Origin: Tulasnella sp. 424
Lineage: Eukaryota; Basidiomycota; Agaricomycetes; Cantharellales; Tulasnellaceae
DNA: 64,000 nt
Reading direction: 5' to 3'
Assembly: GCA_019633425.1 (NCBI GenBank)
Contig: WSUB01000014.1
Span: forward strand, 352,243 to 416,242
This document shows positions 1-64,000 of this stretch, in pieces. A model generated the notes under the pieces. That model saw only the letters and a program-made list of their open reading frames with translations. It did not search any database and was not told the DNA's origin. The position numbers were made by a program, and so were the translations under genes. Position 1 is the first letter of the stretch. Every line of letters begins with the position of its first letter.

Positions 1-872
1 GCGAGAGTTCCCTCCTTGATCAACAAGCTGTCTAAGACATCGTGTTGGCGACAGAGACATACTGCGTGCCACTGGTGAGAAGACTGTCTCGCTCTGTGCC
101 GTTGTCCTAGGTGGCTTACTGAAGCTTTAGCTCCGCCGTCATAGTCTTTAATCCCCCACCTCAAGGCAACTGCCGATAAGACGATGATAACGGGCGCCTG
201 TCAAGGTGAAATCGGCCTTGGAATTGTGGAACCCGGAATCAATTGTGTTTAACGGAGGTCACGCGTGATTCTTTGGGGCACAAGGCGGGGCGAGCTCTGA
301 GACATTAGCATGCTTTGCACATGAGGAATCATTCCACGCTAGTTTGGATGATCTCGACACGAAAGCCGCGGCCGGTGGCGAGTCTCGTGAGCCGAAAGCG
401 TCCGTGGAATCGATGGCTTCTGTCTGAAGGAATGATATCTTCAAATCTTGGGCTCCTTGTCAGAATGTCTCCGGGGCGGGTGCTAAGTGGGGTATGTAAC
501 GCGCTTCCAAATAAGGGAGTTCCGTCAGAATACCTCGACAAACTAGCTTGGCAATCGCGGACCGTCGGCCACTTACCTATTTGCTCAAAGGCGCCACAAG
601 AGACATCCATTTCCGGCAAAGAAACGTCACGTGCTCCGAAGCACAAAGCGTTTCATAGTCCCACTCGATCGGGAAGGAACGTGGCAAGCCGCGTGCATAG
701 GGCTTGATAAACGCACATCCGCTTTTCTGTATTTCGTATCACCAAGGTCGGCAAACATCCGGTCAACATCCGGGCATGCAAGTAAAAGCATAAGATTCCA
801 CAAACGTGACGTAAAAATATAAAGCACAAGCATGCAGAACAATCATCAAGACAACGAAAAGACTCGTCGAGT
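1..872. other. No recognisable gene
   Basis: Downstream of the RPS0 stop I see several overlapping open frames on both strands, the longest about 100-130 codons. None has a recognisable motif, consistent splice signals or third-position bias. The stretch may include the RPS0 3' UTR and terminator near 873. The window edge may cut a neighbouring gene, but no partial domain can be named. Confidence 0.4.
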
Positions 873-1997
873 CTAAGACCACGACGCTTGCTCCGGGCCT
901 GCACCCCAAGAAGAAGTGCCAGCAGGTGCATCTGCTGCCCAGTCGGTTCCACCAGCAGCAGTATCGCCAGGCTCCGCAGACCAGTCCAATCCTGATCACC
1001 GGGTTAAGAGGGACAGAGGAGAGAGAATTTCGTCAGTTTCACGACCCGATGAGAACAGTGCGAAGCGTAGCATGGACTACTTACCTCCCTCCTGAGCGAC
1101 AGCCAATGCACCAGTTGCTTCACCAACAACGTTCCAGTCGGTAGTTCCCTGAGGTTCAGCGGCGGCGTCCTTGGCGGCAAGACCATCCGCCAAGTCCTTT
1201 TCAACCTCATCGGGATCGCGGTAGAAGAACATATCGACCATGATGTTCCAGCCCTCTGGCGTTCTCGGGACAGTACCCTTGAGCCGGAGGACTTCACGGC
1301 ATAGTAACCACCAGACAAGACCGATCGAGTGCTTTCCTTTATTGTTCGCGGGGATAGCAACGTCGACGTGCTTGAGGGGCGCGTCGGTATCGCAGAAAGC
1401 AATAACAGGGATGTTGACGTATGAGGCTTCGCGGATGGCTTGGTGGTCCACTCGCGGATCGGTTACGACAATCAGACGGGGCTCCTTGAATGACCTGGTG
1501 ATGTAGTTGGTGAATGCACCGGGAGTGAATCGACCGGCAATGGCATGTACGCCAGTGTTGGCGGCGAATTTTAGCACGGCACGATGACCGTAGGTTCGGG
1601 AGGAAATGACAACAACATCTTCTGGGGCAATTGGGGCGATAATTCGTGCGGCAAGAACAAGCTTCTCCCACGTCTTGCCAATGTTGATGAGGTGAATGCC
1701 TGCAATATCGCAATCCAGTTACGACTCCAGATCCATCGGTTACGCGAGCGAAACTGACCATCGTCGCGGCGCTTCCATACGTAGGTCTCCATCTGAGACT
1801 CGCACTTCTTGCTACCGATGTGCACTTGAGCCTGAAGCATCTTTGCGATGTCGTCTTCGGTTGGGTTGAAAGCTGCAGGGAGCTTAGAGCCATGAGGGGC
1901 TTGTTGCTGTTTGAAACAATGAGCTCGGAGACAGACGACAGAACGTAGAGATGCTGACCTGGCCCACGGGTAGGGAGGCGAACTTCTTCTGCGACAT
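873..1997 (-). CDS. RPS0: 40S ribosomal protein uS2 (RPS0/RPSA)
   Basis: Structural protein of the small ribosomal subunit, needed for 18S rRNA maturation and 40S stability. Visible family blocks on the minus strand are NPTEDDI near the start, [35 protein letters not shown], then [20 protein letters not shown] and [20 protein letters not shown]. Proposed exons are 1997-1959, 1882-1759, 1699-1085 and 991-873, summing to 298 codons in frame. The last intron (1084-992) matters: reading through 1077 gives a false stop, whereas splicing gives the usual acidic, Trp-containing tail with DWSAEPGD and TDWAADAP, ending at a TAG at 875-873. The first exon (13 codons) is the least certain part, because other ATGs lie between 1883 and 2040. 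It is divergent from the transcription factor at 2278, with 280 bp between the starts. Confidence 0.9.
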
Positions 1998-2277
1998 CTT
2001 CGACGATGATTGGGGTCACTGCAGGCTTCAAGGCCAATAATGTTGATTCTGATCTAGCCTGAGAAACTCAGGGACAAATGAAGCCGTGGGATATTTCGAC
2101 GCTGCGCCTAATGCGATGACCAAGCTAAACCCCGACTGTCTCTCCGAACATCTTCGGCTTCCGATTGCCTTGTCCTAAGCGGTTTCAGCGTTCCACGACT
2201 TCATCCCTCCAGATTATCTTCCATTGGGCCATATCACTCTTCAAGTCGATTTTGTGAAGTTGTAGCCAAATCTTCAA

Positions 2278-5200
2278 ATGCCCAAGGCTGCTTCAGCCCC
2301 CTTAACGGCCACGGCCACCGGAAAAGCTGCCGCGTCAGCTCAGAACGTTCTCAAGCGAAACCAAGTTAGGGATTTTCTGTCCTTTTCAGAGGTCACCTCC
2401 TGATTAGACATCTTTTTTGGACAATCGCAACTAGGCGTGTCACCAAGTAAGTGCGATTCGGGCATTCGCCGAGTTTGAGTTGTGAATAGATCTTCTTATC
2501 ACTCCCTGCCACCACAGTGCCGGAAGAAGAAATTGGTAAGCTTGATCATGTCAAGAACTTTCGAAACCCGGGCTTCTCACAAGTGACTTGACCCAAACAC
2601 CTCATTCGAGCAGAAATGGTAGGTCAATCGTGTTGAACGATCCTCGAGAATGTTTTTTTAAGCCACGTTTCCGCAGCGACGCTCAGCTACCCTGCTCAGC
2701 TTGTATCAAGACTCACTCCTACGCCCTCAAGACACATCCAGCAACGGCTCCAGAGAACCCTGACTGCACGTATGACACCCCAGGTAGTGAGGATCCTGCA
2801 ACCCAAGCGAGGATGCAGGAACTCGAAGCAAAGATCAGTGAGTAACTCCGCAGTTCTCCTATCACCTGGGTCACGAATCGTTCTTTAATACCTCTCTTTA
2901 ATATAAAGAGCTACTTGAGAACAGATTGAAAGTGCAGGATCCTCCTGGTCCAACCCAACGAACACCACCGGTGACAGTGACCGACGCCACCTGGACGACT
3001 CCGACGAGCGGCTCGACCCCAGGCACATTGAGCGGAAGCTCTCCGACTACATCCTCGATCAATCCTCTGACCCCCCTTATGGGAGTTCCTATGTCGGCTG
3101 TTGCGGGTGGCATAGTCGGAATGGCATCGATCAATGGAACAACTCCGCAAACATCCCCACCACTACCGACAGCCGCGCAGATTCAGAGCAGTCCTCTAAC
3201 GGCAAATCATCTGGTACAAGACGTTAATCTCATATTCCAATATTTCCCCGATACCGTCCAAACTCCCGAACAGCGCCATGCAGCTGCGACCAATACTGGG
3301 GTTCCGGGCACAACGACCGAACCCACTCCTAGTCCTCCTACACAGCACCCTCTTCTCAATTTGATCGACCCCCATTGGCCAGAGCACGTACCCAAGCCAG
3401 AACTCTTACACCACCTTGCAGAGACCTTTTTTGCGTGTGTTCCTCATGCGCATCGGGTACTCCATAAACCGACTTTCATGTCGTCGCTGTTACATCCAGC
3501 GTCTTCCTCGAAGTTCCCGTAAGCATATTTGACGCCTCTGTTCAACTAAGCTAACACGGGCTCACCATTTTTTTTAGTTCGACAGCTCTCCTTCATGCTA
3601 TCAGTGCGATTGCCTCGCTCTATACCCCCATCGTGACAGATGGGTCGGAGATAAACCTCATGGACATCGGCCCGGATACACTCTTTCATTCGGCCGTTGC
3701 CGAGAAGCGTATGGTCTACGATAAAAAGCAATGTCCGGACTTCGAAAAAGTGCAGATCGAAGAGGGAGCGTTCGGGATGACCCAAGCATACTACTATCAA
3801 GAGACGTGGTTGACGACTGCTCGTCAGGGTGATCGACTGATGCAGCTAATGCAAGGTAGTTGAACCATCGTAAGGGAGTTGACCTAGAACTGATTATTGG
3901 CCACCAAGCGAATATTATTATTACGTGGTATTATCACAGTGTTGGGCGTGCTGTCGACGTGAGTCGTAGCGCACATCTTAAGCGGTCCTACCACTCTAAC
4001 TTTCTTTTTTGAAGGTGTGGATCTCTATAGGGAATTGCATCCGGACAGCATTGCCTATGGGTGAGCATGGAAAGGGGGTATCTGAAGTGCCCAGGGTATG
4101 CTAAATGATCTGTGACAAGGTTTGAACACTGGACCCCTGTGGACTCCGATAAGCCGGCAACCGGCGCACACACTATCTCTGTTCCCTCATGGCGCAGATG
4201 CGACCGAGAAGGAGACCTTAATGTCAGTTAGCCGTCCTTCCTCGCCGATATCTCTGAGCTTACGGAGCCGGTTTTCACAGAAATCTTTTCTGGATGTGGG
4301 TTAACCTGTGTCTAGCGGCGTATGCACTTAAGTGACACCTGGTTCTAGTGTTTATTGCATGGAACGGCTATACTGCGCTGGTACCGTCTGGCCTCTTTTG
4401 ATGCAGTAAGCAAACCGGTCACGCAGCCTAAGCGCCAACCATCTAATCGCCCCCCCCCCCCGGCGGCAGAGACGAGGATATCAGCCAATATCTTCCGATG
4501 TCCACACACAACATCGCCTATAAGGTCGGTGTCGCGTCTCTAAGCGAAAGGTCATTTGTTGACAGTCTCTATGTAGTATATTCCACCAACGGAAAGGCAA
4601 AGACTCAATAGTCCCAAATGTCTCACAAATCATCCAATCGGCACGACCGACTCATTCTCCTTGTATGTCAAATCCACCGTGCTCCTCGGACGAGTGAAGA
4701 CCTTCAATGGACGCTTCAAGACGAAGTTTGATTCTGGCGCCGTGGGGATCGATCCACGCGAGACCGCTGAATTCCAGATGTTAGATGCGGCCATAACAGC
4801 TTTCAAGTTGAGTATCCCGAAGGAGTATAAAGAACCAATCGGCCCGGACGGAAAGATCGATCCTACTCTGTACCTCGCCCTAGTGATTCCTAACGTGTAG
4901 GTTCTCTTCGTGTTGCTTGGTCCAGTAATCGAGCGCTGATCAAACCCGTCATTACAGAGCTATGCTCCTTCTCCACGACCCACACGCGAACTTGGAATCG
5001 CCCAACTGTCTTTCAGCCGAACGGATGCTGACAGCAGCGAGGGCAATACTTGACTTGATCTACAAGGTAAGCTTTGAAGTGAAGCCCTCATGAATTCTCC
5101 TTCTGACCGTGAAATCGTATTTGGTAGCTTACTGCAACAAGCTTCGATTTGATGCTTTTGGATCATTCTTGCTCGGTGGGTTCGGCTCCGAATTATCAAC

Positions 5201-5616
5201 AGAGCTAAGCATCTGAACTAGTGTATCTGTTCTTCAGTTCTGCTGGTTTGTAGCTGCAACGGCGCTCATCAGGTTCCTCAAGGTGAAAATCCTGCAGGGC
5301 AACGAAGCCGAGACCTTGAAGCTCACTTCCGAAATCCAAGTCATCCGGTGAGTATAATCCACATGATCATCGGAATAACGCTAAGCACCCTGCGCAGCTT
5401 CATGCTTCAGAATCTTGGAGCCCGTACGATCGTTGGTCGTAAGTTCTTCTCCGCATTCTGAAGTTGCTCGTCGCTAATTCGGTTGTCTCAGTGCGCCAAA
5501 ACATGATCCTCGAGGAGATGTACGCAGCCGAAGTTCAACCGCTCATTGACCGAGTTGTATCTCCTCCGTCCGCCGACGAGCTCTCCGCTGCTGCCGGGTT
5601 TTTCGGAATGTTTTAA
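2278..5616 (+). CDS. Zn2Cys6 fungal-specific transcription factor
   Basis: Nuclear DNA-binding regulator with an N-terminal binuclear zinc cluster and a C-terminal fungal transcription-factor (Fungal_trans) homology region. The cluster is assembled from exons 2278-2364, 2435-2446, 2518-2535, 2614-2618 and 2677-2837, giving ACHQCRKKKLKCDAQLPCSAC followed by a final Cys about 20 residues later (DCTYD). That long last loop is typical of an Agaricomycete subfamily. A short coiled coil (MQELEAKIKLLENRL) crosses the next junction to the exon at 2909-3518. From 3578 the middle homology region follows, with HAISAIASLYTP, WYYHSVGRAVD, VWISIGNCIRTALP and DEDISQYLP. It ends with GFFGMF and TAA at 5614-5616. 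Exon borders between about 4060 and 4400 are unclear. Target genes are unknown. It converges on the CoA-transferase gene with 81 bp between stops. Confidence 0.85.
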
Positions 5617-5697
5617 TACCCCGATGGTTTGTCTCTGTTCCGGTTGTAATTGTAGGAAACCCTTAGATCTGTTATTCTATGTAGCGCGGACGGTACC

Positions 5698-8038
5698 CTA
5701 GCTATCCATGACCTTCAAATGCGGTGATACCGTGTAATCAGCACCCGTCTTGCTACGAACTTCCTCCTCTGTCACACCCGGTGCAAGCTCCGTCAAGGTC
5801 ATAGTACCGGAGTGCCGGTCGATGTCGAAGACACACTAGAGGACTGAGTTAGAGCAAAGCCCTTGAGAGAATAGAAACCGAACCCACTAAGTCGGTGATG
5901 ATCTGAGACACGCATCGAACTCCGGTCAACGGTAGATCACAAGTTTTGAGAATCTTGTGTTTTCCGCCCTTTGCTACGTGTTCCATTAGAATGATGACCT
6001 AAAAATCCACGGGATATAAATGCCGATCCAAGCGGTCATCACGGTAGCGGATCTTACTTTCGTTCCTTCAGGATTAGAGACAAGATCCATGGCACCACCC
6101 ATTCCTATCCAAGACAATGTTGACCACATGGACCCTCGAGCGGACGAGACAACGAACCTTTGACCATCTACAAAAATAGTGTCAGGATATTTTCGATCAT
6201 GCACCGTCTAACATACACCCTTACCTTCCGCGGAATCATGAAGTTAGCAAGATCTCCCGCTTGAGACACTTGGAATGCCTGAAACAAGGGTTTAGAGTTC
6301 AGGGTAACGTGTGCTGGTCTGCGGACTTACGCCCAGCATGGCGACGTCGATGTGTCCACCCCTGTAAGAAAGGATGAGCAGTTAGACATCACTCAAGAGA
6401 GAGGACGGAATCAAATGCTATTGCCTTATCATTCCGAAGCTCTCGACGCTGTCGAAGACGGAAGCGCCTGGGAGAAGCGTGACCGTCTCCTTGCCGGCAT
6501 TGATAATGTCACTGACAAGACATAACGTAAGTCGTGCTGCGTTTGGAAGGGAACTTGCAGGGAGACTAACGCATCGACCATGGGTTCTATCGGATACGGA
6601 CCAAATCCAAGGATCCCGTTCTCCGACTGTAAGTGCACCTTGACGCCTTTTGGAACGAAGGACGGTGCGAGCATTGGCATTCCAATCCCTAGGGTCAGGA
6701 TGACACGTCAGATCTGGCTAACCTAGAAAGGCGACGGGTCGATGACCTACCGAGATTAACGTAGAAGCCATCCTTGAGCTCCTTCGCGGCCCGCTTTGCA
6801 ATGCGTTCGCGACGGACGGTGTCTTCGTCCTTTTGAAGATCCTTCGATTCTCCAGAAGCAGAAGATGGGGCTGGAGACGTAGTCCTAAATTCAATCTCCT
6901 TGGGTGCATTCGATTTAACAACGCGGTCGACGTAAATGCCTGGGAGGTGAACGTGTTGCGGGTCGAGACTGCCAGCAGGAACGATTTCGTCGGCCTTGCA
7001 AAAATATATACTTTTAAATTGTGCACAAATATAGGCAAGTTGTTTCGTACCTCGACTATAGTCACTCGTGCTGAGCGAGCCATCGCGCCGGAGAAGTTAT
7101 GCTGAGTGTATCTGAGGAACGTCTTCAACATCTTCGCATCTGAAGAATAGAAGCTAGACGGACCTGAATATGCAATTACCATATTCGTCGGCCTTCCAAA
7201 CTCGGATAATTGCAAAATCTCCGTGTCTAATTTGTCGCTCAAGTTAGCACAGCGCAAGGGCCCGGGGAACTCATGGGTCACATACAGAGCCTCCTCCATA
7301 ATGTAATTCCTCCCGCTAAATTCTCGTACTTCTTTCCGCTTCCCATGAACTTCGATGGCCCCAGAGCCATCTTCCGTGTACTTCACGGGTAATTCCCCAG
7401 ATTCAACAGCCGTTCCATAGCCCGTTGGGGTAAAGAACGCTGGTATCCCAGCTCCTGCTGCACGAATCCGCTCAGCGAGAGTCCCTTGTGGGCATAGTTC
7501 GATCGAGACTTTTCCAGCAAGGTACTGAGACTCGAAATGCTTGTTAGTCCCGATGTAGCTGCAGACTACTTTGGATAGCTGGCCAGTATGGATGAGCTTG
7601 CCTAATGAAGCCGTGATGAGGGACGGAATCCTCTCCGCGGAAGCCACAACTCGCTCTCACCAAGACCTTTCTCTCCGAGTCCAGCATTGTTACTTGCGGC
7701 GGTAAGGCCGCTGACATCAGGTCGCCTCGAAATGGCACCTATTAGCGTGTCGGCGACCCCACACAAACCAAATCCTGGTAAGGCACTCTCGTCAGTCTAA
7801 GCTCTAACGATGTTCGTAGCGACGTCTGCCTCGTACCTCCACTGAGGATTGTACTGCCAGACTTAATGTCTGCAACAGCCTCATCTGCAGAATAGAATAT
7901 CTTCGACTGTCGACGCTCCTTGTTTCCTGGGGCAACCTGTAACGAGGAAGCTGCATGTTGCAGCGTTCGTGCTAGGTACAGCTGAGGACGGCGAGCAGCA
8001 GCACGGTAGGCCAGTAGCGATCGCTTGGGTGCAGTCAT
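5698..8038 (-). CDS. Succinyl-CoA:3-ketoacid CoA-transferase (SCOT), mitochondrial
   Basis: Transfers CoA from succinyl-CoA to acetoacetate, the committing step of ketone-body use, in the mitochondrial matrix. The N-terminus ([20 protein letters not shown]) is basic and looks like a targeting sequence. Family blocks in order are [20 protein letters not shown], then [15 protein letters not shown] after an intron, [20 protein letters not shown], and [20 protein letters not shown]. In the second half [16 protein letters not shown] carries the catalytic Glu of the QSENG motif, then come DVAMLGAFQVS and [19 protein letters not shown]. It ends SPHLKVMDS at a TAG at 5700-5698. Introns of 50-70 nt interrupt it repeatedly. 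It lies directly downstream of a thiolase gene on the same strand, 209 bp away. Confidence 0.9.
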
Positions 8039-8247
8039 GGTGGATGTGGAACCGGAACAAGGTGGGATTTGTGGCAAGAACTTTGAACCCGGGGCATGAT
8101 CATGAAAGCCGCGGTGCAGCTCCGGCCGTCCACGTGAGTTATATTTGCTCAATGACGCGCCATCCCCAAACAACACGGGACGCTCGCCCATCACGAGCCC
8201 TGCTATGTATATACATCAACGGCTAACTACGCAAGTCAGAATGTCGC

Positions 8248-10089
8248 TTATCGCTCTCGCTCGTTCACGAAAATGGCCGCAGCCCCCATCCTAATGAAAT
8301 AGAACATTTAGACATCTCCGCTTCCTTAGCGACGAATAGGCGACGAACCCAGAGCCAATACACATGCTTGTGCAGAGAATATCTTGATCGCGACGACGTA
8401 GCTCAGATAGGCCTGTCACGACTTGTCTAATACCTGTAGCGCCCAAAGGGTGGCCGAACGCGCTACATGCAACAATACGTTAACCACATTGCTCGAGTGA
8501 AGCATTCGTCTGGGCTTACATTGCACCACCATTCACGTTGACCTTTGCGATGTCTAAGTTGAGTTCCCTCAGACAATAAACGTACCTATACGCAGGGTTT
8601 GTTATCGAGGACATAGCACAATAGAGAACGTAGCTTACATTGAGGCGAAGGCTTCGTTTATCTGAAGACACGGTTAGAGCAGTGAACGCGTACAGGGGCG
8701 ATAGTTGTTCGCACCTCATAGAGATCAACATCGTCTCTTGTGAGGCCAAGCCGCTTCAAGGTTTGACTACAAATAGTGTAAGCCGACCTTGTCCCCACCG
8801 ACCCTTTCAACTTACCGAATCGCTCTATGGGAGAGTCTATTGTCAGTAAACTCTATCTCAGAGTTTCGTTACGCACTCACGGCACCGGCCCAACCCCCAT
8901 GACTCTGGGTGAAACACCAACAACGGTGGTGGCAACGTGTTTAGCAAGGATAGGCAAACCGAACTCTTCGGCTTTGCTTCTTCGCATTAACACAACAGCT
9001 GCTGCCCCATCGGTGAGCTAATCAGAAACGAATAGACGTCAGTAAGCTACGTTGCCACGAATAAGAAAGTAAAAAATAAAGTACCTGACTCGAATTTCCA
9101 CCGGTCGATACCGCATTTCCCCAATCCGGAAATGCTGGTCTCGCCTTCGCCAGGCCTTCCAACGTGGTTCCATGGCGCAAGCCGTCGTCGTAATCTGCAA
9201 TCACGGTAGTCGACGCCCCTGTGGCTTCATCGACTACCGAAGTCTCAATAGGCATGATCTCGCTTTGGAAGCGACCAGATTTCTGAGCGTCTGAGGCTCT
9301 CGTGTGCGAGACCAACGCATGCTCGTCCATCTGCTGCCTCGTGATCCAGTAGTCTTCAGCGAGCATCTCCGACGTCCAACCCATGGGCTACAAACGGACA
9401 TATTATCAACGATGGCCTTACTCCTTCAAAGTTTCAACCCACCTCAGCACAGTGCATAGCAATCTTGTGCTTTCGGATGCTTTTGCTCACAAATGTCGGA
9501 GTCGGGCGAGGGCTGTCAAAAGACATCAGTACACCTCAACGACCAAGAATTGTGGTCAAAAAAAATAATCACTTTTTAGACATGCTCTCGTATCCGACGG
9601 CAAGTCCGACATCGATATCTCCTCTTGAAATCGAGTCGGAGACCGAACGAATCGCCATGAGGCCAGAAGAACAGAGCCGGTTGATGGCCTGAACGGGAAT
9701 CTCTTGAGGATATCCGGCCGCCAGCGCAGCGGCTCGTGCCTCATAGACAGGGGACGGCGGGTGGCACGTTCCTTGTCATCAAATACGAGCTATTTAGCGC
9801 AAATGCAAAGAATGGCGAGTGAACGGTTCGTCTCACCAACTGCAATGTCCTGAATTTCGTTTACGTCAAAACCCAACCTGCTCCGAACGGCAGAGAGTGT
9901 CTTGAGCAACAGTACATCTGAGGTCGTATCTTTAAATGCCCCTTTCTTGGCTTTGCACATCGGAGTTCGCATTGCAAAGGTAAGCACAACATCGTCCGGG
10001 GTCTTCTTCAGCAATTTGTCGACAGCAGCCGAGCGCGTCGACATCAGTCTCCTGCTGGATTGCAGAATGCGAGAGTTTCTTGAGAGCAT
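8248..10089 (-). CDS. 3-ketoacyl-CoA thiolase, peroxisomal (ACAA1/POT1) type
   Basis: Thiolytic cleavage of 3-ketoacyl-CoA to acetyl-CoA plus a shortened acyl-CoA, the last beta-oxidation step; it may also act on acetoacetyl-CoA. Visible blocks are [35 protein letters not shown] with the nucleophilic Cys, [63 protein letters not shown] and [13 protein letters not shown] with the second Cys. The last exon follows an intron and ends at a TAA at 8250-8248. The start at 10089 gives [20 protein letters not shown]. This holds RILQSSRRL, which resembles a PTS2 signal but has Arg where His or Gln is expected. An alternative start is the later Met (MSTRSAAV). Together with the adjacent SCOT it could degrade acetoacetate or fatty acids to acetyl-CoA. 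Confidence 0.9.
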
Positions 10090-10265
10090 TGGGTCGCGCA
10101 AAAACGGACTAACGACGTGATGACGAAGGTCTAAAAGAGCGAGGTGCGGAGGTGGGTAGGCCGCGGGTAAGAACCGAGCAACGTTCGTACGTCAGGTGAT
10201 CGGAGCCATACCCTATACACGAGCAAACAACCAAAATTACATACACCAAAACTACCAAAGTGAGA

Positions 10266-12554
10266 TCAAGCGACTCCTAGTTGCCTCAGCCTTCTATTAA
10301 GCTCTTCAGCAGCAGGTGTCTCCTCGACATTCGCTCCCGCAAATGGTTCCAACAACTGTTTCGCCCTCTGGAGGTTTGGAACCTCGGTACTGGGCATCGA
10401 CGCTTGCCCTCGATTCGCAGCCAAGTCGATTTCGTACCGCGCCGCAAAAATACTGCTCTTCGCGTATTCTCCCAGATGTTTTCCCAGCTTCTGCGATACG
10501 TCCACGCACTGGCGGTGGTACGTAGCGGCGGTGGCTATATCGCCGATCTTCGCATATAGGTCGGCAAGGAAGAGGAGACAAGAGGCCGTTTCACTGCTGT
10601 CTGCGCATAATTGGGCTCGCTTCATGCAGTCGATGGCTTCGTTCCATCTGATACCATACCACATTAGAAACGAACAAGCCGACGTTGACGCAGCTGACTA
10701 ACTTTGTTAGGGTTCGGTAGCAATTTGCAAGTGCCGTCCACATCCGACTATCGTAAGGTCTGAATGGCAAGGTCAGACCGGCAAGCAAAAGATGGGATGT
10801 CGAAAAAGATCGTACCTTAGAGCTGCAGCTCTCTGGTAGTAGTGCAGTGCATATTGCGTCATATCCAACAGTTCATATGTCTTGCCTAAGCCATACCAAG
10901 CGCGATAGTCTTTCCGGTTTACATCTGGTAGATAGCCCGTTAGTTTCTGCTTCGCCGCTCAGAGACTTTATGCTGACCAATAGCTCGACGGTACGCCTCA
11001 ATAGCAGCATGAGGGTTCTTCATCTCGATATACTCGTGTCCCATTAAAGTCCAAGCGGCGAGGTGCGTAGGATCTAGCTGGATTGCCCGACGGAAGTATT
11101 TGACGGCCTTTTCATGCTCGCACCGTAGACTGTAGTAATTTCCTGATTATATTCGAGATGATTAACCCCAACCTATTTGCCGTTACATCTTCGGCGTCTT
11201 ACCAATTAAACCACAGACTTCTGGCCGATCCTTGTCCGTACGAATAAAGCGCTGAGCCAGGTCGCTCAACTTTGCTCGCGACTGTTGAACATAAAGAATA
11301 TTTGCAAAGATGTCCAGGCTGTCGATTCGGTACGGGTCGATTTCCAGAATTGAATCAAATATAGCCTCTGCCTCCTCAAAATCTGCCGAATGAATGAGAT
11401 TAGGTAGATATCCTTCGTACGAGTATGTTGGAACGAACCTCGATGGTGGTATGCAAGGAGAGCCTTTTGAGATCGGATGAAGAGACTATGAGGAAAGAGC
11501 TCTGTGAGCTCGTTGACGGATTCATCCAGAGTCTCTGGAGGCGCATTGAATTCCACAAGAATCCGCAGCGCCAACATCTTGGTAACAGGGTGATCGGGCA
11601 GGTGCTCTTGAAGATTAGTCCACTGGGAGGAGCGAAAGAGCCATTGTTAGACCATCTCCCCAAGCTAGGGGTATCTGCTAACCTCTTCAGGGTCTTCTAT
11701 CATAGCGCCAAGCTGGAGCCAACAGCTCCAATTCCAGGGATAGGCTCGAACGGATAGGATCAGACATTCCGTTGCCTCCGCTCGACGCCTGAGGGCCCCA
11801 TAAATCACTCCCTTCCTGACAACTGAATCAGAAACCGGATGCAAAAGAAAGCTGAACGTGGATTATAAAGACTCACTCACAAGTAGAGTAGGAAAGAATC
11901 CGTTTCGTTTCGGGGGTTCGTGGGCTCTTCGTTATTGATGTCCGTGAGGGCAGCTAATAACGACGGCAAACTCTCGTTGACAGGTCTCTCATCGTACGTC
12001 CGACTGCCCCTTCGGTACGTCCAATTGTCTAACGCTTCCTTCTCGCTAGCCTGGTAAGGGAACATAAGCCGACAGGACGCGAACTCTATGGTCCAGTCGT
12101 ACACACCAAGAACTTGGAGTAAATGCATAGGAACCTGGCTTGAGGGCTCTTGCATTCCTGTAGTATATGCGCTGTCTTCTCAAATTCTTTAGAGTTGAAG
12201 CATTCCCGTGCGGCCATGAACAAGTCTTCTTCTAGGGCAAACATGTCGTCTCCGACCCGAATATCCTCTTCGGTCAACATGTTCGAATCATCAGCAAACG
12301 AAAGGGAATGTCTGGATGACATCCCCCTGTTGGGGGTAGAAGTCCTAAAGTTCCCTGAACTAGTAGCCGGCAAGTGTGTTGGTGGTGGCCTTTCATGTGC
12401 TGGGATATGGAGGAGGAAGTCACCTGCCCTACGGCGATGCTCAGCTATGGAAGCCCAAATGCGGTCGACTGACTCACCACTTAGCAGCGGCGTACAGTCC
12501 TCTGTCGGAGCAGTCCTTTACGGCCTTGCGTATGTCGTTTGCGTAGCGATCCAT
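10266..12554 (-). CDS. CDC23: Anaphase-promoting complex subunit 8 (CDC23), TPR protein
   Basis: TPR scaffold subunit of the APC/C ubiquitin ligase, which drives metaphase-anaphase transition and mitotic exit in the nucleus. The N-terminus, [20 protein letters not shown], matches the APC8 N-domain, which typically reads as a short helix followed by ECSDRGL and SAKW; here YAAAKW follows across a splice site. The C-terminal half has consecutive TPRs: [72 protein letters not shown], and [20 protein letters not shown]. It ends [11 protein letters not shown] with TGA at 10268-10266. Many introns of about 50-60 nt separate the TPRs. It is divergent from NSE4, with starts 130 bp apart, which suggests a shared promoter. 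Confidence 0.9.
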
Positions 12555-12684
12555 ATTGCAGTCAGGATTGAGAGGAATACAGGAACGCGTGAAGCAAACG
12601 GAGCGACAAACAACAGGCGCGTCTTATTTCAGACTACCAACCTGTTTTCCGGACCCTTCACTTCGCCCACTCAAATCGTCAAGG
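12555..12684. promoter_or_regulatory. Short bidirectional promoter between APC8 and NSE4
   Basis: Only 130 bp separates the two divergent start codons at 12554 (-) and 12685 (+). Both products act in chromosome segregation or repair. No TATA box is visible. Shared regulation is inferred from the spacing alone. Confidence 0.5.
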
Positions 12685-14068
12685 ATGTCTGAACAGGGAA
12701 ACGGTGGTTCAGATGAAGAGCTGCGCTACGACCCAAACCAAGACCCAGAAGAAAAGAGGAGGATCCGGGAGCGGTACAGGACGCAGCTCCGCAATCTTGA
12801 AGGCAAGGGCGACCCTCTTTCATCCGCGCGAGCCAGGCGCTAAACACGAAAACCTCTCTAGATAAGGCCAAAGACTTTAAGAGTCTTGGAATCAAAGACC
12901 TATTGGCCGGAGTTCAACGCGCGGATGAGTCCTTTGGTACTGGTAAGTTCTTCCTCGTTCCTGGATTTCGCGCCCCACAAATGACAAAGAACCCCGACGA
13001 CAGTTAGGGCACCCCAGGAAGCGGTCCTTGACTCGAAGCTTCTGTCCACCGTCTCAGCCCTTAGTGCTGCTAAAGCGCGCGATTTGAAGCATGATGGAGC
13101 AGCCTTTGAGACAGATGATTTCGTTCAACGGCTCGTCGTTTTCTTGGGTAAAGGAAAGGCTGATTTGGAGTCAGTGGACGAAGGCGACTTGGAGAATGAC
13201 AATATCCTGGACTGGGAGAAACTTGGAAGATTGGCCCTTCGTCGGAGTCGTCGTGCACCGGGCCTTGACTTCATGTGGGCGGGATTTCTGTGAGCTTTCC
13301 CAACGCGTCACTGACCTTGTTCATGCCTAGGCTGGGACCTCTGAATATCGAACAAAAGAAAAAGAAGGTCGGCAAACGCGCCAAGCTTGATAAAGAGACT
13401 GGACCTGCAGTACGCCCAGACGAGGTTCGTATCGAGCACCTTCGTTCTACTACGAAACGATTCACATCTCGCGATCCTGCAGGTCACCGAAGCGGACCTT
13501 GCTAAAAACAAGGAGACTGGTGCCGCATCAGACGTCGAACTCACTGCCGAGGCAAGTTCACCGATATTGTGTCAGAGTTCTCTTACATATAACATTTTGT
13601 GTATCTGATGCAGCTCGGCCAACTCATTGATGGATTCGACGAACCTGTAAACATTTTCAAACTTCTGGTCAATCCCCATTCGTTCGCCCAAACAGTGGAG
13701 AATTTTTTCTTCTTGTCATTCCTTATCAAGTTTGGAAAGGTATCTCTGTTGAGCGTTGATGGAGAGCCTTGCGTTGGTTAGTTCTTCCGCACATCCCTAA
13801 GTTCGTGATTCTTATAAACTGTTCTGCAGAAGCCTGCGAACCCATGACCGCCGAGGACGCTGCAGAAGGGGTGGCAAAGCAACAGGGGGTTTGGCAGATT
13901 GACATGGAGATTTGGCAGGTGCGAGCGAAAGCCTCTCTGCGTTAAACCGTCTCTCATCGCCAATCTACATAGGATGCGATACAGGCCTATAATATCACAG
14001 AGCCCCTGTTTCCTCACCGGCCTGTGCCACCTGAGCACACCTATGCTTTCTATAATCCATCCCAGTAG
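12685..14068 (+). CDS. NSE4: SMC5/6 complex kleisin NSE4
   Basis: Kleisin subunit bridging the SMC5-SMC6 heads; it acts in homologous-recombination repair and replication-fork stability. The start gives MSEQGNGGSDEELRYDPNQD, followed by EKRRIRERYRTQLRNLE. The reading frame then survives only if a GC-AG intron at 12803-12861 is removed (donor AAG|GCAAGG, acceptor CTCTAG), giving EDKAKDFKSLGIKDLLAGVQ. After a second intron (acceptor at 13003) comes VRAPQEAVLDSKLLSTVSAL and KARDLKHDGAAFETDDFVQR, the Nse4/EID helical region. The C-terminal Nse4_C winged-helix region includes VENFFFLSFLIKFGK. It ends EHTYAFYNPSQ at TAG 14066-14068. It converges on the MFS gene with 138 bp between stops. Confidence 0.9.
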
Positions 14069-14206
14069 ACTGTCGACAAACCAACCACCTTCGTTCCTGA
14101 ATTGATTTACATGATTCACTTTATAGCTATATGTATATTGAGAGTAAATATCTTGGTAGTGCGCAGGATAGATGTGTATCGAACAGGCTAGGTAGCGACG
14201 CTTTCG

Positions 14207-16338
14207 TCATTCGTCTGTCAATCTCCTCATGAGGACCGGGCGCCTCGCCAAAGGAATGGAGACGTCGATCGTCTTCCCAACGAAGTAAGGATAGCAGACC
14301 GCGACTGTGCTCGCCAGCATACCACAACCTGAGAACAGGATGAGAGGGCCCTAGACAAGATGATATTAGCGGAGTGTTTGTCTGGGAGCAAAACCCAATC
14401 TATGACGTACGTATCCCTTGAGCCCGTAACCAAATCCGGCTTTGTCATACAGGGGAGAATGCTTGAGGAGAGTCGTCGAAAGAGGTCCGCTCAAGACGTT
14501 CCCCAGTCCACGACCTGCAAAGAGTTAGCAGGAAAATTTAGGGACCCAATAACCAGAGACGCTTACTAGCAATGAAGAGAGACATCAACGTGCTGTAAAG
14601 GTGCGGGTCGTCCTCTGATCCCAAAGTTAATTGCTGGGGGAGTGAGTAAAATACGTGACTCAGGACGTACTCGAGATGACCCCAATGAACTTGGGCCAAA
14701 GAACCGAAAACCTGGGGCAAGAGAATCAGAGAACGAGCCTCGCATCGCTGCAATCATGACGCGCATACCCTCCGGAGAAGAACCCATAAATGCAAGCAAA
14801 GACTAGAAGGGGTGCGAGTTTCGCGGTGAAGCCCCAGACAAGGAAAATTGCGAGGGCGGACCCGACAGTGGACAGAGATATCGAGAGTCGAAGATCGAGC
14901 TTATCAGACATCCCTCCAATCAGTATCAGCCCTGGCATGCTCGTTGCTGTTGCGAATGAGCACGAAGTCAACGTCGACGAGGACGGCCTAGCAAAACACT
15001 CAGCCTCACCGTTCATCAATGCCAGAGCCAGAGTTCCGGAGGTAGTACTAAGATTTAGATCGTTTGCAAATGCTGCAAAAAAAGGGAGGCTGTGAGTGTA
15101 TTGTACGATTCCTTCTGGGAATACTTTTCCTTACAGGGAAGGTAAATGCCAGGCAAGAAGTTAGCCAGGGCTTGAATGATGTTCGCAATAAAGAAAATCC
15201 AAAAGACTTGATTCTTGAGAAACGATGTGTCGACGGCGCTGGCGGCTGATATCTGAGCAACGGGAAGTCGTGGCTTTGCATAGACGAATGCGGGCAGAGC
15301 AAGTCCTCCAAAGATAGCAGCCTAAATAGTATCAGTGAGCTCTGGGTTCATTGCTCGGCGTACAGAGGCTTACTAGGGTGATAAATGCTATTCTTTGGCC
15401 ATATCGGTTCAGGAGAAATTCTGCAACGAAAGGCACGACTATACCGCCCAGACCTGTCCCTGTAAACAATATTCCGTTCGCCTGATGATATCCGTTAGTG
15501 AGCATAGACGCGTCAGTAGTGAAGCTTCGCACCAGGCCTCTTTTTACCGAGAACCAACTGTAATTTTCAAAGTAAACTTCATAATGCAATAGGCACGTCT
15601 AAGGTGGCACTCACTCCATAAGGTAAGTGGCAACGGGAAAGAACATCATCGCTGCAGGCAAAGAGAGTCTGAGCAGCTGCCAGCGGAAAGAGTATAGAAG
15701 GGACTAACTTGCTCCGAGTGAGTAAACCACTCCTTGAGTCGCCAGCAGGTGGGTTGGCCGCGTAGCAAAGGCAGAGCCCAGCAGGCCTGCGACGCACAAC
15801 ACGAGACCAAGGAGGCTGATGTTCCGCTTCTGTCCAGGATATCTTAAAATAAACGGAAGCACTAGAAGACTTGCCATATAAATGATGCCGGAAGACAATG
15901 TGCCAACGAGAGGAAGAAGGTTGAGCTGCGAATCGTCCGGCGAGAACAGCACGGTCGTATAGTAATTCAAGAATACTCCGTAGGAGAATGGAAGGGACCT
16001 TATATCAAACTTTTTAGTAGATGCGTCTCCTTGGGGGTAGCAAACCTCGGGCGTACCAGACTAGTAACTCGAACATCCAAGCTGAAGCCAAGTATGCATA
16101 GGCATGAAAGCCTCCGTCCTACAAAGCGTGTCATTACGATTGAAAATCCAACCAAACGACCCGATACACGCACAATTGGTGGGAGAGATACGGCCGTGTC
16201 CGGAGCCTCTAATGCTATCAAGCTTCGACGCCAATTCGACGAGCCAGGAGTGGAAGGATTGCTCTCGAGTGCGCGGACATCGAAATGAGCAATGCTCGGC
16301 TGAGAAATGGTATCGAGCTGAGGCCTTGAAGCGTTCAT
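14207..16338 (-). CDS. MFS transporter, monocarboxylate-porter (MCH) type
   Basis: Multi-pass membrane transporter of the major facilitator superfamily. After a long hydrophilic N-tail (MNASRPQLDTISQPSIAHFD) the spliced protein shows the start of the MFS core (LPPIVDGGFHAYAYLASAWM), a pattern typical of fungal monocarboxylate-permease-like proteins. It then has GLPFSYGVFLNYYTTVLFSP, LLGLVLCVAGLLGSAFATRP, ANGILFTGTGLGGIVVPFVA (helix 5-like), AFVYAKPRLP at the central loop, LILIGGMSDKLDLRLSI, LLVFACIYGFFSGG and FSGCGMLASTVAVCYPYFVG. The TGA is at 14209-14207. Substrate cannot be told from sequence; most fungal members are of unknown specificity despite the family name. At least eight introns. 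Confidence 0.85.
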
Positions 16339-16603
16339 GACTCAAGCCAAAAGAGGGAGTTTGGTGAAGAGCGTTCTGTATAGACTCAACCGGCTTTTTG
16401 AAGTGCGAAACCACGCAGGACCTCGCCATCAGGAACGGCGACAGGAAGCTTTTAATGATGCACGCCCAAGGTCATCGGACTCTTCATTCATCAATACAAC
16501 GAAAGATCAATGTGTGGGGTAGAGCCAGACCGATGGATGAGCGGAGGTTGGAGTGCTTGTGACCCAGTCGTGGGATGTTTGTCCTCTGGGCTGGACCTCC
16601 CCC

Positions 16604-17420
16604 ATGACCTCGATCACCCGCTGCTACTCCTCCGGTTCGGCTTGTTCTTTGGCCCCCGCAATCAATTCCTTAGGGATGATCGCCAGCTAGTGTCACCCTT
16701 GACTTCGTTTTTCAGACGTGAGCCACTCCATTCCCTTCAATTTGGGAACCCTCGTTCATTAATCCCGTCCTCCAGGAAAAGAAGGAATCGACCTGTGCCG
16801 GGCATGCCTTAATCCTTACGATGGAGGACTAGTCCTTCATGTGAGACATTAATCTGTATGACATTTTGAGCGGCCGCTGATCCGATTTTACGTGTCATTC
16901 CGGTCCCCGCTCCTTCTCAGCGCATTCTCCGCGAATCTCCCTTCGTCAGAGTGACCCTAGACGCTAGCTTGGGCATTGTTTGACGGACTCGGAGCTTGGT
17001 GTCTCGTAAAAATTTATCGAGCACGAGTCGCCGCGTCGCGGGCTCCCGCCAATCCGAAATGGGAACAGCTGATCGGCCCTGGTGTACGCGTAATTTGGAA
17101 CGTAACGGTTTAGCTTGGTACTGATCTGGGCGAGCATGACTTCAGGTACCTACACAACCTATACTGCTCTTACCGAGTTTGGCACGTTCGACCGCGAGTC
17201 ACTCGAAAATGCCGTGGCCTTGGCTGCCATCATGCTGGGGGGATGGGGTAAAAAAAAAGGAAACCAGTTTCCTTGACAGGTAGGTCTGACGGACTCTAAC
17301 ATATCACACCATCAAGACAGAGATTCCGCGATCTTGCTGCTATTATCTATCCTGACCAATACAAGGTATCCTTCTCTGACCGCGGGTTATGTCCTTCTGC
17401 TACGTTCTTTGACCAGCTTC
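16604..17420 (+). pseudogene. Decayed 5' copy of PIG-U (GPI transamidase subunit)
   Basis: This stretch aligns by eye with 27511-28330, the 5' half of the intact PIG-U gene, including its introns. The copies share the start region ATGACCTCGATCACC, the exon encoding the NPYDGGLV block, a block starting CTCCTTCTCAGCGCATTCTCC, and GGAGCTTGGTGTCTCGTAAA. The copy near 16615 has one C fewer in the CCC(C)GCTG run, which breaks the frame at codon 6. It has further indels and stops, for example around 16955, and loses similarity after about 17420 without the 3' half. Similarity also extends upstream of the ATG to about 16535, so promoter sequence was copied too. I infer a segmental duplication followed by decay. 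Confidence 0.85.
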
Positions 17421-18450
17421 ACAATGATGATCGAAGAACCTTTTTGTTTATAACCAGGCAGTGATTTTGGCTTGCCGTGGAAGCTGACGAATGGCGATAA
17501 TTGTCCCCTCGAGTAAGTCGTTTTCAGACTAGCGCAAGTCCGATGAGAGTTCCCACAAGTGTTTCAGTTTCCAAAATTCTTTTTATACCCCAGTTCCTGC
17601 GATTGACACATGTTGTCAGAATCAGAAGCAGGCTATACGTACGACCCATTGACAAGGAGGACATCATCTGGTGTAATCTTGCATCTTACTGACTTCTGGA
17701 CATAGATAGTACGGAACAATGCAGCTATTAAAATAAGCCGGAGCTGCTGGTTAAGAGGCTTCCCTATTGCTTGGGTGGCGATCATGGTAGCTATCGTATT
17801 TTGACTATGACTTGCATCTTATCGTAACTTTCAAGCCGTCATCCCGGGCCTCGTTTAAACACTCTCCCGTCCTCCGCCTGCAATATCGTTGCCCGACCTG
17901 TGTGGAATTGTATGTCTTGAAAGGGTCTTCTCCTAGCCTCATGTCGGTGGGAACTGCCACGAGACCCGTCTGGTTCGGAATTTCCTATCTTAGGATACTA
18001 ATCATTCAGACCACAACTTCGATGAACACCTTTTCAACTGATAAGCCCGCATTGGCAGATATATGCAACGTTTACTGTACTCGAGGGCTTTCCGCTTGGA
18101 TAGCTGGATAATGACTTCGATTGACGACGATCCATGATTTATGTTTCAGCACAGGTCTGGCCACATAATTAGAGCCTAGCGACAAGGCTGCGCCGGAGAT
18201 TTGAAGTGGGTTTCGTCTATATATGCAGAGGAACACACCTGTCGCGAAAAGATAGAAAACACGATGGTTCTATCTAAGAAGGTCTCCTTTCGACGTACCT
18301 GAGCGGCAAAAGTTGGTCACGATGGTATCAGATTGCTTATCTCCCTCCTTCTGTCTCTAACTATAATGCAGTGATCGGATGTGGCCTCAAAAACGAGCAC
18401 ACGCTTTGCAACCACTCGTTGACCGCGCCTCGCCAGAAGACCAGTCAAGC
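17421..18450. other. Spacer and likely promoter of the first double-kinase gene
   Basis: No gene recognised. Short open frames at 17501-17692 and 17812-18111 carry no recognisable domain. A TATA-like TATATAT lies at 18218-18224. The part near 18255-18330 resembles the stretch before the second kinase gene at 23030-23105 (shared TTCTATCTA and CTCCTTYC patches), so it was probably duplicated along with the gene. Confidence 0.5.
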
Positions 18451-21400
18451 ATGTCACACTGTCTACCTAAGAGGCGAAATGCTCTCGATGCGACCTTGTC
18501 AAAGCTCGATGCGAAGGAGAAGTCCTTGGGATCCCCGACAAATGCCAGAGCCCAACCTGGTACTCCAACGACACCAGCAATACGGGCTTCCCAGCCTACG
18601 CTGAGCCCAGAAGATACGTTCAAATTGGGAGACTACACTGTCTCTGTAGATGCATTTATCGCATATGGTGAGTGTTGTAACGAAATGAAAAATCAGTGCG
18701 CGCGCACGGTCCCCACTTACCTCGACTCCGCTAGGCTTGAAGCTGGAGACCAACTATGTTGAAAGCTACCAAGTCACAATATGGAGCTCTTCGGGGAAAG
18801 ACTACGAAGGAAAAAAGACGTGCACCCTCAGGAAGATTCCTTTGGCCTCCGCTGCGCTGAAGAAGGCTTGCGAGGACGAGAAACATATTCTGGTATGCTC
18901 GGTGGTTTTTAGCCCGTGGAATGGGAGGTAATATGGCATTCACACAATATCTTAGACGAGATTGGCAGAAAGCGAGCACCCCAACGTCATCCATCTTCTC
19001 GACTGCGCCTTCTCGGACCGTTCCACGCCAAACAATCCGCCATGTTGGGATATATTCTACCTCTTCGCAGACCTCGAGGTTAGTAACCTCTCCAGAATAG
19101 TTGCGGATCACCGGAGAAACCGCACGATGATCGCAGAGGAAGAAATTATTCGAATTGCCATCGACCTTGTCGATACGCTCGCCTTCCTACATGCCTCCAC
19201 ACCTCCGTTACTGCATAGAAATATTCGTCCGAGCAGTATTATCAGAACAAGTTTTGGCGCTTTCAAACTTTCCAGCTTTTTGAGCGCTGCCTTTCCCATG
19301 GCCCCGAACTCCTCATGGGAGGTCGATCAACTTTTGAAGCTGGACATGGGGTGCTACACAGACCCTAAATACCGGTCTCCAGAAATGACCGAGAGGCACG
19401 ACTACAGGAGAAGGGACGTGATTTCATGCACGGCTGAGTCAGGTACGATGGATCTATCGGCCTGTGCACCATCCGCCCGTCTAACCGTCTTTATCCCTCT
19501 ATAGATGTATGGTGCATAGGTATCCTGCTTTACATCATGTGTCACCAGCGACACCCATTTGAGGGGAAAAGCTGTGGGAATATTTTGGAAGCCAGTCTAC
19601 CGCAACGCGATCGGAGACCATACCCTCGGGTGGAACACCTCGTTGGCAAGGATCCTCGACAAACATTCTGAGGTCCAAATCTGACCTTCCCTTCTAGATT
19701 TAATATTCAAAAAGGATCCCATGGCCAGACCTACGGCTCAGGAGCTCCAGACTTCCCTGCGCCAGGCTCTAGAAATACCGCCATTTTTGTACAAGGTATG
19801 CAGATAATGGATCGGTCTGTATAACTTGGTGGCCCTCTAACCTCTCTTCAGGCCCCGCCCTTGGTTTTTTCTCCGGAGACGAAAGAGCTACTCACAATGC
19901 CGCGACAGTCTTATAAATTGGCGGATCACATTGGAAAGGAAACGCCGTTCTGGGACCCTTCCCAGCTACAGCCTCTACCAACTTCCGGCGGTCCAACCAC
20001 AGGTTTAGGCGAGGGAAGTACCTCATCGCGAGATCAAACCTATACCAACCACCAAGGGAAAGACGGTACACTTGAACTGGATGTCAATGCTCCTTCCCTT
20101 CTGCCTCCACCGTCGTACCGTCACAGCCGAAGCAAGTCTGCGTCACCTCGTCTTCCCGTCGCGGGGTTGAATCGGGTCGAATTTTCCGATGGCAAAGACG
20201 GCCTGATCAACATTCCTTCCATTTCTATCTCCCCGTCTGATGAAGCATTTCTATCCGCCGAGGTCCCTAATCCATTGCACTCAGCCCTCTTTGTGCCTGT
20301 GGGGTACACACCAGGACCTGATCAGCTCCGCCCTTTGCAATCGCCGCAGCTACGCCTTGAACGCTCACAAAGCAGCCGAAGGACGAACCGTTCTCACTCG
20401 GATGGGTCACGGCCGCGACCGAACCTTACCTTACAGGTGTTAGAGGAGAATTCGACGTCCGCGCCTAGACGGCCGGCGAACCTATCCTCGACGTTCAATT
20501 CGGAGGATGCTTTGGAGGATGCTGGCTCCAGAGCCGAGGTGAGTGAATGGCAGAATGAATCAAACCGCGCTTTACACTCGGAAAACCGACATCTGGATGA
20601 AAATCTGGCCGGGTTTCAGGTGAAAACAAGTAGCATAAATGGCGGCGAAGATCAGGAACCGGTCGATCAAGAGGGAACAACATCTCCTGACGATGATATT
20701 GGCCATCTGGTTACCATCACATCCCTAGAGGCGGTCTTCGTCAATGGCCGCTTCAGCGATATTTTCGAAGGCATTCACAAGACAATGGGCAGGGTTGCCC
20801 TCAAGCGACCAAGGATTGGGGGAACAGGTGATGAGAAAGATATTATTCGGGTAAGTTATTTCTCGTCCATGTCGGTTCCTAGGAGAATAACCCGTCTACT
20901 CGAAGAGGTTTGAAAGGGAAGGAGCCACTTGGCGCAGACTCGATCATCCACATATATTGAAGTTCCTCGGCACATTCAAGAGCGAAAAGCATATTTACTT
21001 TGTCAGCCCCTTTATCAGGAATGGGACCTTATTGGAGTATGTCAAAGAGCACCACGAGGTCAATCGTGTCAAACTGGTAAGCCTTCGAGCCGATGTAACC
21101 TCCATCCGCGCTTCTGACCGGGTGTATCGCAGTTGTGCGAGACCGCCGACGCTATCCACTACTTGCACCTAAACAAAGTCGTGCATGGAGACATCAAAGC
21201 AAGCAACATCCTTATTAGCGATGAATACCGTGTTCTGCTTTGCGACTTTGGTCTGACAAAGGTCCTGCATTCCAAAACATCTACCGTAATGAAGCGCGCT
21301 GGGACTATCCGATGGCAGAGCCCAGAATTGTGGGACGATGCCGCGAAGACATTCAAATCAGACGTGTACGCATTTTCGATGACTATTGTAGAGGTGGGTA

Positions 21401-21675
21401 ACTCTACGCTACTATTCTCGTGCTCGCATCCCAAATCTAGTTGATAGGTCATTACCGGGGCTCCGCCTTTCTCCCACCTAACCAACGATATGGCCATCCT
21501 AATGGCTGTATATGGCAGACAAGAACGGCCTCAGAAGACTCCTACAGAATTCAATGGCGTATCGTATGAGAATGCTTGGGCGGTGGCTGAAGCTTGCTGG
21601 AAGACAAAACCAGCCGAAAGGATCCGAATTTCGGAGGCGTTCCGCCGGCTACGGAAGGATCCTTCGCTTGTATAA
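18451..21675 (+). CDS. Tandem-kinase protein 1: NAK-like pseudokinase + TKL kinase
   Basis: Predicted signalling protein of roughly 920 residues with eight introns. The N-domain (about residues 60-365) has the order of a Numb-associated (AAK1/ARK) kinase: EHPNVIHLLD, IAIDLVDTLAFLHA, LLHRNIRPSSII, YTDPKYRSPEM, DVWCIGILLYIMCHQRHPFE. However, the catalytic Asp of HRD is Asn (HRN) and DFG reads SSF, so it is probably inactive. A Ser/Pro-rich linker follows. The C-domain (about 650-915) keeps VALKRPR, HGDIKASNIL, CDFGLTKVL and RWQSPEL, as expected of an active TKL-type kinase. The start at 18451 was chosen because MSHCLPKRRNALDAT aligns with the second copy at its ALDAT. One intron (19646-19697) has a GC donor. 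It ends RLRKDPSLV, TAA. Ligand, substrate and cell location are unknown. Confidence 0.82.
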
Positions 21676-21754
21676 GTCGATATGGTTGCATTTTATCCGA
21701 ATCAATGATTGCTTTCCCTTTCCCGCGGAGTCGTGCCGGGTTGGCTCCGGGGAC

Positions 21755-21830
21755 GTCAACATGGTATCTGCTCTGACCGCCGGCTATGCTCCTGTTACTG
21801 CATTTGCCCGGCCCAACAAAAACGGCCAAA
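21755..21830 (+). pseudogene. Small PIG-U exon fragment
   Basis: About 60-75 nt just after the first kinase stop resemble 28262-28325 inside intact PIG-U. The shared core is ACCGCCGG, then TGCTCCTGTTACT, then CCGGCCCA. It overlaps the same part of PIG-U as the end of the pseudogene at 16604-17420, so it is a separate copy and not its continuation. It is too short to code. It suggests that the duplicated unit was kinase plus adjoining PIG-U. Confidence 0.6.
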
Positions 21831-22267
21831 CAAGAGCTTTCTGTCCATAATCAACTGGTGCTCTTGACCTCCTATGGTCCCGTATTGGAGCCCTCCTGGA
21901 AGCCGACGAACGACTCAGATGAATAAAAGAACGCTGCCGTCGTGGGCGCTTAGTTATAAATTATGTAATTCTGCTACAATACCCAACTGTCGAAAGCGAT
22001 TCCACGTATATTATTGGGGGTTGGAAGTCGTAAGGCGGCCTCATTCGAGCTGCCTCTCTGTGCATGTTTCTTCTCCTCGCTCTTTGCGCGTATGGTGGGG
22101 ATATCTAACTAGCCTGAGTTATGGACCTTTATGTCCGTAACCTCCGTCGAAACATGATTGGTCAACGAGAATTCGAGGCAAATATCCCCTCAACCAATCA
22201 TATCGCTCTACGGACCCTTGGTCCCTCAGGGCCTGGGTACAAGGCAGACCTATCCGAGGCCGTGCCC

Positions 22268-22390
22268 GAATGGTAGTACAGCATGTTCCGAACAAGCTGG
22301 AACCCCGCCCCCGTGACTATTTGTCACGCTGAAAAGACGATGCACGCTCATCTCTTCCTCGCTCGATTCACGGTTACATCGCTCAAGTCA
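22268..22390 (+). repeat. Left arm of an inverted repeat
   Basis: The reverse complement of this arm resembles 22872-22992. Shared blocks are CGTGACAAATAGTCAC, TTCCAG...TTGTTC, GAAACA or GAACAT, and GCTGTAC. The interior of about 480 bp shows no transposase. It may be a non-autonomous element (MITE-like) or a palindromic regulatory region. Confidence 0.6.
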
Positions 22391-22871
22391 AACTAGCACA
22401 ACTTAGACCGATATTTTATAGTAGAGTATAGGCTGGAATGCCTCTGACCATGCATGCCCAAGAGTGCCTTCCTCCGTAGTTCCACTTGTTCTGGAGGTAC
22501 TATGAAGAGTATAGGGACTCAAGTATTCTTAGAGTGTACAATAGAAGTATTTCCAGTAGCTTGAGTAGCTAATAGGGTCAGTCTGGGATTGGTCCACCCA
22601 GTCCTCCGAGCCCCTAGCCAATGTGAGAGTAACTTTGGGCATTATATATAATATGTTTGGATGGTTTAGATTTAGAGTACGTGTAGCCAGGGATCCCGGC
22701 ATTCCTGTTACACTCCCTGAGAGGGCATGGCACGGTGGATGTTGTGATCTGGACCGTCCACACGAACTTACTAAAATCGCATCAACGCGAGCAAAAAAAG
22801 CACTTGTTTCTTGGTAATAGAGTATCTAATGACTGAATTATGTATATTGAAATAGCACGACGGAGGGAAAC

Positions 22872-22992
22872 GTCATTGGAGCGAGGGAGAGGTTAACAGG
22901 GGATCGTGATTTCAACGTGACAAATAGTCACAGCGGGGTGGGGCTCATGGGCGTGCGGGATTCCAGTTGTTCAGAAACAGGCTGTACATATG
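22872..22992 (-). repeat. Right arm of an inverted repeat
   Basis: Partner of the arm at 22268-22390. The 15-nt core GTGACAAATAGTCAC is itself palindromic (a GTGAC/GTCAC stem around AAATA), so each arm could also bind a dimeric protein. It lies about 250-370 bp upstream of the second kinase start. Confidence 0.6.
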
Positions 22993-23243
22993 CCGGTTAT
23001 TGCGTCAGGGAATAGAACGCCACAAAGGATGGAAACATCGATTGTTCTATCTATAATAGGCCTCCTTCCATCCGTCGCCAGGAGCCGAAAGAGTCACTAC
23101 TGTATCAGATCCTGCAGGTGTAAGCAAACGTTCGAGGGTATATATAAAGACTAGGCATCAAATGCGAAGCCTCAAGACGAACGGACGCTCCACTACTGGC
23201 TGTCCATAACACCTCATCCACTACCCTGAAGGATCTCCCAGGC

Positions 23244-26200
23244 ATGCCATTCAAACTTTCTTTCCTTTGGAGTGCTCTAGATGCAACTCCCCCGGAGAGT
23301 CGGGGAGTCGGGAAGCCGTCCCCGACATCAACTCTGTCTCTGTCTACCCAGCTGCGGACACAACCCAACACCCCAACCACGCCGGGGATACCAATTCCCT
23401 CGCCCACGATCAGTCCCCAGCAAGATCCTTTCATAGTGGGAGATTACCTTGTCCATCCTGGCAAACCCCTTGATGGTGAGTGTCACGAATATTGGAGATC
23501 GGGGGACCTTCCTCTTCTGACCTAGTCGAGCGCTCTAGGAATTAAATTAAAGGACTATTTTGCCGAAACTTACAAAGCTAAAGCGTCGAAACGCTTTGGG
23601 AAAGACGATGAACCCAAGATCTGCACGCTTAAAAAGATTCCTTTGGCCACTGCCGTGCAGAAAAAGGCTTGTGAGGACGAAATACAGGTTTTGGTACGCT
23701 CTAGCTATTCCCGTTCTAGGAATCCGGACGGAGGGTTCTCACAATTTATTATCTTCTTTTGTCCTCCTCCCCCCTCCAAAGTCGGAGCTAGCGGAAGGCC
23801 GGCACCCCACCACCTTCCATCTACTTGACTATACGATCTTGGAGCAGCCTGACGAGAATGGTCATCGTTGGGATATATTCTATCTCTTCTCGGACCTGGA
23901 GATAGGGAACCTCTCACGAATGCTTGCGGAGCATCGCAGGGATGGTACGATGATCGCAGAAGGAGACGTCATTCGAATCGCGATTGACCTCGTAGATGCA
24001 TTGACCTTCTTGCACGGCTGCCAGCCTCCGTTGCTCCACAGAAATATTCGTCCAAGCAGCGTCATTCAAACAAGCTCTGGTGTCTTCAAGTTTTCTAGTT
24101 TTCTGAGCGCGGGCTTCCGCAAGGCCTCGAACCTCTTGGCCGACCACCTTGTAGCAGAGGACCTGGAATGCTACACAGATCCGAGATATCATTCGCCTGA
24201 AATGATTGGTGAAGAAACACAGCTAGGGAGAAGCCCGGGTGAATGCACAGCCGAATCAGGTGCCGTGACTGCCGTGGACCCATTGATAGGGAATGATCTG
24301 ACACGTACACTCGTCGAATGGCGTTTAATTTTTTCCATAGATATATGGTGTATTGGCATCCTGCTTTACATCATGTGTTACCAACGACATCCATTTGAAC
24401 CAGGTGGCGGTGGAAACATTTTGGAAGCCAGCCTACCCAAACGCAGTGATCGCGCCCGGGCCTTGTACCCAAGGGTCGAACCCTTCTTCGGCAAGCGTGC
24501 TCTATCAACACCGCGAGTTGCAGATCTCACCTCAGCCTGCAGATCTCATATTTGTCCGGGATCCGAAAGCCAGACCCACGGCTAAGCTGCTCCGGGCGGC
24601 CCTTCGCCATGTTCTGCAAATTCGGCTTCCTCCGGACAATGTAAGTCATGATCAGTATCCCGTGACTATGTTCCTAGACAATCTTTCTTCAGGTTCCGCC
24701 GATTAATTTTTCCGAAACAACGATAAACCTACTCAACATCCCGCGGCAGTCATATAAGCGGACTGATCTCGTCAGACAAGGGTCCTCCTCCCGGAACCCG
24801 CACGAACTCCGGGTACCGTTTTGGTCACCTGACGACCAATCAATCATGGAGCGGAAAGGAAGTACCTCTTCGCGAAATCGAGCATCCTCCAATAAGCAAA
24901 GGAAAGATGGTGGTTATTATAATAACGTTCCCCTCCTCTCCCCCCCGCCGCCTTCCTCCCACCATCGAAGCAAGTCCGAATCACGCCACCCGACTGTGAA
25001 GTTCAATTCAGTCAAACGCTCTGACGACAAAGACGGCTCCGGTAACGTCCCAACGATTTTTATCGAGGGAGCAGGCGGAGAACCTCCTTCCGGGAGCCTT
25101 AGCCAGTCGACAGCCGTCCCGCCAAGGCCTTCCCATCCTTACCCTTCATTGTCAGTCCCGCCGAGTCCAATACGATCGTCAAGGCATACTCGCTCTCATT
25201 CGGATGGAGCCCATCCACCCCCCGATCACGCTTTCGCGGCTCTTCGAGTGGCCCAGAACTCTAAAAAGAATGACTCGGCTTACCTCAGTGCGGATAGGTC
25301 CCCGTCAACGCAGATAAGCCGACCAGTCGAATTACCACTCACTTCCGCGTCCTTGGATTGTACTAAACCCGACACAAGGATCGATTCGGACGACATACAG
25401 GACCAACCAGGTCAATCAAACGGGGCTCTACGGTTGGAAACTGGATTGATAGGTGAGGGTAAGGCTTTGCCTCCGATACCGCCAGACGAGAGTCCCGACA
25501 TCCCCGGGCCGGAACAAGCGGCGCAAGCGGAAACATCATCTCCCACCGACGATATTGGTCTTTATGTCACCATTAAATCCTTAGACCCGATCTGTACCAT
25601 TGGCCACTTCGGCGACATTCTTGAAGGCGTCCACAAGACGGTCGGCAAGGTTGCTCTCAAGCGACCGAGAATGGGGACCACTGACGACGACGAGAAAGAT
25701 ACCATTCGGGTAAGCTGCCCTCCACTGGTGTTAAATGCGTAACCAAATGACGCATCTCCTCGCAGAGGTTTAAAAGGGAAGGTGACAATTGGCGGGGTTT
25801 CGATCATCCTCGTATCTTGAAGTTCCTCGGTACATTCGAGCGGGGAAACCATATTTACTTTGTCAGCCCGTTCATAAACAACGGAAATATATTGGGGTAC
25901 GTCAAAGGACACGCAGATGTCAATCGCGTCAGATTGGTAAGTAATTGGGGTTTACCAAGCATTTGAGAGATACTTCATGGTTGAACACTCATGTGATACA
26001 TTGCAGTTATGCGAGACGGCGGATGCGATCGACTATCTGCATAAAAAGGAAATTGTTCACGGAGACATCAAAGCGAGCAACATTCTTGTTAACGATGACA
26101 CCCATGTTCAGCTCTGCGACTTCGGCCTAACGAAGGTCCTGCATTCAAGAACCTCCACCATGATGAAAGGTGCTGGAACCGTCAGATGGCAGAGCCCAGA

Positions 26201-26555
26201 ATTATGGGAAAATGCCCCCAGGACACTTGAGTCTGATGTATACGCCTTCGCTATGACTATTGCGGAGGTAGCGCACTTAACGCAGCTCTGATCGTCCTTG
26301 AACCTTCTGACCGACGCCCACTTCTAGGTCATCACGGGCGATTTCCCTTTCCCTGATATCAAAAACGAAATAGCCATCGTGTTAGCCGTGCGAGAGGAAG
26401 ATAAACGGCCCGAGATGGATCCCAAAGAATTTAACGGGGTATCATACGAGAACGTTTGGAACGTGGCCGAAGCCTGCTGGAAGAAGGAGCCAGGAGCTAG
26501 GATATCAATTTCGGAGGCGTTCAGTCGGCTTCAGGCAGATCCTTCTCTCTTGTAG
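23244..26555 (+). CDS. Tandem-kinase protein 2: NAK-like pseudokinase + TKL kinase
   Basis: Paralogue of the gene at 18451 with the same layout and similar length (about 920 residues). The start gives MPFKLSFLWSALDATPPESR. The N-domain shows ICTLKKIPLA, RWDIFYLFSDLEIGNLSRML, LLHRNIRPSSVI, KFSSF in place of DFG, YTDPRYHSPEM and DIWCIGILLYIMCYQRHPFE. The same catalytic residues are lost as in copy 1, so loss came before duplication. The intron at 24491-24542 again has a GC donor and is again 52 nt. The linker is rich in Ser and Pro and holds KALPPIPPDESP. The C-domain keeps VALKRPR, IVHGDIKASNILV, LCDFGLTKVL and VRWQSPELW, followed by DVYAFAMTIAEV. The TAG is at 26553-26555. No in-frame stop is left once introns are removed, so both copies look functional. 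Confidence 0.82.
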
Positions 26556-27510
26556 CCAATATTTGTGTTATCGCTCGACCTGATGGTTCCTTTAGGTCGC
26601 GGTGTAGGGTACGAACCCAACACAGCTAGGCCGCACAATAGCTGAGTCTGGCTGTCGTGTATTCCGAGGCTGGTGCAAAATAAGTCTCTAGTAAACTGTT
26701 GTAGATACCAATGATATTTCTTTACTTGAATCTTGTACCTTGGGCGGCATGTTGTGAAAGGCCGGTTACGAGGCTAGGGCTCAAATTTGATTACGAAGTT
26801 ACTGACGGTGTCCCGAGAGCCAAAAAGTAAAAAAAGCTCAATGAGCCAGAAGGGAAGGAAACCTTGCTTTGTATGTATATAGAATGTTAAAGTGCATCCA
26901 GTAGCCAATACTAGTATGAATGAAGCTGCTTGAGATTTTATAACGTGTGTATCTCACTTGAGATGGTTATTTGGGGGGTTGAAGCGAAGGTCTCGCTGTA
27001 GCTAGTTAAGAGAGTTAAATAAATCAAATTTGGAGATGTAATAATAATTCTGCGGTATCAGTAGCGACATATGAACGAGAGGATCTGGGGAACGGGGACT
27101 GTGATCTCGGCAAAGCGAAGGCTAAGAGCTTCTCAAGGCTATAAGAGAGCGCTTTAGTGGCAGGCGAATTCCATGGTTACCAGAATATTAGTAGTTAGAG
27201 ACAACTCATTAAATGTGCTGGGTACTTTCTGGAGGATGGACAAGCGAACGGTGGGATGGGGAGCGAGGTCTCGAGACTCAGAGTCTCGATTTTTACCGAT
27301 AGACTGGAACTGCCTTGAGCTCGAGGTCGTCAATGCGGGACCGTCTTCTCTGAGACATTACAGCGCGTGCGAAGGGAAGGGGGGAATTTTATAACAACAA
27401 GTATGTAAGCTAAAAGAATTTCATTTTCATGGTTGGTGAGCGGAGGCGCTTTGTTTGTGCTTGTGCCTAACCAGCCCGCGAGAAGTTCGTTCGTCTGCTG
27501 GACCACTCCC
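26556..27510. other. Spacer between second kinase and PIG-U
   Basis: No gene recognised; the open frame at 27173-27394 has no domain. The stretch is comparatively AT-rich at 26690-27070, possibly old repeat debris. The last 80 bp resemble the sequence before the PIG-U pseudogene near 16535 and probably hold the PIG-U promoter. Confidence 0.45.
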
Positions 27511-29195
27511 ATGACCTCCATCACCCCGCTGCTACTCCTCCGGCTCGGCTTGTTCTTGACCCCTCTACCCTCAATCCTTAGGGATGATCACCAGCTAGCG
27601 TCACCCTTGACGTCGTTTTCCCGATGTGAGTTCTCCCGTTATTTCGTTTTGAGAATCCCGTTCACTAACCACCACCCCCAGTAAAAGAAGGGATCTACTT
27701 GTTCCGGACAGGGTTCAATCCGTACGATGGGGGACTAGTCCGTCATGTGAGACATCGTGAAGCTCGACAGTTTGGGAGGCCGCTGATCCATCATGACGTG
27801 TCCTAGTCCCCGCTCCTTCTCAGCGCATTCTCCACATACCTCCCTTCGTCAGAATTACCTTCGGCACTTTTGTGGACGCTGTTTGATGGGCTCGGAGCTT
27901 GGTGTCTCGTAAAAATCTATCGAGCTCGAGTTGCCGCGTCACGGGCTCCCGCCAATCCGAAATGGGAACAGCTGATCGGCCTCCTGTACGCGTAATTTGC
28001 AACGTAACGATTATTTCAGCACTGATATGGACATGCTTGATTTCAGGTACTTGCTAAACCCATATCTGCTATTACCGAACTTGGCACGTTCGACTGCCTC
28101 GCTTGAAAATGCTGTGGCCTTGGCTGCCATCATGTTCGGCGCCGAAAGTAAGGAACACGGCCTTCTTGACATTCACATTTGACGTATTCTCACATGTCAC
28201 GCCCTCAAGAAAGAGCTTCCGCTGCCTTACTGCTTTTGGCTATCCTGACCCATATTTCATTACATGGCATCCTGCTCTTACCGCCGGTTGTGCTCCTGTT
28301 ACTTCATTCGACCGGCCCAGCATCGTCCCTCGGACAGACCAGCGAATATCCAGCTTCAAGATCTGCACTCAAACTGCTGGCGCAGTACTCTGGGTATACG
28401 GCCCTTTTGGCCTGTGTTTCGACGATGGTGTGTGGAGACTGGAAGTGGCTGGAGAGAACTTGGGGAGCGTTGTAGGTCTTCGTTTGAGCCGTCCAGTCTA
28501 TCTCCGTTGAACCAAGGTTCGCGATTTAGCCTCTTTCTCCCAGATTTAACGCCGAATCCAGGTCTTTGGTGGTACTTCTTCACTGAGATGTTTGATCATT
28601 TCCGCCCGTTCTTTTTGGTGGCCTTCTCAGTACGCCGGAGTGTTGGGGAACGCAACACGTCGCCTGATTACCATTGTTTTGCAGATGCATCCCCTCACTT
28701 ATCTAATTCCAGTTTGCACTAAATTCAAGTGCGGGATGATTTTTGCTGGTTCTAACCTGGCAAATAGCTGACTATTTCGGCAGGCATGATCCGCTATACG
28801 CAGCTTTCATTCTTCAAGGTGTAGTGGCAACCTTCAAGCCATACCCAACTCTTGCAGATCCTGGTCTTTTCATTGTTATGTTTAGTTTATTCCCGGAAGT
28901 CTTCCCCTGTAAGTCAACGTTTCCGTTGGCTCTGAGCGGTGCAAAAGCTGACAGGCTGTGGTCAGACCTACGACACCCGATCGTAACCATTCTGCTCCAC
29001 ATGCACGCCGCACTTCTTCTGCCTCTCTTCCATAGTTTATGGCTCAGTCAAGGCACCGGGAACGCCAACTTCTATTATGCCACAACGCTGGTTTTTGGAC
29101 TCGCGATGGCGGCGACGGTGATGGATGCTGTTTGGGCCGGATTGAGAATTGGCTTCGGAGGAAAACCGAGTGGGTGGGATATGGTGCAGACCTAA
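27511..29195 (+). CDS. GPI transamidase subunit PIG-U (CDC91/GAB1)
   Basis: Multi-pass ER membrane subunit of the GPI transamidase, which attaches GPI anchors to proteins. Spliced N-terminus: MTSITPLLLLRLGLFLTPLP, then PLTSFSRLKEGIYLFRTGFN and YDGGLVRH (exons 27511-27625 and 27682-27746). The exon at 27807 encodes SPLLLSAFSTYLPSSELPSA and LWTLFDGLGAWCLVKIYRAR. Later blocks are NPYLLLPNLARSTASLENAV, AILTHISLHGILLLPPVVLL, PDLTPNPGLWWYFFTEMFDH, DPLYAAFILQGVVATFKPYP and LWLSQGTGNANFYYATTLVF, all typical of PIG-U. It ends WDMVQT at 29193-29195. It appears intact, unlike the copies at 16604 and 21755. Confidence 0.9.
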
Positions 29196-29400
29196 GCCTC
29201 CGAGTAGATTTATTGTGCGCATATACATCTCGTCTAGATACCTGTTTATTGTCTCGTTCGAGCCTAGGAATGCGGCGAGGTTCTGCGGGGTGGGAAGGCC
29301 GGAAAAGGCCGTCGTCAACCGAATCTGCACGTAAACTCTTTAGTCTTGTTTGCAATATCTTCATTCTTAACTGTTTCTACCGCTGTCAAACCATTTCACT

Positions 29401-32400
29401 ATGGCTCAAAAATACGTATGTTCATTGTTGGTCTATTCCTCGAGTACTGTCCGCAAATCTGAACCTTTTTGGCTACTTTAGATTGTCAAGTGTATGAGAT
29501 TTCCGCTCGTTCCAGTGCTCGATCGTGCTTCCAGATCTAATCCCCAGCATTCTGCTAGCCTGCCTCTCCGGCGATACCCTCGTCCTCAGAAGTCGTCCCG
29601 CACCTGGTCAACCCCCAAAAGAACGGTATGCTCGTCTGGTACAACTTGGCCAAGGGACAAGGACCCTCACGTGCCCTCGCTCTCTAGAATCGCGCACATC
29701 GCTGAAGTCACCGCACCACGCCTTGGGTCCTCTCAGCGCGACGACGAGGTTGGCTAGACGTATCGGTTGTTGTCTCGGTTCGCTTTGCTCATCTTGCACC
29801 ATTCTCGCAGCCATTCGCGTTCGAGTCGCGTGAATACCTACGCGCGCTTACCGTTGGGAAGGAAATTACGTTCGAATCCACGTACTCTGTGCCTGCCAAC
29901 GACGGCGTGCCCCGGGATGTCGGCATCGTAACCTTGAATGGCCAAGATCTCACCATCGAACTTCTGAAGAATGGTTGGGCTAAGCTGAAGGAGAACAAAC
30001 GGGAGGCAACCGACGAGGATATCCAGCGACGTGCCATCGAGGCTGATGCCAAGACCAATTCCCGAGGAATTTGGAATGCTGCCGGTATCGTTGTGAGTGC
30101 GGGAGGATGCTATGCATAGGGTCCATGATCTAGATTTGGCCTCCGGCGTGAAGCATAGGTCCGTCTACCATACAATGCCCACCAACACTCAAGAATTCAT
30201 GACACAGTGGAAGGGCAAACCCATTAACTCTATCGTGGAGACGGTTCGTGATGGAAACAACCTACGAGTTCGCCTTCTGCTCGCACCAGATCAACATCAA
30301 CTTGTGAACCTACAACTTGCCGGCATCAAGTGTCCCAGGGCTGGTGGCCGGGAAAACGAGGCTGGAGAGCCATTTGGAGAGGAGGCGGGTTTCTCACTAG
30401 ACTGATTCCTCAGAAACATTCTAACTATCTTTCACAGGCAAAGGCGTTTGTTGAACTCCGTCTGCTTCAACGACCAGTAACGGTCACGCTGCTCTCCGTT
30501 CCACCACCGCCGGCAGCAGCGTTCGGCTCACTGGCATCCGACAGCGGCGCTCCTGCTGCTGCCACCACCTTTATCGGAACTTGTATCCACGCGCAGGGGG
30601 GCAATATTGCTGAACCTCTTGCTGCTGCTGGTTTAGCCAAGGTGCTGGAATGGCATGCCGGTATGCTATCCAGCTACGGAGGCCTTGAAGCCTTAAGAGC
30701 TGCTGAAAAGTACAGGAATTCGTAGCGATAGTTCTTCAAGGTGCTGACTGTTCCACGACTCCAGGAGCGCAAAGGAAAAGCGACTGAAACTTCACAGCAC
30801 GACTGCTCAACCCTCTACCGGCCCTCAAAAGCCAGGCGCACCAGCAGGTCCATCCCAACGAACCGAATTCGAAGGCCAAGTTATTCGGATATGGAGCGGA
30901 GATCAGATTGTAGGTCATCCTCTTGGGATTCACTCCGTGCCCTTCCTTACAATGATTGCGTGACAGTCCGTATGGGACGACGCAGCTGGCAAGGATCGTC
31001 GTTTGCAACTCAGTTCAGTCCGCGGACCTCGGTTAGTCTCGTCGGTCCCCGGAACATATCGTGATATTGATTCATACTTTTTCGCACAGTGCGAACGACC
31101 CCAAGCAAGCCGGATATGCGGCCGAGGCCAAGGAGGTTTGTTCATACGTGGTCTGTGCTGCGAGTTTATGACACTTAATTCTTTTGATTTCATAGTTCTT
31201 GAGGAAGAAGCTGATTGGCAAAACGGTGAGCGGAGCGTAATAGTATCAACTTTGTTCGTTCTGACGGCCCGCTGCCACAGGTTACCGTTAAGATCGATTT
31301 CGTCCGCCCTCCTGAAGGTGAATACGAGTCTCGGGACTGTGCAACAATCACTCTTCCAGGCCAAAAGACGTAGGACTCAGGATGCATCATCATTAAATCG
31401 GATGGCTTTCTAACGAGTCGCTCTCCGTAGATCGGTGGCTGAACAACTCATTGAGCGGGGTCTGGCCACGGCTGTCCGACATCGACGAGACGACGAAAAC
31501 CGCTCCCCAGACTACGACAAGCTAATTGCTGCTGAACAGGCGTAAGGTTACTGATTGAAACAGGAGGATATTCAGGCTGACCTTTTGCAGTGCAGCTTCG
31601 GGAACCAAAGGGTTGCACTCCGGAAAAGATGTCGCCATCCCTCGCATCGTGAACGTCTCGGAGGTGAGAAGATGTCGATACGCGATTCAGAATCAAACCT
31701 CTAATGCAATGTTCCTTGTTATCCAAAGACACACTCCAAAGCGAGTCAATTCTTGCCAAGCTATAAGCGTTCTGGAAAGATACCAGCGATTGTCGACTAT
31801 GTCGCTGCTGGATCACGTTTCAAGTAATGTCTCACCTTATGGGGAATTTTCCAGAGCCCTGACCCATACCGCTTCAGGTTGCTGCTAAGCCGTGATAATC
31901 AGAGCATCACTTTCGTCCTTTCTGGTGGGAGTTCACAACGTAAACGTACCCACTTGACCTCTGACTGAAATTGGTGATAGGTATACGCGCACCTCGAACA
32001 GCTCGTAACCCCAGCGAAAAGGCAGAACCTTGTGGAGAGGAAAGTTCACAGTTTTCAACTCGGTGAGGCTTGCGTACAGCGCGTTTGGATTGTCATTTGA
32101 TTGTGAATTTGTTGCGTTCATCTTAGTCGGTATCTTCAACGCGACGTAGAAGTTCACATTGAAGCTGTCGACAAGACCGGTGGATTCATCGGAACACTCT
32201 ATTTAACCAAGCCCGATAAAACCGTGGAGAATGCCGCCGTCGCCTTGACACAGGAAGGCCTCGCTTTCGTTCACCATCATTCTGCTGAGAATTTGCCGTG
32301 GTCGAGGCAACTGTTTGATGCAGAGGTATGGTTTATTTTTCAAGCTGTGCTCCGTTCTTTGTACTCACCAATTCTTCTAGGAATCGGCGAAAGCAGCTAA

Positions 32401-33543
32401 ACGTGGAGTGGGTCTTATCCCTCCTGAATTCGTGGACTTGGACTCGGCCTCATAGTTGCTTCTCTATAGGTCTGGAAACACTACGTCGAAGAAGCCGAGG
32501 TGGAAGTTGTGGAGCAAGACGCTGGAGCTCTCAAGACACAATACATCGATGTCATTGTCTCAGACGTCCGAACAGCGCCCCAATTCGGCTTCTCGGTGCA
32601 GATCCTAAATAATGAAGGTGCGAAGCGCCGCAGAATTTACTCTTCCGCTCGTGTCTCATACCCACCTGCCCCAAAGGAATCGCCAATCTCGAAAAACTTA
32701 TGCGTGAATTCTCGCTCCACCACCGAGCAGCTATCAAGGCCCCCCCAAGCTTCTCACCGAAGCCAGGTGACCTGGTATCAGCCCGATTCAGCGCCGACAA
32801 CAGCTGGTATCGAGCCAAAATCCGCAAGATTGTAGGCAAGACGGAATACGATGTGGTGTTCATGTGAGTGACCACCTCAGCAAGCAAACCTTATCAATAT
32901 GGCCTGCTGACAAGCGCCGTTGATAGTGACTACGGAAACCAAGAGACGGTGTCCCTTACCAACATTCGACCTCTTGATGACAAGTTCCGTGCACTTGCGG
33001 GCCAAGCCCAGGACGCCCGACTAAGGTACGACGTCGCTTCTTATGACAGCTCTTTCAGCGGCTAAGGGATGAACTAAACCGGTCGCAGCTTCGTCAAGTT
33101 ATCCGATGTATCAAGCGACTACTTCGACGATGCCATTGAACGGTTCAGATCGATTTGTGAGGTCCGTAGACGATTAGGACATGCAGACTCGGTTTTGACA
33201 CTCCTTTCGCATCGTAGGGCAGGAAGTTAATTGCAAACATCGACGCTAGGGAAGGGCCGGTCCTTCACCTTCGTCTAATCGATCCCGAGGACGCTGGCTC
33301 ACCGACTAATAGCATCAACGCCCAACTCGTTCGAGAGGGATTAGCGATCATTGACCGCAAAGGTTGCAAGTACCTCTCCTCATATCCTCAAATCTTCAAG
33401 CGACTTCAAGAAGACGCGGCTGAGGCGAAGCGATCGAGGAGTGGGATGTACGAGTTCGGTAAGTCGTCGACCTTTTCGAGGTTCGCCCCAATTCGAGGCG
33501 CTAACGGCGTTTGGCAGGTGACATTTCCCCTGAGGATGATTAA
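29401..33543 (+). CDS. Tudor-SN (SND1/p100): staphylococcal nuclease-like repeats plus Tudor
   Basis: RNA-binding protein with several SNase-like (OB-fold) repeats and a C-terminal Tudor-SN domain; it is linked to RNA silencing, RNA decay and transcriptional coactivation. The start MAQKY is followed by a large intron and then LSGDTLVLRSRPAPGQPPKE. Blocks seen are IAHIAEVTAPRLGSSQRDDE, LTIELLKNGWAKLKENKREA, RDGNNLRVRLLLAPDQHQLV, NLQLAGIKCPRAGG, TFIGTCIHAQGGNIAEPLAA, then TPTTAG-like Tudor sequence around SADNSWYRAKIRKI, DYGNQETVSLTNIRPLDDKF, and a final SNase-like segment. It ends SPEDD with TAA 33541-33543. About fifteen introns. It converges on PC4, with 78 bp between stops; both families are transcription coactivators, but the link here is only proximity. 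Confidence 0.9.
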
Positions 33544-33621
33544 ACTGAATGGATTGGAGCAAGGATATTGGTACACGGGACGGGCAGTATTTGGCGTCAA
33601 TGGCTTTAGAATTTTAACAAA

Positions 33622-34284
33622 TCAAGCTTTTTTGGCTGCTTCGATGGCTTCATCAATGCTTGACATTGCGTTCTTGAGAGCTTCCCACTGAAAGCATGGC
33701 ATTGGTCCCGTTGCAACAAACGTCGAGTCCCGTACACTTTACGTACCTGGTCCACGCTTAAGCTGATGCCCTTTCCGCCTGGCAAAGTCTGTCCTCCCTT
33801 CGCGTACCACTGGAGAAGCAAAGCATGGGACAAAGCGTTCTCACTAGTGGATATTTTCGGTGCTCACCTCACGAATGTCAACCATCGGAGCATCTGAATA
33901 TTGCGACGGAAAGGGTAGAGCATGGCCATATTAGTTAAGCGACAGGTTCGGGGCCAGATGAGGGGACCAGTATATATACCTTTGAAGACACGAACGGTTG
34001 CTCGGCGCTTTCCGCTGAGCTGCACGAACTTCTCTCCATTATCGTTCGTTTGAATATCGTGGCTAACGGCTGCTGGTGCCTTCTGCTTGCCTTTATCGGC
34101 CTTGGTCTGTCGGTGTGTGGGGAGGGGGCTATGAATGAGCTCATTATGGATCGGAACGGCCAAAGAGGTTCCCAACCGTTTTGGCTTTCTTGCTGGGCGG
34201 AGGAGCGGTCTCCTTCGCTTCTACTTCACTAAATTGAGAGCCACTGTCATCTTCTACATCGTCGTCCTTGCGTTTTGGTGCCAT
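33622..34284 (-). CDS. SUB1: RNA polymerase II coactivator PC4/SUB1
   Basis: Single-stranded-DNA-binding transcription coactivator. The start MAPKRKDDDVEDDSGSQFSE opens an acidic/Ser- and Lys-rich N-tail. The PC4 fold follows: NDNGEKFVQLSGKRRATVRV, FKDAPMVDIREWYAKGGQTL, PGGKGISLSVDQWEALKNAM, SSIDEAIEAAKKA. Three of these blocks are joined across introns whose GT...AG ends keep the frame (a donor follows VFK, another follows IRE and a third follows VDQ). The stop is TGA 33624-33622. Size and order fit fungal SUB1. Confidence 0.92.
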
Positions 34285-34693
34285 TTCTGCTTCAAAGTTT
34301 GCGAGGTCTGTGGTCGTGGTCGGAACTCGAATGTTCAGGCACGCGCGTTGTTGACATAAGTTGTGGAGGAACGAAAAAGCCTCCGACGCCTCGTATGATG
34401 ACGCGACTTGTAGATTACAGATATGCGCCTGTATGAGATAGATATATAAGTTCACGACTTATTGTATTCGGCTTATTTACCGGATAACTCATGAAAAGAA
34501 GGTCGCGTTCTGTGTTGCAATGTGGACAGGAAACGTTCGTGATCTATGACAATATATGAGAGCGTCGAGTTTCTACCACGATGAGGAAATATGCACGCAA
34601 GAAACAGGTCAAAGATGTCTTTTATGAACCTGCCCGTAGCACAGATATCTAATACACGGCACGCCAGGGATGCAACAGCTCAGACAGGATGGA
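34285..34693. other. PC4 promoter / quinone-reductase 3' spacer
   Basis: No gene seen. The strand-matched neighbours run in the same direction, so this holds the PC4 upstream region and the 3' UTR of the next gene. A TATA-like stretch, ATATATAAG, is near 34441. Confidence 0.4.
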
Positions 34694-36199
34694 CTACAGT
34701 CTTGCCTTCGTGTCTTCCTTAACTTTTAAGATTACCTTGCCGTAGCTGGACCTGTCTTCGATAGCCGCCAAACCAGCAGCAAGGAAGCGAAGCCTGAATC
34801 AAAGACCCATGATGAGTACCCGCGGTTTTCTCGCACTGTAGCCAACCAAAACTCACGGGAAGACTTTAGAATACAACACGGGCTTCAGCGAGCCCTTTTG
34901 ATAGAGCTCTATGAGCTCCTTCCATACGATAGGCACACGTTTCGGCTCGTGTTCTAGAGTGATTTCAAGAGTCGGTTGATTAGTCTAGGGGATGTATTTT
35001 TGACAGCAGCATTCGCACGTACTCAAGTAAGCACCCCAGTGCAACCCGACGAGTGAGATGTTCTTCAGAAGGACAAGGTTCATCGGAATCTTTTCGATGG
35101 TCCCGGCTGCGAACCCGACCACTACAATTCGTCCTTTCCATCCAATGACCTTGAGAGATTTTTGAACGAGGCCGACGGGGTCGAATACAACGTCTGCAAG
35201 GAGCAACGATATGTTTAGTTCCCCTCGTAGCCAAACAGGAGCAAGGGGCGCGCAAAGAGCAACTTACCAACTCCTTTCCCACCAGTTATCTGCATAACCT
35301 TTTTCTGCCAATCATCCGAACGATAGTTGACCAATTCATCGGCTCCGTACTTCTTACACACGTCCAACTTGTCCTGAGAGCCTGCGGTTGCAATGACTTT
35401 TGCGCCAAGTGCTAAAGCAAAAAGAACGATTGAATCGTAACAATGAGCTCAAAACTTTCCCCAACTGGAACCGTCGGGGGCAATCTCTCACCCTTTGCAA
35501 TCTGGACGGCTATAAGACCAACGCCGCCGGCCGCGGCGTGAATGAGAACCCATTCTCCCGGTTGAGTTTGAGCTCGACCGACGAGCGCTTCGTATGATGT
35601 CGGCCACGTAATCGTCAAACTCGCTGCCTGAAAAATACAGCGCCCAAACGTCCACATTTCGATTAGCATTTCCTCGTCCGACCCTCGAACACCTCCTCAA
35701 GGCCCAAGCCCAAAGGGAAGAAAGAAGAAAGAAAATATAAAGCGACTTCTCACCTCATCGAAGCTCATCCCATCCGGAACCTTTTGCAACGCCTTCCAAT
35801 CGCACACCATTCTCTCGGCGTACGCGCCTTGAGAGGCTCCAAACACTCTGTCCCCGACTTTAAAGGGACATTTGTCCGGTAAAGGTGTGGAGGAGGAAGA
35901 AATGACGCCTGCGAATTCGGTTCCGGGCACCCAAGGGAATGGTGGTTGATTTTGATATTTGCCTTGAACTTGGAGCATGTCGAAGTAGTTCAAGCCTCTG
36001 AGTGTGGGGTCAAAACGAAACGACTGCAGTTAGCTCCCTCTGGGCAGGTGAGGCGATGTGTGGCGAAGGATCGAAAAGGCCCGTACCCAGAATAAACCTC
36101 CACAATAACATCATTAGGTCCTTTCCTAACAGGTTCAGGAATATCTTGCAACTCTAAACTCGAGGGCTTGATGTACTCCGTGATCAGGTATCCTTTCAT
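34694..36199 (-). CDS. NADPH:quinone oxidoreductase-like medium-chain reductase
   Basis: Zinc-independent member of the medium-chain dehydrogenase/reductase superfamily, predicted to reduce quinones or enones with NADPH. The start gives MKGYLITEYIKPSSLELQDI. Then come GLNYFDMLQVQGKYQNQPPF, WVPGTEFAGVISSSSTPLPD, VGDRVFGASQGAYAERMVCD, AASLTITWPTSYEALVGRAQ, and the nucleotide-binding HAAAGGVGLIAVQIAKALGA. The second half has ADELVNYRSDDWQKKVMQIT, DVVFDPVGLVQKSLKVIGWK and IPMNLVLLKNISLVGLHWGA. It ends KVKEDTKARL, TAG 34696-34694. The zinc-ligand cysteines of classical alcohol dehydrogenases are absent. Confidence 0.88.
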
Positions 36200-37556
36200 T
36201 TTTCTGTTCCACGCGTTCGAGAGGGGGACTGGAAGGGGTGGTGGTAGTTATCAGTGTTCTCAGTCTCGCCCTTGAGGGACTTCCGGGGATGGTTTGATCC
36301 CGAAGCCGGGTTGAAGTGGGCAGCCCGTGGAAAAGGAGCGTGATTGTCCATCAAGTCGCCGTCCCGCACGGCGACCTTTCAGGATACCCGACTGCCCGTG
36401 ACGACCAAAGACCCTCTGATTCCTTCACCTATAAGGGCTGTCAAAATGGCAAAAGGATCCCCATGTACGGAATTGTTTCAAGAGTGAGGCTTAGGTCTTG
36501 ATGGGATGTGACACTGTAGCCAGGCGGGGGCGTGAACTATTTGACGGCCGGGCACGAAGCACCAGCGGCTGCGGGGAGAGGTGTGCGCAGACTCTTCCCC
36601 GAATTCAGAAGCGAAGGATCAACAAGATGGGACAACTGGGCTTTTACTTCGCGCTCGTACGATTCAGCCACAGCGATGAGCCTCCCAGCTAGGCTGAAGG
36701 GACTTTCTCGCGTGAAACGGAACGGGGCTGTGACCCGCCAATCGTGATGATCATGTGACATCAATATGACGTCGGGCATCCACGTAAATAACACGCGTGA
36801 AAGACGAGCAACTTTTTTCGTCAAGTTAATCACGACTATCAACTAAGTTAAAAAAAAGAGAAACATCCAAGAGGAAAACGTTTCGAAGGGAGTAACGAGG
36901 TCGTTATGTACACCGAAAAATAGAAAAAGAAGAAAAAATAAAGTCAAAATAGAGCCCATCCATGAATTGAGATCCAGCCGTCAAGGTCGTTGCATCATGA
37001 TGTTTCCAATAGAAAGTAAAAAGGCAAGCGAAGATCTTCTCGTCGATAAAGAAGGCTGAAGGCAAGGATGGAAACAGGAAAAGGGTGCCAAGATCTAAGA
37101 GGCGTGTGTTGGGATGGTCGACGAGATAAGTAATGAGGTGACGCAGGGAGGACGAAATTCGTATTAATACATAAAAGGACGAAAGGCGAGGGGACGTTAA
37201 GGTAAAAAGGAGGCGGGTCGAGAGGGAAATATGGGAACAACGTGAAGAAGTAGCGTGCGCAGGCGCTGTGTTGGTGGACGAGGTTTGGATTTCTTGAAGT
37301 GAGTGCTTGAGGGATATTTGAAGGAAAAAATAGTCGATCGGAAGAAGCCGGCGTTTGTAAAACGTTGAAGGTAGACCAAGAGGCAGGTGGAGAAAAGCCG
37401 AGCGAGAGAGTTGGTCGTGGTCAGGGTCGTGGCGAGGGTGCACCGAAGAGAACAAGGCGGGTCTCTCAGGCGGTCGGCGCCGCCCGAGAGAGCAGTGCGA
37501 GATTTAGAGTAGTTCTCGATCCTTGCAGAGACGACTCCTTATTTGAAGGGGAGGGA
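36200..37556. other. Gene-poor stretch
   Basis: No gene recognised. A minus-strand open frame at 36904-37455 is long because the strand is pyrimidine-rich; it has no domain and probably represents the 3' UTR of the neighbour at 37.6-37.9 kb. A TGACGTCG (CRE-like) site lies near 36767. Confidence 0.4.
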
Positions 37557-37879
37557 TCATGGTAATGGCATGTCGTAGAGCGTCATTCCAGCTGCTGCAA
37601 GGGGAGAACTCGGTGTCAGCTTTCCCTCATAGACATCGCTGTGTGCACGTGCGACGACGTACCAGGACCCAAACCAGTGCTTGTCCTCCTCAAGCCGACG
37701 ACGGCCGCAGTCCGTCTTGCGCGAGCGGGGCTCGAAAGTCCAGTTGGTGATGATGATAGTCCATCGACGATTCTCATAGGCGGGATGTTCTCCTTGCCAC
37801 GATATGATGGGTAGGTGATCTTGGTCTTGACTGACATGCTCGATTGCAGCTTTTTGCGGTATTCGACACGAGAGATCAT
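37557..37879 (-). pseudogene. Unknown small protein gene, reading frame apparently disrupted
   Basis: Not recognised. From the ATG at 37879 the frame reads MISRVEYRKKLQSSMSVKTK and ITYPSYR with good codon bias. Beyond about 37800 a different frame has the better third-position G/C bias and a more protein-like composition: EHPAYENRRWTIIITNWTFE, PRSRKTDCGRRRLEEDKHWF, GSWYVVARAHSDVYEGKLTP. No GT-AG pair near 37795-37810 joins the two. The simplest reading is a one-base indel (real or an assembly error) in a small gene. If the first frame is real, the product is 87 residues ending at TGA about 37618. A donor-like GTACGT at about 37661 and an acceptor at about 37594 suggest one more intron. Confidence 0.4.
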
Positions 37880-38090
37880 GACTTGCGTTGGTGAAGATAT
37901 GGTGAGAGAAGAAGTTGTGGGTGATTATTAAGAGGAGAAAGTAGGTAGTGTGGTAGAGAGATGAGAGGCGGAAGAGGATTGAGGGAGACGTGCGGTCTGT
38001 ATTAGAAGGGGCATGGGTGTCAATTACGTCCGAACCAGAGCCTCGCGACACCCGACATGACGCCGGGACTCGCGGGTTACACGCAGTCAC

Positions 38091-39197
38091 TGACCTAAAG
38101 AGTAAGAAACTGAAGAAGGATAAGAGACCAAGAGCCGACGACTGAGGAGGAGACAGCGGACACGACTAGCTCGGTGGGTGAGAGACGAGAGGTATATAAA
38201 AAAAGGCTTTGAATTCAGGTGTGGGTGTGTGAGAGGCGTAACTAGCGGACCCTTGACTGCCATCTCGGTAGGCCAGGGCTTCACATTCCTCTCAATCTCG
38301 TCGGAAATATTTCACTGTACAATTGCTCCACTCCTTCGCTCTCGGCATCATTTTCTCGCTGTGATTCCTCCGAATACCTGCACAGCAGACTTCCGCAGAC
38401 ATGACATCCCGCTCTTTTTTGATCCTAAACCGGCCGGCCGCTCGCTTTCCCGCTGATGGCGATGTATTTGTATCATCATCATTTATCGGGGTGTAAGTAT
38501 GGTATAGTGTAGTAGCGCCCAAGGCCATACATCAGTGTCCGGTAGTATCCCATCCGTCCCTACCGTTTCACCCTGCAACGTTCACACTATCTTGTGGCTG
38601 GGAGAGGCGTCGGGGTTCAGGTTCACTACTAACCGAAGCCAAGCTGGAAAAGAAGAGCAGCGACTCACTCAATGGGTCTGTACGAAAGAAAGGCGTTGCG
38701 ATGTACCCGGAGTTCGGAGAACCCCATATGGCAGAGAAAGGGCGTGACTATGCGGCGAAATACCAATTGCTGCCCACCTCCCTCTCTAACTCCCTGGTGA
38801 GGGCAGTGGTAACGATGGCTGAGGGCGCCTCCGGAAGTACATACACCAAAGGGAGTAGGCCTGCGAGTAGTACCTGCCCTATCCACATAGACTTATACTT
38901 TCAGGTTCACCCATACACGGAAACTTCCTTTGCGAATGATTTCCCGTTCCGGTAGTTTGCATGTGCACCAGGTACTTGCCCTCTGACGTGACCTCGTATA
39001 TCGATGGTAGCATCGATGGCTTTCACGAAGGTCGGCCCCGGAGAACAATCCCCCATCGGAGATCCGCCGCACTCAATCCACAGGCCTTTCTCAAAATGGG
39101 CCAAAGTAACGCGTCGCGACGCGCCTCACTTGTAGATTACACGGCACATACTACCGATACACGAAAAACAAACAACATTACAACGAACGCGTCAAGG
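38091..39197. other. Gene-poor stretch
   Basis: Upstream side of the disrupted small gene, then the 3' flank of the primase gene. Open frames on both strands overlap each other and have no recognisable domain. A pyrimidine-rich leader with TATATAAA-like sequence at about 38193 could be a promoter for the minus-strand gene. Confidence 0.4.
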
Positions 39198-41086
39198 TCA
39201 CGAATCCACTTCCATCTCCTCTTCTTTCTTCACCCCTCCCTTCTTCGCCAACTCTCGGCTCTTCATCGCATAGCTATTAGGATGCGTCACGCTCTCTCCT
39301 TCACCAACACCATCCCCCCGCTTTACCCCCTGCGCCGCATGCGTGATCTCGTATACTCTTGTGCACGCGACGTGGTACCTGTCTGCCTTTACCGCGTTCA
39401 AGATTTCGAGTACGTCGGCGCGGTTATTGATATCATAATGAGTAGATAACGCCAGAGTGAGGTTGTCTGGGGAAAAGTGTTTGAACGGGCAGCCGTGATT
39501 ATGCCCTGAACCGGGATTGTCACCAGTAATAATCGCAACGCAACTGCAGCAAGAGCCGGTACGTCGTGAGTGACCCGAAAACCACGAGGGAGTCAGACTG
39601 GCAGCGCACCTCTTTGGAGTGTAGTTGATCCGGCTTCCCACTTGACCATACGTATGCTTGATGTTGTACGAGTACTCCTTCCTAAACTTGTCATCGCTCA
39701 TACTCGAGAAGCTCTTTCTCCAGAATATCATGGCTTCCTCCAAAGACATACCCACCCCCTAATTGATCCATGGTCGTCAGCGTCCAAATGGCAAGACGCG
39801 AATACCAGATCAACTACCTTGAGGAAAAGTCCATACTGCAACCTCCCATTATACTTCAAATGCTTCTCCCTCTTCAAACTCGCATGCAAGTTCTTCGCGC
39901 ACAGGGGCCAATGATCTTTAGCCAGCGCATCAACCATGCTCGCCGTAACAGCATCCCCAGGCGCAATCTCCTCGCCAAAGCTGTACTCGGTGTTCACTCC
40001 CGCGACGAATCCTTTACCCAAGTGATCCAGAATAGGATTCAATCGATCGTCTTCGTCCAGATCACTTGTCTGTTTGTGGGTCTGTTCGAGCGCCCTTTCG
40101 AGGCGGGAGGAGAAATCTTGGAAGATGACGGAAGAGAGTTCTCGTTGCGGTACGTAAGCGATCCCCCGGTGGAGATAGACGCGACGCTTGTCGACGAGAG
40201 AGAGGACTTTCGTCCAAGGTACCTGAAAAGCGTGGGTGGTTGAATGTCAGCCAAAGCCTTGAGAGAGGCAGCAAGAAAAGGATGACGACCCACCTTGACA
40301 TACGGCTCTTTATCCACTTGCGTTTCGCTCATATTCGAAGCAGCAGCAAGCTTCGACCGTAACTGCGCCTTCTCAGAGTCGTCCACAGGTTCACCTTGTT
40401 GAGATCCATGGGCTTCCAAGAACTTCTGCCGTTCCGCGCTATCCTCCTCCTCGAATCGCGCTCGGAACAGCAGCGACTCGACTCTGGTAAACCGTCTTCT
40501 CAGATCATCTCTAGAATAGTAAACGAAGCGGTCGTGCGGCGTAGAGAAGTCAGCTCTGGGGATAAACACTCTCGCATGAAAGACAAATCGCGATGGGACG
40601 CCTACGCACGTCTTGCAGAACGCCAATCTCAGGATGAAATGGCTGATGTGATCTTTTTGTCTCTCCGCATCGAGCTCCCGTGCGTGAGCCGAGTTGGCGC
40701 TGAGAGGGAGGTATTTGGCGCATTGCGATTTTATGACCGTCTTGAGCTCTTCGGACGTCCGGTTTCGTGCGAGCGAGGCTTCGATTTCAGCGAGGACTGA
40801 AGGCCATCGGACACATTAGTAGGTCATGCAGTCTTGGTTTTCCCGGCATAGACACACGTACCTCTTAGCCTATCAATAGCCCACGTCTCGAATTGCTCGA
40901 GAGTTATCTCGTCTAATGGTGGTCGTTCATATCTGCGTTAACCGAGTTGGGTTAGTGATGTGGCAACAAGGCTCTTCCTTCTGCAAAAGGGACACGTACG
41001 CACAAGTTCAGTCGATGTGGGTAGCGTAAGTGAGTAGCGACTTGAGGGCCGAAATCGATTTTGCGGGAGGATCGGTGGCTATCCAT
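39198..41086 (-). CDS. PRI2: DNA primase large subunit (PRI2/PRIM2)
   Basis: Regulatory Fe-S subunit of DNA polymerase alpha-primase, needed to start RNA-primer synthesis. The start gives MDSHRSSRKIDFGPQVATHL and RYPHRLNLYERPPLDEITLE, with the Leu codon split by an intron (donor GTGCGT). Then come KYLPLSANSAHARELDAERQ, KDHISHFILRLAFC and LRRRFTRVESLLFRARFEEE. In the C-domain all four expected cluster cysteines are present: WPLCAKNLHASLKREKHLKY, YTPKSC (across a splice), GHNHGCPFKH and YHVACTRVYE. GRLQYGLFLKGVGMSLEEAM and WRKSFSSMSDDKFRKEYSYN lie between. It ends EEEMEVDS, TGA 39200-39198. Complete, with about eight introns. Confidence 0.92.
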
Positions 41087-41392
41087 GGTTGGTTTTGACG
41101 AGAGTCGCGCGTTATGTAGTAGTTGAGATCGAAATGGTCGAAGGGTGTGTGTGACAGAACGCGCCTGGATGTGACGTAACATCGAGAACATTGAGTAATA
41201 GTAACGCTCTCATTCGCTGCTAACACTACAATAGCAGTCTTCACATCGAGGGGATATAACACCCTTATTACATTGACTTTTTTGACTTTGGGGTGGGCTG
41301 GTGAATGGTTGTGGGGAGGTCGGGCGAGTGTGGGTGTGTCCTGTCTGGGTTTAGGGACGGAATATAGATCCCTCAGATTCCCTCTTGAGTTT
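41087..41392. other. Primase promoter region
   Basis: No gene. It contains several stretches of TGACGT and ACGCGT-like sequence upstream of the primase start; an MluI-box (ACGCG) type S-phase element is possible (AACGCGCC at about 41158), but this is inference. Confidence 0.35.
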
Positions 41393-41881
41393 AACCACCA
41401 CGTATGACGTTATTTTTCACGGAAATTTCTATCTAACGCCACGGTATCATAGCCAACACGCAAATACGGCCAACACGGGGTCCTTGTGCCGAGGTCCGAA
41501 AGCTGGGCCGGAGTGGACACCGAACGGCGCCTCGTCCGCTGTACGATACCGCGCAGAGGAGCCATATGGCAGAGGTTTCAAATGGGTTGCGGAGCGGCTA
41601 GGGAAGACCGGGAGAAGGTCATGACCTCACTGAGCGGCCGTTTCTTAAGCGCACTGATACCTCCCAATTGCACCAATGAATGAATTTCAGAGGTTCGACC
41701 TGTGGTGAAATTGAATCGAGGCCAGTCCCCCTTATCTAACGAGGAGTCAGTGAGGAAGGTGAAGATAGTCAGTCCATCGCAAACCCTGAGATGTTGGGCT
41801 GGCGCGTAGGAATTGGACTGGCCGCAGGTCAAGTGCTGCCAGCCTTAGAATTCAACATTCCGTGAAAAATGCCGCCATAGT
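41393..41881 (+). repeat. Left long inverted repeat of the F-box element
   Basis: The reverse complement of 44145-44665 aligns along this whole arm. Shared blocks include TTCACNGGAAATT, CAGACACCGAAC or GGACACCGAAC, GATACCGCGCAG, GGTTGCGGAGCGG, GTTTCTTAAGCGCAC, GAGATGTTGGGCT and CCGTGAAAAATG. The arms are clearly diverged. A short open frame on this strand (KAGPEWTPN) has a counterpart in the other arm (KAGPEQTPN), so the arms may once have coded for something. Confidence 0.8.
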
Positions 41882-42539
41882 TCCCCTGCTACATCTAGAC
41901 TGCTTCATGAAGTACTACAGCTCCTGGATTAAATATTATGGTGCTATGTGGGGGGTGTGTCAGTCACTGGCAGCAGCAAGGGTTTTGTGGCCGATCCGTG
42001 CGCGATAGATATCCACATAATCAGGGATGCAGACTGCCGTGAGACATCAAGTGCGCGGGGGGACAGTACCCCAGATACCCCCCTTCCAGTATCTACCGGA
42101 AGAGGTGGAGGAAAGAGAATGTCGGTTTTTTACAATCAAGAGTGGAGATTACATCTCCGCATCTGTATGTCCAAGGTCCACAGTTGGGAGAAAGAAAACA
42201 GGTGGAAAATGTCGCGGAAGGAGATCGAACGTTCGGCATTTGTTTCGTAACTCCGTCTTGAAATTGCTCCTGTTACCCTAGTCCAACCACCACTCCTCCG
42301 AAGAGCAGGGACCGTAAGTACCAGTTGCGGCCAGTCCCAGGCTTTGTCAGAGCTGTCGTCAGTCTGATATCTCGTCTGATTACCCAGAAGCCGGGAAATT
42401 GAGAACATCAAGCGTGGCCACGGTAAGCCCCATTCCTCTTGAAGTTTCCCACCTCGGGTAAGGACTCGCTTGTATCTCGTTTCTGCCATAGTTCCTGATC
42501 TTTTAAACACGCACCTGCATATATTCAGCTCCTCCTAGA
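41882..42539. other. Interior of the inverted-repeat element, left of the F-box pseudogene
   Basis: No recognisable gene; the frame at 41948-42250 has no domain. CATATATTC at about 42518 may be a TATA-like site for the F-box gene. Confidence 0.4.
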
Positions 42540-44023
42540 ATGCCCTTTTCGTCTCTTCCCAAGGAGCTGTTCGTGCAGATAATCAAGAATACATTTCGCC
42601 AGTACGACCCTTTCTATTAGGTCCAGTTACAAAATGCTCGCCTGGTCTGCAAACAATGGAATGAAGTAATCGAGGGCACTCCGTCACTTTGGACATTCGT
42701 TTCAAATCAAATGAACTGGGACAGGATCCAAGAAGCCCTTCACTTCTCCCAATCCCATGACTTAACCGTTTCGAACACCGTAGAAGAGACCATTTCGAAC
42801 ACCGTAGGAGAGTGGGAGTTTTGGAAACTTATTCTTCCTCACGCGAGTCGCTGGGCTCGCGTAGAACTCCGCGGCTCCAAGAACGCAGAATCCATGGAAT
42901 GTTTTACTCAACTCCAGTCCCAAGACTGACTGCCCTGACTCTGAAATGGTGCCATAATCCAGTAACTGGTAGCTTTAGCGGCAAAGCTTCCCAGCCTGGA
43001 GCAGCTTGAGCTACATGCTACGCCCATCCCCTGGACCCCATCCCATTTTCCGTCCGCATCACTCAAGTGCTTGCGTCTCATCACATATATATTTCGGTCC
43101 TCGCACGACGCATCCCAGATGTTCGAAGTTCTGCGTAGCTGCACCGAGCTGGTTGCTTTCCGATTGGATATGTTCGGAACCCCTCCATCTCTTCCAAAGT
43201 CCCTCGTTCCGGTCTCGTTGCCACGTTTGACAAAGCTCTTCCTTCAGGGTATGAAGAACGAAGTTCTTCGCCTGATCCTCCAAACCTTGCATATTCCAAA
43301 CTGTCGATCGGTAACCATCAGAGCAGAGGATGATCCGCTAGAAGTGGGGTTTGCAGCGGTCGGACATGCAATACAGTCGAATGACTGGGGCCAGATTCGG
43401 GAAAGCGGAGGAATCAAAATCAGTATGCGGGGCCTACTGCATGTGGAATGCGAACTAGCTCACCAGGGGACAGTTGAGCCTGTCCACTTGCAGCTACGCT
43501 TCCACGTAAAGGGTTCCTCGGACTCAGGGACATTAGATTGTATCAAAGCTTTTGCTCGGGAATGCCGGGGTAGCATCGGTCCTAATGTAGCTTGGGAGCT
43601 ACGAGTGCGGCATGTCGCAGGGCCGCTCTGCATTGCGCGTGTCCTCCCATTATGTGCTCAGCTCTTTCCAACCACGCACATGCTATACCTAATGGACACT
43701 TCACCCCCCACGCCTACCGATACCGAGTCCATCACTTCCGCCCCGCTAGAATGTCTACATTCAAATTTGTTGCCACTTCAAGAGGAGGATCGATGCGACG
43801 GTGGTGGCCTAGCGTTTCCTCGTCTTCGGCGACTGTGCATTGAATACGACATAACACTTGCCGAAGGAATCATACAGGTCGCACGTCAGAGGATCCTCAG
43901 TGCAGGTGGCAATGGTATGCCCAGGCCTGACTTGCAAATGGAGATTATCACCCGTTCGCCCGTTCCGGAGGAGATTATGGTACTGTCGCAATCGACACCC
44001 CAAGTTACGATAACAGGCGGGTA
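42540..44023 (+). pseudogene. F-box/LRR-like protein gene with stop and frameshifts
   Basis: An N-terminal F-box is clear: MPFSSLPKELFVQIIKNTFR, then NARLVCKQWNEVIEGTPSLW. An in-frame TAG at 42618-42620 lies between these two halves and cannot be spliced out with a normal-length intron. The frame then shifts near 42915 (after CFTQLQS) and returns to the first frame near 42985 (before LPSLEQLELHATPIP), so two indels compensate each other. From there to 44023 one frame of more than 330 codons is open, with LRR-like repeats such as SLPRLTKLFLQGMKNEVLRL and LAFPRLRRLCIEYDITLAEG. F-box proteins are substrate adaptors of SCF ubiquitin ligases and are highly expanded in Agaricomycetes. The gene sits inside long inverted repeats. 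Confidence 0.75.
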
Positions 44024-44144
44024 GTGATGATGAAGGGGAGTAGGACTGATTGAAGGATAATGGGAATCCTCGGTCGACGTGCGCCTGATAGTAGAAACCT
44101 GAGCCTTGTATGTAGTAAATCTGCCTGGAATGACCCTATTCTGT

Positions 44145-44665
44145 CTTATGGTAGCATTTTTCACGGGATATTAAATCCTAAGGCTGGTAGCGCTTGGCCT
44201 GGGTGTTCACGGCGCAAATCCAAATCATACGCGCTAGCCCAACATCTCCGAGTTCTTCCCCTTCCTCGCCGATTCATCATTAGATAACGGGCACGGGTTT
44301 TGATTCAATATGATTATAGATGGAACCTCTGACATTCGTCCGCGTGTAATTCAATGGTGGCATTGGGAGGTATCCGTGCGCTTAAGAAACAGCCGCTCAG
44401 AGGACCATGGCCTTTTCCCGGCCTTCGTTAACCGCTCCGCAACCTACTAATCCGCTACCATATATATCTCCTGCGCGGTATCATACAGCGGCCAAGGCAA
44501 CGTTCGGTGTCTGTTCTGGCCCTGCTTTTGGACCTCCGCCGAAGGACCCTTGAAAGCATTGGATTGCCCGCAAAGTATCAGGATTGAAATTTACGCATTC
44601 CTTATGACGCCAAGGTGTTGGATTGAATTTCCGGTGAAGATTAACGTCGTAGGATGGAGTCAGGT
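44145..44665 (-). repeat. Right long inverted repeat of the F-box element
   Basis: Inverted partner of 41393-41881; together the arms enclose about 2.3 kb. Neither an obvious target-site duplication at the outer ends nor a transposase frame was seen. The arm includes TATATATC at about 44462. Confidence 0.8.
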
Positions 44666-45412
44666 CGTTATTCTGGCTCGAATATGGATGTTGTGGGGCT
44701 ACAAGTAACAAAGAATCGCAAGCCGGGGTTTCAAGTCGAACCAATGGCCAATGGCCAAAGCGCAAAACCTCGAATCTCTTCCGCAAGTATATCATCCAAC
44801 CTATCAACCTCCATTCCAGCATTATCGACTGGCCGCACAGTACATCCCGGTAGCCTTCGAGAAGTGGTTCGGTCCAGAAACAAGGCATGTTCCTCGTCCG
44901 CTCCCCCTGACCCAATAGTTCCCCGTTTCGTCATTCCGAACCACTGAGATACGCCTAAATCAACGGATGTGCCGTTAGCACCACGAAGTACGTGAGTGTT
45001 TTTCAGGTCTCGGCGCCGCGGGGGAAAGGTGACCGATGACTCTTCTTTGAATTTAGTCAACCCATGGAGCGAGCTGGTCTGGTCGGAAATGCCATTTGAA
45101 TGCATTTCGCCAACACAGACGCCACCACGGTCAGGTAATAAATAAATTTACATGACTGCCGAAGGACATGAACACGTATTCATAATTTGGGCTATGCGTG
45201 GTGCTCAGTTGAAAGAATTAATTTTATTCTCAACTCGACTCGTGTCCCTCTTACCCACTGCTCCCCTCTGCTTCCGAGCTCTGTTATCAAAACAAGCTAA
45301 ATACAAATCGCAAGAAAGCTACTGTAATCAATGGACTGACGTCTGACGGTTCTCTTTTCCTTGTGGCTTTGTTGTTTGTGTCCCTCCACCACCTACCCGC
45401 CATATAAAAGCG

Positions 45413-45474
45413 CGTTCATCTCTCCTTTCGTTCGTGCTCTCGTCCATCATTTCCCTCCCCACAGATCAGGTATG
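45413..45474 (+). promoter_or_regulatory. Orphan core promoter-like sequence
   Basis: TATAAAAG at 45413-45420 is followed by a pyrimidine-rich stretch and then CCCCACAGATCAGGTATGC, which looks like a short 5' UTR exon with a donor at 45471. No coding exon with a recognisable product follows. It may be the remnant of a strongly expressed gene or a non-coding transcript. Confidence 0.35.
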
Positions 45475-47078
45475 CAATCCCTCTCTCTACTGCGTATCAG
45501 CTTCACTTCAGGAACCGCCTTTTAGAACTCTCGTTTGAACCGCGGCCTGCCCCGGATTTGTTGGTGAGCTTTGGATCATTTTGATGCCCAGTCGACCGAA
45601 CTGACTTCGGTTTCTTCGTAGCGGTTACCGGGCCAGACTTAGGATAGAACTTAGCTCTGCTCTAGGCTGGCCGCCGGCCTTGCGGGCTGCGTGGTTGGTC
45701 TCCTGAATGGCCTCCCTCTAAAGTATTTCTTCTCTGCCGGGGATGTCCCTACAGCTTGGCGTTGCCTGGGGTTGAGTGACGATGGCCACGATAGGCTTTT
45801 GCTTATCTTTTTGGGGCTCAAAGCCGTATGCGGGCCTCCTCGTGGCGAGCCCTGGAAACGCATCGTTCTATATACAACGATGCGGCCAGACCGCGTACGC
45901 ATCCTAAGTATGGATTGATATCACTCAGTATAGTAAAAAATAATTCCAAACTATCTCTTGTCACTCTTTGGTTATACCCTGGTTCCTTGAGAGACCGTCG
46001 TCTACGTAACAAAAAGTCGATTTCCAGGGGCTGGATGGCTCCACGAGTTGAACAGCAACCACAGTCCCTAATGAGCTGTATCGTGTGGATAATTGCTTCC
46101 AGTCTGCTCGCAGGTTGCATTGTTTACATTTCCCTCCTCCCGTTTGGGCATTGTCCTCATTCTTAGCGAGTGATAGCTCCTGATCAACGTTAACCAACAA
46201 AATCGCCGCCGTCACTCGCCCAGACCTGAGGGCCAGGATGGAAGGTTTTCCAACTGATCATGATGCCGATTAAGTACCTTTCACGGAAAACCGAGCATGA
46301 ACCAGAACAGATGGCCCCTGTAAGTCGGTTAAAATAGCCCTAAGCTGCGACCGAACGTTATAAGGGCGCTGGCGGCGAGGGATGAACATCCGATGCAGTC
46401 ACATTGCAGTGACCTGAGATCTACCCATACAAATGCCATCAATACTACCGCATGAAATGACCTTTCAAATGTCGTCTTGTCGAGCGGAGGTCTTGAAGCG
46501 GAAGTCGCCTTCATTACTTCCCTCGGCGGAGGAAATCGAGAGCTAGTCGTAGATATGTAGCTAACAGTGGAGAGCATTGAGGTGAAACGAGCGAAAATTG
46601 CACAGAGGTGCAGCTATTCAGTTCAGATGGGAATTTTGGGGTGCCCATGGTGGAAAGTGGGGCTTGGAGGGCGATGTGACAATGTGTACCTCTTTGGCAA
46701 ACGTAACGTAACAAAAGTCACACTCACTGAGTAATAGTCACGATTTGACATCTGTCATCCATGTCGGAACTAAATTTTGTCTGTGTCATCAAGAACCCAA
46801 ACGCTCCAGCCAATCACAATCGTTTCTTGCAGCACGTAAGCCGGGGCCCGATGGCGAATTCGCACACGCGGCAGATAGCTGACTGATATCTGTCCATTTT
46901 AGGAAATCTGAAAGAGTCGTCTAGCGTCCGACTTCTCGGCGTCCAGACGGCCCCGAGCCTCGTAACATTGGATACCCAGGTACTTTTGGGGAGTACGTGT
47001 CGTTAGGTTAGCTGAGATGATGCGTAAGACTTACTCTTGGCCAGCGCTGCGCTCCCGAGGGCTCCAGCACCATCGCTC

Positions 47079-47086
47079 TATAAAAA
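47079..47086 (+). promoter_or_regulatory. TATA box of the old yellow enzyme gene
   Basis: TATAAAAA lies 93 bp before the ATG at 47179, at the usual distance for a fungal core promoter. Confidence 0.6.
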
Positions 47087-47178
47087 GTGGCTGGATCAAT
47101 CGATATCCAAGTTCATCAAAAACACCCAATCATCTCTACCTCCTCTCAACGATCAGAACAACCAAACCAATTCACTCA

Positions 47179-48875
<1,697 letters not shown>

Positions 48876-49263
48876 GTAGTAGGAGTACTGGCTGCGAAAT
48901 AGCGTTAGACTCTATTGATGTTTTGTTTATGGAGCGGTTGACCAATCAAATTCAATGTTGCCCAAAGCCTCGATCAGCGGCATAAGGAGGCCTATCACTC
49001 CTCCTACCGATGTCGCCTAGTACTAATTATAAGCAATACTGCGCTGCCAAGCTAATGAAGCTGGTATATCACCACAAGCACGTCATCGATCTCTCGAGTG
49101 GCTTTGAAAGTCCGTGCAGAAGCAGAAGATATCATCACAAGACCGAGAACCCGAGTCGATGACGAAGCCTGTACAAGGGCATGCAACCTCCACAGCATAT
49201 AAATTCGCTGCATGCACCGCTTCACTTATCTCAAGCTACCCTCCAACTTCACTCTACAAAGAA
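48876..49263 (+). promoter_or_regulatory. Intergenic region with TATA box for the reductase gene
   Basis: No gene. TATAAA at 49198-49203 lies 61 bp before the next ATG. The upstream part should contain the 3' end of the old yellow enzyme transcript. Confidence 0.55.
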
Positions 49264-50623
49264 ATGGCCTCAGGAAAGACGCACAAAGGAGTTGGCTTGC
49301 TCGAGCCACATGTTCTGGGACAAGCTGACATACCCACACGATCGCCAGGACCAGACGAAGTTCTTATCAAGGTCGCTTTCGCCGCAATCAGCGCGGTAGA
49401 CGCCCATGCCATCGACGACAACTTCTATGTCATGGTGATTATGATATGGATTTGCGTAACGCGATGTTTCTCTTGACAATAGTCTTCATGGACAGGGTTT
49501 TCCTGCTCTTGTCGGCCTTGGCGCTTCTGGGGAGGTGGTAGAAGTTGGGTCGAATGTTGATGGGATTAAAGTGGGAGATACTGTACGGATCGTTTTCATA
49601 CCAGAAAATTCTCCTGTTAATCCCTAACCGAGATTCGGACCTAACAGGTCGCAGCTTTCACTCAGCCTGGCGCGGACAGGGCGACACAGCAATACGTCGT
49701 CGCACAGGCGAATCGTGTTACTAAGGTCAGTGCGTTTAGAGGGAAAATTTATGCCTCAAGAGCTTACCACTTGCTGCATTTATAAGATACCGGCGGGTAT
49801 CCCTCAGGCAGAGGTTGCTGGTTTGATCGACAACTTTGTCTGCGGATGGCACACCGTTTCAAGCTCCTTCGGATTGCCTTTGCCTACCACAATCCCACCT
49901 TCGAATGCCCTTGACCCTGAAGTCGCTTCATCTCCAATCCTGGTATGGGGAGCCGGTACCGGTGCAGGGACTTATATGGTTCAAGCCCTTCATGTCGCCG
50001 GTTACAAGAACATCATCGCTACGGCATCGTCCAGGACTGCTCCGGCCATATTGTCGTACGGAGCTACTCACGTATTTGACTACAACGACTCGGAAGTTGC
50101 CGCTAAAATCCAGCAGGCTGCTGGTGGCAAACCAATCAAGTACGCCCTCGACCCGGTCTGCACGCAAAGCAGTCTGGACAGTATCTCCAAGGTCGTCAAC
50201 ACCCCGGGAAGCAAGGTTGCCCTGCTCATACCCATCAAAATGGGGAGCATCAAGTCAGTAAGTGAAGGAGGGGCTCAGCTTCTCGCCGAGTTACCTGCGG
50301 ATTGCAATCCGTTTGCGAAAGGAGTTGAGACGGTTATCACCAAAACGTTCGAATGGGAAGCGGTAAGACAAACCCTGTGGATCTTTTTATCGTCGTAGGC
50401 TCACATGAAGGACGGCAACCCTTCTTAGAACGAGCAGTGGAAACGATCCCTGTTAAAGGACATCCTTCCAGCTCTCCTAAGCTCCAAACAGGTCAAGCCT
50501 CAGGAAGTCCGTCTCGTAAACAACGGGTCTACTCTTCTGGAACGACTAAAAGAAGCTCACAGATTGATGAAGAACAACGAGCTTCGCGGTGCGAAGGCTG
50601 TCATCGACTTTAACGTAGCGTAA
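49264..50623 (+). CDS. Medium-chain reductase, ToxD/trans-enoyl-reductase-like
   Basis: NAD(P)H-dependent oxidoreductase of the zinc-independent MDR branch that includes ToxD-like and stand-alone polyketide enoyl reductases. The start gives MASGKTHKGVGLLEPHVLGQ, then IPTRSPGPDEVLIKVAFAAI, FPALVGLGASGEVVEVGSNV, AAFTQPGADRATQQYVVAQA and IPAGIPQAEVAGLIDNFVCG. The nucleotide-binding region reads PILVWGAGTGAGTYMVQALH, followed by SYGATHVFDYNDSEVAAKIQ and IKYALDPVCTQSSLDSISKV. After the last intron it reads NEQWKRSLLKDILPALLSSK and ends VIDFNVA, TAA 50621-50623. Substrate unknown; I see no polyketide synthase nearby. It may share a detoxification role with the old yellow enzyme upstream. Confidence 0.87.
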
Positions 50624-50955
50624 ACGAGTGAAACGTTCTCAAGTGCCCTATTAGCGATGTTGTAGCAGTATTAATGGAATGAATGTCAAGAATTGATATG
50701 ATATCTCGCTTCATTCTGAGGGCTCTTGCGGCCCTGATCTCGTCTCTCGGTCTTCGAGCTAGTCGTCCAGCACTCGCACACGGTAGCCTCATATCCTGGT
50801 CTACGACGGCATAGACAGTTAGCCTCTTTCCGACCAGCCAACTAATCGAATTCATAGTGATGCAAAAACAAATACAGAAGCACGTAATATGCTGAATGTG
50901 AGAGAACAAGTGGAGTGCGGTAAGGTGGCGTGGATGGACGGGGAGGGGTGGAGGT
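50624..50955. other. Convergent 3' spacer
   Basis: Lies between the convergent stops of the reductase (50623) and RPS23 (50956). No gene or clear repeat. It probably holds both 3' UTRs. Confidence 0.4.
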
Positions 50956-51664
50956 TTATGACCGTGGCTTCTCCTGCAACGCCATGAAAACATAGTGAGT
51001 AAAGGCTAGGTAAATTGATCGTGGAGGCCTTGGCCTACCTTCTTCTCTGCCCAGAGTGCGAGCAGACCAACTCCAGACACCTTCACGACCTTGAATCGCA
51101 CACCAGGAATATCACCCTTGGCCTTGCCAGCACGACCGAAACCAGAGATGAGGACTTCATCGTTCTCGTCAACGAAGTTCAAGCAACCGTCGTTCTGCAC
51201 AAGAGATAGCGGACAAGGGACGCCTTCAGTCAGTCCAACTGCCAATGTACTGGGGGGGGGGGTATTGCGACGCACCGGAACGAAAGCGGTGACCTTCTTT
51301 CCGTTCTTAATGAGCTGTACACGGACGCATTTTCGGATGGCAGAGTTGGGCTGCTTGGCTTCGACACCAATCTTTTCCAGAACGATGCCCTTGGCATGGG
51401 ATGAACCAGCTGTTGGCGAAGTCTTGTAGAAGTTGCCTAGAGCACGCTTCTTATAGGCTTTGTCGGCCTGAAGGATGATAGCTCGAGGTCAGTCTCCTCT
51501 TGAAGCTCGGTAATAGCGATTCAATAACGACTGACCCAGCGGTTGTCGCGTCGGCTGTTTCGGAGCTTTCGTGCTGCCTGAATTCCGCGAGGCTTGTTTC
51601 CTGTAAAGAACGAGAGCAAGGATTAACGATTGTCTGCTGATAGTGTCGCCTTCAGCGTACCCAT
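50956..51664 (-). CDS. RPS23: 40S ribosomal protein uS12 (RPS23)
   Basis: Decoding-centre protein of the small ribosomal subunit. The first coding exon is only ATGG (51664-51661); after an intron ending TTTACAG the gene continues [21 protein letters not shown], then [40 protein letters not shown] and [20 protein letters not shown]. After an intron holding a run of about 11 G/C pairs at 51251-51262 it reads [40 protein letters not shown] and LLALWAEKK. The last exon adds EKPRS and ends TAA 50958-50956, the usual family C-terminus. The PNSAIRK decoding loop is intact. Confidence 0.94.
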
Positions 51665-52148
51665 GGTGGTTTGTCTTGTCTTCGGCTGAGGGGATCAATG
51701 GCACGAAATTCGGTTGATGCTTCACGGCGTGGGACACTCTGATCAGTCCAAACTCTAACTCGCACGCAACGTCCCTAAGTCCATGGCGAACCAAAGCGTA
51801 AAGTGTAACGCAATACCTTGCCGTGCGTTTTAATGGAACCATTTGGTGGGTTTGCCTCTCAGACGGTTACGACTGGTTAGGTCCTTGTTTCCCTCTCGAT
51901 CGCACTCTCTCCACCGGCGCCTCGACATGGCAGATACCCCGTTCCGTCTGAAGAGAAATCCTTACAAAGCGAGACTCTCATAATAGTTGGCTGCTTAGCG
52001 ATGAGATGGATATCCAAAGCGTTCCAAGCGTTTCGATGGATAAACTAATCTCTGAATTCTTTGTTGGTGTCGGAAGTGGTCAGGGAGAGGGCAGACTGAT
52101 GTAGAGCAGTAAGTATTCGAAGACGAAGCAAACCATCCTGATTATGGT
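51665..52148. other. RPS23 promoter and TM9 3' region
   Basis: No gene. It should hold the RPS23 upstream region and the 3' UTR of the TM9 gene. Nothing distinctive was seen. Confidence 0.4.
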
Positions 52149-55071
52149 TTAGTCTATCCGGATAGCAGAATATAGTCGACGAACAGCCCAATAGCTCGCT
52201 AAGAACCCGATAGTACCTATTATTTTTAGCGTTAGTATTGAAGTGACGGAAAAGCTTGGTATTGGGGGAACTTACCGGTAACAAGGAAGTTAAGAAGCGC
52301 AATAAGGAAAAGGTAACCCATGTAAAGTATGGCGCTGGTCATGCTGTCCAAGGAAAGTCTTGATGCCCAGTAGAAGAGACCGTAAAGAAGAATCCAAGCG
52401 GAGCTGCCGCCGCCAACGAAGAACGATCGCCATTGCCAGCTGAGGAAGTCGGATGTTCAGGGAAGATGTTAACAGTGCAGAGATCGTGGACTTACCGATA
52501 TTCCTCAGCGCAAAGCATGAAATAAGTAAATAGGATTGACACCGTCGCAGTTGTCAGGGCGACTACACCAGCAGTCAAGGCTAAGAAGCCGAAAGCATAA
52601 TATGCTCTCGAGGCAAACAAGCTTGATAAAACGAAGTAAAGCTCCACGAAGGCAGCACCTGTACAGAGTAGATAAACAATCAGCCAAACGTCATTTCATC
52701 TCGGTCAATGGAACTTACCGAAGGGAAGGATACCTCCGATGAGTGTCGCAGCCTATCAAGCAGCGTAAGGTCAGGGAAGACGGCAGATGGCGGGAAACAA
52801 TCTTACCCAAGGTCTAAGGTACTTTGGTGGTGGAGGAATCTGACGAGGAATCTGGTTGACACTAACGGGGTTGCTCACGGGCTTACAATCCAATGACCAT
52901 CAGTTGAGTTCAGTATGCCCCAGCTATATGGACTACTTACCCCGTGCCTCGCGCCGACGAAGAAGCCAATGACGGTTAGAGGAGCGTTGATTCCAAACCA
53001 GAGGATGACAATAATCAACATCGTTCCGAAAGGCACGGCTCCTGACGATCCAGCAAAGACGAGGAAAAGATCCAAGAGGAAGACAACAACAAACACGAAG
53101 CTATCGCGCAAGGAGGGTCTTAGATGCGTGTTGTGACCAACATCAGATGGGAGAAACGTACGTTGGGAGGAGGGTGGCAGTGAAAAAGGCTGCATTCCGC
53201 TTGTCCGTTCCGCCAAGGGATAGATACACCCTGCTTGAGATATAGCCCGAGACACTAAACAAATTCAGAACGTTAGCGAGTCAGCTTGTCCCCTAGACAG
53301 TGTTCGACGTACAATCCAAAGAATGTCCAGCAAATCATCATGACAGTCGCTAAAGATCCTCGATTTGATGGAGATAGGAAGCCGAGCAAGGCAAAGACTG
53401 TTCAAACGAGAATGATCAAAGTCAGTGGGATGCTTTTCCCCGTCTTTTTCCCAGTCTCGTGCCTAGCGTGATTCCAACCATGACCGCCAATTGGGCACCA
53501 TTGCCGCTGAGGACAGCGAGGAGACCAGGATTCCATGGCTGACGGAAAACTTCGCCATGGACGAGTTTCCATCCGTAATCTTCCTGAATATCTTCCTACA
53601 AAGGGCGTATGTCAGCAACAGTTGATTTCGATTCAACATCTACATAGGCACTCACGCTGAGGTCGATTGCATTGTATCTGCTAATCTATATCGTTGGAAT
53701 GACGCTGGTCAGTAATATTCAATCAAAGGGTGAAATGGGGGGCCTACATCTCGGCTAACTGTTCGCAGGAGGATCATCGAGACCATGACGCAAAGGAAGA
53801 CGACGATGACAATCGAGTTGACAAGCGAGAACCAATGGATTTTGGGGTCAAAAATGTGGAGGTAGTTGTCCCAACGGGTTGCCTTAGTCCAAATTAGTTA
53901 GCACCGCGGTGTATGAAGGCAAAGCGGATGGAGATTTCATACCCAAGGCGTGTCGGATCGCTGCAGAGGGCCATATAAAGCGTTAACCGATATTCAAAAG
54001 ACGGTGTTGTTCTAAGTGACTTACGCTCCAGGTTACGGTGTAAGTGTAGAAGAACTCGTTCGTCTTGCTCTCGCTGAGATAGAGTGGTGGAGGGTTGGCA
54101 GCCATAGTATCACAATTGGGTTTGTCTGATGACTGCGAAGCCAAACTGAAGACACGACCCGCCCATCAACGTTCAATCCCATTGTGAGCCTGACGTAGTG
54201 AAATATTATCCGTACCTGAAAGGCCAGACAAGAACGCCAACGACTCGGAAGTTCTTTTCATCTTTGGTATGGTATTCCATCTTGATGTCGTAGTGGTTGT
54301 TCAAGATGGGCTTCTCCGCATACTCGTCATCGTCGTTGCCCAGATTGAAACCCATGTCGTAGAAGATGTCTCCGCTCTTCGGGTCTTGTTTTAGTTCGGA
54401 TGCCGGAAGACCATCTACTAGCCAGTTGATGGCTTGGTCTTCAAGGATACGCTCATTGATGAACTTGGCGTCAGCTGGAGGGACGGCAGCTTTGCAAAGG
54501 GTCGTGCATGTTGAGTTCTTGCCCATGTAGAGCTGCGTGCGCGCAAAAGGTCAATCGCCATTTCTTCCAGACTGTATATGGAGTGCGTACCTTATACGGC
54601 GAGTTAAAAATACGATCGCCGAATAGGATAGAACCCAAAGATTCTGATTGCCTCTTCACGCCGTCATCTGGAGTGCAGAAGTGGAACTGTGGATTGTAGT
54701 AGTCGTCTGGGTGGTGAAATAACGATCAGAATGCGGGATAGCGAGCTGAAACCAGGTCTCGTACAGTTCATCATGGATTTCTGGATGCAAACGAGAGATA
54801 CGTTAGACGCGCAATTGCCGCAAAAGTAGCTCTGTACGCACTAATTTCGCATTTGCTGCGATTACGGGAGTCAAGGCATTGACGTAGACTGGGACCTGGG
54901 GCGTGCAAGTTGCGTTCAAAGTCAATGTCGCCACGATGCTGAAAGGCGCCTGCCACGAACCTGGTCGCCAAGGGCATAGTCTTTGGGAGCAGCGCCTGGT
55001 AAGTAAAAAGCGCTTGCTGATGAGCACAGTGCTCCAAGTAGAAGTGTTGTTGCTGCTAGCCTTCTCCCCAT
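52149..55071 (-). CDS. Transmembrane 9 (EMP70/TM9SF) endomembrane protein
   Basis: Nonaspanin family: large lumenal N-domain and nine membrane spans, in endosomes or Golgi, involved in protein sorting and metal homeostasis. The start MGRRLAATTLLLGALCSSAS is a signal peptide, followed by AFYLPGAAPKDYALGDQ. Lumenal blocks: RQSESLGSILFGDRIFNSPY, NSTCTTLCKAAVPPADAKFI, INWLVDGLPASELKQDPKSG and HYDIKMEYHTKDEKNFRVVG. Membrane part: IHWFSLVNSIVIVVFLCVMV, MILLRTVSRDISRYN, DYGWKLVHGEVFRQPWNPGL, SRVYLSLGGTDKRNAAFFTA, and PFGTMLIIVILWFGINAPLT. It ends GFLASYWAVRRLYSAIRID, close to the conserved TM9 tail whose KxD/E-type signal recruits coat proteins. TAA at 52151-52149. More than ten introns. Confidence 0.92.
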
Positions 55072-55399
55072 GGCTGAGCTGATCCAAGTAAAGAAGGAGC
55101 GTTCGAGGTTATAGAGAAGTGCACGTCAGTCCTGGAAGCGGTCGAAATCTAAATTCACGATAAGCGAGCTTAAGTCCGAGAGCCAGAACATTTCGAATTA
55201 GGCCGCCGACCACAGCCGCGACACGTACTTACAACACCCGCACGCCGATCACAACTCACCCAATTATTTAAAGAGAGTGGAGGAAGGAGATACCAGGAGG
55301 AACCGGTCAGTTAAAATATCTCGGCAGAACATCCACCAACCTCACCTCGCCCCTCGCTTCCCACCGAATAGATCGGACGAACGCACACACGCACAGACT
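55072..55399. promoter_or_regulatory. Divergent promoter region, TM9 and DUF1279 genes
   Basis: About 330 bp separates the start at 55071 (-) from that at 55400 (+). An in-frame upstream Met at 55277 would extend the DUF1279 protein by 41 residues, but that extension lacks targeting character. No strong TATA box except TTATTTAAAG near 55263. Confidence 0.4.
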
Positions 55400-56146
55400 A
55401 TGCTATTGCCATCCACCATCCTCCGCTCAGCAACTAAACCAACAGTCTTTCGGCTCTCGTCCCGCTCTCTGCGATCCCATTTCTCTGCTCTTCGTCGAAC
55501 CATGTCGACAGGAACCCCACTCTTACCTCTCACCAGAGAGACCGCAAGTAATACAGCATCTTTAACATTAACCCGAACTTCACCCCCTTCACGAATACGA
55601 CTGGGTCGATTCTCTCCTAATCGCCTTTCCCTCACTCGCCGGTATTCCTCACCACCAGCTTCTCCAACTTCGCCAACAGCGGACACATCCGTTTCGGGCC
55701 GCTTAAAGGCCTTGATCAAGACTTACGGCTGGTACGCTTTGGGCGTGTACTTCCTCTTTGGCATCGTCGACTTCGCTATCGCCTTTGGCCTTATCAACAT
55801 CCTCGGAGCGGACCAGGTTTCTAAATGGACAGCCGCAATAAAAGCCTACGTCAAAGACAACATATATTCCCCGGCAGAACCAGGAGCTGCAGAAGTCGAC
55901 AAAGCAGCTCACCATGCAGCTCAAGGAGGACACGAAGGACTCTACGCCATGATCGTTTTGGCATATACAGTCCACAAGACTTTGTTCCTGCCTTTCCGGG
56001 TTGGGTTGACAGCTGCCTTCACTCCCAAAATTGTCAACTGGTTGGCTTCTAGAGGTTGGGCTGGCCGAGCTGGGACGGTCAGAGCGGCGACCCACATGCG
56101 GGACCGCATCAGGACTGCTCGGGGGAAGGGCAAGATTGACGACTAG
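55400..56146 (+). CDS. DUF1279 (FAM210/Nat2-like) mitochondrial membrane protein
   Basis: Single-exon gene. The start at 55400 gives MLLPSTILRSATKPTVFRLS and SRSLRSHFSALRRTM, an Arg/Ser-rich, acid-free leader typical of mitochondrial import; an upstream Met at 55277 is less likely. A low-complexity Ser/Pro/Arg stretch follows. The DUF1279 domain then reads LKALIKTYGWYALGVYFLFG, with the next hydrophobic helix IVDFAIAFGLINILGADQVS, and later LYAMIVLAYTVHKTLFLPFR and VGLTAAFTPKIVNWLASRGW. The tail is basic (RDRIRTARGKGKIDD). Relatives are FAM210A/B in animals and proteins labelled Nat2 in fungi. Function is poorly defined; acetyltransferase activity should not be assumed. Confidence 0.82.
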   Translation: MLLPSTILRSATKPTVFRLSSRSLRSHFSALRRTMSTGTPLLPLTRETASNTASLTLTRTSPPSRIRLGRFSPNRLSLTRRYSSPPASPTSPTADTSVSGRLKALIKTYGWYALGVYFLFGIVDFAIAFGLINILGADQVSKWTAAIKAYVKDNIYSPAEPGAAEVDKAAHHAAQGGHEGLYAMIVLAYTVHKTLFLPFRVGLTAAFTPKIVNWLASRGWAGRAGTVRAATHMRDRIRTARGKGKIDD

Positions 56147-56402
56147 ATGGAGGTTGATGAGGAGAGGCCCGGGGTTGAGGAACCGGGCAGATTTCGTGGC
56201 ACACCCTTTATGTTATTATTGGAGGATCCCGTCGTTAAGCTATCTATCAGACACAGGGCTGGTGCAGATTACATGAGGCGTTGAGGCCTCCAAAGCGTGG
56301 TATTGACTGTTGAACAATAAAAACGACTGCAGAACATTTCAACCCGAACATAAATACCTAAACGAATCGCAAGAATCTATTCCTCACAACCCACCCTTCC
56401 AT

Positions 56403-57433
56403 TTAGACACTCATCTTCATCTCAATCTTGCCCATCGGATTATATCCCTCCACCACAAAATCATCGTACGCAAATCCATCAATGCTCCCAATCTCCTCGG
56501 CTGTCCTCTTCCAGCGTAACTTCGGGAATGGCCTTGGCTCCCGCTTCAATTGGATTTCCAACGCGTCAACATGATCACGGTAGACGTGCGCGTCGCCAAG
56601 TTGCATAATGAGCTCAACCGGCTCAGTGTTCGTTACATGGGCGATCATATGCGTCAGGAGTGCATATGAAGCGATGTTGAATGGAATACCCAGTCCCAAG
56701 TCCGCTGAACGTTGGTACATGAGACACGAGAGACCGGGTTTCTTGGGAGTTTCGCCCTCTGCGACTGGTTCGGGGAGGTGTACGTAGAACTGGCAGAACA
56801 TGTGGCACGGAGGCAGAGCCATCTTGCCGAGGTCTGATGGATAAAGAACGATTAACGAGACAGAACGGAGCACATTGGTACCCGAAGTGACGCACCCGCA
56901 GGATTCCAAGCGCTCATGATGATTCTCCTGTCCGTAGGGTCTTCCTTGATCTTACGAATGCACTCTTGAAGCTGATCGACTCCCTTGCCTGTGTAATCCG
57001 TGTCGCAATCGACATACTCCGCCCCGAAATGCCTCCACTGGAAACCGTACACGGGACCCAAGTCTCCTACTCTCCGATGGTTCAATCCCCTCTTATCCAG
57101 AAATTCTCGCGACCCGTTCCCGTCCCAGATCTTGACACCCTTTTCTGACAAGTGCACACCGTCAGTGTCGCCCTTGACGAACCACAGGAGTTCTTCGATG
57201 ACGCCACGCGTGAAAACGCGTTTGGTCGTCAACAGTGGTAAAGACGCGTCGCGTAGGGAGAACCGTAGGGAGGGCGGGCCGAAGAGCGAGATAGTTCCAG
57301 TGCCAGTTCGGTCTGGACGCGTCGCGCCTGTATTGAGGATCTGGCGAATGAGACCGAGGTACTGGTGCTCCTCGTGAGATGTCTGCTGTTCCAGAGTTCC
57401 GTTAGACAGGTTGTCGTTTGGTACTGTGGCCAT
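56403..57433 (-). CDS. Thymidylate synthase
   Basis: Makes dTMP from dUMP using methylene-tetrahydrofolate. The start at 57433 gives [20 protein letters not shown], then [20 protein letters not shown] and [20 protein letters not shown]. Next come [20 protein letters not shown] and [40 protein letters not shown] crosses the single intron (Asp codon split), followed by CHMFCQFYV with the catalytic Cys in the PPCH motif. [20 protein letters not shown] and [20 protein letters not shown] complete the substrate and folate sites. It ends [12 protein letters not shown] 56405-56403. Essentially full length, all catalytic motifs present. Confidence 0.96.
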
Positions 57434-57813
57434 AGTAGTAGTTATGAGTGTAGGATGGAATATGTGGGAGACGTATGCGAGCGCGATCGGGATATGGACT
57501 GGAGAAGGGGAACGCGCCTGTTGTTTGCACGCGACAAACACGCTGGGTTGCAGCCTCACGATCGAGCTGAAGGCCTGTGAGGAAATCTTCCAATATGGAA
57601 GGCTTGTGATAGTGACTTGGAGCATCGGAGCTACGCGCCAAGTCATCCCAGGACTGCGGTTTTGCCCATCGTCTGGCTATCCTGACTGGCGATCTACCGC
57701 TTGCGGGGATGACCCAAGCGCACATCAAAACAGGGCACTTCATTGCGGGATAATTACAAGTGGGGGGGTTCGACAAATGGCCCATTAACAAGTCCTTTGT
57801 TCTCTCTCTCCAT
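57434..57813. other. Thymidylate synthase promoter region
   Basis: No gene; the open frames here overlap the thymidylate synthase 5' side. An ACGCGCC-like MluI-type site occurs near 57509 and ACGCGCCA at about 57631, of the kind used for S-phase expression in other fungi (inference only). Confidence 0.35.
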
Positions 57814-58398
57814 TTACACGCCGGGGACCTCGTCAGCTGAGAGTGGCTCTATATTAGCTTGTGGCTAGAGGGAGCATCGGAAATCGCGGCTTACCGTTCA
57901 AAATGCCTTCCTTGACGAGTTCGTCAGGCTTCGGTCGTGCCTGCAGCTTCTGCTCGAGCTTGTCCTATAGAGTCGCGAAAGCTAATGGTTAGACCAAAGG
58001 GCTTTGGATGGGTCAGGTAGGTCCCAGTATACAAACCTCCAACTGGGCCCTTTCAAGATCGGCCTGAGCGGCTTGGAGACTAGGGGCGACACTGGTGTCT
58101 AGGAGTGCCCAGTGTCAGACTTTGGCGTCGTTCTCGAGAACGTAGCGGCATTGTAATGTGGACTACGCTTACTCTTCAGAATGTTCCTCTCGACGAGTTC
58201 CTCCCTTTCAGGACGAAGACTAAGCTTGCGCTCGAGCTTCTGTTTGGCATCGCCAACTTGAGGAGACTCGTCCGTCACTCCTGTAGTCTCAGGCTCGTTG
58301 GTGTTGTCGTTCAGAGTCGTACCAGCGATCGTGCTCGCTGCAGAGCTGACGACAGACTTGACTGCGTCCGTGGCAGATGTGACTGCGGATGTGGCCAT
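57814..58398 (-). CDS. RPEL-repeat protein (putative actin-binding)
   Basis: Small protein with two RPEL motifs. The start at 58398 gives MATSAVTSATDAVKSVVSSA, an Ala/Ser-rich helix. The first repeat is KLERKLSLRPEREELVERNI, ending LK. After an intron, QAAQADLERAQLEDKLEQKL and ARPKPDELVKEGIL form the second repeat. The last exon reads EPLSADEVPGV and ends TAA 57816-57814. In animals RPEL motifs bind G-actin; fungal members of this short two-repeat type are uncharacterised. An upstream in-frame Met at 58533 would add 45 residues, but the 58398 start fits the compact family form better. Confidence 0.75.
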
Positions 58399-58646
58399 TG
58401 GGAGTATGCTTGGTTGGTTGAGAGGACGAGTGGTTGGTTTGAGGATAGGGTAGATATGGATCAGTGCTGTGGACGCTTTGACCCCTGAAGAGGCAACGCC
58501 ACCGATGTCATCACAGAGAAGCACGTGCTCCATTACTGCGCCTCAGTAGGCTCCTAGAGTAAAGTACAGGAGGATAAGAAAGCATCATCCACGTCGCGTG
58601 TCCCTCTACGGCTCCAAACGCGCCACTAGGATTTTCCGAGCGCCCA

Positions 58647-59338
58647 TTAGACTTCGAGGTTCCCGGCGGTCTTCAAGGCCGGGTCAAAAAACACCTTGCC
58701 ACAGGTGCGGTCGGTGCAGACGTAAAAGAGTATCATCCGTGTTTCCTTGCGTTTGGACTGGTCTTGGAAGAAGACAGCGCTATTGGCGAATAGGATGAAA
58801 CCTGAGCTGGGCCTCGGCAAGGAAACTGGTTCTCGAACTCACTCGTCACGCCCACATTCTGGACACGTTATTTCGGCATGGGGCTACAGTATAGCACCAG
58901 GATTAAGTCTTTGAGCTCGAGTTCTTGTTTGGGAGGCGCGACACGGTGAACAACGACTTACCAGAGTTGGGTCATCCCCCAAGAATGCGGTCACTCCCGC
59001 CTGCTCTCTACCAGAGGGTCAACCAGGTCAGCACTATCACCAGTGACGGACCCAGTCAGACACCGACCTGTTATCAATCAGCAAGTCATGCCTAAATACA
59101 GTGATGTTTTTGGCCGGTTCTTCGTTCTGACACGATTGGCAATGTTGGACCATGATCCGACGCACGGGGTCAGCCTAAAGGCAGACATCCAGTCAGACAT
59201 CTACCAATCACGTTCAACGATTCAACAATCACCTTGGGTGCCAGGATGTTGTTGCTACCATTTGAAGGGTTTGAGTAAGCGGTTGACTGGCTGAAAAAGG
59301 CTGACATACCATTCGCTACAGAACTGCAAAGTGGCCAT
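58647..59338 (-). CDS. RPB9: RNA polymerase II subunit RPB9
   Basis: Zinc-ribbon subunit at the Pol II lobe/jaw, affecting start-site choice and fidelity. No long open frame exists, so the gene was found by splicing. Exon 1 (59338-59310) and exon 2 (59254-59233) give MATLQFCSECNNILAPK. Exon 3 gives ADPVRRIMVQHCQSCQNEEP and AKNITVFRHDLLIDN. Exon 4 gives EQAGVTAFLGDDPTL, exon 5 gives PHAEITCPECGRD, and exon 6 gives AVFFQDQSKRKETRMILFYV and the final CTDRTCGKVFFDPALKTAGN, ending LEV, TAA 58649-58647. All introns have GT...AG ends and keep the frame, and the total is about 125 residues, as expected. The last cysteine pair is C-x4-C, where the family normally has C-x2-C. It is divergent from PalC, with starts 218 bp apart. 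Confidence 0.9.
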
Positions 59339-59556
59339 CGAGAGCAAAAATAGAATTTATAAACAATGGCGAATTTCGTTCGTTACTGAATGTCCTCGCT
59401 GGGTAGTCCAAGTCTTCCAAGCGAACGACGGGTGGTTTGACCAGGTGGTGGTGGCGGAAACGACTGGAAAACGAAAACAAACTATCGCCGGATATCCGTC
59501 TACCCCCGTTGTTTGGCTCCCCATCTCCATCCGACGACTTCAACCGCAACAAGGAG
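59339..59556. promoter_or_regulatory. Bidirectional promoter between RPB9 and PalC
   Basis: 218 bp lies between divergent start codons. No TATA box is evident. AACAAGGAG directly precedes the PalC ATG. Confidence 0.5.
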
Positions 59557-61137
59557 ATGGCTCCCTATCAGTACGAACTCCCCACGACAGGGGCGGTCTC
59601 ATTTACGGATATTTGCATCGATGGAACTGGATCCTACACTGTTGCATTGGTAGAAGCTACTACCGCTCGGGCAAACCTACGCTCCATCCTGAAGGAACAC
59701 AAGCACGGGGCGGGAGAGAAGGACTACTTGAGGATAATAAAGGTTGGAATGGACGACTCATATCATTGAGTCTAAGAACTCACTGTAACTTGACACTGAA
59801 ACGAAACAGACGGCCGATGGTTACCTCCCTCATATTTACTCCATCATTGCATGCGTCACCGCGGGGGAGCTATCTCTCCGGAACAGTCCAGGTGAGAGGT
59901 GTATCCAATATCAAAACGCCCTGTGCTCATGAATCGTATGTTCATAGTATTCAGCTGGCGATCGACACTATCAAGCCGAGGTTTTGCAACACCTTCCTCA
60001 CGAACGGACGTTCCTTCACTTTACGCCGACCTAGCTTTCACTCTTCTCACTCTTGCATACGCATATTCAAACCTGTCGTCGGTGACCCTTGCCGCCATCG
60101 GTCAATACGAGCTTGAACGGACCATATCGGATGCCGAGCGGAAAGCCAAGGATGAGAAGCTCAACTTCGCTGCGAATCTCTTGGCAAGGGCTAGCGGCGT
60201 GTACGAACACCTTGCCGAGAGGGTTCTTCCGGAATGGGATAAAGCTATTGGCGCTACGAAGACAGAACGGCCTCCGGAGCTGGCTAAAGTCGTTGTCACC
60301 GCGCTTGCTAAGTACGTGATGTGGGCCAGAGATCGCAGTCCCCAGCTGATTTGTCTTTTCTCCCGTCCAGATTGGCTGTCGCTGATGCCAATCAACTGGC
60401 TATCCGCAAGCTCATGACACGCTCCGCCTACGACTCCACTCTAACACCAGGGCCACCGCTGCCAAAGTCACACCCACCGACCTCGCTTCTTGGTAAACTG
60501 TACATCAATGCTTCTTCTCTTTATACCTCCGCTCTTAGCCTGGTCAATGCTGCCTCCCCGACATCAAACGATTCGAAAGAGGTGAACGCGCATCTTCGAC
60601 ATTATCTCTCAGACGAGAGCACTTTCTGCTCGGCAATGTCACACAGGTGGTTTGGAGTAGATGCGGGGGAGGCGCCAGGTCGCTGTGGTGAAGGAGTCGC
60701 TTTCCTAGCATGGTCGAAGTCCGAGCTGGAGAGCCTAAAGGAAAACAAACTCAAGCTTTCTGTGGGTAAAGCGACTAAGGAGGAGAAAGCGGCGAAGAAG
60801 GATAGGCTAGCAGATGAGTTAGACTCTGCCAAAGTCTTCCTCAAGTACTATCAGAAGATGAACGATTCGGTATTACCCCGTCCCTCATACTCCTTGAGTT
60901 GCTTCTAATAGTCTACTATCTTTCCAGGTTCACTTTAACCCCGTTCCTTCGAATGCCGAAATCCGAGGGAAAGTCCCTGAAGGACGAGTTGCAATTCAGT
61001 CGAAAGCGTACGAGCCACCTATGCCGTGCTTTGGACCAACGTCAGAGGAGGGTCTCCGGCGACAGGCTGAGGCCGTGTCTCTTGAAGAAATTACCGGCCA
61101 AGATCCGGATGCCTCTGGAGACGGAGGTGCAGACTAG
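59557..61137 (+). CDS. pH-response regulator PalC-like (BRO1 domain)
   Basis: BRO1-domain protein of the fungal ambient-pH (Pal/Rim) pathway; it binds ESCRT-III and recruits the PalB protease at the plasma membrane or endosome. The start gives MAPYQYELPTTGAVSFTDIC. Blocks: LVEATTARANLRSILKEHKH, YLPHIYSIIACVTAGELSLR, VFSWRSTLSS, SLYADLAFTLLTLAYAYSNL, ISDAERKAKDEKLNFAANLL, ARASGVYEHLAERVLPEWDK, LAVADANQLAIRKLMTRSAY, DSTLTPGPPLPKSHPPTSLL, KVFLKYYQKMNDSVHFNPVP. It ends GDGGAD, TAG 61135-61137. These match the PalC/BRO1 pattern well; other BRO1 proteins (Rim20/PalA, Bro1) carry extra V and proline-rich domains not seen here. It converges on the HAD gene with 71 bp between stops. Confidence 0.87.
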
Positions 61138-61208
61138 GCCCTCCTTTGGGTGTAACTTCATCATCACTAGATCTATTGAACACGTTGAATTTATAATTTG
61201 ATCTAATT

Positions 61209-62304
61209 CTATTGATCGTACGGTGGGAGGCCCCAATCCTCGGGTTTGAACTGCTCAAGAGACTCGAGGACGCAATCCGCTCCGTAGGTCTCGTTGGGTG
61301 CTAGCGTCCGTAATTTCTCATCGGGTACCCAGATTGCTGTTTCCCAGCTATCATTACCATCGTGTCGAAGAATAATGTCACAGCGCGGCAAGGTCCACTT
61401 ACTCTTCATCCCAGCTCGTCGACCAGCTTCCAGTCCAACGGTCGAGTCCTCCAGTACCAAGCCTCGTGCTCGTTCTGCAAGAAGGGCTTTCCCTTCCTCT
61501 CCCTCTGCATCCAAGGAGCTTACGTCCCCTGTACCCACCTTCCTCCCCAACAGTTCCGCCGCTAGCAAGAACACATCGGGCCGAGGTTTATTACGATCCT
61601 CCAAGCGAAGGTCTTCTCTACAAATAACTCCCTTCGCGAACGGTTCGAAGAGTTCTGGGAGATGCTTCGTCTTCAAGTAGTAATTGCGTTTGAGTGACCC
61701 AGTTGCAACCGCCATAGGGATCTGGTGCTTCGCTAGGTGCTTGACGAGTTTAATCACTCCCGGCAATGGTTGACAGGTGTGGAAGAGGGCGTCTTGACGA
61801 GCTCGACGCTCAGTGACGTACTCGTCGATTGAGAGCGGAATGTCCGGGAATCGATTGAAGAGCCATTCGACAGCGACGCGCTCCGCTATAAGGTTCCAGG
61901 AGGGCAATAGGTGTTTAGCAGGAATCGTTAGCGTAGACTCGGAGGGATCCATCTCACGCTTTCCCATCATCGAGGATCTAATGTCCCAGGTAAATTCATG
62001 CCCGTACCGCGAAAGAATGCCGCCTGAAGGATGGACGAATCCATCAAGCGACAATACCACGAATGCTGTGCGATGATCTATCTCACCATCAGCCGCCATA
62101 TAGACTCTTTCTGAGTCTCTGAGGGGCATGCATCATGCTGCTTTAGTTGTTAACCTACTTTCGAGGGACTGAATCGGAAACTCACATCATGAGGCCGTCC
62201 AGGTCGAAAAGCTAGCCCACCGAATGTCTCTTCGGTTCCAGCGATTCTTGAACAACACCAAGTTCACTCACAACATATTCTATCGTTCCTCTGGACTCTG
62301 ACAT
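61209..62304 (-). CDS. HAD phosphatase, HDHD1/GS1-like
   Basis: Haloacid-dehalogenase-superfamily phosphatase; close relatives hydrolyse pseudouridine-5'-phosphate or sugar phosphates. Two introns must be removed at the 5' end: MSESRGTIEYV joins LFDLDGLMI (motif I, D-x-D), which joins DSERVYMAADG. A third in-phase intron (acceptor CCTTCAG) leads to GILSRYGHEFTWDIRSSMMG. Then: IPLSIDEYVTERRARQDALF, LPGVIKLVKHLAKHQIPMAV with ATGS (motif II), KPRPDVFLLAAELLGRKVG (motif III Lys), and LVLEDSTVGLEAGRRAGMKS (motif IV acids). It ends KPEDWGLPPYDQ, stop 61211-61209. All catalytic motifs are present. A decayed partial copy lies upstream at 62515. Confidence 0.88.
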
Positions 62305-62514
62305 CGTTGGATTACTTCGAGATGGATAAACGGGAATGAGGGTGGAGGTCTAGCGTACCGCGTAGAAGTCGATTCACACCAATCTCCGCTGTGAAGCCGT
62401 TAGTCCGTTGCTGTAACATAATTCGCGGCAGAACGAGATCGATCGTGGTTCAGCAAGAACAGCAGAAGCGAGAGATGCCAACTTTTGCGCTCCCAAATCA
62501 GAACCGACATTCGA
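62305..62514. other. HAD gene upstream spacer
   Basis: No gene. It separates the HAD gene start from the decayed duplicate of its 3' part. Confidence 0.35.
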
Positions 62515-62845
62515 GAAGGAGGTCTCGTCTGGTGCAAGCGCCCGTAATTTCTCCACATATATCCAAATTGCTGTTTCCCAATTATCATTATCAACATATC
62601 ATAAAATTACAGCGCGGTCAAGTCCACTTACTCTTCATTCCAGCTCGTCGACCAGCACGGTCGAGTCCTCCAGTACCAAGTCTCGAGCTTGTTCTGCAAT
62701 CAGGGCACTCCCTTCCTCCCCCTCTGCATCCAAGAAGCACACGTCTCCTATACTCCCCCGAAGTTCCGCCGCTAGCAAGTACACATCGGTCCAAGGCTAC
62801 CACGACTGTCCAAGCGAGGGTTAAATAACTCTTTTCGCGAACGCC
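62515..62845 (-). pseudogene. Partial decayed duplicate of the HAD phosphatase
   Basis: Aligns by eye with 61295-61640 of the adjacent gene in the same orientation, covering motif IV and the C-terminal part. Shared stretches include CGTAATTTCTC, TTGCTGTTTCCCA, CAGCTCGTCGACCAGC, CGGTCGAGTCCTCCAGTACC and GTTCCGCCGCTAGCAAG. Several indels break the frame: a deletion of about 10 nt at the motif-IV region, and a shortened stretch after CTCCTATACTCC. It lacks motif I and a start. A tandem partial duplication is inferred. Confidence 0.85.
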
Positions 62846-63353
62846 GTGACGGTGTCTAGTGCAATTCCTTGGTGGAGCCACTACAACGACCTGTTCAGAT
62901 TCTCAGTTGAGACAAGATCCGTATATCCCAACATACTGGGACCGGCTACCATATCAAGCGCTACCTGCTTTGTTTAAGCCTTTCGCACCCGCGGGGAACA
63001 ACCGTCGAAGCGTGCGGGGTTTCTTCTCCAAGACTTGAATTCAGGCTGAGTGAATCGCTTTCGTGCCTTTGGTGGTCGCAGAGAAACAGAATAAATATCC
63101 GAAACAAAAAACGTGCTCAATCGTTAATAAATAATTAGGATAGGTGAATAAGAAACCGCTGAGACTTGACGGGATACAAAAGAGGCAAACAAAATCAGGA
63201 GAAGGAATTTCTTTTACGAGTCGCTGAAGGGAAAACTAAACCAAGTGGCCGACAAAGATTGAAAGAGGGAAACAAGGGGGGAAAAAAAAACCAAGTCCGT
63301 CGAGGTATATGAAGCGAAAAGAATAATTAATCAAATCTATAGAAAGTTCGCGG
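62846..63353. other. Spacer, no gene seen
   Basis: AT-richer sequence with a run of A at about 63283. It probably holds the 3' UTR of the minus-strand gene at 63354. No domain or repeat was recognised. Confidence 0.35.
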
Positions 63354-63872
63354 TCAGGCATCGTGACGAAGACGTATCCGAGGAAACGGCACAAACCTTC
63401 TAGGGCGGGTCGAGCTGCTCCCGAACCATTGTGCAGGAGCTGGTGCCTGCGATAATGTCCTAGCGGGTTCTTCAGAGACCAGCTCCGATTCCCCCGAACA
63501 ACCATCATCGTCTGACACTTCGAAAGTTCGATGGCCCGCTCTCGCCAGCTCCAGCTTCTGCTCCTGATCCCGTCCTTCTCCCGAGTTGGTACTCCGTTCT
63601 GCAGCCGCGCAGACGGACTTCAAGAAAGGGGCGACGCAGTCGCCGCACACCGGGTATGCCAGCGGGTACTGCTGACAGTCGGGGTCGACGATGCCGAGTC
63701 GAACAAGGGATTTTTGGAGCTCTTCGATGTTGAGGAGGTCGGTCCTTGCCGGCAAGTCCAGAAGAGCAGCTTGAAGGTCAGAGTTCTTCTTCTCGAGAGC
63801 AAGGCAGGCCTCAATCCTTGCTTTCTCCGCTTTTCGGTGGCGCTCGCGTTCCTTGACAATCACCTCCTCCAT
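63354..63872 (-). CDS. Hypothetical protein with N-terminal coiled coil
   Basis: Not recognised. One open frame of 172 codons. The first 40 residues are strongly charged and heptad-like (MEEVIVKERERHRKAEKARI, EACLALEKKNSDLQAALLDL), consistent with a coiled coil. A middle segment holds CQQYPLAYPVCGDCVAPFLK with a CxxC pair. The C-terminal half is acidic, then basic and Pro/Ser-rich, so likely disordered. Strong third-position G/C bias supports coding. The start may not be complete: CGCTAAG just before the ATG could be a splice acceptor, in which case the gene extends upstream beyond the window. Confidence 0.55.
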   Translation of the reverse strand: MEEVIVKERERHRKAEKARIEACLALEKKNSDLQAALLDLPARTDLLNIEELQKSLVRLGIVDPDCQQYPLAYPVCGDCVAPFLKSVCAAAERSTNSGEGRDQEQKLELARAGHRTFEVSDDDGCSGESELVSEEPARTLSQAPAPAQWFGSSSTRPRRFVPFPRIRLRHDA

Positions 63873-63897
63873 CTTAGCGTGGCTAGCGATTAGGGCT

Positions 63898-64000
63898 CCT
63901 ATCGGATCGGATCGGACCGGATTGGATGGAAATCCGTCGGTTTGGAGGTGTCTTTGGGGGCAATCCGGATCCGAAGCTCGGACATCCGAGAATCCGATTC
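63898..64000. repeat. Degenerate GGATYSG-type short repeats
   Basis: Units such as GGATC, GGATT and ATCCG recur about every 5-11 nt (CGGATCGGATCGGACCGGAT near 63903, then ATCCGGATCC and ATCCGAGAATCCGATTC near the end). It is a low-complexity tract cut by the window edge. Confidence 0.5.

Follow-up and report, generated by a model that had tools for sequence, protein, structure and literature searches.

Tandem genes of Tulasnella sp. 424 predicted to join a NAK-derived pseudokinase to a TKL-type kinase

Results

Gene and domain structure

Our analysis of a 64,000 nucleotide stretch of Tulasnella sp. 424 DNA (the window) identified two tandem genes on the plus strand, each with nine exons and a final model without internal stop codons. 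The extent given in the first-pass annotation was recovered exactly, since gene 1 opens with its start codon at 18451 and the stop codon of gene 2 ends at 26555. Gene 1 (18451..21675) corresponds to FRC04_002356 (P0003) and its splice model, with exons at 18451-18667, 18735-18892, 18956-19442, 19505-19645, 19698-19795, 19852-20850, 20906-21076, 21133-21393 and 21448-21675, encodes 919 aa. Gene 2 (23244..26555) corresponds to FRC04_002357 (P0002) and its splice model, with exons at 23244-23475, 23539-23693, 23782-24259, 24341-24490, 24543-24640, 24693-25709, 25766-25936, 26007-26267 and 26328-26555, encodes 929 aa. Both are annotated as hypothetical proteins of Tulasnella sp. 424. The NCBI models (P0003, 826 aa; P0002, 891 aa) omit or misread exons, including the region of intron 4, and judged against our exon models both appear to be mis-spliced.

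Each gene is predicted to encode a NAK-type pseudokinase, a Ser/Pro-rich linker and a TKL-type kinase, all on the plus strand and with domain edges set by eye. The pseudokinase spans 18619..19789 in gene 1 (about aa 57-365) and 23427..24634 in gene 2 (about aa 62-369). In gene 1 its Gly-rich loop is degenerate, the VAIK Lys is replaced by Arg, HRDLKxxN by HRNIRPSS and DFG by SSF, and SPE and DVWCIG are retained. The gene 2 domain has kept the VAIK-type Lys and shows a degenerate Gly-rich loop, HRNIRPSS and SSF. The changes from HRD to HRN and from DFG to SSF had been noticed beforehand in both genes, and the Arg of gene 1 can now be added, as can three more loci in the genome. The linker lies at 19852..20691 in gene 1, within a single open exon, and at 24693..25547 in gene 2; at about 275-280 aa in both genes, it agrees with the linker originally proposed between the domains. 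The TKL-type kinase follows at 20692..21675 and 25548..26555, and carries VALKRPR, HGDIKASN, DFG and SPE in both genes, so that the intact Lys, HGD and DFG ascribed to it earlier are indeed there.

In both genes exon 6 contains the linker together with the N-lobe of the TKL domain, in frame with the pseudokinase exons, and each gene would therefore encode one fused protein consisting of a dead NAK, a flexible linker and a TKL kinase. NCBI likewise predicts a single protein for each gene and for P0004, a relative from Tulasnella sp. 425.

Among ten neighbouring ORFs scanned (window 1077-7656 and 39198-62132), seven had a Pfam match, namely ribosomal S2, CoA transferase, primase large subunit, zinc dehydrogenase, FAM210, thymidylate synthase and HAD hydrolase, and three had none.

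Related loci

Two genome searches with different pseudokinase queries ranked the same six NAK-like loci at the top. Two of these are the window genes, contig C84 has two more, C139 has one, and a canonical one is on C126. Three fusion loci thus lie outside the window in the same genome, and each of the five pseudokinases (5/5) is followed on its own strand by a TKL domain. One C84 locus (C84a, or L021; C84:43500-52000) contains three kinase domains in one gene, in the order NAK pseudokinase, TKL domain with HGN and DFE, and TKL domain with HGD and DFG. P0004 is a close relative of this gene. At the second C84 locus (C84b) the middle TKL domain is reduced to a remnant. The length of the linker varies among the paralogues.

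Motifs of the gene 1 linker include LLTMPRQSY, RSKS and RSHSDG. The blocks LLxxPRQSYK, GSTSSR, RSKS and RSHSDG are common to the linkers of both window genes and may represent phosphorylation sites; a similar MPRRxY block is also seen in the C84 and C139 copies.

A homologue search with the pseudokinase part of gene 2 returned three proteins, all from Tulasnella, and the linker exon as query returned one metagenome protein that resembles the TKL N-lobe. Bacterial and other kinases made up many of the 85 matches of an alignment search, which also gave two metagenome relatives of gene 2 with HRN and SSF (P0005 and P0006) and the canonical NAKs P0007-P0009. P0004 was absent from these matches although its N-terminal part was itself a query row; the protein searches evidently miss true members, so that absence outside Tulasnella cannot be read from them. 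An AlphaFold model of P0004 from a 5-row alignment had a mean pLDDT of 33 and was not interpretable, and in a deeper 62-row alignment the added kinases fell on the middle domain.

A narrow search of the open-access literature, in which subscription journals are mostly absent, found no fungal NAK-TKL fusion by title or abstract opening. This is in line with the initial impression that no such fungal family had been described, and as far as the search reaches the family appears to be undescribed.

Intron 4

In both genes seven of eight introns are GT-AG. For intron 4 we prefer an inferred GC-AG reading, which places it at 19646..19697 in gene 1 (GCAAGG...CTAG, 52 nt, with an apparent stop inside) and at 24491..24542 in gene 2 (GCAAGC...GCAG, 52 nt), both on the plus strand. 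GT-AG introns were considered for both genes. One choice in gene 1 keeps a TGA within the reading frame; a second (19574-19697, 124 nt) removes it at the cost of part of the C-lobe. In gene 2 a GT-AG intron at 24404-24446 gives an open frame, yet the helix G-H region is then read in a different frame. These readings were rejected because L021, L023 (the C139 locus) and the canonical L024 (on C126) have a GT-donor intron at the same position and in the same phase, and because P0004 has the exon frame of the GC-AG reading. The intron of the paralogues and the canonical NAK, together with the frame of P0004, also speaks against a nonsense mutation in gene 1. The second intron of L023 may use another GC donor (GCAAGT). 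Intron 4 suggests how a non-canonical intron may lead public annotation to garble a conserved kinase helix.

The first domain as a putative NAK-derived pseudokinase

The NAK-like character claimed for the first domain was borne out by a phmmer comparison of gene 2 with PDB sequences. AAK1 (E 1.7e-17), BMP2K and GAK lead among the best 60 of 184 matches, in which the NAK matches range from 1.7e-17 to about 1e-12 and are followed by Nek7 at about 2e-11 to 1e-9. Pfam returned only generic kinase-type models for gene 2. The homologue search with gene 2, its Pfam scan and the phmmer run of its first domain used an earlier GT-AG model of the gene, which differs only in the helix G-H region.

When 12 rows were placed in a tree, the five pseudokinases (genes 1 and 2, C84b, C139, and P0004 as substitute for C84a) fell into a single clade (100/100), which joined four canonical fungal NAKs (100/99) apart from three TKL/STE rows. 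The canonical NAK of the same genome, L024, has HRD and DFG. Compared by eye, intron positions and phases (4/4) are common to L024, genes 1 and 2 and L021. One intron, where helix C ends, is in phase 0, and three are in phase 1, at the Gly-rich loop, in the opening Asp of helix F and in the region of helix H. From the best solved relatives, the tree and the four common introns we infer that the pseudokinase is derived from the NAK (Ark1/Prk1) lineage. Introns and tree further support the view that one duplicated Ark/Prk-type gene would have given rise to the dead NAK.

None of the five pseudokinases has the catalytic Asn, the Lys of the catalytic loop, or the Asp or Gly of DFG. Arg replaces the VAIK Lys in four of the five, gene 2 alone having Lys, and Asn replaces the HRD Asp in three. 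Without the intact catalytic residues found in the NAK lineage, the first domain is predicted to be a pseudokinase and not an active NAK. All five (5/5) retain the Glu of helix C, the PE of APE, the D-W-G of helix F and a C-terminal Arg. Out of 96 residues invariant in the four canonical NAKs, each pseudokinase retains 40 to 46; 24 are retained in all five and 35 are gone from all five. The C139 domain sequence behind these counts, the alignment search and the tree probably contains five extra residues at its first junction. Judged by its residues, the pseudokinase has kept part of its scaffold, while its active site is destroyed.

The second domain and the TKL expansion

When the second domain of gene 2 was compared in the same way, EGFR and ABL1 led the best 60 of 1541 matches, followed by CTR1 (TKL) and PDK1 (AGC), both at about 2e-23; by sequence the domain is of TK/TKL type. 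With Lys, catalytic Asp (HGD) and DFG all present in both genes, this TKL kinase is probably active.

The TKL halves are part of a wider non-RD TKL expansion. The genome contains 152 PF07714 matches, counted exon by exon and belonging to several kinase groups, a figure that is not a gene count. TKL loci were drawn mainly from 40 regions chosen among these matches, some of which are the fusion loci themselves. Nine loci were left out beforehand as duplicates (L030, L049, L053, L059, L065, L067) or as members of other kinase groups (L002, L056, L063). Of 45 exon-8 matches, four under 140 aa were dropped (L048_1454, L033, L035, L005_1753), which left a tree of 41 rows. Gly, Ser or Ala precedes the catalytic Asp/Asn in 41/41 rows, which marks the set as non-RD, and the Asp itself is retained in 36/41.

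The fusion TKL domains do not form a clade of their own in this tree. All six fall inside one clade of 17 rows (97/99), alongside 11 rows without a NAK tie, and the C139 TKL domain is closest to a TKL domain on C38 (99/96, 81% identity) that had no NAK match in either genome search and whose N-lobe looks incomplete. TKL halves may thus have been lost, gained or swapped. As 10 of 38 inner branches are open, the TKL side may reflect a single fusion or repeated ones.

Two other TKL arrangements were seen in the genome. Near the start of contig C193 (L070, 1-2000) two TKL domains are fused in one exon, the first with HGN and the second with a broken HGD region. On contig C399 (63363-77553) six TKL-type kinase matches lie on one strand, spaced roughly 2-3 kb apart.

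Selection between copies

Between genes 1 and 2 the Nei-Gojobori dN/dS was 0.15 for pseudokinase exon 3, 0.36 for the linker and 0.08 for TKL exon 8; dS was 1.6-2.0 and near saturation, so these ratios are rough and only their direction (<1) is safe. In the only close pair, C84a and C84b, the pseudokinase exon had a ratio of 0.36 and the TKL exon one of 0.20. Most other pairs had a saturated dS and gave no ratio; the pseudokinase dN/dS was below 1 in all pairs with a computable ratio.

Discussion

Comparison with known kinase systems

The predicted arrangement resembles that of animal JAKs and of the tandem-kinase immune proteins of plants, but differs in origin. JAKs carry N-terminal FERM and SH2-like domains, then a pseudokinase and then an active kinase. 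The likeness to JAK JH2-JH1 drawn in the first-pass annotation holds for the domain order only, a pseudokinase standing N-terminal to an active kinase. It fails for the linker of about 275-280 aa, for the origin of the halves in different kinase families and for the three-kinase paralogue; moreover, only about 60 aa precede the pseudokinase, and no FERM or SH2-like domains were found in the Pfam scan of gene 2. That the linker is long and varies between paralogues argues against a fixed JAK-like interface. In Gcn2 the pseudokinase binds and activates the adjacent kinase domain (PMC4014428). A pseudokinase beside a kinase is common to both systems; the differences are the NAK and TKL halves and the lack of RWD or HisRS-like domains in the gene 2 Pfam scan.

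Plant tandem-kinase proteins (TKPs) such as WTK1/Yr15 and RPG1 also have a kinase and a pseudokinase in one protein, with a non-RD kinase. According to one survey, 40 of 92 are fusions of different kinase families or subfamilies, and the first kinase of WTK1 is non-RD (PMC6170490). This likeness, which had also been pointed out from the start, fits better than that to JAK, given the linker of about 275 aa, the halves from different families and the three-kinase paralogue. The plant proteins come from a different kingdom and from different families, such as WAK and RLCK, and in WTK1 the kinase comes first. A resistance role has been shown for TKPs; an immune role of the present fusions would be hypothetical.

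The fungal NAKs Ark1/Prk1 (An-Prk1) resemble the first domain in sequence, place in the tree and intron positions, and differ in that here the catalytic residues are gone and a linker and TKL kinase stand in place of the tail. TKL-type or TK-related kinases occur in numbers in fungi, as reported for the Laccaria TKLs and the FslK lineage (PMC2838846, PMC3937382). The present TKL-type kinases resemble them in number; an extra domain is reported in 16 of 241 FslK members, most being without one (PMC3937382).

Possible functions

The reading to which we give most weight, and which we hold to be moderately likely, is that the dead NAK docks to or regulates a non-RD, probably active TKL kinase through a flexible linker within one protein. 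The dead NAK would then be a docking and regulatory module, whose retained C-lobe may bind the TKL domain of the same protein or else a NAK partner; this binding could place, restrain or switch on the TKL kinase. The effect on the TKL kinase could be inhibitory or activating. In favour of this reading are the retained scaffold, the position of all five copies before a TKL domain, the dN/dS values below 1 between genes 1 and 2 and the precedent of Gcn2, with JAKs and plant TKPs as further parallels. Against it count the TKL halves, which are not one clade. Since 35 of the 96 canonical invariant residues are gone in all five copies, NAK partners may no longer bind. The autoregulated signalling or non-self response suggested in the first-pass annotation would be hypothetical.

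Next in rank, and in our view unlikely, is that the dead NAK is a targeting tag only, which uses NAK-type surfaces to bring its TKL partner to sites of endocytosis or actin and exerts no allosteric control. The PRK1/ARK1 kinase has an endocytic role, and what localises Ark/Prk may reside in the C-terminal tail. A tail of this kind is missing from the present genes, and the 35 lost residues also count against a tag of NAK type; the retained C-lobe scaffold, the long and flexible linker and the place of the PRK1/ARK1 kinase among fungal NAKs (PMC3591445) speak for such a tag. We are more doubtful still about an integrated decoy or non-self sensor, as proposed for plant TKPs, in which the dead NAK mimics Ark1/Prk1, a foreign NAK-acting protein binds it and the TKL kinase signals. 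A fusion of different families with one dead and one non-RD kinase is found in WTK1 as well (PMC6170490), the second kinase of Lr9, together with its vWA part, has been hypothesised to be an integrated decoy (PMC10260399), and the fusion loci are multi-copy, diverging and partly tandem. Yet the sign of an arms race is absent, as the pseudokinase dN/dS, taken over whole exons, is below 1 in every computable pair, and the neighbour ORFs with a Pfam match (7/10 scanned) belong to everyday metabolism, the ribosome or replication.

The fusions might instead be decaying by-products of the TKL expansion, with a chance duplication having set a dead NAK before a TKL kinase and the copies drifting without function. 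The remnant of a middle TKL domain in C84b and the partial or broken TKL copies on C38 and C193 would suit such a history, which we nevertheless think improbable: neither window gene is interrupted by a stop across its nine exons, dN/dS between them is below 1 in each of the three parts compared, the same losses are common to 5/5 copies and scaffold residues are retained in 5/5. Least credible, to a degree that we would discount it almost entirely, is that at each locus two adjacent genes, one for a dead NAK and then one for a TKL kinase, were wrongly joined. The joins do depend on inferred introns, one of them GC-AG, but in both genes an open frame continuous with the pseudokinase extends through the linker exon as far as the TKL N-lobe, the other loci have the same order, and P0004 was predicted as one protein in a second strain.

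Docking or regulation of the TKL kinase by the dead NAK is thus placed before a pure targeting tag, and this before a decoy or non-self sensor. In a more speculative vein, to which we assign a low probability, fungal tandem-kinase sensors convergent with plant TKPs may have evolved in Tulasnella, the dead NAK serving as a bait or ligand-binding module that would make the non-RD TKL kinase respond to proteins of plants, bacteria or non-self fungi.

Proteins that combine a pseudokinase and a kinase are already known from animals (JAK), from yeast to mammals (Gcn2) and from plant immunity (TKPs). A fungal set built from two kinase families, and including a variant with two degenerate domains before one live domain, would provide an independent case for the question of why evolution repeatedly places a dead kinase beside a live one.
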